From: Sinomonas mesophila | GTDB lineage: Bacteria; Actinomycetota; Actinomycetes; Actinomycetales; Micrococcaceae | Direction: 5' to 3' | DNA: 41,579 nt | NCBI RefSeq assembly: GCF_001999765.1 | Contig: NZ_MTIC01000033.1 | Span: forward strand, 1-41,579 | Shown: piece by piece, positions 1 through 41,579 of the stretch | How positions within the stretch are numbered: position 1 is the stretch's first letter | Layout of the letters: each line of letters starts with the position of its first letter | Notes under the pieces: model-generated | The model's input: only the letters and a program-made list of their open reading frames with translations | Database searches by the model: none | Told to the model about the DNA's origin: nothing | Made by a program: the position numbers and the translations under genes

Positions 1-90
1 CACCAACAACCGCAGGCATCAACACACCCAAGCCGTCACAGACAGCTTGATTTACACCGGATCCCGACGTGGAATCCGCACTTCGGGAGC

Positions 91-123
91 GGTGCCGCTC
101 ACGGCCCGACCGTGAGCGGCACC
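91..123 (-). terminator. hairpin terminator at the end of the lipoprotein gene
   Basis: A perfect 13-bp stem (GGTGCCGCTCACG paired with CGTGAGCGGCACC) with a 7-nt loop overlaps the stop codon of the lipoprotein gene that ends at 99. There is no T tract on either side. It could act from either direction. Confidence 0.6.
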
Positions 124-581
124 TCCCGCACGGCACACGAGGCGAGCACGACGGCGTCGGCCCGCCCCGCCGTCGTGCCCGCCGCGCGCCTGAGGCGGTT
201 GTTGGTGCCCGTGTCGTCGCACCAGTCGAGGCCGTACGGATAGGCCGAGACGTGGCCGCGCCCCTCCGCGGTGTCCGCCGGGACCTCGAAGGTGAGGCTG
301 AACCCGCCGGCGTCGCGCATCGGGGCGAGCACCCGCACCACCTCCCGCCCCGCGGCGTCGACCACGGTGACCTCGATCTGCGCGCCCGCGCCATACCGGG
401 GGTCGCATGTCGCGTCCGGGGCCGAGACAGTGATCCGCTCCCCGACGCTCGCCCGGTCCGGCGTCACCGTGTAGGCGGGAGGCATGCACGGCGGAGCCCC
501 CGACCCGAAGGTCGGCCAGCACGCCGTGAGGAGCGGCGCGGCAATGAAGGCCGCCGCGGCCCCCGCCGTCGCCCTGAACAT
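99..581 (-). CDS. putative secreted lipoprotein
   Basis: A 160-residue lipoprotein whose function I do not recognise. Residues 1-20 form a signal peptide ending in the lipobox L-L-T-A-C, so Cys21 should be lipidated and the protein held on the outer face of the membrane. The mature part has four further cysteines and stretches typical of a beta-rich, Ig-like fold (for example around YTVTPDRASVGERITVSA), but no family-defining motif. The start is the ATG at 581. A TACCGT box lies exactly 6 nt upstream with no ribosome-binding site, which suggests a leaderless transcript. The gene is divergent from the TetR regulator at 663, with 81 bp between them that hold an inverted repeat, so that regulator may control it. 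Confidence 0.75.
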   Translation of the reverse strand: MFRATAGAAAAFIAAPLLTACWPTFGSGAPPCMPPAYTVTPDRASVGERITVSAPDATCDPRYGAGAQIEVTVVDAAGREVVRVLAPMRDAGGFSLTFEVPADTAEGRGHVSAYPYGLDWCDDTGTNNRLRRAAGTTAGRADAVVLASCAVREVPLTVGP

Positions 582-587
582 GTGCTC

Positions 588-593
588 ACGGTA
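588..593 (-). promoter_or_regulatory. -10 box of the lipoprotein gene (leaderless)
   Basis: TACCGT on the minus strand is followed by exactly 6 nt and then the ATG at 581. Confidence 0.5.
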
Positions 594-631
594 GGCCGGT
601 TCCGCCCGCGTGTCACAGGCGCAAAACGGGC

Positions 632-656
632 TTTTACTGACACACCGACGTAAAAT
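632..656 (+). promoter_or_regulatory. TetR operator overlapping a leaderless -10 box
   Basis: The inverted repeat TTTTAC-N12-GTAAAA (632-655) overlaps the -10 box TAAAAT (651-656), which is 6 nt before the ATG at 663. A repressor bound here would block its own promoter. This is the usual arrangement for an autoregulated TetR gene. Confidence 0.5.
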
Positions 657-662
657 GTGGGT

Positions 663-1304
663 ATGCCCCGCATCCAGGCCGAGTCGAACGCAGCCCAACG
701 CGCGCTCACGCAGCGCCGCATCCTCGACGCCTTCGGCGAGCTGCTCTTCACCCGAGGACTCCCCGGCCTGACCATGACCGACGTCGCCCGCCAGGCCGGC
801 GTCGGCCGCACCGCCGTGTACAACTACTACGCGGACATGGAGGAGCTCCTCATCGGGTACGCGCTCGACGAGACGGGCCGCTTCCTCGCAGACCTCAAGA
901 CCGAACTGAACGCGCTCGAGAACCCGATCGACCGGCTTGCCGTCTACATCCGGGCGCAGGTCGAGGACCTCTCCCGCCGCCACCTGCCACCGGGGCCCGC
1001 GATGCGGGCGGTGCTCTCGCCGTCGTCCTTCGCCAAGCTCGGCGACCACGTCGGCGAGCTCAACGCCCTGCTGACCCAGATCCTGCGCGATGCGATGGCC
1101 GAGGGCTACCTGCCGCGGGCAGACGTGGACGAGCTCGTGCGGCTCGTCCACGGCTCGCTCACCGCGAGCGCGGACCGCGGCCGCGGCGAGGACGGGGCGG
1201 CGGACGACGACGACGCCGAGCGCCGCACGGCCGCCACCGTGCGCTTCATCCAGCTTGGCGTGGGCGCCCGCTTCGATGCCGAGGGCAGGCCCGTCCGGCG
1301 CTGA
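663..1304 (+). CDS. TetR/AcrR family transcriptional regulator
   Basis: A 213-residue TetR-type repressor. The N-terminal helix-turn-helix is clear: ILDAFGELLFTRGLPGLTMT leads into DVARQAGVGRTAVYNYYAD, at about residues 22-58. The C-terminal ligand domain is mostly helical and shows no recognisable ligand signature. A Glu/Asp-rich loop (residues about 170-190) is unusual. ATG at 663 is preferred over the in-frame GTG at 657, because TAAAAT lies exactly 6 nt before it. The gene is divergent from the lipoprotein at 581. The inverted repeat between them suggests autoregulation and possible control of the neighbour; the ligand is unknown. Confidence 0.85.
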   Translation: MPRIQAESNAAQRALTQRRILDAFGELLFTRGLPGLTMTDVARQAGVGRTAVYNYYADMEELLIGYALDETGRFLADLKTELNALENPIDRLAVYIRAQVEDLSRRHLPPGPAMRAVLSPSSFAKLGDHVGELNALLTQILRDAMAEGYLPRADVDELVRLVHGSLTASADRGRGEDGAADDDDAERRTAATVRFIQLGVGARFDAEGRPVRR

Positions 1305-1348
1305 ACCGGACACGACGGCCCGACCGGCCGCCGAGCCGCCCGGGGGGC

Positions 1349-1987
1349 TCAGCCCACGGGCGCCGTCGCCGGAAGGGTGGGGACCGCACAGGTGATGGTT
1401 CCCGGCGTGTGGTCCACGAGCCCCGGGTCCGTGAGCGCCCCGTACGCGGGCCCGAGGATGAGGTCCACGCTCGCGTCTCCTCGGTCGTCCCGCACGAACA
1501 CGCTCCCCGGGACATTGCGCTGGAGCGTGAAGACTGCGGGCTCCCCCGCAAACCCGCCCCTGATCACGGCCGTCACTTCGGTCGGGTACCGCTTGTTGCC
1601 CACGGCCTGGACCGTGAACTTGCGCTCCATGAGCTGGTCGGCGACCTGCCTGGCGAGCCCCTCGCGACCGGCCGCGTTGAACACGTTGACCGTGACCTGT
1701 TCGGGCGGGAGGTAGTCGTAGGTCCCGGTGGGGCACTCGGCGAGGCTCCGGGTCTCCTGTGCCTGGGGCAGCCGGATGAGGCCCGTGAGGATGGCGATGG
1801 CTGTGCCTGTCGCGCCGAGGACGAGGGCCGCGAGGAGGAAGATCACGATGCCGTGCCGGACGTGCCGCCACATCCGTGGGCGGTCCACGACCGTGGGATC
1901 CTCCGGGGGGAAGTGCGAGCGTAGCTCCTTCCCGGACACGACGTGGTGGCCGTGGAAGACGCTCAGGTCCTTGGGCTTGCGGGGCAT
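1349..1987 (-). CDS. LytR C-terminal domain (LytR_C) membrane protein
   Basis: A 212-residue protein with a cytoplasmic N-terminus of about 45 residues, one transmembrane segment (about 46-72, rich in I/L/A/G) and an extracytoplasmic LytR_C domain (about 95-195). That domain carries the typical pattern VTVNVFNAAGREGLARQVAD and ends in VDLILGPAYG. LytR_C domains occur at the C-terminus of LytR-CpsA-Psr glycopolymer ligases, and alone in proteins of the mycobacterial VirR type linked to cell-envelope integrity. This one has no ligase domain. It lies 7 nt downstream of the 99-residue gene at 1995-2294 and is probably cotranscribed with it, since no promoter is visible in the gap. Confidence 0.8.
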   Translation of the reverse strand: MPRKPKDLSVFHGHHVVSGKELRSHFPPEDPTVVDRPRMWRHVRHGIVIFLLAALVLGATGTAIAILTGLIRLPQAQETRSLAECPTGTYDYLPPEQVTVNVFNAAGREGLARQVADQLMERKFTVQAVGNKRYPTEVTAVIRGGFAGEPAVFTLQRNVPGSVFVRDDRGDASVDLILGPAYGALTDPGLVDHTPGTITCAVPTLPATAPVG

Positions 1988-1994
1988 GCAGGCC

Positions 1995-2294
1995 TCACTG
2001 GTCGAGGTCGAGGACGCGGGCGTGGATCGCGGTGCGCTGGTGGAGGGCCGTGCGGACGGCGCGGTGCAGGCCGTCCTCGAGGTAGAGCACTCCCTGGTAC
2101 TGGACCACGTGCGGGAAGAGGTCGCCGAAGAAGGTCGAGTCCTCGGCCAGGAGGGCCTCGAGGTCGAGCGTGCGCTTCGTGGTCACGAGCTCGTCGAGCC
2201 GCACGGGCCGGGGCGGGAGCGAGGCCCAGTCCTTCGGCGAGCTATAGCCATGTTCCGGGTACGGACGTCCCTCGCCCACCGCTTTGAAGATCAC
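1995..2294 (-). CDS. conserved small actinobacterial protein (VapB-antitoxin/ParB-like annotation family)
   Basis: A 99-residue cytoplasmic protein conserved next to LytR_C genes in Micrococcaceae and, as I recall, often labelled a VapB-family antitoxin. No PIN-domain toxin lies nearby, so that label deserves caution. The C-terminal half (GVLYLEDGLHRAVRTALHQR, then TAIHARVL) resembles the 'dG.HR..Aa' motif of ParB-like folds; this is my inference. The start is GTG at 2294. TAGGCT lies exactly 6 nt upstream with no Shine-Dalgarno sequence, so the mRNA is probably leaderless. It is the first gene of a two-gene operon with the LytR_C protein. Confidence 0.7.
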   Translation of the reverse strand: MIFKAVGEGRPYPEHGYSSPKDWASLPPRPVRLDELVTTKRTLDLEALLAEDSTFFGDLFPHVVQYQGVLYLEDGLHRAVRTALHQRTAIHARVLDLDQ

Positions 2295-2300
2295 CTGTCA

Positions 2301-2306
2301 AGCCTA
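2301..2306 (-). promoter_or_regulatory. -10 box of the 99-residue gene (leaderless)
   Basis: TAGGCT on the minus strand, 6 nt (TGACAG), then GTG at 2294. Confidence 0.5.
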
Positions 2307-2414
2307 GGCCCGGCCCCGCGGCGTGCGTCAGTCCCTCCCTCGGGGGCCAGCGCATTGTGGCCAAACGGTTACTCGCAGGGAGGCCCGCCCCCGCTCTCGT
2401 CATCTCGGCAGGCG

Positions 2415-2449
2415 CCATTCTGGCCCGCCGACGGCGGGTGCCAGAATGG
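2415..2449 (+). promoter_or_regulatory. long inverted repeat overlapping the HAD gene promoter
   Basis: CCATTCTGG (2415-2423) and CCAGAATGG (2441-2449) form a perfect 9-bp inverted repeat. Between them CCCGCC (2424-2429) pairs with GGCGGG (2433-2438). The right arm contains CAGAAT, 6 nt before the ATG at 2454. If transcription starts at that ATG, this is a DNA operator over the core promoter. If it starts upstream, the RNA would fold into a strong hairpin 4 nt before the start codon. Confidence 0.6.
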
Positions 2450-2453
2450 GCGC

Positions 2454-3344
2454 ATGAACGTCACCCCCGCCTTCGCTCTGCTGCTCGACGTCGACGGTCC
2501 GATCGCGAGCCCGCAGACCCGGGACGTGAAGCCCGAGATCATCGAGCTCCTGACGGAGCTCGGCAACGCGGGCATCCCGATCATCTTCAACACGGGCCGC
2601 TCGGACGCGTTCATCCGCGAGCAGGTCATGGAGCCCATGCTCGCGGCCGGCATGCCCGAGGGGCTCACGGTCCATGCGATCTGCGAGAAGGGCGCCACCT
2701 GGTTCTCGTTCTCCGCGCAGGGCGCCGGCGTCGTCCACGTGGACCACGAGCTCGCGGTCCCGACGGCCTACGCCGACGACATCCGCACGCTCGTGGCCGA
2801 GCGCTACGCCGAGCACATGTTCTTCGACGAGACGAAGCGGGCCATGGTCTCGGTCGAGCAGCTCATCGAGGTCGCCAATGCCGACTACCTCGAGGAGCAG
2901 CAGCGCTTCGACCTCGACGCGATGGGCGTCATGGCGCGGCATGACCTCGGCGTCGTGCGCCTGGACCATCACGTGCCCGGCAGCGACGACACGGTGGACT
3001 ACCGCGTGGACCCGACGATCATCTCGACGGACATCGAGTCCGTCCGCCTCGGCAAGGACCTCGGCGCGAGCCGCGCGTGCGAGCTGCTCAGCCGCGACGG
3101 GATCGTGCCCGTGGCCTGGTACACCGTCGGCGACTCCCGCACCGACTACGCGATGGCGGACTGGCTGCACCACAACGACCACGTCGTGAGCCACGTGGAC
3201 GTCCGCCCCGCCGACGGCGTCCCGCAGAAGCCGTACGAGGTGCTCACCGCCTCGTACCTCGGCCTCGACGAGGACGTGATCCACGACGACGCCGGGCTGG
3301 CCTTCCTGCGCCGCTGGCGGGATTCGATCGCCCTGGCGGACTGA
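2454..3344 (+). CDS. HAD-superfamily hydrolase
   Basis: A 296-residue cytoplasmic HAD phosphohydrolase. All four motifs are present: I is LLLDVDGPI (nucleophile Asp at residue 10, general acid Asp12), II is FNTGRS, III is the lysine in VRLGKDLGA, and IV is VGDSRTDYAMADWL. The large cap inserted between motifs II and III and the GDSxxD motif place it with the Cof/sucrose- or mannosyl-phosphate phosphatase type of class II HAD enzymes, but the substrate cannot be read from sequence. The ATG at 2454 is preferred. It lacks a ribosome-binding site and is preceded at 6 nt by CAGAAT, inside a long inverted repeat that probably regulates it. Confidence 0.85.
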   Translation: MNVTPAFALLLDVDGPIASPQTRDVKPEIIELLTELGNAGIPIIFNTGRSDAFIREQVMEPMLAAGMPEGLTVHAICEKGATWFSFSAQGAGVVHVDHELAVPTAYADDIRTLVAERYAEHMFFDETKRAMVSVEQLIEVANADYLEEQQRFDLDAMGVMARHDLGVVRLDHHVPGSDDTVDYRVDPTIISTDIESVRLGKDLGASRACELLSRDGIVPVAWYTVGDSRTDYAMADWLHHNDHVVSHVDVRPADGVPQKPYEVLTASYLGLDEDVIHDDAGLAFLRRWRDSIALAD

Positions 3345-3374
3345 GCGCACGACGGCGCGGGGCCGGGTCCGGCG

Positions 3375-3893
3375 TCAGGCCTCCGTGCCGGCCCGGTTGC
3401 CGGCGGCCCGGTCGCCGGACGCGCGGAGGCGCTGCCGCGCCGTCGCCGTCCCCGGGCCCACGGGAACGTGCCCGGTGGCCCGGGCGAGCCCGAACCGCGG
3501 CATCCCGCTGTAGACCGTCTCGATGCCGGCGGCCGGCACCTGGTACGTCTCGTGCCACACCCCGACGTCGCCCGTGCCCGCGACGGACGTCATGAACCGG
3601 CGCCAGGGCTCGAGGTGCGGCGCCTCGCGATCCGCGGCGAAGCGCATGAGGTGCTCGGGACTCTCCCAGTAGCTCACGAGCAGCGTCGTGCGCCCCAGCC
3701 ACTGATGGAAATCGAGCATGCCCGCCTCCGGCCGCGTCGCGAGGTAGCGGAGCATGGGCGGCATCGCCGAGGCGACGCGCAGCACCGTTCCGAGCTTCCA
3801 CCACCTGTTCGCACGCATCCCGATGAGGAACACGGTCACCGACTCGCGCCCCGTCTCCGCGGTGAAGCGTCCGGGGAAAACCTCCTGCTCCAT
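3375..3893 (-). CDS. DUF4188 (monooxygenase-like) family protein
   Basis: A 172-residue protein of the DUF4188 family, small ferredoxin-like proteins related to monooxygenase/antibiotic-biosynthesis monooxygenase folds. Supporting stretches are TVFLIGMRANRWWKLGTVLR, LLVSYWESPEHLMRFA, VGVWHETYQVPAAGIETVYS and MPRFGLARATGHVPVG. The ATG at 3893 follows a strong AAGGAGG ribosome-binding site. It is divergent from the TetR gene at 3971, and the 77 bp between them hold two 11-bp direct repeats that look like the operator. Physiological substrate unknown. The last ~20 residues are Arg/Ala-rich and probably disordered. Confidence 0.8.
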   Translation of the reverse strand: MEQEVFPGRFTAETGRESVTVFLIGMRANRWWKLGTVLRVASAMPPMLRYLATRPEAGMLDFHQWLGRTTLLVSYWESPEHLMRFAADREAPHLEPWRRFMTSVAGTGDVGVWHETYQVPAAGIETVYSGMPRFGLARATGHVPVGPGTATARQRLRASGDRAAGNRAGTEA

Positions 3894-3929
3894 GCCCCTC
3901 CTTGGTGTCCTCCGGCGTCGCCGGATCAA

Positions 3930-3963
3930 TAACGACGTTACAAAACGATGTTACGGATAGACT
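3930..3963 (+). promoter_or_regulatory. TetR operator repeats and -10 box
   Basis: AACGACGTTAC (3931-3941) and AACGATGTTAC (3944-3954) are direct repeats 13 bp apart. The first lies within the palindrome TAACGACGTTA (3930-3940). The second runs into the -10 box TAGACT (3958-3963), which is 7 nt before the TetR ATG. The likely role is autorepression plus control of the divergent DUF4188 gene. Confidence 0.55.
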
Positions 3964-3970
3964 GGGGGGC

Positions 3971-4582
3971 ATGGCAAGACCCACCGTGTATGACAGCGCC
4001 CTGCGGGAGCGCCTCCTCGAGGTGACCGCCGAGCTCGTGGACCGCGACGGCCCCGCGCGGCTCGCGCTGCGGGACGTGGCCCGGCGCGCGGGAACCTCGA
4101 CGACGGCCGTGTACTCGCTCTTCGGCGGGAAGGCCGAGCTCGTGAACGCCGTGCTGGATGCGGGCTTCGCCTCGTTCGCCGACTCGCAGCGGGCGGCCGC
4201 CGACGGCGGGCTTCGCTCCCTGGGCGCGGCGTACCGGGAGTGGGCGGTGGCTCACCCCGCGCTCTACCGGCTCATGTTCGGCGGCGCGCTCGCAGTGTCC
4301 GAGGGCTGCTCGCCGACGCCGGAGGTCGCCGACACCGCGATCGCCCCGCTGCTGGCCGCCGTCGCCGAAGGCCAGCGGGAAGGGCGCCTCCGTCCGGGTC
4401 CGGTCCCCGAGATCGCGCTCGCGATCTGGGGGCAGGTCCACGGCCTCGTGAGCCTCGAGCTGGCCCGGGTGGCCCCGCCCGGCCTCGACTGGGCGGCGGG
4501 GTACGAAGCGGCGCTCGACGCCGTCGGGCGGGCCTGGGCGTCGGAGCCCGCGAGCCAGGAAGGCTGCGGCCCGAGACGCTAG
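3971..4582 (+). CDS. TetR family transcriptional regulator (TetR_C_33-like C-terminus)
   Basis: A 203-residue TetR regulator. The helix-turn-helix spans about residues 10-55 (LRDVARRAGTSTTAVYSLFG, then KAEL). The C-terminal half has the pattern AYREWAVAHPALYRLMFGGA, typical of the WHG/TetR_C_33 ligand domain found in many actinobacterial regulators. No ribosome-binding site is visible. TAGACT is 7 nt upstream, so a leaderless mRNA is likely. It is divergent from DUF4188, whose expression it probably controls. Its stop codon overlaps that of the convergent glutathione peroxidase gene: both use the single tetramer CTAG at 4579-4582. Confidence 0.88.
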   Translation: MARPTVYDSALRERLLEVTAELVDRDGPARLALRDVARRAGTSTTAVYSLFGGKAELVNAVLDAGFASFADSQRAAADGGLRSLGAAYREWAVAHPALYRLMFGGALAVSEGCSPTPEVADTAIAPLLAAVAEGQREGRLRPGPVPEIALAIWGQVHGLVSLELARVAPPGLDWAAGYEAALDAVGRAWASEPASQEGCGPRR

Positions 4583-5079
4583 AGGCGCGCGGGCTCGGGC
4601 AGGAGGGCCTCGATGGCCGCGCGCAGCTCGGGGTCGTCGGGCTCGACGGACGAGCGGAAGCGGCCCACCGTCTCGCCCTCGGCGCTCACGAGGAACTTCT
4701 CGAAGTTCCACGCGACCTTCTCGCCGCGATCGTCGCCCGCAGGGAACCGCGAGAGGGCCGCGTAGAGCGGGTGCTGGTTCTTGCCCAGGACGCTGGCCTT
4801 GGCGGCGAGCGGGAAGCTGACGCCGAAGTTCAGGCGGCAGAACTCCTCGATGTCCGCGTCCGTCCCGGGCTCCTGGCCCGCGAACTGGTTGCACGGCACG
4901 CCCAGGACCACGAGGCCACGGTCGCGGTACTCGCGGTAGAGGGCCTCGAGCCCGTCGTACTGACGCGTGTAGCCGCACTTGGAGGCGACGTTGACCACGA
5001 GGACGGCGCTCCCGGCGAACCGGCCGAACGTCGTCTCGGTGCCGTCGTTGAGGGTCAGGGCGATCTCGTGCAGGCGCAT
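4579..5079 (-). CDS. glutathione peroxidase family thiol peroxidase
   Basis: A 166-residue GPx-type peroxidase that reduces hydroperoxides. The signatures are NVASKCGYT with peroxidatic Cys35 (Cys rather than selenocysteine), VLGVPCNQFAGQEPG with catalytic Gln69, and WNFEKFLV with the catalytic Trp/Asn. Actinobacteria generally lack glutathione, so the reductant is probably thioredoxin or a mycothiol system (inference). The ATG at 5079 has no Shine-Dalgarno sequence. TAGACT lies exactly 6 nt upstream, so a leaderless mRNA is expected. Convergent with the TetR gene, sharing overlapping stop codons. Confidence 0.92.
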   Translation of the reverse strand: MRLHEIALTLNDGTETTFGRFAGSAVLVVNVASKCGYTRQYDGLEALYREYRDRGLVVLGVPCNQFAGQEPGTDADIEEFCRLNFGVSFPLAAKASVLGKNQHPLYAALSRFPAGDDRGEKVAWNFEKFLVSAEGETVGRFRSSVEPDDPELRAAIEALLPEPARL

Positions 5080-5085
5080 CCGACC

Positions 5086-5091
5086 AGTCTA
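5086..5091 (-). promoter_or_regulatory. -10 box of the glutathione peroxidase gene (leaderless)
   Basis: TAGACT on the minus strand, 6 nt (GGTCGG), then ATG at 5079. Confidence 0.5.
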
Positions 5092-5117
5092 GGCCCGCCG
5101 GCGGAGCCGCACAGACC

Positions 5118-5154
5118 AGCGGGGCCGGCCGGGATTATCCCGGCCGGCCCCGCT
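5118..5154 (-). terminator. strong hairpin terminator after the M23 peptidase gene
   Basis: A perfect 17-bp stem (AGCGGGGCCGGCCGGGA and its complement) with a 3-nt loop lies 9 bp past the stop codon of the peptidase gene. No T tract. Confidence 0.7.
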
Positions 5155-5163
5155 CGAGTGTGC

Positions 5164-6588
5164 CTACGACGCCGGCGCGGCGGCAGTCGCATCGACGACG
5201 GCCGGGGCGGGCTCCGCAGGGATGGCGGTCGGGTCGGCGGTGACCGTCGACGGCTCGGCGATGACCACGGGAGCCACGACCGGCGCCGGCGCGGGCTCCA
5301 CGATCAGGACCGGGGCTGGCTCGTACACCGGAGCCGGCTCGTACACCGGGGCGGGCTCGTACACCGGAGCCGGGGCGGGCTCCACGGTCAGGACCGGCGC
5401 CGGCTCGAGCACCGGCGCGGGGGCCGGAGCCGGCTCGAGAACCGGCGTCGGGGCCGGCTCGGGCGCCGGCGCGGGTTCAGGCGCAGGAGCCGGCGCGGGT
5501 TCAGGCGCAGGAGCCGGGGCCGGTTCAGGCGCAGGAGCCGGGGCCGGTTCAGGCGCAGGAGCCGGCGCGGGTTCAGGCGCAGGAGCCGGGGCGGATTCAG
5601 GCGCAGGAGCCGGGGCGGATTCAGGCGTCGGAGCCGGCTCAGGAGCCGGAGCCGGAGCCGGCGCGGGAGCAGGAGCCGGCGGGGTGCTCTGCCCGGTGAA
5701 CAGCCTCGTCGTCGGAGCGGCCGCCGGCGGGCCGACGGGGGTCGGATCGAAAAGCAGCGGGGCTGCCGGCGGCTGCCAGGTGGGGACGACGACCTCGCCG
5801 TCGAGCGGCTGGGCCGCCCGAGCGGGGATGGCCCAGCTCTGGCGCTCGTTCGTCGCGACGCCATCCCTAGGCGTGTAGTCCGTGACTTCGAGCGGCTCCT
5901 CGAGAAGAGCCTCTTTCGGGATCGGGATGAACGTAAAGGTTCCCGGATCGACATGCTCGTCGTCGCGGATCGTCTCGAAGTGCAGGTGGCAGCCCGTCGA
6001 GGAGCCAGTGGAGCCCACGAGGCCGATGACCTGCCCGGGCTTGACCAGCTCGCCCTTCTCCACGGCGATGCCCTCCATGTGGTTGTAGGTCGTGATGAGG
6101 CCGTTGCCGTGGTCGATCTCGACACGGTTCCCACCGCCCCACGGGTGCCAGCCCGCGGCCCGCACCTCGCCGGCGTCGGACGCGTAGACGCGCTCGCCGC
6201 ACGGGGCGGCATAGTCCTGACCCCAGTGGAACTCGCCCGCCTCGCCCGTGATCGGGTTCGTGCGGTAGCCGAAGACCGAGCCGGGGGTGAAGGATTCAAG
6301 CGGCGCGTAGAGACTCCCAGCCTCGGGTCGCTTGAGGTCTGTCGACTCTGCAGCGACGGGCGCCGCTGTCGAGTCCGAGGTTTCCAGCCCGGCCGTGACG
6401 GTGCGGACGTCGCTCCGGTAGAAGGCCACCGCGGCGTCGGGGTCCGCGGTGATCGACCGGATGTCGCCCGCGAAGGCGGGCATGGCCGTGAGCGCAGTAG
6501 TGCCCAGGGCGGTGAAGAGAGTTGCTGCTGCCCTGATCCGGGCTCGCCGGAGTTTGGCGGGTGTGGCGCGGTGCATAGCGCGGTGCAT
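5164..6588 (-). CDS. secreted M23 family metallopeptidase with Pro/Ala-rich tail
   Basis: A secreted peptidoglycan peptidase (LytM/M23). From the chosen ATG (6588) it has 474 residues: a signal peptide ending TAMPAFA, a short N-terminal region, the M23 domain, and a ~190-residue C-terminal tail. The zinc ligands are visible in FHWGQDYAAP (H and D) and TGCHLHFET (HxH). The tail is almost entirely Pro, Ala, Glu and Val, built from 8-residue (PEPAPAPA) and 6-residue (PVYEPA) repeats, and is probably an extended cell-wall-spanning linker. The start is uncertain: in-frame ATGs lie at 6612, 6588 and 6576 and a GTG at 6708. The 6588 start has GGGGGC 11-15 nt upstream. The gene reads away from a tandem-repeat region and ends in a strong terminator. 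Confidence 0.85.
   Translation of the reverse strand: MHRAMHRATPAKLRRARIRAAATLFTALGTTALTAMPAFAGDIRSITADPDAAVAFYRSDVRTVTAGLETSDSTAAPVAAESTDLKRPEAGSLYAPLESFTPGSVFGYRTNPITGEAGEFHWGQDYAAPCGERVYASDAGEVRAAGWHPWGGGNRVEIDHGNGLITTYNHMEGIAVEKGELVKPGQVIGLVGSTGSSTGCHLHFETIRDDEHVDPGTFTFIPIPKEALLEEPLEVTDYTPRDGVATNERQSWAIPARAAQPLDGEVVVPTWQPPAAPLLFDPTPVGPPAAAPTTRLFTGQSTPPAPAPAPAPAPAPEPAPTPESAPAPAPESAPAPAPEPAPAPAPEPAPAPAPEPAPAPAPEPAPAPAPEPAPAPEPAPTPVLEPAPAPAPVLEPAPVLTVEPAPAPVYEPAPVYEPAPVYEPAPVLIVEPAPAPVVAPVVIAEPSTVTADPTAIPAEPAPAVVDATAAAPAS
5318..5371 (-). repeat. 18-bp coding tandem repeat (3 units)
   Basis: Three units of GGCTCGTACACCGGAGCC, with two changes in the middle copy, encode three PVYEPA hexapeptides in the peptidase tail. 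Confidence 0.85.
5474..5641 (-). repeat. 24-bp coding tandem repeat (7 units)
   Basis: Seven head-to-tail 24-bp units beginning GGTTCAGGCGCAGGAGCCGG encode the P-E-P-A-P-A-P-A tail of the M23 peptidase. Units differ at only a few bases (the last two and the end are the most diverged). Copy-number change by slippage would be in frame. Confidence 0.85.
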
Positions 6589-6724
6589 GATCGGACTGCC
6601 CCCATCGGTCATGGCGCCGCAGGCACGGCGCATCAATCGGATTAACTTGGTCCGCGCACCCAGCCTGCGCAATGCGATTATTCTCACGTCCTCGAGCGGC
6701 TTGAGCACCCCTTTTCCGCGAAGT

Positions 6725-6810
6725 CACGTACTCGTCCGAGGCGAACAAGTAGTCATCGAGGGCGAAGCCACGTAGTCATCGGAGGCGACCACGTACTCAT
6801 CGGGAGGGAA
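6725..6810. repeat. four imperfect 21-23 bp tandem repeats upstream of the M23 gene
   Basis: Units at 6725-6745, 6746-6768, 6769-6789 and 6790-6810 share the consensus CACGTAsTCATCGgAGGCGA. They lie between the tRNA-Ser terminator and the M23 peptidase start, so they are in its promoter/leader region. The second unit is 23 bp, which breaks any reading frame and argues against a coding repeat. Confidence 0.7.
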
Positions 6811-6812
6811 TA

Positions 6813-6848
6813 GAAAAAAGACACCCCCGGTCATGGACCGGGGGTGTC
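6813..6848 (-). terminator. intrinsic terminator of the tRNA-Ser gene
   Basis: The minus strand has a perfect 13-bp stem (GACACCCCCGGTC and its complement) with a 3-nt loop, followed directly by TTTTTT. It lies 8 bp past the 3' end of the tRNA and is the only terminator in the window with a classic U tract. Confidence 0.92.
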
Positions 6849-6855
6849 TGCGCGC

Positions 6856-6940
6856 GGAGGATGGGGGATTTGAACCCCCGAGGGCTGTTAACCCAACACG
6901 CGTTCCAGGCGTGCGCCATAGGCCGCTAGGCGAATCCTCC
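6856..6940 (-). tRNA. tRNA-Ser (anticodon GGA)
   Basis: An 85-nt class II tRNA. The acceptor arms GGAGGAT/ATCCTCC pair. The anticodon loop reads CTGGAAC, giving anticodon GGA (UCC/UCU serine codons). A long variable arm, as expected for tRNA-Ser, precedes the T arm with GGTTCAAATCC. The 3' CCA is not encoded. A TATTCT -10 box (plus-strand 6966-6971) lies just upstream, and a strong terminator follows. Confidence 0.95.
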
Positions 6941-6965
6941 AGGCAGCTCGTTCAGAGCAGACTCC

Positions 6966-6971
6966 AGAATA
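6966..6971 (-). promoter_or_regulatory. -10 box of tRNA-Ser
   Basis: TATTCT on the minus strand, about 25 nt upstream of the mature tRNA 5' end. Confidence 0.45.
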
Positions 6972-7048
6972 CCCGACCATCGCGCATGCGCCGAATCGGG
7001 CGCCGAACCGCGGTTTCCGGGGGCGCCGGGGCACCCTGAAGCGTCGGG

Positions 7049-7054
7049 TAGACT
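7049..7054 (+). promoter_or_regulatory. -10 box of the SRP RNA gene
   Basis: TAGACT followed by 6 nt places the transcription start at about 7061, exactly where the predicted SRP RNA stem begins. Confidence 0.5.
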
Positions 7055-7060
7055 GTTCCC

Positions 7061-7150
7061 CGGCCCCTCATGTGGCGTCATCCTGCTGAACTCCCCCAGG
7101 ACCGGAAGGTAGCAAGGGTAGGTGGGCTCTGGCGGGTGCATGAGGGGTCC
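7061..7150 (+). ncRNA. ffs: signal recognition particle RNA, small bacterial type (4.5S)
   Basis: About 90 nt. The ends pair (GGCCCCTCATG with CATGAGGGGTCC), and the apical part holds the diagnostic SRP domain IV sequence AGGACCGGAAGGTAGCAAG with the GGAA-type tetraloop and the asymmetric loop that binds Ffh. It lies just upstream of dnaX, the usual order in actinobacteria. The SRP RNA with Ffh targets membrane proteins co-translationally. Confidence 0.93.
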
Positions 7151-7215
7151 TTTCGTTCCCCCGGCCCGACCGCCGGCGCCTGTGGATAACCGGGCTCGGC
7201 CCCTGGCGAGATTGG

Positions 7216-7221
7216 TAGGGT
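7216..7221 (+). promoter_or_regulatory. -10 box of dnaX (leaderless)
   Basis: TAGGGT, 6 nt (TTCCCT), then GTG at 7228. Confidence 0.5.
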
Positions 7222-7227
7222 TTCCCT

Positions 7228-10170
7228 GTGAGTTCTCCCGCTGCCCTCTACCGCCGGTATCGGCCGGACACGTTCAAGGACGTGATCGGGCAGGAGCACG
7301 TCACCGAGCCGCTCATGACGGCGCTGCGCAAGGACCGCGTCAACCACGCCTACCTCTTCTCCGGCCCCCGCGGCTGCGGCAAGACCACCTCCGCGCGCAT
7401 CCTCGCCCGCTGCCTCAACTGCGAGCAGGGCCCGACGCCGGATCCGTGCGGGGTGTGCCCGAGCTGCGTCGAGCTCGCCCGCGGCGGCTCCGGTTCGCTC
7501 GATGTCATCGAGATCGACGCCGCGAGCCACGGCGGCGTCGACGACGCCCGCGACCTCCGCGAGCGCGCGACCTTCGCCCCAGTGCGGGACCGCTACAAGA
7601 TCTTCATCATCGACGAGGCCCACATGGTCACGTCGGCGGGCTTCAACGCGCTCCTGAAGATCGTCGAGGAGCCGCCGGAGCACATCAAGTTCATCTTCGC
7701 GACGACGGAGCCGGACAAGGTGATCGGGACCATCCGGTCCCGCACGCACCACTACCCCTTCCGGCTCGTCCCGCCCGAGCCCCTGCTCGCGTACCTCGAG
7801 CAGCTCTGCGCGGCGGAGAGCGTTCCCGTCGCGCCGGGCGTGCTCTCGCTCGTGGTCCGGGCCGGCGGGGGCTCGGTGCGAGACTCGCTCTCGGTCCTCG
7901 ACCAGCTCATGGCCGGCGCCGGCCCCGACGGGCTCGACTACGAGCTGGCCGTCGCGCTCCTGGGCTATACCCACGCGGCCCTGCTCGATGACGTCGTGGA
8001 CGCCGTGGCGGCGGGCGATTCCGGGACGGTGTTCCGCGCCGTCGACCGCGTGATCCAGACCGGCCACGATCCGCGCCGCTTTGTCGAGGACCTCCTCGAG
8101 CGCTTCCGCGACCTCATCATCGTCCAGGCCCTGCCCGAGGCGGCCGAGTCGATCCTGCGCGGCGTCCCGGCCGACCAGCTCGCGCGCATGCGGGTCCAGG
8201 CGCAGAATCTGGGGGCGGCCGAGCTGTCCCGCGCGGCAGACGTCACGAACGAGGCCTTCAACGAGATGACCGGCGCCACCTCGCCCCGGCTGCACCTCGA
8301 GCTCCTGTGCGCCCGGCTCATGCTTCCAGGCGCGGAGGCGACCGAGCGCGGCTGGGCCGCGCGGGTCGACCGGCTCGAGCGCCGCCTCGCCTTCGCGCAC
8401 GACGGCGGGGAGCCACCCGCCGCGGCGTCGGTCCCGACGCCCGTGTCCGGGGACGCGGCCCCGCGGCCGCGTCCCGAGACGCCGTCCACGAGCGCACCGC
8501 CGGTGCCCCAGGCCCCGCAGCCGGCCCCCGCGGTCGAGCGAAGCGAAGCCCCCGCCGCCGTCGTGGAGACGGGCAACACCCAGCCCGAGCCCGGGGCGTC
8601 CCAGCCCCCCACCTCGGCGCCACAGGCCCCCACCTCGGCGACCCAGCCCCCCACCTCGGCGCCACAGGCCCCCACCTCGGCGACTCAGGCACCGCAGGGC
8701 GGCGGCGCCGGGAGCGTGGAGATGTTCCGCCGCGCGTGGCCCGAGATCCTCGACACCCTGGCCAAGGTCAAGCGCAGCACGTGGGCGCTCGTGGGGCCGA
8801 ACGCCTCCGTGGCAGGCTTCGACGGCCGGACCCTGGCGCTCGCCTTCGGCACGTCCGGCCTGGCCTCGGCCTTCATGCGCAGCGACCACGCCGACAACCT
8901 GCGCCGAGCGATCCAGCTGGTTCTCGGCGTCGACTGCCAGATCGACGCCGTGACCGGCGGCAACGGCCCCGGCGTTGTCCCGTCCGCGGGGGCGAGGGGT
9001 GGCGGCTCCCCAAAAGCACCGGCTGACCCGGGCCAGGACACACCTGTGCCCGCGGTCGAGTCTCGCCTGACTGCGTCCGCCGAGTCACGGCCCGCCAGGC
9101 CCGTTGGCGGCAGCGCCCCCTCCGCAGTATCCGCGGCCAGCGCCCCCGCGGAGCCGTCAGAGGCCGACATCGCATGGGGCCTCGCCCCGGCACCCGCTCA
9201 GAGCACGGCCTCGGCCCAGCCCGCCGGCGCGTCCCCGAACCATGCCCCGGCGCAGGGCGTCGACCGGCCGGTCACTCCACGCGCCGAGCCCGCCATTCCT
9301 GGATCGGCGCCCGGCACAGCGGCTCCGGCGACGTCGGCGCCAGCAGCTCCAGCGATTGCGCCCTCCGCGTACGAGCCCCCCGCCGCCGGGCCCCCCACCT
9401 CCGAGCCCCCCGCCGCCGAGCCCCCTACGCCCGCGATGTCGGCACCCGAGACTGGGCTGCCCGCGGCCCAGGCTTCCCGCGCGGTCGCCCCCTCCGGGCC
9501 GTCGCCGTCGAGCCCCTACGACGACATCCCGTACTCGAATGAGGAGCCGCCCAACGAGTGGGACGAGCCCTACCCCGAGGATGACGGCTACGCCCGCGCT
9601 GCCCAGCCCAACCGGGCCCCGCAGGCCCCCCAGCCAGCGGGGCTCTCCGGCACGGCCCCGGCGGCCCCGGGCACCTCCATCTCGATGTCCTCACCCTCGT
9701 CGACGGCATCAGATCCTTGGTCCTACGCCCGGGAGTCCTCGCCAGGCGTGTGGACGGTCGGCTCGGAGCCCAACGTCGGGGCGGACGGCGCATCGGCCTC
9801 CGCCCCGTCCACGGTCCCCGCCGCCCCCGCAGCCACGGCGCCGTCGTCCGCTCCCGCCTACGCACCGGCAGCAGCGCAGGCACCACAGAACGGCGCCTCC
9901 CCAACCCAGCCGGCCCCCTCAGCAAACGGCGCCTCCGACGGCGGGCGCCGTCTGAGCATGTACGAGAGGCTGAGCCGGTCGGCGGCCGAGCGCGGGCCGC
10001 AGGAGCAGCAGGCGCAGGCGCCGCAGGCCTACGTCGACGACATCCCGAGCGCGGACGACGAGGCGATCGAGGAGTCGATCCTCTTCGGGCGGGCGGCGGT
10101 CGAGCGCATCCTCGGCGGAAAACTCATCGAGGAGCGGGCCCTGGACGGGACTGTCATCCCTCCGCGGTAG
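7228..10170 (+). CDS. dnaX: DNA polymerase III subunit gamma/tau
   Basis: The clamp-loader ATPase of the replicative polymerase, 980 residues, which is long for the family. The N-terminal AAA+ core (about 1-370) has Walker A GPRGCGKTT (residues 46-54), a four-Cys zinc module (Cys65, 74, 77, 80), Walker B IIDEAH (Asp129/Glu130) and sensor/Arg-finger segments. Residues about 490-560 form a conserved tau domain (FRRAWPEILDTLAKVKRSTW). The rest, roughly 390-485 and 570-910, is Pro/Ala/Ser-rich and probably disordered. A conserved acidic C-terminus follows (VDDIPSADDEAIEESILFG). I see no obvious frameshift signal for a separate gamma form. GTG start with TAGGGT 6 nt upstream, probably leaderless. 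recR follows 9 bp after the stop. Confidence 0.96.
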   Translation: MSSPAALYRRYRPDTFKDVIGQEHVTEPLMTALRKDRVNHAYLFSGPRGCGKTTSARILARCLNCEQGPTPDPCGVCPSCVELARGGSGSLDVIEIDAASHGGVDDARDLRERATFAPVRDRYKIFIIDEAHMVTSAGFNALLKIVEEPPEHIKFIFATTEPDKVIGTIRSRTHHYPFRLVPPEPLLAYLEQLCAAESVPVAPGVLSLVVRAGGGSVRDSLSVLDQLMAGAGPDGLDYELAVALLGYTHAALLDDVVDAVAAGDSGTVFRAVDRVIQTGHDPRRFVEDLLERFRDLIIVQALPEAAESILRGVPADQLARMRVQAQNLGAAELSRAADVTNEAFNEMTGATSPRLHLELLCARLMLPGAEATERGWAARVDRLERRLAFAHDGGEPPAAASVPTPVSGDAAPRPRPETPSTSAPPVPQAPQPAPAVERSEAPAAVVETGNTQPEPGASQPPTSAPQAPTSATQPPTSAPQAPTSATQAPQGGGAGSVEMFRRAWPEILDTLAKVKRSTWALVGPNASVAGFDGRTLALAFGTSGLASAFMRSDHADNLRRAIQLVLGVDCQIDAVTGGNGPGVVPSAGARGGGSPKAPADPGQDTPVPAVESRLTASAESRPARPVGGSAPSAVSAASAPAEPSEADIAWGLAPAPAQSTASAQPAGASPNHAPAQGVDRPVTPRAEPAIPGSAPGTAAPATSAPAAPAIAPSAYEPPAAGPPTSEPPAAEPPTPAMSAPETGLPAAQASRAVAPSGPSPSSPYDDIPYSNEEPPNEWDEPYPEDDGYARAAQPNRAPQAPQPAGLSGTAPAAPGTSISMSSPSSTASDPWSYARESSPGVWTVGSEPNVGADGASASAPSTVPAAPAATAPSSAPAYAPAAAQAPQNGASPTQPAPSANGASDGGRRLSMYERLSRSAAERGPQEQQAQAPQAYVDDIPSADDEAIEESILFGRAAVERILGGKLIEERALDGTVIPPR
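8602..8685 (+). repeat. 42-bp tandem repeat inside dnaX
   Basis: Two nearly identical 42-bp units, each made of two 21-bp halves, encode QPPTSAPQAPTSAT twice in the first disordered linker of DnaX. Confidence 0.8.
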
Positions 10171-10173
10171 CGT
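10168..10173 (+). promoter_or_regulatory. candidate -10 box of recR inside the dnaX stop codon
   Basis: TAGCGT starts with the TAG stop of dnaX and is exactly 6 nt before the recR GTG. This is the same geometry as other leaderless starts here. Confidence 0.4.
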
Positions 10174-10179
10174 AGAGGA

Positions 10180-10779
10180 GTGTATGAAGGCGCAGTCCAA
10201 GACCTGATCGACGAACTCGGCCGGCTCCCCGGCATCGGCCCCAAGTCGGCCCAGCGGCTCGCCTTCCACATCCTCGAGGCGGACAAGGATGACATGATGC
10301 GCCTCGCGGCGGCGATCACGGGGGTCAAGGAGCGCGTCAAGTTCTGCCAGGTCTGCGGCAACGTCTCCGAGCAGGACATGTGCTCGATCTGCCGCGACCC
10401 GCGGCGGGACGCGAGCGTCATCTGCGTCGTCGAGGAGTCGAAGGACGTCCTGGCCGTCGAACGCACGCGCGCCTTCCGCGGCCGGTACCACGTGCTCGGC
10501 GGGGCGATCAACCCCATCGCCGGGATCGGACCTGACCAGCTGCGCATCCGGGAGCTCCTCACGCGGCTCAACGACGATGCCGTCACCGAGATCATCATCG
10601 CGACGAACCCCAACCTGGAGGGCGAGGCCACCTCGACCTACCTCGCGCGGATGCTCAAGACGATCGGTGTGACGGTCACGCGCCTCGCCTCGGGCCTGCC
10701 CGTGGGCGGGGACCTCGAATACGCGGACGAAGTCACGCTTGGCCGGGCCTTCGAGGGGCGCCGCAGCGCGATCAGCTAG
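10180..10779 (+). CDS. recR: recombination mediator protein RecR
   Basis: A 199-residue RecR, full length. It loads RecA onto ssDNA gaps with RecO/RecF. The N-terminal helix-hairpin-helix is [20 protein letters not shown]. The zinc finger is [16 protein letters not shown] (four Cys), followed by the Toprim domain with [13 protein letters not shown] and the acidic metal site. The C-terminal [20 protein letters not shown] is diagnostic. GTG at 10180 (MYEGAVQDL) is conserved. GAGG lies only 1 nt before it, too close to act as a ribosome-binding site, while TAGCGT at 6 nt suggests a leaderless transcript in addition to dnaX readthrough. Confidence 0.97.
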
Positions 10780-10869
10780 ACCGAGACGGGCGCACCCGGG
10801 GTGGCATCAGCAGGTCAGGACCGGACCAGGGCATGACGGCCCCCACTCCGGCGGAGCATGCTAGGAGGC

Positions 10870-11919
10870 ATGAGCACCGCGCGCACCTCCATCCCGGTCC
10901 TCGACCTCTCGGCCGCCAAGGAAGCGGACGGATCCTTCGTCCCCGGCTTCCTCGACGCCCTGCGCGACGCCGCGCATCACGTCGGGTTCTTCCAGGTCAC
11001 CGGCTACGGGGCCCGGCACGGGCAGGAGCAGGAGCTCCTCGACACCGTGGCCGAGTTCTTCCGGCTCCCCCTCGAGGACCGGCTCGCCCTCGACAACCGC
11101 AGGTCCCCGCAGTTCCGCGGCTACACGCGGCTCGGCACCGAGATCACGCGCGGCCGGGCGGACGCCCGGGAGCAGATCGACTTCGGCCCCGAGCTCGAGC
11201 CGCTCGCCGACGTTCCCGCGGACAGGCCCTACCTCCGGCTCCAGGGGCCCAACCAGTGGCCCGCAGCGTTCCCGGCCCTCGAGAAGGCTGCGATGGAGTG
11301 GGCCGAGCTCATGTCCCACGTCGGGGCCGAACTCCTCTCCGCGATCGCCGTCTCGATCGGCCTGCGGGCGGACCACTTCGACGAGCCCTTCGCAGGCACG
11401 CCGGCGTGGATGGGCAAGCTCGTGCACTATGTGGGCACAGGCGTCGTGCCCGAAGCGGGCGAGCAGGGCGTGGGCCTGCACGCGGACTACGGCTTCGTCA
11501 CGCTCCTGCTGCAGGACGCCGTGGGCGGGCTCGAGGTCAAGCCCTACGGGCAGGAGACGTGGATCGAGGTCCCGCCCATCCCGGAGGCGCTCGTCGTGAA
11601 CCTCGGCGAGATGCTCGAGGTCGCCACGGACGGCTACCTCATGGCCACGATCCACCGCGTCACGGCCCCGCCGGCCGGCGTCGATCGGTACTCGGTGCCC
11701 TTCTTCTGGTCGCCCCGCCTCGACGCGGTCATCGACAAGGTCGAGCTGCCGCCCGCGCTGGCCGCCGACGCGCGCGGCGTCTCGGACGACCCCGAGAACC
11801 CGATGCTGGCCTCCTACGGGGCGAATGTCCTCAAGGGCTGGCTGCGCGCGCATCCTGAGACGGCGCGAATCCACTACCCCGAGCTCGTCGGGCCCACCCA
11901 CGGCGGGGCGGCGTACTGA
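10870..11919 (+). CDS. isopenicillin N synthase-like 2-oxoglutarate/Fe(II) oxygenase
   Basis: A 349-residue non-haem iron oxygenase of the IPNS/2OG family. The DIOX_N region is at the N-terminus (IPVLDLSAAK and HVGFFQVTGYG). The double-stranded beta-helix core has the metal triad H-x-D...H: GLHADYGF supplies His and Asp, and TIHRVTAP the distal His. The RxS co-substrate motif is in DRYSVPFFW, which favours 2-oxoglutarate use over true IPNS chemistry. A strong AGGAGG ribosome-binding site precedes the ATG at 10870. Neighbours do not form a biosynthetic cluster, so the substrate is unknown. Many actinobacteria carry one such general oxygenase. Confidence 0.87.
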   Translation: MSTARTSIPVLDLSAAKEADGSFVPGFLDALRDAAHHVGFFQVTGYGARHGQEQELLDTVAEFFRLPLEDRLALDNRRSPQFRGYTRLGTEITRGRADAREQIDFGPELEPLADVPADRPYLRLQGPNQWPAAFPALEKAAMEWAELMSHVGAELLSAIAVSIGLRADHFDEPFAGTPAWMGKLVHYVGTGVVPEAGEQGVGLHADYGFVTLLLQDAVGGLEVKPYGQETWIEVPPIPEALVVNLGEMLEVATDGYLMATIHRVTAPPAGVDRYSVPFFWSPRLDAVIDKVELPPALAADARGVSDDPENPMLASYGANVLKGWLRAHPETARIHYPELVGPTHGGAAY

Positions 11920-11969
11920 GGTCCAGCGTCCACGATGTCCCGCGGCGGCGGCCCCCGGACCGCCGAATG

Positions 11970-13118
11970 TCAGGCCACGCGCGTTCCCTTGGACAGCCGC
12001 CGTGCCGGGGTCACGAGCCGGCTGCGCGCGGCGGCGAACAGCCCGCCCGCGAGGACGAGCTGGAGGCCGAGCCCGAGCGGCCACAGCGGCGTGGTCTGCA
12101 CGAAGTAGGACGGCTTGGGCTGGCCATTCACGCACGGGTACGTCGCGTCCGGCCCAGCGAGGGCGGCACGGGCGCCCTGGCTGACCGACTCGATCGCGCC
12201 CTGGGGGTACGGGGAGGTGTCGCGGCTGCGGTCCGGGTACGGGATGGCATCAGCGACCACGACGTACGGGTTCATCGCGAGGAACCACGCCACGCGCTCG
12301 GTGCGGACCACCTCGCGCTGCGTGAGCGGCCCGCTGCACGTGTAGCCCGGGTCCACGATCTGGGCCTGAGGCCGGGTCGGGATGTTCTCGAGGTATGACG
12401 GATTGTTGGCGCGGATCGTGCCGCGGGCGAGTGCCGCGCCGAACCCGAAGGCAATGAGCGTCCCGACGACGAGCAGCGCCACGATCAGGTAGGTGACGAC
12501 GATCGAGAACAGCGGCCTGCCCGCGAGCGCCGAGACGCCGACGCCGATCGAGCACACGACTGCGAGCTCGACCGCGAGCATCAGGAGCGAGACCGCGATC
12601 GTCGCAGGCGACATCCCGCCGAGGGCCACGCCGATCACGAGGAACGGCGCCGCGGCCGCGAGGAAGGCCAGCGCCGCGAGCCACGCGGCGGCGAGCTTCC
12701 CGGCGAGGATCTGCCCCGGGCTCAGGAGCGTTGCCTGGACGACGGCGAGCGTGCCCTGCGCGCGGTCCCCGTTGACGGCGTTCGCGGACAGGGCCGGGGC
12801 GACGATGAGCGCCAGGAACAGCACGAAAGCGAGCACGACCTCGAAGATCATGCTGCCCGGCCCGGCCGACTCCGGCGGCAGGTCCGTGACCACGCCGTCG
12901 GGGGAGGAAATGGCGCGATTCAGCTCCCGCTGGGCGTTCCAGCTCGCCCACGTCAGCCAGGTCACGAGGCCGATCACGACGAACCACACCGCGAGCATGA
13001 TGTACCAGCCGCGCGAGCGCAGCCGCTGCTTGGCCTCGAGCACGACGACGTCCCACGCGCCGCGCAGCCACGCCCCCAGGGCGGCCCCCTTCCGGGCCTC
13101 GGTCTCGTGTGCGCTCAT
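11970..13118 (-). CDS. ABC-2 type transporter permease
   Basis: A 382-residue integral membrane protein and last gene of the exporter operon. After a ~30-residue cytoplasmic start it has a first TM (YIMLAVWFVVIGLVTWLTWA), an extracytoplasmic loop, four further TMs between about 95 and 240, a ~90-residue extracytoplasmic domain with two Cys, and a final TM. This is the ABC-2/NatB-like topology. Its ATG overlaps the stop of the ATPase gene by 4 nt (ATGA), so the two are translationally coupled. The substrate is unknown. Its large loop resembles that of the first permease in the operon, which suggests a heterodimeric channel. Confidence 0.85.
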   Translation of the reverse strand: MSAHETEARKGAALGAWLRGAWDVVVLEAKQRLRSRGWYIMLAVWFVVIGLVTWLTWASWNAQRELNRAISSPDGVVTDLPPESAGPGSMIFEVVLAFVLFLALIVAPALSANAVNGDRAQGTLAVVQATLLSPGQILAGKLAAAWLAALAFLAAAAPFLVIGVALGGMSPATIAVSLLMLAVELAVVCSIGVGVSALAGRPLFSIVVTYLIVALLVVGTLIAFGFGAALARGTIRANNPSYLENIPTRPQAQIVDPGYTCSGPLTQREVVRTERVAWFLAMNPYVVVADAIPYPDRSRDTSPYPQGAIESVSQGARAALAGPDATYPCVNGQPKPSYFVQTTPLWPLGLGLQLVLAGGLFAAARSRLVTPARRLSKGTRVA

Positions 13119-14131
13119 CGCCGCTCCACCCCCATCTGCAGGTACGCCTCCTCGAGTGCCCCGCTGGCCGGGGCGAACGCTGTGACGGGCACGCCGCCGG
13201 AGACGAGGTCGCGCAGGAGGCGCGCGGCGTCGTCCTCCGTGCCGAGCACCATGCTCAGCCAGGGTCGCCTGCCCTGTTCCTCGCCGAAGACGACGCCGAG
13301 CTCGGCCAGGCGCGCCCGCGCGGCGCCGAGGTCGAGGGCGTACAGCGCGTAGCGGCGCCCGCGGGAGGAGTCGTCGACGCGCTGGTGCTTGACCGTGCGC
13401 CCGGCGCTGACGAAGACCGCCGAGTCGGCCACCTCGTCGAGCTCGCTCAGGACGTGGGACGAGACGAGGATCGTCGTGCCCTCGGCCGCGAGGCTGCGCA
13501 GGAGCCGGCGCAGCTCGACGCGCGAGGCAGGGTCGAGGCCCGCGGCGGGTTCGTCGAGGAGAAGGGTCGTGGGCCGGTGGATGAGCGCTCGGGCGAGGCT
13601 CAGGCGCTGCTGCTGCCCGCGCGAGAGCACCCGCGCGGGCTGGTCGGCGAGCTCGCCGAGGTGCACGAGATCGAGGAGCTCTGCGGCGCGGGACGCGGCC
13701 GCGGATGAGGGCAGTCGGTAGAACCGGCCGATCTGGACGAGGATCTCGCGGGCCGTGAGGGACTCCCACACGCCGAGCGTGTCCGGCATCCAGCCCACCC
13801 GGCGGCGCACCTCGGCGCGGTCCGAGAGGGGATCGAAGCCGTCGATCCTGAGGCTGCCGGCGTCCGGCGCAAGCAGCGAGGCGAGCATGAGCAGCAGCGT
13901 CGTCTTGCCCGCCCCGTTCGGCCCGACGAGGGCCGTGACCTGCCCGGGCGGGGCATCGAAGTCCATGTCGACGACGGCGTGCACGGGGCCGAAGCTGCGC
14001 GCGACGCCCCGCACCTCGATCCCTGCCTGCGGAACCCCGCGCTCCGGCGCTGCGCCAGTCTCGGCCGGCCCGGCGCCGTCGTCCTTCCCCTCGTCCCTGT
14101 CGTCGTCCGCGGGCACGGGTTGATCGCTCAC
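13115..14131 (-). CDS. ABC transporter ATP-binding protein
   Basis: A 338-residue nucleotide-binding subunit. An acidic disordered leader (1-35) is followed by the ABC domain: Walker A GPNGAGKTT, Q-loop region near VGWMPDTLGVW, signature LSRGQQQRL, Walker B LLLDEPAAGLDP, and the switch His in VSSHVLSELD. The C-terminal ~80 residues are the accessory domain seen in exporter-type (DrrA/NatA/CcmA) ATPases. GTG start, overlapping the upstream permease stop by 4 nt (GTGA). The signature has LSRGQ instead of LSGGQ. It powers export by the two flanking permeases. Confidence 0.93.
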   Translation of the reverse strand: MSDQPVPADDDRDEGKDDGAGPAETGAAPERGVPQAGIEVRGVARSFGPVHAVVDMDFDAPPGQVTALVGPNGAGKTTLLLMLASLLAPDAGSLRIDGFDPLSDRAEVRRRVGWMPDTLGVWESLTAREILVQIGRFYRLPSSAAASRAAELLDLVHLGELADQPARVLSRGQQQRLSLARALIHRPTTLLLDEPAAGLDPASRVELRRLLRSLAAEGTTILVSSHVLSELDEVADSAVFVSAGRTVKHQRVDDSSRGRRYALYALDLGAARARLAELGVVFGEEQGRRPWLSMVLGTEDDAARLLRDLVSGGVPVTAFAPASGALEEAYLQMGVERR

Positions 14132-15294
14132 GGATGCTCCTCCCCCTCGAGTCCTGCGCCCACCCTACTGCGCCGGACCCGCCGGCGGAGAGACCCGATG
14201 CCCACGAGCGCGGCCGCCGCGGCGGCGAGCTGCGCGTGGCCCAGCACGTCGAGGGGCGCCGCGCCGCCGGGCCGCGTGCTGTGCCCCTCGAGGCACGGCT
14301 CCCACGCGGAGGGGCCGACGGCCGCGGAGGCGTACGCGTCCGCCGTCCACGCCACGACCGAGCCGCGGGGGACGGCGTCCCCGGTGGCGGCGACGGCCAC
14401 GAGGGCGGGGTTGGAGGCGGCGATCCAGGCCACCATCTCGGACCGCGGCCCCGTGTACGGGGCGAGCTCGAAGTCGGTGCACTCGAAGGACACGAGCATG
14501 CCGTCGGAGTCCCGCTCGACGTTGACGGCGTAGTGGCGGGGGATGCTGCTCTCGGTCGCGGGCAGGAGCCACAGCGCGGCGGCCGCGTTGCCCGCCCCCA
14601 GCCACAGGACCGCCACGGCCGCGGCTGCCCACGACGGCCAGGGATGCACGACGGCGGTCCGCAGCCCGGTGCCGACGGCGGCGAGGAGCCCCGCGGTCCA
14701 CGCTCCGGACGCCGCTGCCGGCCCGACGAGGGGCGGCTGCGCCCCGAGGGCCGCGCCGGCGATCGCGTGCGCCGCCGCCGCGGCGGCGGCGGCGAGCAGC
14801 CCCCGGCCGAGGATGCGCGCAAGGGCCGCCCTGCCCGCGCCGTGCCTCGGCCGCAGCGGCGCGGCCACGCCCGTCAGGAGCGCCCAGGGGCACAGCGCGA
14901 GCGGGAGAGCCCACAGCCCGAGCACGGGAAGCGCCTCGGCGAGGGCAACCTCCGGGTCCCGCCACGGCTCCGTGAAGCCCGCCGCGGCGAGGAGCGCCGC
15001 CCGGAGCGGTCCCATGACCGCCCCGACGGCCAGCGCGACCGAGAGGGCGAGGCCCAGCCACCAGGCCGGGCTCGCAGCGAGGGACGTGAACTCGCGGACT
15101 GCGCGCACGAGGACGGCGAGGGAGCTCCTGCGGAGTGCCGCGGCGCGCTCGAGGCGCCGGGAGCGGCGCGCGGCGGGCCCGCCGTCGTGCTTCGCCGAGC
15201 CCGGTCCAGATGGGGCGAGGCCGCCCACGGCGCCGAGGTCCTCGGCGGCCGGATCGAGCCGACGGCCCCCCTCGGGGGCGCGCGCTGGTTCCAT
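14128..15294 (-). CDS. ABC exporter membrane protein (first permease)
   Basis: A 388-residue polytopic membrane protein that opens the three-gene exporter operon. A charged ~60-residue N-terminus precedes TM1 ([17 protein letters not shown]), then about five more TMs, a ~100-residue extracytoplasmic segment ([20 protein letters not shown]) and a last TM near residue 355. I do not recognise a named family by motif. Position and topology make it the partner of the ABC-2 permease at 11970. The start is ATG at 15294 with GGAG five nt upstream. DNA is extremely GC- and Ala-codon-rich here. Confidence 0.75.
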
Positions 15295-15402
15295 GCCTAC
15301 TCCGCTCTGGGCCCCAGCAGCCGTGTATCCATGCTAGGTCCCGGGCCAGCCCGCGGGCACCGTCGCGGATGTCACGTTGTCAGCGGCGGCCGCGCCGGAC
15401 GG

Positions 15403-15408
15403 TAGAAT
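15403..15408 (+). promoter_or_regulatory. -10 box of lysC
   Basis: TAGAAT, with a possible TTGTCA -35 at 15377 (20-nt spacer). The predicted start near 15415 leaves a leader of about 41 nt. Confidence 0.4.
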
Positions 15409-15455
15409 GGCGGGGACCATCCCTGATATCTCCGAGCCCCTGTGAGTGTGCCCGC

Positions 15456-16769
15456 ATGTCGATGCCCCTCGAATTGCCCACCCGGCAGCTGATCGTCCAG
15501 AAGTTCGGCGGCTCTTCCGTCTCCGACGCTGCGGGCATCAAGCGGGTGGCGCAGCGCGTGGTGGACAACCAGCGCGCGGGCCACGAGGTCGTCGTCGTGG
15601 TCTCCGCGATGGGCGACACGACCGACGAGTTGCTCGACCTCTCGTCCGAGATCACGGACAGCGCCCCCGCGCGCGAGATGGACATGCTCCTCTCGGCGGG
15701 CGAGCGCATCTCGATGGCGCTCCTCGCGATGGCGATCAACCAGCTCGGCTCCAAGGCCCAGTCCTTCACGGGCTCGCAGGCCGGCATGATCACGGACGGC
15801 ATCCACGGCAAGGCGCGCATCATCGACGTCGACCCGCACCGCGTCCGCACGGCCCTCGACAAGGGCAAGATCGCGATCGTCGCGGGCTTCCAGGGCATGA
15901 GCCGCGAGAGCAACGACATCACGACGCTCGGTCGCGGCGGGTCGGACACGACCGCCGTCGCCCTCGCCGCCGCCCTCGACGCGGACGTGTGCGAGATCTA
16001 CACCGACGTCGACGGCGTCTACACGGCGGACCCCCGCGTGGTCCCGGCCGCGAAGAAGATCGACCGCATCTCGAGCGAGGAGATGCTCGAGCTCGCCGCC
16101 TCCGGCGCCAAGATCCTCCACCTGCGCTGCGTCGAGTACGCGCGCCGCTTCGGAGTGCCGCTGCACGTGCGCTCGTCGTTCAGCCATCATGAGGGGACGT
16201 GGGTGCTGCCCAGCCCCGAGGACAAGATCACCGTCAGCGAGGGAGTCGCTTTGGAACAGCCCATCATCTCCGGAGTCGCGCACGATCGCTCCGAGGCCAA
16301 GGTCACCGTCGTCGGCGTGCCCGACACCCCGGGCAAGGCCGCGGAGATCTTCCAGGTGATCGCGGACGCGCACTCGAACATCGACATGATCGTGCAGAAC
16401 GTCTCGACGCACGGCCGCGGCTCGACGGACATCTCCTTCACGCTGCCGATCGTCGAGGGCGCCGACGCCCTCGACGCGCTGAAGTCCGCCCAGGACCGCA
16501 TCGGCTTCGAGAGCATCGAGTACAACGCGGAGATCGGCAAGCTCTCGCTCATCGGCGCGGGCATGCGCTCCCACCCGGGCGTCTCCGCGACGTTCTTCAA
16601 GGCCCTCGCCGACGCCGGGATCAACATCGACATGATCTCGACGTCGGAGATCCGCATCTCGGTCGTGACCCGCGCCGACCTGCTCGACGACGCCGTCCGC
16701 GCGATCCACTCGGCCTTCGACCTCGACGCCGAGACCCAGGCGACGGTCTACGGCGGAACGGGCCGCTGA
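15456..16769 (+). CDS. lysC: aspartate kinase
   Basis: Aspartokinase (437 residues), which phosphorylates aspartate in the first step towards lysine, threonine, methionine and diaminopimelate. The kinase domain has QKFGGSSV (residues 15-22), the [20 protein letters not shown] active-site loop and [15 protein letters not shown]. Two regulatory ACT domains follow: [20 protein letters not shown] and [20 protein letters not shown]. It is the actinobacterial LysC type. A ribosome-binding site followed by TTG at 16251 inside the gene would make the separate beta subunit. The aspartate-semialdehyde dehydrogenase gene that often follows lysC is absent; a terminator lies directly downstream instead. 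Confidence 0.97.
16239..16253 (+). promoter_or_regulatory. internal translation start for the LysC beta subunit
   Basis: GAGGGAG (16239-16245), 5-nt gap, then in-frame TTG at 16251 (codon 266). It falls where the beta subunit of Corynebacterium-type aspartokinase begins, just before the first ACT domain. Confidence 0.55.
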
Positions 16770-16786
16770 CCGCACAGCGCACGACG

Positions 16787-16824
16787 ACGGCCGGTGGCCT
16801 TCCTGACGGAAGGTCGCCGGCCGT
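16787..16824 (+). terminator. hairpin terminator after lysC
   Basis: ACGGCCGG and CCTTCC on the left pair with GGAAGG and CCGGCCGT on the right, with short internal loops. It starts 17 bp after the lysC stop. No T tract. It may also end the minus-strand small genes. Confidence 0.65.
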
Positions 16825-16878
16825 TGGTGGCTGAGGGCGGGTTGAGCGAAGCCAGAACCCAGGGCGACGCGCTGGCAG

Positions 16879-17109
16879 TCAGTGGTGCGTCATCGGGGGC
16901 TTCTCGTCCTTGCGGACGGCGTAGTGGTGTCCGTCGGAGTCGGTGACGACCTCGAAGGTCTTGAGTTCGACATCCGAGGCCTGCTCGTAGGCGTCGTGCT
17001 TGTGCACGACCGGCGCGTTGGCGTCGGTTCGGGCCGCCGGGCCCCAGATCGCCGCGGCCCTGCCGGTCGCGCGCATGAACGTCTCGAGTACCTTGTGCGT
17101 GCGGGGCAT
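16879..17109 (-). CDS. small conserved hypothetical protein, paralogue of 17205-17429
   Basis: A 76-residue protein of unknown function, not recognised. The N-terminal FMRATGRAAAIWGPAART and the C-terminal VVTDSDGHHYAVRKDEKP align with FMNATGKLRAIFGPAHRS and MTRPDGSTYVVPKDPGD of the neighbouring gene. They are tandem duplicates with a diverged middle. No signal peptide or TM. The start is ATG at 17109, after AAGAAGG; a TACAAT -10-like box lies ~30 nt upstream, so it may have its own promoter. Confidence 0.65.
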   Translation of the reverse strand: MPRTHKVLETFMRATGRAAAIWGPAARTDANAPVVHKHDAYEQASDVELKTFEVVTDSDGHHYAVRKDEKPPMTHH

Positions 17110-17163
17110 CCTTCTTCACCCCCTTCCGGTACGCGCCATTGTACGCCCGGAGGTGGCGCGGAT

Positions 17164-17186
17164 CTCAGGGCCGGATCGGCCCTGAG
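17164..17186 (-). terminator. short hairpin between the two small paralogues
   Basis: A perfect 10-bp stem CTCAGGGCCG/CGGCCCTGAG with loop GAT lies 18 bp after the stop of the upstream small gene. No T tract. Confidence 0.5.
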
Positions 17187-17204
17187 CGGGGGGCCTGCTG
17201 CCGG

Positions 17205-17429
17205 TCAGCGCAGGGACTGGTCGCCCGGATCCTTGGGCACGACGTAGGTGCTGCCGTCCGGGCGCGTCATCGTGACCCACTGCTGGGTCTCCGCCTCGCG
17301 CTGCGCGAGGAGTTCGCGGTTGGCCTCGGTCATCTCGTGCGTCGTGGAGCTGCGGTGCGCCGGGCCGAAGATCGCGCGGAGCTTCCCCGTCGCGTTCATG
17401 AACTTGTGGGTGAAGCTCTCCCCCGGCAT
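17205..17429 (-). CDS. small conserved hypothetical protein, paralogue of 16879-17109
   Basis: A 74-residue protein of unknown function, sharing the FMxATGxxxAIxGPAxR and DGxxYxVxKD motifs with the next gene. It is soluble, with a charged central helix (THEMTEANRELLAQREAETQ). The start is ATG at 17429, after a GAGGAAAGGACC ribosome-binding region. It is divergent from the OhrR-like regulator, and a perfect 20-bp palindrome lies between the two, next to a TACTAT -10-like box on this strand. It is therefore the prime candidate target of that regulator. Confidence 0.7.
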   Translation of the reverse strand: MPGESFTHKFMNATGKLRAIFGPAHRSSTTHEMTEANRELLAQREAETQQWVTMTRPDGSTYVVPKDPGDQSLR

Positions 17430-17486
17430 TGGCAGGTCCTTTCCTCGGCGCGAATCGACAACTGTCGCAGGACCAATAGTACCCTG

Positions 17487-17506
17487 ATGATTAGTGCACT
17501 AATCAT
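17487..17506. promoter_or_regulatory. perfect 20-bp palindromic operator
   Basis: ATGATTAGTG (17487-17496) is followed directly by its exact complement CACTAATCAT. It sits 13 bp before the regulator GTG, and just upstream of the minus-strand -10 box TACTAT (17475-17480). This is a MarR/OhrR-type site in both position and symmetry. Confidence 0.75.
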
Positions 17507-17518
17507 AGGAAGGATGCC

Positions 17519-17980
17519 GTGGCCGCCGAGGACGAGGACCTCCTGCTCGAGAGGCAGCTCTGCTTCGCATTGAGTGTCGCGAGCCGCAGCGTGGTGGGCG
17601 CGTACCGCCCCGTCCTCGAGAAGCTCGGGCTCACGCACCCCCAGTACCTTGTCATGCTCGCGCTGTGGGAGCACAGCCCGCGGACCGTGCGCGAGATCAG
17701 CGAGGCCCTCCTCCTCGAGCCCGCCACGGTCACGCCGCTGCTCAAGCGGCTCGAGGACGCCGGGCTCGTGACCCGTACGCGACAGCCCGGCAACGGGAGG
17801 GCACTCGACGTCGCGCTCACCCCGCGCGGCGCGGCCCTGCGGCAGCAGGCGCTCGTGGTGCCCGAGACGATGATGTCGCGGCTCGGCATCACCCGCGAGG
17901 AGGCCGAGGAACTGCACGGGTCGATGATGCGGCTCATCGCCGCGGCCCAGGCCAGCCGCACGGCGGACTCCCTGCCGTAG
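17519..17980 (+). CDS. MarR family regulator, OhrR type
   Basis: A 153-residue winged-helix repressor of the OhrR subgroup. It has the N-terminal QLCFALSVASRS with Cys15, the redox-sensing cysteine position of Bacillus subtilis OhrR. LTHPQYLVMLALWEHSPRTV follows, then the recognition region EPATVTPLLKRLEDAGLVTR and the wing RTRQPGNGRALDVALTPRG. OhrR senses organic hydroperoxides and normally controls ohr. No ohr/osmC gene is next to it here; the divergent neighbour is a small unknown gene. GTG start with AGGAAGGA upstream. Confidence 0.88.
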   Translation: MAAEDEDLLLERQLCFALSVASRSVVGAYRPVLEKLGLTHPQYLVMLALWEHSPRTVREISEALLLEPATVTPLLKRLEDAGLVTRTRQPGNGRALDVALTPRGAALRQQALVVPETMMSRLGITREEAEELHGSMMRLIAAAQASRTADSLP

Positions 17981-17995
17981 CCCTCGCCTCCCGCA

Positions 17996-18079
17996 CGTTG
18001 CGGGGTCACCTCCCTGCGTTGCGGGGTCACCTCCCCGCGTTGCGGGGTCACCTCCCCGCGTTGCGGGGTCACCTCCTAG
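17996..18079. repeat. intergenic 21-bp repeat array A (4 units)
   Basis: Four head-to-tail 21-bp units of the form CGTTGCGGGGTCACCTCCCnG, nearly identical, lie between the OhrR-type gene and the SSI-domain lipoprotein. Core GCGGGGTCA (complement TGACCCCGC). The same repeat occurs at 18623, 24500 and 34557. Confidence 0.92.
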
Positions 18080-18118
18080 AGTGGAGGATGTGCCCGTCTG
18101 ATCGGCCAGGAGGAAACG

Positions 18119-18625
18119 ATGCAACTCCATGCCCGCGCACTGATGCTTGCCACAGCGCTCCTCGGTCTGCTGACGGCCTGCGCCCTCGGCCCCTCGACCC
18201 CCGGTCCCAGCAACCCCACGCCGTCGACGCCAAGCCCCTCCAGTTCCACGCCGTCCACGTCGGGGCAGCCGAGCGGCACGCAGGGTGCGCCGACGGCGGA
18301 TCTCGAGGTCGTCGTCGTCAGCGCACCAGGTGAGCCCGAGCAGCGCTGGACGTTGCAGTGCTCCGGTGCCGCGCCGCTGCCAGGCAGCACTCATCCGAGC
18401 GCCGCGGCGGCGTGCGCGCTCCTCGACGCGAGGCGTGATGTGCTCGACCCGCCGGCGCAGAACCGGCTCTGCACGCAGCAGTACGGCGGCCCGGACGTCG
18501 CCACGGTCACGGGGACGCTGGACGGCGCCCCGGTGGACCGGCGCTTCAGCCGCACCGACGGCTGCGAGATCGCCGACTGGAGCGCGGCCCAAGCCCTGAT
18601 CGGCCCGCCGAGCGGAGCCGTCTGA
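18119..18625 (+). CDS. lipoprotein with subtilisin-inhibitor-like (SSI) domain
   Basis: A 168-residue lipoprotein. The signal peptide ends in the lipobox L-L-T-A-C (Cys21). A Ser/Thr/Pro linker runs to about residue 58, then an SSI-like domain (protease inhibitor family I16). The four family cysteines are in LQCSG, AACALL, LCTQQYGGP and DGCEIADW, and TVTGTLDGAPV and FSRTDGCE match the core. Streptomyces SSI proteins are secreted and soluble; anchoring as a lipoprotein is different. The reactive-site loop falls in the variable stretch before LCTQQ. Strong AGGAGG ribosome-binding site. Its TGA stop is the first unit of repeat array B. Confidence 0.8.
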   Translation: MQLHARALMLATALLGLLTACALGPSTPGPSNPTPSTPSPSSSTPSTSGQPSGTQGAPTADLEVVVVSAPGEPEQRWTLQCSGAAPLPGSTHPSAAAACALLDARRDVLDPPAQNRLCTQQYGGPDVATVTGTLDGAPVDRRFSRTDGCEIADWSAAQALIGPPSGAV

Positions 18626-18699
18626 CCCCGCGTTCAAGGGGACATCACCCCTCAACCAGGGGGCCAGTTGAGGGGTCATGTCCCGCGCAATGTGGGTCA
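18623..18699. repeat. intergenic 21-bp repeat array B (degenerate, both orientations)
   Basis: The gap between two convergent genes begins with TGACCCCGC (18623; its TGA is the lipoprotein stop) and ends with GTGGGTCA (18692-18699; its TCA is the PhoD stop). An inverted unit ends at 18678, exactly 21 bp before the last one. Confidence 0.75.
18641..18682. terminator. bidirectional hairpin inside array B
   Basis: GACAT-C-ACCCCTCAAC pairs with GTTGAGGGGT-C-ATGTC, a 16-bp stem with one C-C mismatch and a 10-nt loop, between two convergent genes. No T tract. Confidence 0.65.
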
Positions 18700-20352
18700 C
18701 CTCTCGGGCGTGAGGACCTTCGAGAAGACGGTCTCGCCGAGCGCGTTGCGCAGGCTCACGGTGAAGGTGTCGCCGCCGTCGATCTCGACGTGCCCGAAGA
18801 ACTGGCTCTTGCCGTCGCGCGGGGACTGGTTGGCCCGAACGCCCGCCTTGGCGAAGACCACCTCGGGGCCGAACGTCAGGTCCATCGCGTTGGGTCCGAA
18901 GGATCCCGCGTTGACCGGCCCGGCCACGAACTCCCAGAACGGGTCGAACTCGCGGAACGCCGCCCGCTCGGGCGAGTAGTGGTGCGCGGCGCAGTAGTGC
19001 ACGTCCGCGGTGAGCCACACGATGTTCTTCACGCCGGCGTCCTTGAAGGCCTTGAGCACGCGGGCGAGCTCAAGTTCGCGGCCCAGCGGCGCGCCGTCGT
19101 TCCGGTTTGCGATGGCCTCCTGCGCGGCGCCGTCGGGGACGATGATGCCGAGCGGGAGGTCCGCGAGGATGACCTTCCACGTCGCCTTAGAGCGCGTGAC
19201 CTCGCGGACGAGCCACTGGACCTGCTCCTCGCCGAGGAGCGGGGTCGCCGTCGGCTCAAGACCCGCGGTGTTCTCGCCCTTCGACGAGCGCATGTCAAGC
19301 GCGAACAGGTCCAGCTGCGGCCCGCGCGGGATGTGCCGGTAGATGCGCGCGGGCTCGAAGCCCGTCGTCCCGCGGGCCATGGCGCGGCGGTCCGCGATCG
19401 GCTGATACTCCTGCCAGGCCTGGCGGCCGCGCGCCGCCAGGGTGTCGACGCTGCGGACGGTGTAGCGCGGGTCCTCGATGACCTCCCCGTGCCACCAGTT
19501 GTTGTGCGTCTCGTGGTCGTCCCACTGCGCGATCACGGGGACCTCGGCGTACATGGCCCGGACGTTGCGGTCCATGAGGTTGTAGCGGTGCCGGCCGCGG
19601 AACTCGTCGAGTGTCTCGGCCACCTTGGCGACCTCGGGGGTGACGAGGTTGCGCCACATCTGTCCGTCCGGCTCCGCGACCGTGGCCTGGATGGGGCCGT
19701 CGGCGTAGACCGTGTCGCCCGAGTGGACGAAGAAGTCCGGCCGCGTGGCGTGCATCGCGGCGTAGGCGAACATCCCGCCGATCTCCTCGTTGATCCCCCA
19801 GCCCTGGCCGGCCGTGTCGCCGGTCCACACAAAGCTCTGCCCGCGCAGGACCTCGTTGCCGAGCGCGGCGGTGCGGCCCGGGGCGTCGTGCCCGGCCGGC
19901 GTCGTGAAGGAGCCGTAGGCGGCCTCGCCGAGGTTGCCCTCCTCGTCCTCGAACTGGAGCGCGAGCTGGAAGCGCGTCCCCGAGGGGAGCTGGTCGGCCG
20001 CGATCTTGGCCGTGAAGTCGGTGTCGGCGCTGGCCCACGAGCCGCGCAGCGTGCGTTCGAACGCTCCCTTTCCGCGGAGGACTGCGCCCTCCGCGTCGAC
20101 TGCGCGGAGCATCGCGACGAGTCGGCCCGGGCCCGAGGCGCGCGACCACAGCACGGCCGAGTCGGTCGTGACGTCGCCGGTCTGGATGCCCGAGGGGAGG
20201 GTGAGGCGGCTCCGCACGAGCGGCACCGCTCCGGCCTGGGCCGGCACGGGCATTGCGGCCGACGCCGGGCCCGCGGCGGCGGCGGTCAGGGCACCGGCGG
20301 CGCCGGTCGCGAGGGCTCCGAGGACGAGGGAACGACGTGAGATGTCAGTCAT
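18697..20352 (-). CDS. phoD: alkaline phosphatase D family protein (PhoD), Tat-exported
   Basis: A 551-residue secreted phosphodiesterase/phosphatase. The Tat signal is at the N-terminus (SRRSLVLGA, Arg6-Arg7), with cleavage near PASA. An N-terminal beta domain (about 45-155, LPSGIQTGDVTTDSAVLWSR) precedes the metallophosphatase core: GDTAGQGWGINEE, FVHSGDTVYADGP, AQWDDHETHNNWW and WLTADVHYCAAHHY. PhoD enzymes use Fe/Ca to release phosphate from diesters. The start is ATG at 20352 with GGGGAC upstream. Its TGA stop lies in repeat array B. No PhoP-type pho box was identified. Confidence 0.93.
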   Translation of the reverse strand: MTDISRRSLVLGALATGAAGALTAAAAGPASAAMPVPAQAGAVPLVRSRLTLPSGIQTGDVTTDSAVLWSRASGPGRLVAMLRAVDAEGAVLRGKGAFERTLRGSWASADTDFTAKIAADQLPSGTRFQLALQFEDEEGNLGEAAYGSFTTPAGHDAPGRTAALGNEVLRGQSFVWTGDTAGQGWGINEEIGGMFAYAAMHATRPDFFVHSGDTVYADGPIQATVAEPDGQMWRNLVTPEVAKVAETLDEFRGRHRYNLMDRNVRAMYAEVPVIAQWDDHETHNNWWHGEVIEDPRYTVRSVDTLAARGRQAWQEYQPIADRRAMARGTTGFEPARIYRHIPRGPQLDLFALDMRSSKGENTAGLEPTATPLLGEEQVQWLVREVTRSKATWKVILADLPLGIIVPDGAAQEAIANRNDGAPLGRELELARVLKAFKDAGVKNIVWLTADVHYCAAHHYSPERAAFREFDPFWEFVAGPVNAGSFGPNAMDLTFGPEVVFAKAGVRANQSPRDGKSQFFGHVEIDGGDTFTVSLRNALGETVFSKVLTPER

Positions 20353-20433
20353 GTCCCCGACTGTCGCGGGCCGAGCTGACGGGCCAGTGACGCCGGGGTG
20401 AATTCAGCCCGGCGCCACCGTGCCGCCTTCGGG

Positions 20434-20439
20434 GATAAT
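20434..20439 (+). promoter_or_regulatory. -10 box of the gene at 20446 (leaderless)
   Basis: GATAAT, 6 nt, then GTG at 20446. The sequence GATAATCGA also occurs at the same distance before the GTG at 34101. Confidence 0.5.
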
Positions 20440-20445
20440 CGATGG

Positions 20446-21384
20446 GTGCCCTCCCCCGCTCTCGCGCCGCCCGCCGTCGTCCTCGCCAAGGACGAGTGGC
20501 TCCCGCGCGCCCGGGCGCACGCGGAGCGGGTCGCGGCCTTCGCCGAGCCGTTCGTGGCGCGGCGCAACGCTGGCAAGAAGCACCCCGTCGAGGACTTCCT
20601 CTACACGTACTACACGCACAAGCCGGGCCAGCTCGCGCGCTGGCACCCGGGCGCGGGGGTCGCGCTCGTGGGGCACGACGCCGTCGAGCGCCTGGGCTGG
20701 AAGCACTACCGCCCGCTGACCGACGCCGAGCGGGCGGCGGCGGGGATCCCGGACGGCGCGCCCGCCGTCGTGCTCGACGTGCCCGGCTACGCGGCCGGGC
20801 GTGAGGAGACGATCCGCTTCTGCTCCGTCATCCTGCGCGGGACGGCCTCCCGGCCGGCGCAGTTCGGCTGCTTCGGGCTGCACGAGTGGGCGATGGTGTA
20901 CCGCTCGGAGAAGTTCGGGATCCGGCACGAGTACCTGCCGCTGCGGCTCGGCGCGGAGGGGACGGACCGCGTCGTCGAGGAGCACCGGATCCGCTGCACC
21001 CACTTCGATGCCTTCCGCTTCTACACCCCGGACGCGGCGCCCCGCAACGAGCTCCAGCCCACCCGCGCGACCCAGCGCGAGCTCGAGCAGCCCGGCTGCC
21101 TGCACGCCAACATGGACCTGTACAAGTGGGCGTACAAGCTCGGGCCCGCCGTCCCGAGCGAGCTGCTCATGGACTGCTTCGAGCTGGCCTGGCGCGTGCG
21201 GACCATGGACATGCAGGCCTCCCCCTACGACCTTTCGGACTGGGGCTACGCGCCCATCCCGATCGAGACCGCCTCCGGCAAGGCCGAGTACGTCGAGGCC
21301 CAGCGCGGCTTCGCGGCCGAGGCCGCCGTGCTGCGGCAGCGGCTGACGACGGCGCTCGCGCCCCTCGAGGCGGCCCTCGCCTGA
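20446..21384 (+). CDS. conserved actinobacterial protein (often labelled 3-methyladenine DNA glycosylase)
   Basis: A 312-residue soluble protein. Conserved blocks are KHPVEDFLYTYYTHKPGQLA with RWHPGAGVAL, QFGCFGLHEWAMVYR, RCTHFDAFRFYTPDA and QPGCLHANMDLYKWAYKLGP. From memory, homologues throughout Actinobacteria are annotated as 3-methyladenine DNA glycosylase. I see neither the helix-hairpin-helix of the AlkA type nor AAG-type motifs, so the enzymatic label is doubtful. GTG at 20446 is chosen because GATAAT lies exactly 6 nt before it and there is no Shine-Dalgarno sequence. An out-of-frame ATG at 20442 is ignored. Divergent from phoD, 93 bp apart. Confidence 0.8.
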   Translation: MPSPALAPPAVVLAKDEWLPRARAHAERVAAFAEPFVARRNAGKKHPVEDFLYTYYTHKPGQLARWHPGAGVALVGHDAVERLGWKHYRPLTDAERAAAGIPDGAPAVVLDVPGYAAGREETIRFCSVILRGTASRPAQFGCFGLHEWAMVYRSEKFGIRHEYLPLRLGAEGTDRVVEEHRIRCTHFDAFRFYTPDAAPRNELQPTRATQRELEQPGCLHANMDLYKWAYKLGPAVPSELLMDCFELAWRVRTMDMQASPYDLSDWGYAPIPIETASGKAEYVEAQRGFAAEAAVLRQRLTTALAPLEAALA

Positions 21385-21411
21385 GCGATCGACTCATTGG
21401 GCACCACGCCC

Positions 21412-21909
21412 TCAGTGTCCTCGTCCTGCCGCTTGTGCAGCACGGACGCGTGCTGCACGGAAGTATTCATGAGATCTGGGCAGCGCAAGCAAGGTGATGC
21501 CCCCCAGGGTGAACAGCAGTGTCATGAGGGCCACGATCCTGATCAGATCCCGGTACCACGACACAGCCTCGTACACCTCGACCGTGAGCAGCGCGATGTT
21601 GAAGCACATGGCTAGGCCGCCGAGCACCCAGGTCAGCACTCGGCCCGTGGCGCTACCTCGTCCATTGAGGTAGGCGAGCAGCAGACAGAGTGTCGTGAAG
21701 ACGCTCGCGAGAAGGGTGAACAGTATGAGAGCGAGCAGCGTTGCAGCGCTTGCCCCTTCACCGTCCAAGCGCTGGCTATGGTAGCTGAACTCGGGCATGG
21801 CAAAGATCGAGCCGGTCGCGCTGATCAAGGTCAGCACAGCCACGCCGACGAGCAGGTAACTCGAGGCGAAGACGGTGATTGGCGTCGGTAACGCCCCTGT
21901 GGTCGTCAT
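21412..21909 (-). CDS. four-helix membrane protein of unknown function
   Basis: A 165-residue membrane protein, not recognised. Four TM segments lie at about 10-36, 53-80, 88-108 and 122-142, with a short extracytoplasmic loop after TM1 and a basic C-terminal tail. It is the last gene of a three-gene operon. ATG at 21909 has GAGGGG five nt upstream; a GTG at 21915 overlapping the previous stop (GTGA) is the alternative. Base composition is clearly poorer in GC than the flanking genes. It is probably a partner of the large surface protein encoded upstream. Confidence 0.7.
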   Translation of the reverse strand: MTTTGALPTPITVFASSYLLVGVAVLTLISATGSIFAMPEFSYHSQRLDGEGASAATLLALILFTLLASVFTTLCLLLAYLNGRGSATGRVLTWVLGGLAMCFNIALLTVEVYEAVSWYRDLIRIVALMTLLFTLGGITLLALPRSHEYFRAARVRAAQAAGRGH

Positions 21910-21911
21910 GG

Positions 21912-24098
21912 TCACCCCTCGACGCGGACGAGTTGGCCACGGCGGCGGCGCAGCAGCAGAATCCCGACCACGAGCCAGATGGCAAGCGGCAGAGCCATGA
22001 GCGGGTAGAACCATGGGTTCGAGGTCGGCGGAAGCGGGGCGCTGGCGTCGAACACCGGCACGGGGCGGCTCGTTGATCCGAGCCAGACCTTACCCTGCTG
22101 ATCGGTGGCCCGCTGCTGGATCGACCTCTGCACCGCGTTGGTCAGGCCAGGGTGCTGCTGCTCGAATGCCGTCTGTGTGACCTTGTTGAACTCCACCTTG
22201 CTGAAGTCGACTCCACCGGCCCAGTACGTGATATCGCGGAACCAGCCGTCCTCTCGAGTCTCGCGACGGGTGATGTTGAACTCCCCCTTCTGGTATGACT
22301 CCACGTACTGGTCGAACACCTGACGCGGGGACCATCGCTTCAGCGCCGGCCAGGCCGAGACATTGCCGGTGTTGATCAGGCTGGACAGCGCGCCGTCATG
22401 GCTGTGGCGTTGCCGGTACCACTCTGCGGCGACTCGGCTCAGGTAGACCCGGCGCAGTTCTGCATATTCCGGCGCCTGGTTGACCGCTTCCTCCACCTTC
22501 GGAAGTACCAGGGTGCGGTGAATCTGGGTCATGCCCGCGTCGGGGGAGGTGCACTTCGTGGGCTGGCCCTGCTTGCGGAGAAAGTCGGCCTCCATCTTCA
22601 CCTCGAGCGGTGCATCGACGATGTACAGGCCACCGTCCTGCTCATACACGGTCGCTGGCTTCGGCACGATCCACTGCCGCAGGTCGGTGCACCCCGCGGC
22701 CTCGCCCGCCTCGCCCCAGTACAGCCTGCCCGTCTCGCTGTCCGGGTGGATCAGCCGCGCGGAGTCCCTCTTCATCTGGAGGTCGGCCTCGAGCAGGATC
22801 CGGCCTACATCGGTCGTGCCGAGCTTGGCGTCGACGATCCTGTCGGGCTCGTTCGGGTTCAGGTTCACCCAGAACGTCGACTCGGGCAGGCTGAGCCAGA
22901 CGAAGAAGGCGTCCGCGCTCTGCACCACGGCTGTCTGCCCGTCGACAAGGCGGGAAGCCGAGCCGTTGCCCGGTTCGGCAGCGAAGGCGTAGGCCAGCTG
23001 CCCGTCACTGCCCTCAGAGAGGTAGCGCAGGTCCAGGGTGGAGAAGTCGATGCCGCCAGGATCGGTGCCCCCAGCCGGGGCATCACCGCAGGGGACGGCC
23101 AGCCCCTTGCCGACCGCCCCCTCCGGGCAGGGGCCGGCAAGTGCCTCACCGACTGCCCCCTCGGGGCCGGGGCTGCCTGGGGTCACCACGCCCTGTTGCT
23201 TGGCGACCTTCGCTGCCGCGTCCGTTCCGGTGGGCTTGCCGGCGTCCACCCAGTCCTTGTACCCGGATTGAAGCTCGTTCTGGTTCTGCCCCGGACTCGG
23301 CTGGTCGGTAACGAACTTCATGTCGTCAAGCTCGGGGAACCAGCCTTGAACCACTGGGATAACCATGTCCCCGTCCCAAGACCAGGTTTCATTCTCCAGT
23401 TCAGGACTGCACTCGGGGCAGGTGATCCGCTCAGAGAATCCCTTCTTGGTGGTCTCGTTCGCCCCATTGGCGTTGCGCTCCAGGGCGAGGGATGCGACCG
23501 GCTCCGAGTGCAGCCCGAAATTGGACCCATCCGGCGGTGTCAGATCGGGCTCGGCGCTCAAGTCCCAGATCAGGCTCGGTTCCAAGGTGTTCCGCCAGTC
23601 GGCCGCCTGCCCGTTCACTATGATCGGTTCGCCATTTAGGTCTACCAGCGTCCACTCGCCGGTCGCTTCGTTCTCCCGGTACACATCGATGATCGCGGTC
23701 TTGGTGCCCTTCTTTGGGATGCTCGGTGCGACGATGATGAGACGCACCCCTTTGGAAGGGTAGAAGTCGAAGGCCGCGACGTTGCGCCACCAGCTGACAT
23801 CCTCCTGGAGCATGGTGTGTCGGTGACGGTACATGAGAATCGGGATGTGCATGGGATCGGCCACGCGAACCTTCGTGAGCTTGAACTCCGGCTTTCTATC
23901 CGGTTCGTCAGTCGCGAGCGCCATCTGGGCCGGGGGAGCCAGGGTCGGCGTGTTCGTCACAAGCGACGCTCGGGCCGGTGGAGCTGCGAACCCAGTGAGC
24001 AGCACTGCCAGCAACGTCACGATGATCGGCAAGAGCTTGTGTGGCAGCGGCCGTCTCCAGGTCGCGAGAATGCCGCTGGGGCTGGTCGTCGGTTTCAT
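21912..24098 (-). CDS. large surface-exposed protein of unknown function
   Basis: A 728-residue exported protein, not recognised. The signal peptide (about 1-44) ends PPARA, and a single C-terminal TM (about 695-716) is followed by RRRR. The ~650 residues between should lie outside the cell. A CPEC pair is seen in ERITCPECSPELENE. The middle (~290-345) is a Gly/Pro-rich linker with the repeat PEGAVGEALAGPC/PEGAVGKGLAVPC. The second half has TDLRQWIVPKPATVYEQDGG-like segments and a charged helical region. LPPTS just before the TM is reminiscent of a sorting signal but lacks the Gly. Its ATG overlaps the upstream stop (ATGA). Confidence 0.75.
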   Translation of the reverse strand: MKPTTSPSGILATWRRPLPHKLLPIIVTLLAVLLTGFAAPPARASLVTNTPTLAPPAQMALATDEPDRKPEFKLTKVRVADPMHIPILMYRHRHTMLQEDVSWWRNVAAFDFYPSKGVRLIIVAPSIPKKGTKTAIIDVYRENEATGEWTLVDLNGEPIIVNGQAADWRNTLEPSLIWDLSAEPDLTPPDGSNFGLHSEPVASLALERNANGANETTKKGFSERITCPECSPELENETWSWDGDMVIPVVQGWFPELDDMKFVTDQPSPGQNQNELQSGYKDWVDAGKPTGTDAAAKVAKQQGVVTPGSPGPEGAVGEALAGPCPEGAVGKGLAVPCGDAPAGGTDPGGIDFSTLDLRYLSEGSDGQLAYAFAAEPGNGSASRLVDGQTAVVQSADAFFVWLSLPESTFWVNLNPNEPDRIVDAKLGTTDVGRILLEADLQMKRDSARLIHPDSETGRLYWGEAGEAAGCTDLRQWIVPKPATVYEQDGGLYIVDAPLEVKMEADFLRKQGQPTKCTSPDAGMTQIHRTLVLPKVEEAVNQAPEYAELRRVYLSRVAAEWYRQRHSHDGALSSLINTGNVSAWPALKRWSPRQVFDQYVESYQKGEFNITRRETREDGWFRDITYWAGGVDFSKVEFNKVTQTAFEQQHPGLTNAVQRSIQQRATDQQGKVWLGSTSRPVPVFDASAPLPPTSNPWFYPLMALPLAIWLVVGILLLRRRRGQLVRVEG

Positions 24099-24289
24099 GA
24101 GGCCACTCGTGTTGAGACTCGAGGTCGTCCCAAGGAAGTCTCCATGGACATCCCGACCTTGGCGAGAAATCTACCGGCGGCTGGCGGGGTGGCTGATGGA
24201 ATCGACCGGGTGGGAATCTGCCGACGCTTTCGCTCCCACATCTCACGGATCTCATCCGCGGTAATGCCCTCGACCTGGTTTTCGTTCAT
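24095..24289 (-). CDS. small protein opening the unknown operon
   Basis: A 64-residue protein, not recognised. It starts MNENQVEGITADEIREMWER, a charged helix, and continues into a Ser/Thr/Arg-rich C-terminus. No signal peptide. Reality is supported by the 4-nt ATGA overlap with the start of the large surface-protein gene and by GGGGG nine nt before its ATG. It could be a regulator or a cytoplasmic partner of the membrane proteins, or serve mainly as a translational coupler. Confidence 0.5.
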   Translation of the reverse strand: MNENQVEGITADEIREMWERKRRQIPTRSIPSATPPAAGRFLAKVGMSMETSLGRPRVSTRVAS

Positions 24290-24499
24290 ATCGTGGCCCC
24301 CACGCCAACGTTTCTGAGCGGCAAGACGTCATCTGATACAGGACACTCGAGTGCTCTCCTTCTGACCATGACGGACACTGCCGGGCGGTGTCGAGGGCCA
24401 AACGGCGGGATGTCCTGAATCTTGGGGAGTTGGTCGCTTTTTGTCTAACCAACCGCGCTGCAACGGCCCTCGAATCCGCCCCCCCGCGTCCTTGGAAGA

Positions 24500-24554
24500 T
24501 GACCCCGCAACGCAGGGACGTGACCCCGCATCGTTGAGAGGTGACCCCGCATGG
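24500..24554. repeat. intergenic 21-bp repeat array C (3 units)
   Basis: TGACCCCGC starts at 24500, 24521 and 24542, exactly 21 bp apart, with variable sequence between the cores. Here no gene stop codon is involved. Confidence 0.85.
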
Positions 24555-24571
24555 TGGTTCTCGGGGCATGG

Positions 24572-24605
24572 CGAAGGGGCGCACCGATCGCGGTGCGCCC
24601 CTTCG
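24572..24605 (-). terminator. perfect hairpin downstream of the DUF1540 gene
   Basis: A 15-bp perfect stem (CGAAGGGGCGCACCG and its complement) with loop ATCG lies about 145 bp past the DUF1540 stop. No T tract. Confidence 0.65.
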
Positions 24606-24749
24606 ATGGCATCTGTAGTTGTATAGCAGGCCTCTGGGAGCGGGACCGTCGGCAGCCGAGGCCTAGTCCTGCCGCGGTGTCCCCGTGTCCATGCGCTGCG
24701 CCGCCTCTGCCTCCCTGTCCTCCCTTGACCTGCTCCAGGACCGTTCGGA

Positions 24750-25043
24750 CTACTGGTGCTCGTAGGTGAGGCAGTCGGCGGCGTCCGCGCCGGGACCGAT
24801 CCTCACGTCATGCGCATTGCACATGAGGTGGTCGTTGTGGACGCACTCGCCGCGCTGGCACGCGCCCACATGCGCGAGGACCTTGGGCAGGCCGCCGAGC
24901 GAGGACGTGTCGATGAACGTCCCGCAGCTCGCGTGGTCCTGGCCGCCCGCGACGGTGATGGCGTAGGCGTTGCATTCGTGCTCATGGTTGAAGGCGCAGG
25001 CGTCGACACTGCAGCCGGAAACTTCGGTGACGTGCATGGTCAT
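24750..25043 (-). CDS. DUF1540 domain protein (two Cys-rich domains)
   Basis: A 97-residue protein with two copies of the small Cys-rich DUF1540 domain, in the pattern C-x3-C-x7-C-N-A...C. The first is VSGCSVDACAFNHEHECNA with a distal Cys in ASCGTF. The second is GACQRGECVHNDHLMCNA with a distal Cys in ADCLTY. Eight Cys plus several His suggest metal binding (inference). Strong GAGGAGG ribosome-binding site before the ATG at 25043. Single-gene unit; no functional partner visible. Confidence 0.88.
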   Translation of the reverse strand: MTMHVTEVSGCSVDACAFNHEHECNAYAITVAGGQDHASCGTFIDTSSLGGLPKVLAHVGACQRGECVHNDHLMCNAHDVRIGPGADAADCLTYEHQ

Positions 25044-25155
25044 GGTGTTCCTCCTCAGCCAGTGGGCGTTGTCAGGAATCTACCCCCGTGCGGACCGGAA
25101 AGAACCGCCGGATTAGCGCACGTTTTGGGTGCGCTTTCCCGGCCGATCCACGTGG

Positions 25156-25599
25156 CTAGTCCGCCTCGACGTCCCCGTCGACGTAGTACCAGCGCCCCTC
25201 CTCGCGCACGAACCGCGAATGCTCGCGGAGCACGCCCCGCGTCCCGCCGGGAACGTCGGTGTAGTGGGCCGCGAAGTCCACGGTTCCGTGCGCGTCGAAG
25301 GGGCCGCCCGCCGTCGTGCGCACGACGTCGAGGCGTCGCCACCGCGTCGAGCCGTCGAGGTCGAGCGCCGCCGGCCTCGTGGCCGGGTGCCACGTCGCGA
25401 GGAGGTAGTCGGCGAGGTCCGGGCCGCCGATCGCGTAGGCGCTGTAGCGCGAGCGCATGAGCGCCTCGGCCGTCGGGGCCGCAGCGCCGCCCGCCTGGAG
25501 GCCCGCGTGGAAGCGGCCGCAGCACGCTCCGTAGGTGTCGCCGGTGCCGCACGGGCAGCGGGTGTCGGGGTCGGGGCTTCCTGGGCGCATGCGGGCCAT
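25156..25599 (-). CDS. YchJ family protein (SEC-C motif)
   Basis: A 147-residue YchJ-like protein. The N-terminal SEC-C zinc motif is CPCGTGDTYGACCGRFH. It is followed by the UPF0225 domain with LMRSRYSAYAIGGPDLADYL, ATWHP, VDFAAHY and a final RWYYVDGDVE. The family is widespread; its biochemical role is not established. ATG at 25599 is chosen over ATG at 25590 because GGAGG lies 8 nt upstream of it. Divergent from purS; the purS -10 box lies only 15 bp away, so the two promoters must overlap. Confidence 0.88.
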   Translation of the reverse strand: MARMRPGSPDPDTRCPCGTGDTYGACCGRFHAGLQAGGAAAPTAEALMRSRYSAYAIGGPDLADYLLATWHPATRPAALDLDGSTRWRRLDVVRTTAGGPFDAHGTVDFAAHYTDVPGGTRGVLREHSRFVREEGRWYYVDGDVEAD

Positions 25600-25614
25600 G
25601 GTAAACGCCTCCGG

Positions 25615-25675
25615 TAGAATCGGGATGCAAGCCCAGTGCTTGCCCAACCACCCCCAAGCACAGGAGCCCGTTTCG
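25615..25675 (+). promoter_or_regulatory. purS promoter and leader with alternative hairpins
   Basis: The -10 box TAGAAT (25615-25620) predicts a start at about 25627. There GCAAGC-N5-GCTTGC (25627-25643) forms a 5'-terminal hairpin. The overlapping GTGCTTG (25636-25642) can pair instead with CAAGCAC (25555+100 to 25661), directly before the AGGAG ribosome-binding site (25662-25666). The two folds exclude each other. Confidence 0.45.
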
Positions 25676-25978
25676 ATGCCGCGGATCGTTGTCGATGTCA
25701 TGCCCAAACCCGAGATTCTCGACCCCCAGGGGAAGGCGATCGTGGGTGCGCTGCCGCGGCTCGGCTTCACCGCGTTCAGCGGCGTGCGCCAGGGCAAGCG
25801 CTTCGAGCTGACCGTCGAGGGCCCTGTTACGGACGAGGTCCTCGAGCAGGCCCGCAACGCCGCGACGACGATGCTCTCCAACCCGGTCATCGAGGACGTC
25901 GTGAACGTCGAGGTGCTCGCAGAAGACGCCGAGGACACCGCAGCCGCCGGCGCCGCAGCCGCGGGTGCCGAGGCCTGA
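25676..25978 (+). CDS. purS: phosphoribosylformylglycinamidine synthase subunit PurS
   Basis: PurS, 100 residues, the small bridging subunit of the three-part FGAM synthase. It has [18 protein letters not shown] at the N-terminus and [14 protein letters not shown] in the middle; the last ~18 residues are an Ala/Glu tail. It dimerises and links PurQ, the ammonia-generating glutaminase, to PurL in step 4 of purine synthesis. First gene of purSQL; purQ starts 2 nt after its stop. AGGAG is 9 nt before the ATG. Confidence 0.96.
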
Positions 25979-25980
25979 GC

Positions 25981-26744
25981 ATGAGCGAGACTCCCCTGAT
26001 CGCCGACCTCGGCACGAAAGAGGAGGCGCCGCTCTCCGGTGCCCGCATCGGCGTCGTGACCTTCCCCGGCACCCTCGACGACCGTGACGCCGCCCGCGCC
26101 GTCCGCCTCGCGGGCGGGACCCCGGTGGCGCTGTGGCACGCCGACGAGACCCTGGGCGACGTCGACGCCGTCGTCCTCCCGGGCGGCTTCTCCTACGGCG
26201 ACTACCTGCGCGCCGGCGCGATCGCGCGCTTCGCCCCGCTCATGTCCAAGATCGTCGATGCGGCGAAGTCGGACGCGAAGCTGCCGGTGCTCGGCATCTG
26301 CAACGGCTTCCAGATCCTCACCGAGAGCCACCTCCTCCCCGGCTCGATGGTCAAGAATGACCACCTCAAGTTCATCTGCCGGGACCAGGTGCTGCGCGTC
26401 GAGAACGCCGAGACCGCCTGGACCAACCAGTTCGAGGCCGGCCAGGAGATCACGGTCGTGCTGAAGAACCAGGACGGCCAGTACGTCGCGGACGAGAAGA
26501 CGCTCGACGAGCTCGAGGGCGAGGGCCGCGTCGCGTTCCGCTACGTGGGCTGGAACCCGAACGGCTCGCGCCGCGGAATCGCGGGCATCACGAACGCGGC
26601 GGGCAACGTCGTCGGCCTCATGCCGCACCCCGAGCACGCGGTCGAGCCCGGCTTCGCCCCGCTCGACGGCGACACCGGCGCCTACTCGACGGACGGCCTC
26701 GGGTTCTTCACGTCCGTCCTCAACCAGCTCGTGGGAGGGGCCAA

Positions 26745-26748
<4 letters not shown>
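25981..26748 (+). CDS. purQ: phosphoribosylformylglycinamidine synthase subunit PurQ
   Basis: A class I glutaminase, 255 residues, that supplies ammonia to PurL. Catalytic Cys is in LGICNGFQ, the His/Glu pair in MPHPEHAVE, and the oxyanion segment in [18 protein letters not shown]. The first ~20 residues ([20 protein letters not shown]) extend beyond the usual start at [11 protein letters not shown]. The ATG is only 2 nt after the purS stop, which supports coupled translation. Its stop overlaps the purL GTG by 4 nt (GTGA). Confidence 0.97.
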
Positions 26749-29060
<2,312 letters not shown>

Positions 29061-29084
29061 CGTCTCGGCGAGGAATTCCCCCGG

Positions 29085-29126
29085 AGGACCCCGCGTTCCG
29101 GCCCGCAGGCCGGCACGCGGGGTCCT
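29085..29126 (+). terminator. purL hairpin terminator
   Basis: A 12-bp outer stem AGGACCCCGCGT/ACGCGGGGTCCT and an inner CGGCC/GGCCG stem lie 24 bp past the purL stop. The GACCCCGCG arm resembles the 21-bp repeat core. Probably bidirectional with the convergent alcohol dehydrogenase gene. Confidence 0.75.
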
Positions 29127-29134
29127 GGCGCTTG

Positions 29135-30148
29135 TCAGCCGGTCCCGATCTCCAGGACGGCCGCGCCCGTGATCCGGTCCGCGGCGAGGTCCGCGAGCGC
29201 CCGGCCAGCGTCCTCGAAGGCGTAGGGGACGGTCGTCGTGCGGACGGGGATCTGCGCGGCGAGCCGGAGGAACTCCTCGCCGTCGGCACGGGTGTTCGCC
29301 GTGACGCTGCGCAGCTGCCGCTCCTGGAAGAGGTGCTCCTGGTAGTTCAGGGGCGGGATGTCGCTGAGGTGGATCCCGGCCACCGCGAGGGTCCCTCCGC
29401 GGTCCAGGGCGCGCAGAGCGGGCGGGACGAGGGCGCCGACGGGCGCGAACAGGATCGCCGCGTCAAGCTTCTCTGGCGGCCCGTCGTCGGCGTCCCCCAC
29501 CCACGCGGCGCCGAGCTCGAGGGCCAGACGCCTGGCCTCGGGCGACCGCGTCATGACGTACACCGTCGCCCCCAGATGCACCGCCAGCTGGGCGGTGATG
29601 TGGGCGCTCCCGCCGAAGCCGTAGATGCCAAGCCGCCCGCCGCCGGGGACCTCCGCCCTTCGGAGCGCGCGGTAGCCAATGATCCCCGCGCACAGCAGCG
29701 GCGCCGCCTCCCGGTCGCCGAACGCCTCCGGGATCCGGTACGCGAACGCCTCGGGCACGACGGCGAGCTCCGCATACCCGCCGTCGTCGTCCCACCCCGT
29801 GAACCGGGGTGCCACGCACAGGTTCTCCCGCCCCGAGCGGCAGAAGCGGCACTCGCCGCACGTGCCCCTCAGCCAGGCGATGCCGACCCGCTCCCCCGGC
29901 ATGAAGCGCCCGGCGTCGGGGCCAGCACCCACGACGGTGCCGACCACCTCGTGCCCCGGGATGATGCCGTGGCGCCTCGGCGCCAGATCCCCCTCGGCGA
30001 GGTGCAGGTCCGTCCGGCACACGCCGCACACCGAGACTCTGACGAGGATCTCGCCGGGGCCGGGCACGGGGTCGGGTCGCCGGCCGAAGGTCAGCGGCCC
30101 GACCTCACCTCCTGCGGGGCCCGGCACGTCCACCCACCATGCGCGCAT
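29135..30148 (-). CDS. zinc-dependent alcohol dehydrogenase
   Basis: A medium-chain NAD(P)-dependent alcohol dehydrogenase, 337 residues. Catalytic zinc ligands are in [14 protein letters not shown] and IPGHEVVG. The structural zinc site is the four-Cys group [15 protein letters not shown]. The Rossmann fold is [20 protein letters not shown]; the glycine motif GFGGSA departs slightly from GxGxxG. It is of the zinc-binding AdhA/YjgB-like subgroup (zinc-dependent alcohol dehydrogenase family protein). The start is ATG at 30148 (MRAWWV), 26 bp after the GH13 stop on the same strand, so cotranscription with the amylase is possible. Confidence 0.93.
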
Positions 30149-30174
30149 GATGCCATTGTTCCCCCGGACCGGGT

Positions 30175-33100
30175 CTAGAGCTGGACGGCAGTCACCAGGT
30201 GCGTCGAGTGATCGTAGCGGAGGGCGAGGGGCCCGCCGTCGTGCGACAGCTCGATGTTGGGCCCGTTGGCCACCCCGTTCTCCCCGTAATTGACGTCCCA
30301 GGACCCGTTGAGCGCGACCTTGAACGAGTATTCGCCCGCCGTGAGCACGTCGAGCCGCAGGATCCACGCCTGGGCGCGCGCGTCCCACGTGGCGGCGGTG
30401 GCCGCACACTCCACGTCCCAGTCCCCGGGGCATCCGGCCTCCGACTGGTACGTCCCCGGGAAGTTCACCGAGTCTGGCTGCGCCACGGGCCAGCCGAACG
30501 AGAGCAGGTGCGTGGCCTCGTTGTAGCTGAACGTGAGGGGGCCACCCGGATGGTTCTCCACCGGGATGTTCGGCCCGTTGAGCACCCCACCCTCGCCATA
30601 GTTGACGTCCCAGGTGCCGTTGAGCGCCGCCTTCGCCGCATAGGAGCCAGCCGGGAGGTTGAAAGTCCCGCGCCAGACGCCCTGCGCAGCGTCATACCCG
30701 AGCTGCGCCTGGGGGCACTCGGGCCTCCAGTCTTCCGCGCAGCCCATCTCGGTGTTGAGCGTCCCCGGGACCGACACGGCGCCCGGCTGGGCGGACGGCG
30801 TCGTCGTGAGCGTCAGGTGCGTGTCGTGCCGGTAGGTGAAGGTGACCGGCCCGCCCGGATGCCCCGTCAGCGCGATGTTCGGCCCGTTGGGCGCGCCGCC
30901 GTCGCCGTAGTTCTCCGCCCACGAGCCGTTGAGCGCGGCCTTGAACTCCCAGCTCCCGGCAGGGAGATCGAGCGTGAGCCGCCACTCCTGCGCCACAGGG
31001 TCGTAGGCCGCCATCGTGGCCTCGCACGCGGGGTCCCAGTCGCCGGCGCAGCCGGCCTCGCTCTGGAAGTTACCGGCGATGGCCACGGAGAGCGGCTGCC
31101 GCGCGGGTCCCTTCGGGGCGTTCGGATCGACGGGCTCGGGCACGACGCCGGTCACGGTCGCCGAGGCGGCGGTGTGGCCGGCGTTGTCCAGGGCCACGGC
31201 CCGGTACTCGACAGTCGAGCCGGGGGTCATGCCCTTGGTCGCGTGGAACACCTGGTACGGGTAGGTGTCGTCGGTGCCGATGTTCTCCCAGGCACCGCCC
31301 GGCGTGTGGGCCTGGAACGTGACCTCGTAGAACGAGTCGGTCGGCAGGTCGGCGACGACGTTGAGCCGGGTGTTGTCGGCGCCCTTCGCGACGGGCTCGC
31401 CGAGCACCGGGACGGGCGCTGCCTCGGAGTCGGGGATCCGGCCCTGGGAGGCATAGACGACGGCGGAGAACGCCGGCACGGTGACGGCCAGCGACCGGTC
31501 CGTGGCGCTCTTGAGCCGCTCCGCCGCGCCGTCCCCGCCGTAGACCTTCTCGAAGGGCCGCTGGGCGATGTACGTCGGGACGGCCGCACTGCGCGCCTGG
31601 CCCGTGTTGTTCACGGCGACGACGTACTCGCGCTGGGACGCGGCGTCGATCCTCGAGAACGCGTAGACGCCCGCAGTCGTCTCCGCGAAGCGGTCCTGAT
31701 GGGCGCCCGTGCGCAGGACGGGATGGTCCTTGACGACCTGCGAGAGCTCTGCCAGGGACGTGTAGATCGGGTGGGACGCGGCGTAGCTGTCCTGAGCGTG
31801 CGTCGCCTCCGTCCCCAGGAGGTCGTCGGCGAGGTATTCGGGTGTGGTGGAGGCGAACATGTCCTGCCGAGCGAGCTGGTCGCCCCCCGTTCCCGTGAAG
31901 CCCTGCTCGTCGCCGTAGTACACCACCGGATTGCCGCGCGAGAAGTACATGAGCTCGTGGGCCAGCCGGTCGCGGGTGACCTTCTCGCCGTCGGGCGCGC
32001 CCGGGTTGTCCGCGGCAATGAAGGAGCCGATGCGGCCCATGTCGTGGTTCCCGAGGAACGTGGGCAGCTGGTAGACGTTCGAGTCGGCGTCCGTGTACCA
32101 GTCGTCGCCGAGGAAGAGCTTCTGGAGAGTTGTCGCCGGTGTCGACGCCGAGGCGTAGGAGCGCGCCGCCTGCTGGAACGGGAAGTCCAGCACCGCCTGC
32201 ATCGAGTTGGAGGTCGTGTACTTCGAGGTGACGTCCCGCGAGATGTCGAAGACCTCGCCGAACATGAAGAAGTCCTCCTTGCCCACCGAGCGCGCGTAGT
32301 CGAGCACCTCGGGGCCGAACGTCTGCCAGAACTCGTCGTTGACGTGCTTCATCGTGTCGATCCGGAACCCGTCGACGCCGAAGTCGCCGATCCACGTCTT
32401 GTAGATCTCGATCATGCCGTCCACCACGCGCGGGTTCTCCGTGAAGAGGTCGTCGAGGCCCACGAAGTCGCCGTAGTACGCGCTCTCTCCCGCGAAGGTC
32501 GAGTCGCCGCGGTTGTGGTAGAGCGTGACGTCGTTGAGCCACGCCGGGACCTTGAGGTTCTCCTCGCCGCCCTCGAGTACGGGTTGGTAGGGGAACGAGG
32601 TCGCCGGATCCATGTCCGGGAACGCGCTCGAGCCGGCGACAGCGGCGTCGTCGAACGCGTTGCCCGCGGCGTCCCTGTACGGGAACGCCGTCTTGTTGCG
32701 GTACCCGGGCCGGGAGCCCTCCTCGAAGCCGACCACGTCCGCGGTGTGGTTCGTGATGATGTCGAAGTAGACCTTCATCCCGCGATCATGGGCGGCGGCG
32801 ATGAGGTCCGCGAGGTCCTGGTTGGTGCCGAGGTGCGGGTCGATCTGGGTGAAATCCGTGATCCAGTAGCCGTGGTAGCCGGCGCTGCCGTCCTCGGTCT
32901 GGACGGCCTTGTTCTTGAAGCTCGGCGTGAGCCAGATCGCTGTCGTGCCGAGGCCCTGGATGTAGTCGAGTTTGCCGAGCAGCCCCTGAAGGTCGCCGCC
33001 ATGGTAGAAGCCCCGCGACGCGGGGTCGAAGCCCGAGACCATGCGGTCCGCTGGCAGCCCGCCTGTGTCATTCGCCGGGTTGCCGTTCGCGAACCGGTCC

Positions 33101-33318
33101 GCCATGACGAAGTAGTAGTTCTCCGTCCCCGCGTCCATGCGCAGTGAGTGCTCGGCGCCCGACGCGTCGACCGGCCCGGGCGGCGCCGGCGGCGGGACGG
33201 CGGTAGCGGGCGCGACGCCCGCCGTGAGCATGCCGGCGGCGAGGACGACGGCGGCCACCGCCGAGGCGGCCGAGCGGCGGGTGAGGGGGTGGGTGGGATG
33301 CAAGCGGCGGTGCGTCAT
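30175..33318 (-). CDS. secreted GH13 alpha-amylase/pullulanase-type glycosidase with three X25-like modules
   Basis: A 1047-residue secreted starch-active enzyme. The signal peptide (1-40) ends APATA. The GH13 barrel (about 65-500) has all four conserved regions: DIITNH (Asp186-His191), [10 protein letters not shown] (nucleophile Asp321), FGEVFD (acid/base Glu355) and FLGNHD (His425/Asp426). A beta domain and a fibronectin/CBM-like region (to ~740) follow. Three C-terminal repeats of ~97 residues (about 757-853, 855-950, 950-1047) each contain SEAGC-GDW-C and LNGSW-x2-NYG. They match the X25 module of Bacillus acidopullulyticus-type pullulanases. ATG at 33318 with AGGAGG upstream. A promoter with an operator-like inverted repeat precedes it. 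Confidence 0.93.
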
Positions 33319-33352
33319 CGAGACCTCCTGGGGACGTGGTGCGCCGCCGCCC

Positions 33353-33390
33353 ACTATGGACGACGTCACACGGGCTGACAAGGCCTGTCA
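33353..33390 (-). promoter_or_regulatory. promoter and operator of the GH13 gene
   Basis: Minus strand: TTGTCA (33381-33376), 17-bp spacer, CATAGT (33358-33353). The -35 lies inside the inverted repeat TGACA-N5-TGTCA (33376-33390), a likely repressor site for carbohydrate control. Confidence 0.55.
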
Positions 33391-33468
33391 TGGACGCGAC
33401 CGGAATGACAGCAGACCGATCAGGAATCGAGAAGCGCGGCCGCTCTGGGCGCGAGTAGCGTGACGGAC

Positions 33469-33540
33469 ATGGACATCACCATTCATGCCAGCTTCCGCGA
33501 CCCGGCCGTGAACCTCATCCGCATCCGGGAAAGGCGGTAG
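33469..33540 (+). pseudogene. internally deleted VOC (glyoxalase) family gene remnant
   Basis: A 23-codon frame, MDITIHASF followed by RDPAVNLIRIRERR. The first part is the characteristic N-terminus of actinobacterial VOC proteins (MDITIH.SFLPH...). The second matches their C-terminus (FRDPAGNLIRI-E). About 100 residues between are missing, in frame. It lies 6 bp before the DUF1801 gene, a common VOC partner. Whether the short product is made is unknown; it cannot form a VOC fold. Confidence 0.6.
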
Positions 33541-33546
33541 CCTCCC

Positions 33547-34011
33547 ATGGCGACCCAGAAGTCCGAGTCGACCGGGCCGGCGTCGTCCGCATTCAACGCC
33601 GAGGAGCGCGCGGCGATGAAGGAACACGCCACGGAGATGAAGAAGGCCAAGGCCCGTGCGGGTGCCGCAGACAAGGCGGCGGCCGAGGCGGCGGACGTGC
33701 TCGCGAAGATCGCTGCGATGGATGAGCCCGACCGCGGGATGGCCGAGCGCCTGCACGCGATCGTCGCCGCCGCTGCGCCGGGCCTGGCCCCGAAGCTCTG
33801 GTATGGGATGCCGGCCTACGCCCGGGCCGGCAAGGTCGTGTGCTTCTTCCAGGAGCGGAAGAAGTTCAAGACGCCGTACGCGACGCTCGGGTTCAGCGAG
33901 GAGGCGAACCTCGACGACGGCGCGATGTGGCCGACGTCGTACGCTCTGACGGAGCTGAACGACGAGGTCGAGGCGAGGATCACCGAGCTCGTGACGAAGG
34001 CGGTGAGCTGA
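33547..34011 (+). CDS. DUF1801 (YdhG-like) family protein
   Basis: A 154-residue protein of the DUF1801/YdhG fold. The N-terminal ~50 residues are a charged Ala/Lys/Glu helix. The domain follows with [40 protein letters not shown] and [27 protein letters not shown]. Function is not established; relatives include frataxin-like iron-binding proteins. ATG at 33547, 6 bp after the VOC remnant, with CCTCCC but no convincing ribosome-binding site between. It was probably translated together with the VOC gene before the deletion. Confidence 0.88.
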
Positions 34012-34088
34012 CGCGCTGGCGGGCAGGGACGGCCCCGTTCAGGGCGGGGTCAGGGACAACCCTGACAGCCCCCGGGGTCCGCAGCGGC

Positions 34089-34094
34089 GATAAT
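34089..34094 (+). promoter_or_regulatory. -10 box of the gene at 34101 (leaderless)
   Basis: GATAAT, 6 nt (CGAAGC), then GTG at 34101. Confidence 0.55.
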
Positions 34095-34100
34095 CGAAGC

Positions 34101-34559
34101 GTGAGCACTCCCGGAGACCCACCGCGGCGGAATCCGTACCGGGACCCGAGCGCCTACTGGCCGGACGGTGTCCGTCCAGGCAGTGTGCCGCGTTCCCCCG
34201 ATCCCGACGGCGTGCTGGCGGAGGGCCGGCGCGGCGGCGAGCTCGTCCCGCGTCCCGGCCCCGCGCCGTCGTTCGACGCCGGCCGCCGCACCCCCCGGCC
34301 GCAGCGCGCCCGGAAGCCCGCCTCGCGCCTCGCGACGGTCCTCGGCGGCGTCTCGCTCGGCTTCGGCCTGTTCGCCCTCATGCTCGGGCTCGTCCCCTAC
34401 ATCGGTCCGGTGCTCGCCGCTGCTCCGCTCGCGGTCGCCGTCCTCGCCGGCTGGGGCGGCCTCGCCCGGGCCCGCGCGCGGGCGGCGCGCTACCCCGCAA
34501 CGGCGTTCACGGGCCTGGGCCTGAGCCTGCTGCACATCGTGCTCATGTTCGTGGGCTGA
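34101..34559 (+). CDS. membrane protein with disordered N-terminus
   Basis: A 152-residue protein. Residues 1-75 are Pro/Arg/Gly-rich (RRNPYRDPSAYWPDGVRPGS), probably cytoplasmic and disordered. They are followed by three hydrophobic segments (about 80-102, 104-120, 132-150), the middle two fused as a hairpin. It resembles DUF4190-like actinobacterial membrane proteins, but I would not assign a function. GTG start with GATAAT 6 nt upstream. The TGA stop (34557-34559) is the first unit of repeat array D, and a second in-frame TGA follows 21 bp later. Confidence 0.75.
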   Translation: MSTPGDPPRRNPYRDPSAYWPDGVRPGSVPRSPDPDGVLAEGRRGGELVPRPGPAPSFDAGRRTPRPQRARKPASRLATVLGGVSLGFGLFALMLGLVPYIGPVLAAAPLAVAVLAGWGGLARARARAARYPATAFTGLGLSLLHIVLMFVG

Positions 34560-34673
34560 CCCCGCATCGTTGGAAGGTGACCCCGCATCGGAAGAGAAGA
34601 TGCGGGGTCACGTCCCTAGCTTGCGGGGTCACGTCCCTAGCTTGCGGGGTCACGTCCCTAGCTTGCGGGGTCA
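34557..34673. repeat. intergenic 21-bp repeat array D (6 units, inverted halves)
   Basis: TGACCCCGC starts at 34557 and 34578. Four inverted copies have TCA ending at 34610, 34631, 34652 and 34673. All steps are 21 bp. The halves meet as a perfect 12-bp inverted repeat (34578-34589 with 34599-34610) that can act as a terminator. The outermost TGA triplets are the stop codons of both convergent genes. Confidence 0.92.
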
Positions 34674-34964
34674 GTCCTCGCTGTGCGCCTCCCGCCGTCG
34701 CACGCTGAGCAGTTCGAGCTCCGGCCGGCCCGCGACGAACCGCTCGACGGCGTCGAGCACCTCGACGGCGTGGGCGCGGTCCGCGCTCACGAGCCCCGCC
34801 CCGACCCTGGCCCTGCGGTACAGGTCCATCTCCCCGACCTCGGCGGCCGAGACGTCATAGCGGCGCCGCAGCTCCGCCACAAGCGGGCGCACGACGGAGC
34901 GCTTCTCCTTGAGCGAGTGTACGTCCCCGAGCAGGAGGTCGAACTCGATCCACGCGATCCACAT
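34671..34964 (-). CDS. DUF503 family protein
   Basis: A 97-residue DUF503 (YlxP-like) protein: MWIAWIEFDLLLGDVHSLKE, KRSVVRPLVAELRRRYDVSA and AAEVGEMDLYRRARVGAGLV are the family hallmarks. It has a ferredoxin-like fold and unknown function; in many bacteria it lies near rbfA or infB, but not here. The start is ATG at 34964, with TACCCT 7 nt upstream and no ribosome-binding site. An ATG at 34968 is out of frame. Its TGA stop is the outer unit of array D. Confidence 0.88.
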   Translation of the reverse strand: MWIAWIEFDLLLGDVHSLKEKRSVVRPLVAELRRRYDVSAAEVGEMDLYRRARVGAGLVSADRAHAVEVLDAVERFVAGRPELELLSVRRREAHSED

Positions 34965-34971
34965 GCATCGC

Positions 34972-34977
34972 AGGGTA
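34972..34977 (-). promoter_or_regulatory. -10 box of the DUF503 gene (leaderless)
   Basis: TACCCT on the minus strand, 7 nt, then ATG at 34964. Confidence 0.45.
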
Positions 34978-35024
34978 GCCGGGAACCGGCGTGGGGCGGT
35001 CCGCCGCGGCGATACCGGGAGGGC

Positions 35025-35045
35025 ATCACTTATTGCAGAAGTGAT
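35025..35045. promoter_or_regulatory. inverted repeat upstream of the DUF503 gene
   Basis: ATCACTT-N7-AAGTGAT, an AT-rich perfect inverted repeat in very GC-rich surroundings, about 60 bp upstream of the DUF503 start. Candidate operator. Confidence 0.35.
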
Positions 35046-35143
35046 CTTGGACAGGCATGAATGCGCCCGCCTAGCGTGAAAGGCATCCTCTGCCCCCTCC
35101 CCGATCCCGGGGCACCTCAAGCCTCGCAGCACTGAGCTCGCTG

Positions 35144-36154
35144 CTATCCTTCCCCGCCGTCCGGCTCCCCGCGGCCGGGCTCCTGTTCTCCGGGCTCCCC
35201 GCCGCCGGGTTCCTGGCCGCCCAGCCCGAGCCGCGCGAGCCGCCGGCGCGCGGCGGCCTCGCTCGGCGGCATCGGGTCCAAGGCGCGTGCGACGACGGCG
35301 AGCGTCGCCTTCGCGGCGACCGCGGTTGGGAGCGGTACCGGGCCCACGCTCGGGCGCTCGAGCCCGAGGAGATCCAGGTACCGCTGCGGCATCGTGCCGA
35401 TGGCGGCGGCAAAGAGGAGCCGGTAGCCGGGACGCAGGAGGGGATCGAGCGGGGGCCGCCGGAGGAACGCGACCACCTCGTCGAGGCGCGGGCCGCCGCC
35501 CAGCTGCCCGGCGTCGTCGTACGCCGCGAGCCGCTCCGCGAGGTCCCGCTCCGTGAGGGGCGGAGTCCTGACCCCCATGAGCCTGCCCCCGCGGGCCCAC
35601 TCGGCCACGTAGCGGTCCGCGCCTCCGGGCACGGGGCCCTCGAGGGCCTCATAGGTGCGCAGGAACGCGTCGGTGAAGGCGAGGTGCACCCAGGCCTCGA
35701 GCTCGGGATCATTCGCCGAGTAGGCGCGGGTGACCCCGGCGGCGTCCGTGTAGGTCCCCCTGACGGGGCGGTGCCGCCGGCGCACCCAGGCACAGGCCCG
35801 CGCGGCGGCGGCAGTGTCCCCGTAGGTGACCGTGAAGATCCAGCGGATCGTGCCGGCGAGCCGGGCGACCGGGTCGGTGCGGTAGTCCGAGTGTTCGACG
35901 ACGCCCGCGAGGACGCCGGGGTGGAGGGCCTGCGTCAGGAGCGCGCGGATGCCCCCGACGATCGGGGACATGCCCCCGTGCACGGCCCACACGGCGGAGC
36001 CGGGGCCGAAGTAGCCGGCGTCGTCGCCCTCCTCGAGGGCGAGCTGCCACGAGGGAACGCCCTCCGACTGGCCGGAGAAGGTGAGCAGGAGGCGGCGCCG
36101 CAGGGGAGCGATGAGGCGTTCGACGGGTGGGCTGGGCTGTGTGCGTGTCCGCAC
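35144..36154 (-). CDS. oxygenase MpaB family (DUF2236) protein
   Basis: A 336-residue DUF2236 protein, a helical family that includes rubber oxygenase-like and MpaB haem proteins. Hallmarks are YFGPGSAVWAVHGG, LLTQALHPGVLAGVVEHSDY, GTIRWIFTVTYG, WVRRRHRPVRGTYTDAAG and LEAWVHLAFTDAFLRTYEA. His residues in these blocks are the expected haem/metal ligands. The last ~25 residues repeat GGGEPGEQEPGRGEPDGG and are probably disordered. The start is GTG at 36154 with TACGCT 6 nt upstream, likely leaderless. Role unknown; secondary or lipid oxidation is possible. Confidence 0.87.
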   Translation of the reverse strand: MRTRTQPSPPVERLIAPLRRRLLLTFSGQSEGVPSWQLALEEGDDAGYFGPGSAVWAVHGGMSPIVGGIRALLTQALHPGVLAGVVEHSDYRTDPVARLAGTIRWIFTVTYGDTAAAARACAWVRRRHRPVRGTYTDAAGVTRAYSANDPELEAWVHLAFTDAFLRTYEALEGPVPGGADRYVAEWARGGRLMGVRTPPLTERDLAERLAAYDDAGQLGGGPRLDEVVAFLRRPPLDPLLRPGYRLLFAAAIGTMPQRYLDLLGLERPSVGPVPLPTAVAAKATLAVVARALDPMPPSEAAARRRLARLGLGGQEPGGGEPGEQEPGRGEPDGGEG

Positions 36155-36160
36155 ATTTCC

Positions 36161-36166
36161 AGCGTA
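36161..36166 (-). promoter_or_regulatory. -10 box of the DUF2236 gene (leaderless)
   Basis: TACGCT on the minus strand, 6 nt (GGAAAT), then GTG at 36154. Confidence 0.45.
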
Positions 36167-36349
36167 CGCCGTGCCCGCGGCGGCATCGCGGCTGTGCCGC
36201 GCCGGCGACGAGCTCCAGGGGTGCTGCAGTCATGCTGCCCTCCAGCGTTCGGCTGGACGCCCAGTGCCTGGACGCCGTACTTGCCGCGGATGTCCACTGC
36301 GGCCGGATCGTCATCTGGGGCACCCCACTACGGGAGAGGGTTGAAAAGA

Positions 36350-36386
36350 CTCCGGGGCTGTCCGGCGGTGCCGGACAGCCCCGGAG
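36350..36386 (-). terminator. terminator of the azt operon
   Basis: A perfect 17-bp stem (CTCCGGGGCTGTCCGGC and its complement) with loop GGT lies 33 bp past the stop of the second aztD. No T tract on the minus strand. Confidence 0.75.
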
Positions 36387-36419
36387 GAGACTGCGTTGCG
36401 ATGCCGCTGCCGGCTCCGC

Positions 36420-37644
36420 TCAGCCCGTGACGGCCGTCAGCTCGTTGGGCGTCGCGGTCAGGGACGCCGTACGGGTGATCTCACCGGATTCGATGTCCAC
36501 GGCGTGGATCGTGTTGGTGGCGGGCTCGGTGATGAACGCGATGTGGCCTTCGACGAAGACCGTGGGCCGCGGCTGCTGCCACTCGAGCGGTTCCTCCCAG
36601 GCCCCCACGACGGGGATGGAGTTGCTCACCGTGGCCGACTCCGGATCGATGACGTGCAGGGAGCCGTCCGTTCCGAGTACCAGCCCCTCGCCGTGCGGTC
36701 CTCGGGCCAGGGAGCGGAAGCTGTAGCTCGCGCCGAGATTCACGAGAGTGAGTGCCTTGGTCTGGGTGTTGATGAGGGAAACCTGCTCAGGGCGCTCGAG
36801 TTCGGCGTCGGGATCCTGCTTGTAGTCGCCCAGGGCGATCACGGATTCCTCGGAGCCGGCCTGGTTGCCGATGCGGCCGTACTCAGTGGCGCTGTTGAGC
36901 TTCGTGATCTCACCGTTGGAGTAGACCAGGACGCCGTCCTGGCATCCGATGATGACGGCCTCTCCTGCTGCGGTCGCTTCGCCGTGCACGCCGGGGCAGT
37001 CCTCGTTCCTGGCGGTCTCCTGACGATCCTTGTCGAGAACAGCAATCCCGGTCCGCTTCTTCTCGCTGCCGATCGTGACGATCAGTTCGCCGTTGGAGAG
37101 TTGGATGGCGACGCCGTGGTGGGGCTCCGCGGTCTTGTAGGTCTCGGTCTCGGGCTGTCCCTGGGCGAGGTCGTCCGATGCGAAGATGGTCACCTCGCCC
37201 GTGCCGTCGCTGAAGAGGACGGTCTTGCCGTCGTGGCGGACGACGTGTCCCGGCTTGACGGCAGGGAAGAGGATGTCCGTCATCGCCGGCTCCTGCTGAT
37301 AGTGCTTTCCGCCGTAAGTCCACGCCCCGGTGTCAAGCACCTTGAAGCCCTCGGCCGTGGAGATCATCACGTGGCGTCCGTCCCCGGCCGGATTCAGTCG
37401 GTTGAAGCCGTCCAGCGGGAAGTCTGCAAGTTCCTCGAGCGACTCGCCGTCGAGGACCTTCACTCCGCCGTCATACGCGATGGCCACGCGGGGGGACCGC
37501 CATGTCCACAGTGGCGGCACTCGCCGAGCTGGCGGGGCCCGTACCGCTGGCGGCGGAGTTGGAATTGCTGCCACAACCAGTCAGGGCAAGGCCCGTGACG
37601 GCGAGTGCGGCAAGCACGCGCAGTGGCGCAGTGCGGCTAGGCAT
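36420..37644 (-). pseudogene. aztD: zinc metallochaperone AztD-like lipoprotein, frameshifted
   Basis: An AztD-type beta-propeller protein. The ATG at 37644 has GGAGG 8 nt upstream. It opens a lipoprotein signal peptide with lipobox A-L-T-G-C (Cys24), then runs out of frame at a C6 tract (37490-37495) and stops at GTATGA. Removing one C joins ...TVDMAVP to RVAIAYDGGVKVLDG and restores ~407 residues. The propeller has VLDTGAWTYGGKHYQQEP, AEPHHGVAI and CPGVHGEATAAGEAVIIGCQ, the last a hallmark of AztD. AztD delivers zinc to the binding protein AztC outside the membrane. The shift may be a sequencing error, a real mutation or slippage-based switching. Last gene of the azt operon. Confidence 0.8.
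37490..37495 (-). other. C6 homopolymer at the aztD frameshift
   Basis: Six consecutive C on the minus strand (GGTCCCCCCGC). One base fewer would restore the full-length frame. Confidence 0.75.
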
Positions 37645-37695
37645 GGATGGAACCTCCGTGGGTGAGTGGGCGAGTGACAGTGGAGTGCGCGCCGT

Positions 37696-38622
37696 TCAGG
37701 ACAGCGCTGAGGTGATGCGCTCGGTGTTGGAGCGCATCATGCCGAGGTAGGTTTCGGCGCCGGAGCCGGCGGCTCCCAACGATTCGGTGAAGAGCGGGAC
37801 GACGGCGATGTCCTGCCCGGCTTCCTCGGCCAGCACCTTGGCCAGCCGCTCGGGCTGGGAGGAGTCTGCGAAGATCGCCACGACCCCCGCCGTCTGGATC
37901 TGGGCGGTGAGCTCGTCGAGATCGGAGGAACTGGGCGATGCGAGGGTCGTCCCGCTGGGGATGACCGCGCCGATGACATCGAAGCCGAACCGCTGCGCGA
38001 GGTAGCCAAAGACGTGGTGGTTGGTAATGAGCTTGCGCTTGCCCGGCTCGATGGTCGCGAAGCTGTCCTCCATCCAGGACTCCAGCTCCTTCACCTCCCC
38101 GACATAGCGGGCCGCGTTGAGGTGCACCGCCTCAGCGTCGGCGCCCTTCACATGGCGGACGATGCCCTCGGCGATGGCCTCGGCGGCGCGCACCATGCGG
38201 GAGGGGTCCGTCCAGAAGTGGGGATCGTCCGCGGCCTTGCCCTCCCCGTCGTCGTCATAGGTGAACTTGACCGGCTCGAAGGCGTCCATCGCCGCGAGAA
38301 TCGGCACGCCTTCTGCTGCCGCCGCCTCGACATGGTGGAGCACGCCCTCTTCGAGCCCTGCCCCGTTGTGGATGATGAGGTCGGCGTTCTCGAGTTTCGC
38401 CGCCTGCTGGGCCGAGATGCCGAACGAATGCGGGTCCGCGCCGGACTCCATGAGCACGATCACCTCAGCCTGGTCCCCCACGAGGTTGCGGGTGACGTCA
38501 CCGAGGATGTTGGTCGTGACGACCACAGTGGGCCGGTCCGCCGCCAGCGCCGAGCAGCCGCTCAGCGCAACCCCCAGTATCATGGCAGCCCCGATGAGCT
38601 TCACTGCTGCGCGTCGTTTCAC
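37696..38622 (-). CDS. aztC: zinc ABC transporter substrate-binding lipoprotein AztC
   Basis: A 308-residue cluster A-I (ZnuA/AztC-type) zinc-binding lipoprotein. The signal peptide ends A-L-S-G-C (Cys23). Metal ligands expected for the family are His65 in GADPHSF, His in ADDPHFWTDPSRM, His in ITNHHVFGYLAQRFGF, and Asp in IFADSSQPE. The short acidic loop YDDDGEGKAADDPH replaces the long His-rich loop of ZnuA, as in AztC proteins. Its ATG overlaps the upstream aztD stop by 4 nt (ATGA). It hands zinc to AztB. Confidence 0.92.
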   Translation of the reverse strand: MKRRAAVKLIGAAMILGVALSGCSALAADRPTVVVTTNILGDVTRNLVGDQAEVIVLMESGADPHSFGISAQQAAKLENADLIIHNGAGLEEGVLHHVEAAAAEGVPILAAMDAFEPVKFTYDDDGEGKAADDPHFWTDPSRMVRAAEAIAEGIVRHVKGADAEAVHLNAARYVGEVKELESWMEDSFATIEPGKRKLITNHHVFGYLAQRFGFDVIGAVIPSGTTLASPSSSDLDELTAQIQTAGVVAIFADSSQPERLAKVLAEEAGQDIAVVPLFTESLGAAGSGAETYLGMMRSNTERITSALS

Positions 38623-39833
38623 AGCCCGACCTCCAGCATGATGTCGCTGGCCGGAAGGTCGAAGGTCCTGGCGACGCGCAGATCGGCCTTGTAGTCAATC
38701 TCGAGGGCCCGCGAGCGGCCCGGGTCGCTCAGGTACGCGCGCGACGAGTCGATGCGGATCTGGGGCATGGTGTCCCGGGTCGGCGGCAGCGGTTCGAGCA
38801 GCTGGGCGCGGGCGGACAACGTCCCCTTGGCCGGATCGACGCTCATGAGGGAGCCGTCGACGCCGAGCGCGAGCACACGTTTGCCGTCGCCGACCGCAGA
38901 GGCGGCCACGACCGGCACCGGGGTCGCGAGGAGCGTCCATGTCTTCTTGGAGACGTTGAGATGCCAGATGCCCTTCTCGCCGGCCGGAGCCGCCAGCTCG
39001 TTGGAACCCGGCCGGTGCTCGAGCTTCGTCACGGGAGGCAGGCCTGCGGCTTCCGCGGGGTAGGGGATCTTCTCAGCCGCGAACGCGCCGTCGTTCTCCC
39101 TGACGAGGAGGGCACCGTCCGCGCAGGAGAGCACCACGCCGACGCGTGTCCAGGTGTGGGCCGACAGCCCCGGGCAGCTCTGCTGCGGCAGGACGACCTG
39201 GTTGTCGGCGTCGCGGACCTCGATGCCCATGGGAGCAGTCCCGTCCTGACCGGCGATGCTCACGATGAAATGGTCCCCGTACGGGATCACCCTTCCCTGA
39301 TGCGGCGTGCTGGTGGTGCGGGCCTTCTCGGCGACGATTCCCGCGTCCAGGTCCTCGTGGCGGTAGACCGATGCGTAGCCCTCGGAGGTGGAGAACACCG
39401 CCACCGACATCCCGTCACCCGCGACGGCTCCCGCGCCGGGCACAGAGATGGTGCCCACGGACCCCGGCTCGGCACTGTAGTAGTGCTTGTGGTCTCCGTG
39501 GTCGACGGTCCAGGCGCCAGTGTCCAGCACGTGCACCAGGCCTTCCGCGGTGACGAAGGCGTAGCGGCCCTCCTGCTCGACAGCGTCGACTCGGCCGAAC
39601 GCACCGGTGTCGACGGTGGCTTCTGTCAGGAGCGATAGAAGGTGCGATGTCCCTGATTTCTGGTCCACGGTCAGCAGACCGATCTGTGGTTCGGGCTGCT
39701 CCTGCGCACCCGCGATGTACCCATGGGGAATGGCCGACGGCGACGCCGCGCCGGCATCGCCTGCTCCGCCTGGAGCGGCGCATGCGGTCATCAGCAGGGG
39801 CAGGCCGAGAAGAAGTGTGGCGAGTTTAGGCAT
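38619..39833 (-). CDS. aztD: zinc metallochaperone AztD-like lipoprotein
   Basis: A 404-residue lipoprotein (lipobox L-M-T-A-C, Cys18) with an AztD-like beta-propeller. It is a diverged paralogue of the frameshifted gene at 36420: both share VLDTGAWT, the S-E/D-G...F-S segments and the CPG...C-x-DGxLV block. It has a His-rich loop DHGDHKHYYSAEPG suited to zinc. The usual CPGxHGEA is replaced by CPGLSAHTW. ATG at 39833 overlaps the end of the permease gene by 8 nt; GTG at 39845 is possible. The nearby copy is damaged, so this may be the only working metallochaperone. Confidence 0.85.
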   Translation of the reverse strand: MPKLATLLLGLPLLMTACAAPGGAGDAGAASPSAIPHGYIAGAQEQPEPQIGLLTVDQKSGTSHLLSLLTEATVDTGAFGRVDAVEQEGRYAFVTAEGLVHVLDTGAWTVDHGDHKHYYSAEPGSVGTISVPGAGAVAGDGMSVAVFSTSEGYASVYRHEDLDAGIVAEKARTTSTPHQGRVIPYGDHFIVSIAGQDGTAPMGIEVRDADNQVVLPQQSCPGLSAHTWTRVGVVLSCADGALLVRENDGAFAAEKIPYPAEAAGLPPVTKLEHRPGSNELAAPAGEKGIWHLNVSKKTWTLLATPVPVVAASAVGDGKRVLALGVDGSLMSVDPAKGTLSARAQLLEPLPPTRDTMPQIRIDSSRAYLSDPGRSRALEIDYKADLRVARTFDLPASDIMLEVGL

Positions 39834-40740
39834 GGTGCGAGGCACTGGGGACCGATTCCGTTTCTGGGTTCAAGGAGAGGTGCTGGCCGGGTTGGGGCGC
39901 TGAGGCGGGCAGCGCCGGCTGAGGGTTCCGACGGAGGGAGCGGGCACAGGCGGAGCCGAAGTAGAACAGGGCGGCGATGAAGGAGATGGTGGCCCCGGCC
40001 GCCGTCGAGGCGTACCACGAGACCCAGAGGCCTGCGACCACACTGGCGACGCCGATCAGGGAGCCGAGGAACATGACGGCCCGGATGGACTTCGCCCAGA
40101 GGAGCGCAGCCGCGGGCGGAGCGATGAGGAGCCCGAACACCAGGAGTGTTCCTACCACTTGGAATGAGGCCGCAACAGCGAGCGTGATGAGGCACAGCAG
40201 CACGAAATGGCTGAGGCGGGGCCGCAGCCCGAGGCTCGCCGCCTTCTGCTGGTTGAACGCTGCCGCCGCAAAGGCCCGGTGGAAGAGCGCAGCGGTGACC
40301 AGGACAACAACGCCGACGATGGCTAACACTGCGATATCTTCCGTACGGACCGCAAGGACATCGCCGAACAAGGTGCTCGCGAGGTCCACGGCGAAGGAGC
40401 CTGCCGCGGACACCAGGATCACCCCGAGGGACAGCATGGCAACGAACAGCAGGCCGATAGCCGTGTCCTGAGAGACTCGTCGGTTCCGGGTGATCGCCGA
40501 AACGCCTGCCGCCGTCGCCGCAGCACTGAGGGCCGCGCCGATGATGAGGTTCCCGCCGAGCAGCGAGGCTATGGCGATGCCGGGCAGGAGTCCGTGCGCC
40601 ATCGCGTCGCCGAGGAAGGCCATGCCGCGCACGACGACCCACGTTCCGACGACGGCGCAGAACACGGCGACAAGGCTCCCGCCCAGCAGGGCACGCTGGA
40701 CGAAGGACGCGTTCAAGGGATCAAGTAACCATTCCATCAC
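39826..40740 (-). CDS. aztB: zinc ABC transporter permease AztB
   Basis: A 304-residue ABC-3/ZnuB-type permease with about eight TM segments. Family blocks are WVVVRGMAFLGDAMAHGLLPGIA, VSQDTAIGLLFVAMLSLGVI, LFGDVLAVRTEDI, SFQVVGTLLVFGLLIAPPAAA and GLWVSWYASTAAGATISFIAALFYFG. A ~35-residue hydrophilic C-terminal tail ends SHHA. GTG at 40740 or ATG at 40737; TAGGCT lies 5 nt before the GTG. It forms the channel energised by AztA, which is encoded divergently 51 bp away. Confidence 0.93.
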   Translation of the reverse strand: MMEWLLDPLNASFVQRALLGGSLVAVFCAVVGTWVVVRGMAFLGDAMAHGLLPGIAIASLLGGNLIIGAALSAAATAAGVSAITRNRRVSQDTAIGLLFVAMLSLGVILVSAAGSFAVDLASTLFGDVLAVRTEDIAVLAIVGVVVLVTAALFHRAFAAAAFNQQKAASLGLRPRLSHFVLLCLITLAVAASFQVVGTLLVFGLLIAPPAAALLWAKSIRAVMFLGSLIGVASVVAGLWVSWYASTAAGATISFIAALFYFGSACARSLRRNPQPALPASAPQPGQHLSLNPETESVPSASHHA

Positions 40741-40754
40741 CGCAGAGCCTACAA

Positions 40755-40769
40755 TGAGAATGATTACTG
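40755..40769. promoter_or_regulatory. candidate Zur box between aztB and aztA
   Basis: TGAGAATGATTACTG matches 10 of 15 positions of the actinobacterial Zur-type palindrome TGAAAATGATTTTCA, including the left half and centre. It sits next to the aztB -10 box TAGGCT (40746-40751, minus strand), in the only intergenic region of the zinc locus. Confidence 0.5.
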
Positions 40770-40791
40770 TTTACAATCCGACGGGGAACCA

Positions 40792-41433
40792 GTGCCACGC
40801 ATGACCTTCAGCCAGGTTGGCTTCGCTTATCACGACACCCAGGTCGTGCAGGACATCTCACTGACCTTCAGGCGTGGAACGCACACCGTGGTCACGGGAA
40901 GCAACGGCTCGGGGAAGTCGACACTTCTGGCCCTCGCGGCTGGCGTGCTCCGTCCCACGACGGGACGGGTCGCCACGCTCACGGGCGGACGCCCGGCATT
41001 CGTCATCCAGCATACGAGGACCTCGGAGACCATGCCCTGCACGGTGCGCCAGGCCGTGGAGATGGGCAGATGGGAGCGCCGGCGCAGCCTGTGGCCCCTG
41101 CGGGCCGCGGACCACCGGGCCATTTCGGCAGCCATGGAGCGAATGGGGATCGAGGACCTCGCGGAACGTCAGCTCAACGACCTGTCTGGAGGCCAGCGCC
41201 AGCGGTCGCTCATCGCGCAAGGACTGGCGCAGGACGCCGAGATACTCATCCTGGATGAGCCCACAGCAGGCGTCGACCTGGCCGCGCAGGAACTCATTCG
41301 CACAGCTGTCGACGAAGAACTGCGGCGTGGCGTGACTGTCCTTGAGGCAAGCCATGACCCTCGGGACATCAGCCGTGCGGCCCGCGTCCTCACGCTTGAG
41401 CGAGGACTCGTCGTCTCGGACACACGCGCATAG
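40792..41433 (+). CDS. aztA: zinc ABC transporter ATP-binding protein AztA
   Basis: A 213-residue ABC ATPase. Walker A is TGSNGSGKSTLLAL (residues ~38-47), Q-loop in AFVIQHTRTSETMP, signature LSGGQRQRSLIAQGLAQ, Walker B ILILDEPTAGVD, switch His in LEASHDPRD. It has the short length and VEMGRW segment usual for zinc/manganese importers. GTG at 40792 after GGGGAACCA is chosen; ATG at 40801 is the alternative. Divergent from aztB with the candidate Zur box between, so zinc limitation should induce both sides. A strong terminator follows. Confidence 0.93.
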   Translation: MPRMTFSQVGFAYHDTQVVQDISLTFRRGTHTVVTGSNGSGKSTLLALAAGVLRPTTGRVATLTGGRPAFVIQHTRTSETMPCTVRQAVEMGRWERRRSLWPLRAADHRAISAAMERMGIEDLAERQLNDLSGGQRQRSLIAQGLAQDAEILILDEPTAGVDLAAQELIRTAVDEELRRGVTVLEASHDPRDISRAARVLTLERGLVVSDTRA

Positions 41434-41436
41434 CGC

Positions 41437-41479
41437 CCGAGGGCCTGAGCCTGGCGCAAGACCAGGCTCAGACCCTCGG
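41437..41479. terminator. bidirectional terminator after aztA
   Basis: CCGAGGG and CTGAGCCTGG pair with CCAGGCTCAG and CCCTCGG around a 7-nt loop, 4 bp past the aztA stop and 38 bp past the convergent gene. No T tract. Confidence 0.75.
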
Positions 41480-41517
41480 GTGACGCGGAGGATGAGTCCG
41501 ACCGGCTTCGAGTCCGC

Positions 41518-41579
41518 TCAGAGCACCTTCTCGAGGAAGGACTGGGTGCGGGACTCCTGCGGGTTGGTCAGGACCTCGC
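41518..41579 (-). CDS. amino-acid ABC transporter ATP-binding protein, C-terminus (partial)
   Basis: Only the last 20 codons are inside the window: EVLTNPQESRTQSFLEKVL then TGA. The pattern 'TNP...RT..FL..VL' is the typical C-terminus of polar amino-acid uptake ATPases (GlnQ/ArtP/HisP type). The gene is cut by the window edge, so nothing further can be said. Confidence 0.7.
   Translation of the reverse strand, partial: EVLTNPQESRTQSFLEKVL

Follow-up and report, generated by a model that had tools for sequence, protein, structure and literature searches.

Tandem repeat arrays at gene 3' ends in Sinomonas as candidate protein-bound boundaries between transcription units

The window analyzed here is a stretch of 41,579 nucleotides from Sinomonas mesophila, in which two convergent genes meet across a compact repeat array, array D. 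The left gene (34212..34559, plus strand; start codon not settled) was initially annotated as encoding a membrane protein; the protein has a hydrophobic C end and no Pfam match. The right gene (34671..34964, minus strand) encodes a DUF503 protein (Pfam PF04456, E 1.1e-30), and DUF503 is present in 15/15 Sinomonas genomes. The left half of array D (34557..34586, plus strand) consists of two family-A TGACCCCGC units, at 34557 and 34578, and the right half (34602..34673, minus strand) of four, at 34602, 34623, 34644, and 34665. The array is real, and chance is excluded as its origin. Both the six units and their 21-bp step within each half agree with the initial annotation, but there is no single 21-bp ladder, as the two halves lie 24 bp apart, start to start. 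Where they meet, the perfect 12-bp inverted repeat described earlier gains one further pair, forming a head-to-head hairpin (34577..34611) with a 13-bp perfect stem (arms 34577-34589 and 34599-34611), a 9-nt loop, and an energy of about -26 and -25 kcal/mol for RNA of either strand. At the gathering threshold, the sole Rfam match in the window is the SRP RNA at 7059-7155, and the array itself matches no covariance model. A heptad-coding peptide running across array D was considered but is not favoured: an open frame is present, but the spacers vary.

Array D supplies both stop codons, as the initial annotation had claimed: 34557-34559 is the TGA that closes the frame of the left gene, and 34671-34673 is the TCA that forms the minus-strand stop of the DUF503 gene. 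The left gene meets in-frame TGAs at 34557 and 34578, and DUF503 meets them on the minus strand, read from 34673, 34652, 34631, and 34610. The extra stops thus exist for both genes, but their usefulness was not borne out, since the first stop suffices and the protein ends match those of relatives. Eight relatives have a left-gene homologue (49-58% identity) opposite DUF503, with 6-32 nt from stop to stop and no array, compared with 111 nt in the window genome; in the other six Sinomonas, no left gene was detected next to DUF503 within the stretch examined. In three of the eight relatives, the gap starts with TGACCCG, a sequence near the core. Because the left and DUF503 proteins of the window genome both end at the same place as those of the relatives, array D was most likely gained between two preserved stop codons.

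The window holds further family-A repeats. Four units at 21 bp occupy 18000..18071 (minus strand) in a co-directional gap, 19 bp after a called gene (17519-17980), and three more, also at 21 bp, lie at 24500..24550 (plus strand), likewise in a co-directional gap. A lone head-to-head pair, TGACCCCGC facing GAGGGGTCA with 38 bp between the cores, is located in a convergent gap at 18623..18678, where a short called ORF with a weak score (18440-18625) stops at the TGA of the TGACCCCGC unit. Two other repeats differ from this family. At 6725-6803, a tandem array of a different, ACGTACTCATCGGAGGCGA-like sequence has steps of about 21-23 bp and adjoins an inverted repeat (about 6818-6850, judged by eye) and a tRNA-Ser gene (6854-6940, minus strand). 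A 21-bp tandem repeat at 8595-8690 falls within a long called gene (7228-10170); this position indicates a heptad-coding repeat, which is probably unrelated to the intergenic arrays.

Array D is one of about 70 family-A sites in its genome, G000 (Micrococcaceae, 4.0 Mb). A search for TGACCCCGC pairs with spacings of 17-25 bp allowed yielded 143, and the reversed pattern yielded 0. Fixed-spacing searches confirmed 139 of the 143 at exactly 21 bp, and every listed pair spans 21 bp. The base composition predicts only about 0.002 pairs at exactly 21 bp in 4.0 Mb, so an origin by chance or codon context was rejected, and the 21-bp arrays foreseen from this one locus prove to be genome-wide. The unit consensus, TGACCCCGC-RWCSYWGRRASN, derives from 142 spacers, in which A is invariant at position 19, 141 carry G at position 16, and position 11 splits into 74 with A, 67 with T, and 1 with G. 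The positions that tolerate A or T would fit indirect or minor-groove reading by a protein.

The placement of these repeats is far from uniform. In total, 141 of the 143 pairs were located and form 71 clusters, the other two having no listed place. With genes called throughout by our own codon-usage script, the 69 family-A places comprise 32 in convergent gaps, 24 in co-directional gaps, and 7 in divergent gaps, while 5 fall within a called gene and one is unclassed. The convergent share, 32 of 63 classed sites, exceeds the 22 of 119 in sampled array-free gaps (odds ratio 4.6, Fisher P 1.4e-5), a background drawn from ten G000 stretches that were placed with the array list in view and contain no exact-core array. 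Of the 66 runs next to a gene 3' end, 59 are no more than 80 nt away from it. In 11 of 54 runs, the TGA of a unit is the exact stop of the same-direction upstream gene, and two genes run into the array. Both the enrichment in convergent gaps and the recurrence of copies at TGA stops, which the initial annotation had put forward for checking, were therefore found. A guide function in replichore polarity, of the FtsK-like kind, was also considered and rejected, as orientations look mixed (by eye) in the single-contig genome G003.

The nearest described kind of element is the REP/BIME group. According to passages of PMC3733652, REPs of the GTAG and CGTC families are dispersed and extragenic, favour convergent and unidirectional gaps, and occur head-to-head, tail-to-tail, and in tandem, while GTAG REPs often supply the stop codon; part of PMC1525189 describes their binding of gyrase, Pol I, and IHF. 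Family-A sites are likewise extragenic and favour convergent and unidirectional gaps, so that placement and stop-codon supply are common to both kinds of repeat, as far as those passages of PMC3733652 go, and stop-codon supply loses the novelty that had been attached to it. Unlike REPs, however, single Sinomonas units are not palindromes, they follow a near-fixed step of 19-32 bp, and the consensus TGACCCCGC-RWCSYWGRRASN carries neither the GTAG nor the CGTC tag. The Y1 (RAYT) transposase PF01797 was found in 0 of 15 Sinomonas genomes, compared with 5 of 14 control genomes in the same search. Identity with REP/RAYT elements was rejected for want of a Y1 transposase, and the comparison also fails on the palindromic unit and the tag. 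Among the titles and abstract openings of open-licence PMC articles, no description of such arrays was found.

Within the genus, family A appears as a set of dialects. Exact-core pairs number 143 in G000, 40 in G003, and 32 each in G013 and G014, with 0-5 in the other Sinomonas genomes and 0-3 in the other genera tested. With a relaxed core A, 11 of the 15 Sinomonas genomes show dialects whose steps span 19-22 bp, most often 21 or 22 bp. G002 (core GTGACCCCTC) uses mainly a 19-bp step, seen in 18 of 31 listed pairs; this genome offers a natural test of whether the spacing must match helical turns. The 21-bp step is consequently not the fixed rule it seemed to be at array D, given the 19-bp form and the 31/32 bp of a second family, and strict two-turn phasing is weakened. 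Abundance of one family in a genome tends to go with scarcity of the other. G012 has 16 relaxed-core-A pairs, and G008, with 3 such pairs and 0 of core B, is the only genome poor in both. In a wider sample, tandem arrays were present in 34 of 701 Sinomonas gaps and 4 of 242 gaps of five other genera. For steps of 21, 22, 31, 32, 42, or 44 bp, a period set chosen after earlier array results had been seen, the counts were 22 arrays and 0, respectively (P 0.002), and 14 of those 22 lie in convergent gaps. Further 22-bp repeats, such as CCAGAGACCCCGCAAC, occur in convergent gaps of other Sinomonas genomes (L203:13917-14030, L192:12532-12651, L227:14944-15037, L248:761-921).

The second family, family B, is built on GTACCCGA, a core unrelated to family A, with a step of 31/32 bp. 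Pairs of GTACCCGA are present in 13 of 15 Sinomonas genomes, reaching 265 in G001 (3.8 Mb), compared with 0-3 per genome in other genera. All listed places in G001, G013, and G009 step by 31 or 32 bp; the step is exactly 32 bp in 33/33 G013 pairs and, in a fuller G009 list, in 29/30 pairs, the exception being a G009 pair at 30 bp that lacks the rest of the core. The linkers vary in sequence, while all 49 pairs analyzed (33/33 from G013 and 16 of 17 listed from G009, the omitted one also spanning 32 bp) retain the CGAGAT that precedes the core; another G009 pair has CGGGAT in its place. No pairing or covariation was seen in the linkers of those 49 pairs.

Family B also favours convergent gaps, with 13 of 20 loci placed there, compared with 124 of 721 gaps; the 20 remain from 30 loci after removal of 6 without a central cluster, 3 duplicates, and 1 inside a called gene. 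The loci include orthologues and are not independent (L179, L183, and L184 represent one DUF503 neighbourhood in three species), and not all pattern matches among the 30 are arrays (L319 has a spacing of 24 and L322 of 21). This family is polar: of 24 runs within 80 nt of the nearest gene end, a limit set after earlier placement results had been seen, 21 are oriented antiparallel to it, as are 23 of 30 overall. Opposite neighbours no more than 300 bp apart in G013 comprise 16 tail-to-tail and 0 head-to-head pairs. Of 42 distinct tail-to-tail sequences, 39 have gaps between the cores of 7-11, 18-19, or 28-30 bp, forming clusters around 9, 18, and 29 bp that are near one turn apart. These 42 sequences include orthologues and are not independent, their cores were not required to lie in arrays, and one of the 58 input strings carried a single-letter error that left its length unaffected. 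Two families are few for an argument from phasing, and more weight is therefore placed on these junction gaps. Among the GTACCCGA sites of G001, a tail-to-tail palindrome, TCGGGTACAGATSATCTGTACCCGA, recurs.

Comparison of close genomes shows how the arrays change, and it is here that the main rival to a host function arises: the arrays could be constrained, satellite-like intergenic repeats that spread by tandem duplication and recombination and persist where they are least harmful, mainly in convergent gaps. G003 and G014 share at least 98% identity in 11 of 15 aligned stretch pairs, and of 12 array indels between them that were selected by eye, 11 have lengths divisible by 21 and the remaining one is 41 bp long. 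Tandem head-to-tail units thus change by whole units, as in VNTRs and minisatellites, although a single core at about 70 sites, varying linkers, placement at gene ends, and the polarity of family B set the Sinomonas arrays apart. Units are more alike within a run (2.2 mismatches in 12 spacer positions) than between sites (3.5), array D is missing from the same gap in eight relatives, and REPs are similarly placed in the account given by part of PMC3733652, all of which favours tolerated satellites. Against them, cores change slowly, with 3 differences in 324 core positions and 25 in 432 spacer positions across 36 matched units (P 3e-4), and linkers keep a near-fixed length while their sequence varies. 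These features, together with the polarity of family B and its junction steps of about 10 bp, are more easily explained by selection or by a sequence-specific enzyme, although the slow change of the core could come partly from exchange between units that all carry it. Host-neutral satellites are, on balance, a rather unlikely account, but the strongest of the competing ones.

Some of the arrays may instead act in the transcript, as terminators or mRNA 3' stabilisers whose hairpins end or protect both messages. In favour of this possibility, array D folds far better than shuffled sequences (z of -7.3 and -5.9) with its 13-bp stem, and a few of the 11 other folded family-A arrays also fold well (z around -3). 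Moreover, in 14 family-A head-to-head junctions, inner arms match at 52 of 70 positions, compared with 36.4 in shuffles, a level that none of 5000 shuffles reaches; the set covers 14 of the 15 junctions whose gaps measure 11-17 bp, the fifteenth (gap 11) being degenerate, and excludes seven longer ones (20-54 bp). A match beyond shuffles marks these as true hairpins, produced by selection or by fold-back copying. Long GC-rich hairpins are also characteristic of intrinsic terminators without a U-tract, and the Sinomonas head-to-head junctions form such hairpins between convergent genes.

Most runs, however, are direct repeats without a hairpin, and head-to-head sites are a minority of family A in a unit scan whose score threshold was set by hand. 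Hairpin energy is similar in convergent gaps with and without arrays (P 0.58), and few gap ends carry a T-run of at least 4, whether in array gaps (3.4%) or in the others (2.5%). The 15 family-B arrays fold like shuffles (mean z of -0.2 and 0.1; these 15 and the 12 of family A were hand-chosen) and show no RNA structure, and their linkers do not covary. Opposite arms of one family-A site differ at 4.0 of 12 spacer positions, compared with 3.5 between sites, so arm pairing is not maintained. Palindromes occur at the junctions, while a single family-A unit does not form a self-folding palindrome of 20-40 bp; 37% of 142 spacers, and 23% of the 61 distinct ones, allow the best 6-bp stem that can be placed in it to form in full. 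RNA structure as a general principle was rejected for family B and does not hold throughout family A, and action at the RNA level is improbable as the explanation of the arrays. The earlier suggestion that the junction of array D is suited to termination retains its hairpin and the matching arms of similar junctions, but does not extend to the arrays in general. Family-A tail-to-tail junctions have a feature of their own, CAATGT-N5-CATTG, at eight centres (exact in four, near in four: L031, L035, L043, L044, L059, L062, L085, L087), where the core gaps fit 12 + 21n bp to within one base; the motif is also present in G012.

A recognition signal for a DNA transaction, such as an uptake-like signal or a site for a recombinase or transposase, through which the repeats would spread, is very improbable: species dialects, dispersed copies, and core-like stop contexts that could seed capture (the TGACCCG of three relatives) speak for it, but 200 kb of G000 contain 7 lone cores where composition predicts about 6, so that the core, unlike a DNA uptake signal (DUS/USS), is not over-represented singly, the 15 genomes lack a Y1 transposase, and array D matches nothing in phage or plasmid collections, a result for which carriage on a phage- or plasmid-borne mobile element was also rejected.

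The near-fixed spacing with varying linkers, the slowly changing core, the junction steps near a helical turn, the polarity of family B, and its lack of RNA structure together point to double-stranded DNA as what is recognized at the 3' ends of genes, with a candidate boundary-forming protein as the simplest reader. The reading we tentatively favour over tolerated satellites, with a confidence that stays short of even, is that the arrays are DNA-level, protein-bound boundaries. Each array would provide a row of double-stranded binding sites just after the stop codons of genes, along which one sequence-specific protein or a small group of related proteins would stack. The coated array would form a boundary where adjacent transcription units, most of them convergent, meet, halting RNA polymerases or keeping them apart in the manner of a roadblock or topological insulator. 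At array D and other head-to-head sites, the RNA hairpin may add ordinary termination. The initial proposal of a protein bound to every unit on one face of the helix keeps its DNA-binding protein as a candidate, but not the two turns of 21 bp as a rule for the genus, given the 19 bp of G002. Grouped, non-palindromic protein sites at gene or replicon ends are familiar from the Sal boxes of mammalian rDNA and from replication Ter sites, and the Sinomonas arrays resemble them as rows of non-palindromic sites at ends, polar in family B; they differ in lying at dozens of ordinary gene ends and in having a binding protein that we only infer.

Several observations weigh against protein-bound boundaries. 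Family-A runs show no orientation preference relative to the gene end (30 antiparallel, 29 parallel), the step in G002 is mainly 19 bp and does not equal two helical turns, copy number varies freely between close genomes, many convergent gaps carry no array, and G008 is poor in both families. A more specific form of the proposal, in which a rapidly diverging family of DNA-binding proteins recognizes the core of each species at a fixed spacing and builds polar, coated boundary arrays that stop converging RNA polymerases as a genus-specific system, is unlikely. If it were true, these genus-specific boundary arrays would be a bacterial counterpart of the terminator-protein arrays of eukaryotes.

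To our knowledge, how GC-rich bacteria separate tightly packed convergent genes without U-tract terminators is poorly settled. If the repeats are satellites, they form an unusually constrained class that is missed by palindrome-based repeat searches. If they are protein-bound boundaries, each genome would provide dozens of natural sites, complete with dialects and copy-number variants, which would allow direct tests of insulation or roadblock termination.
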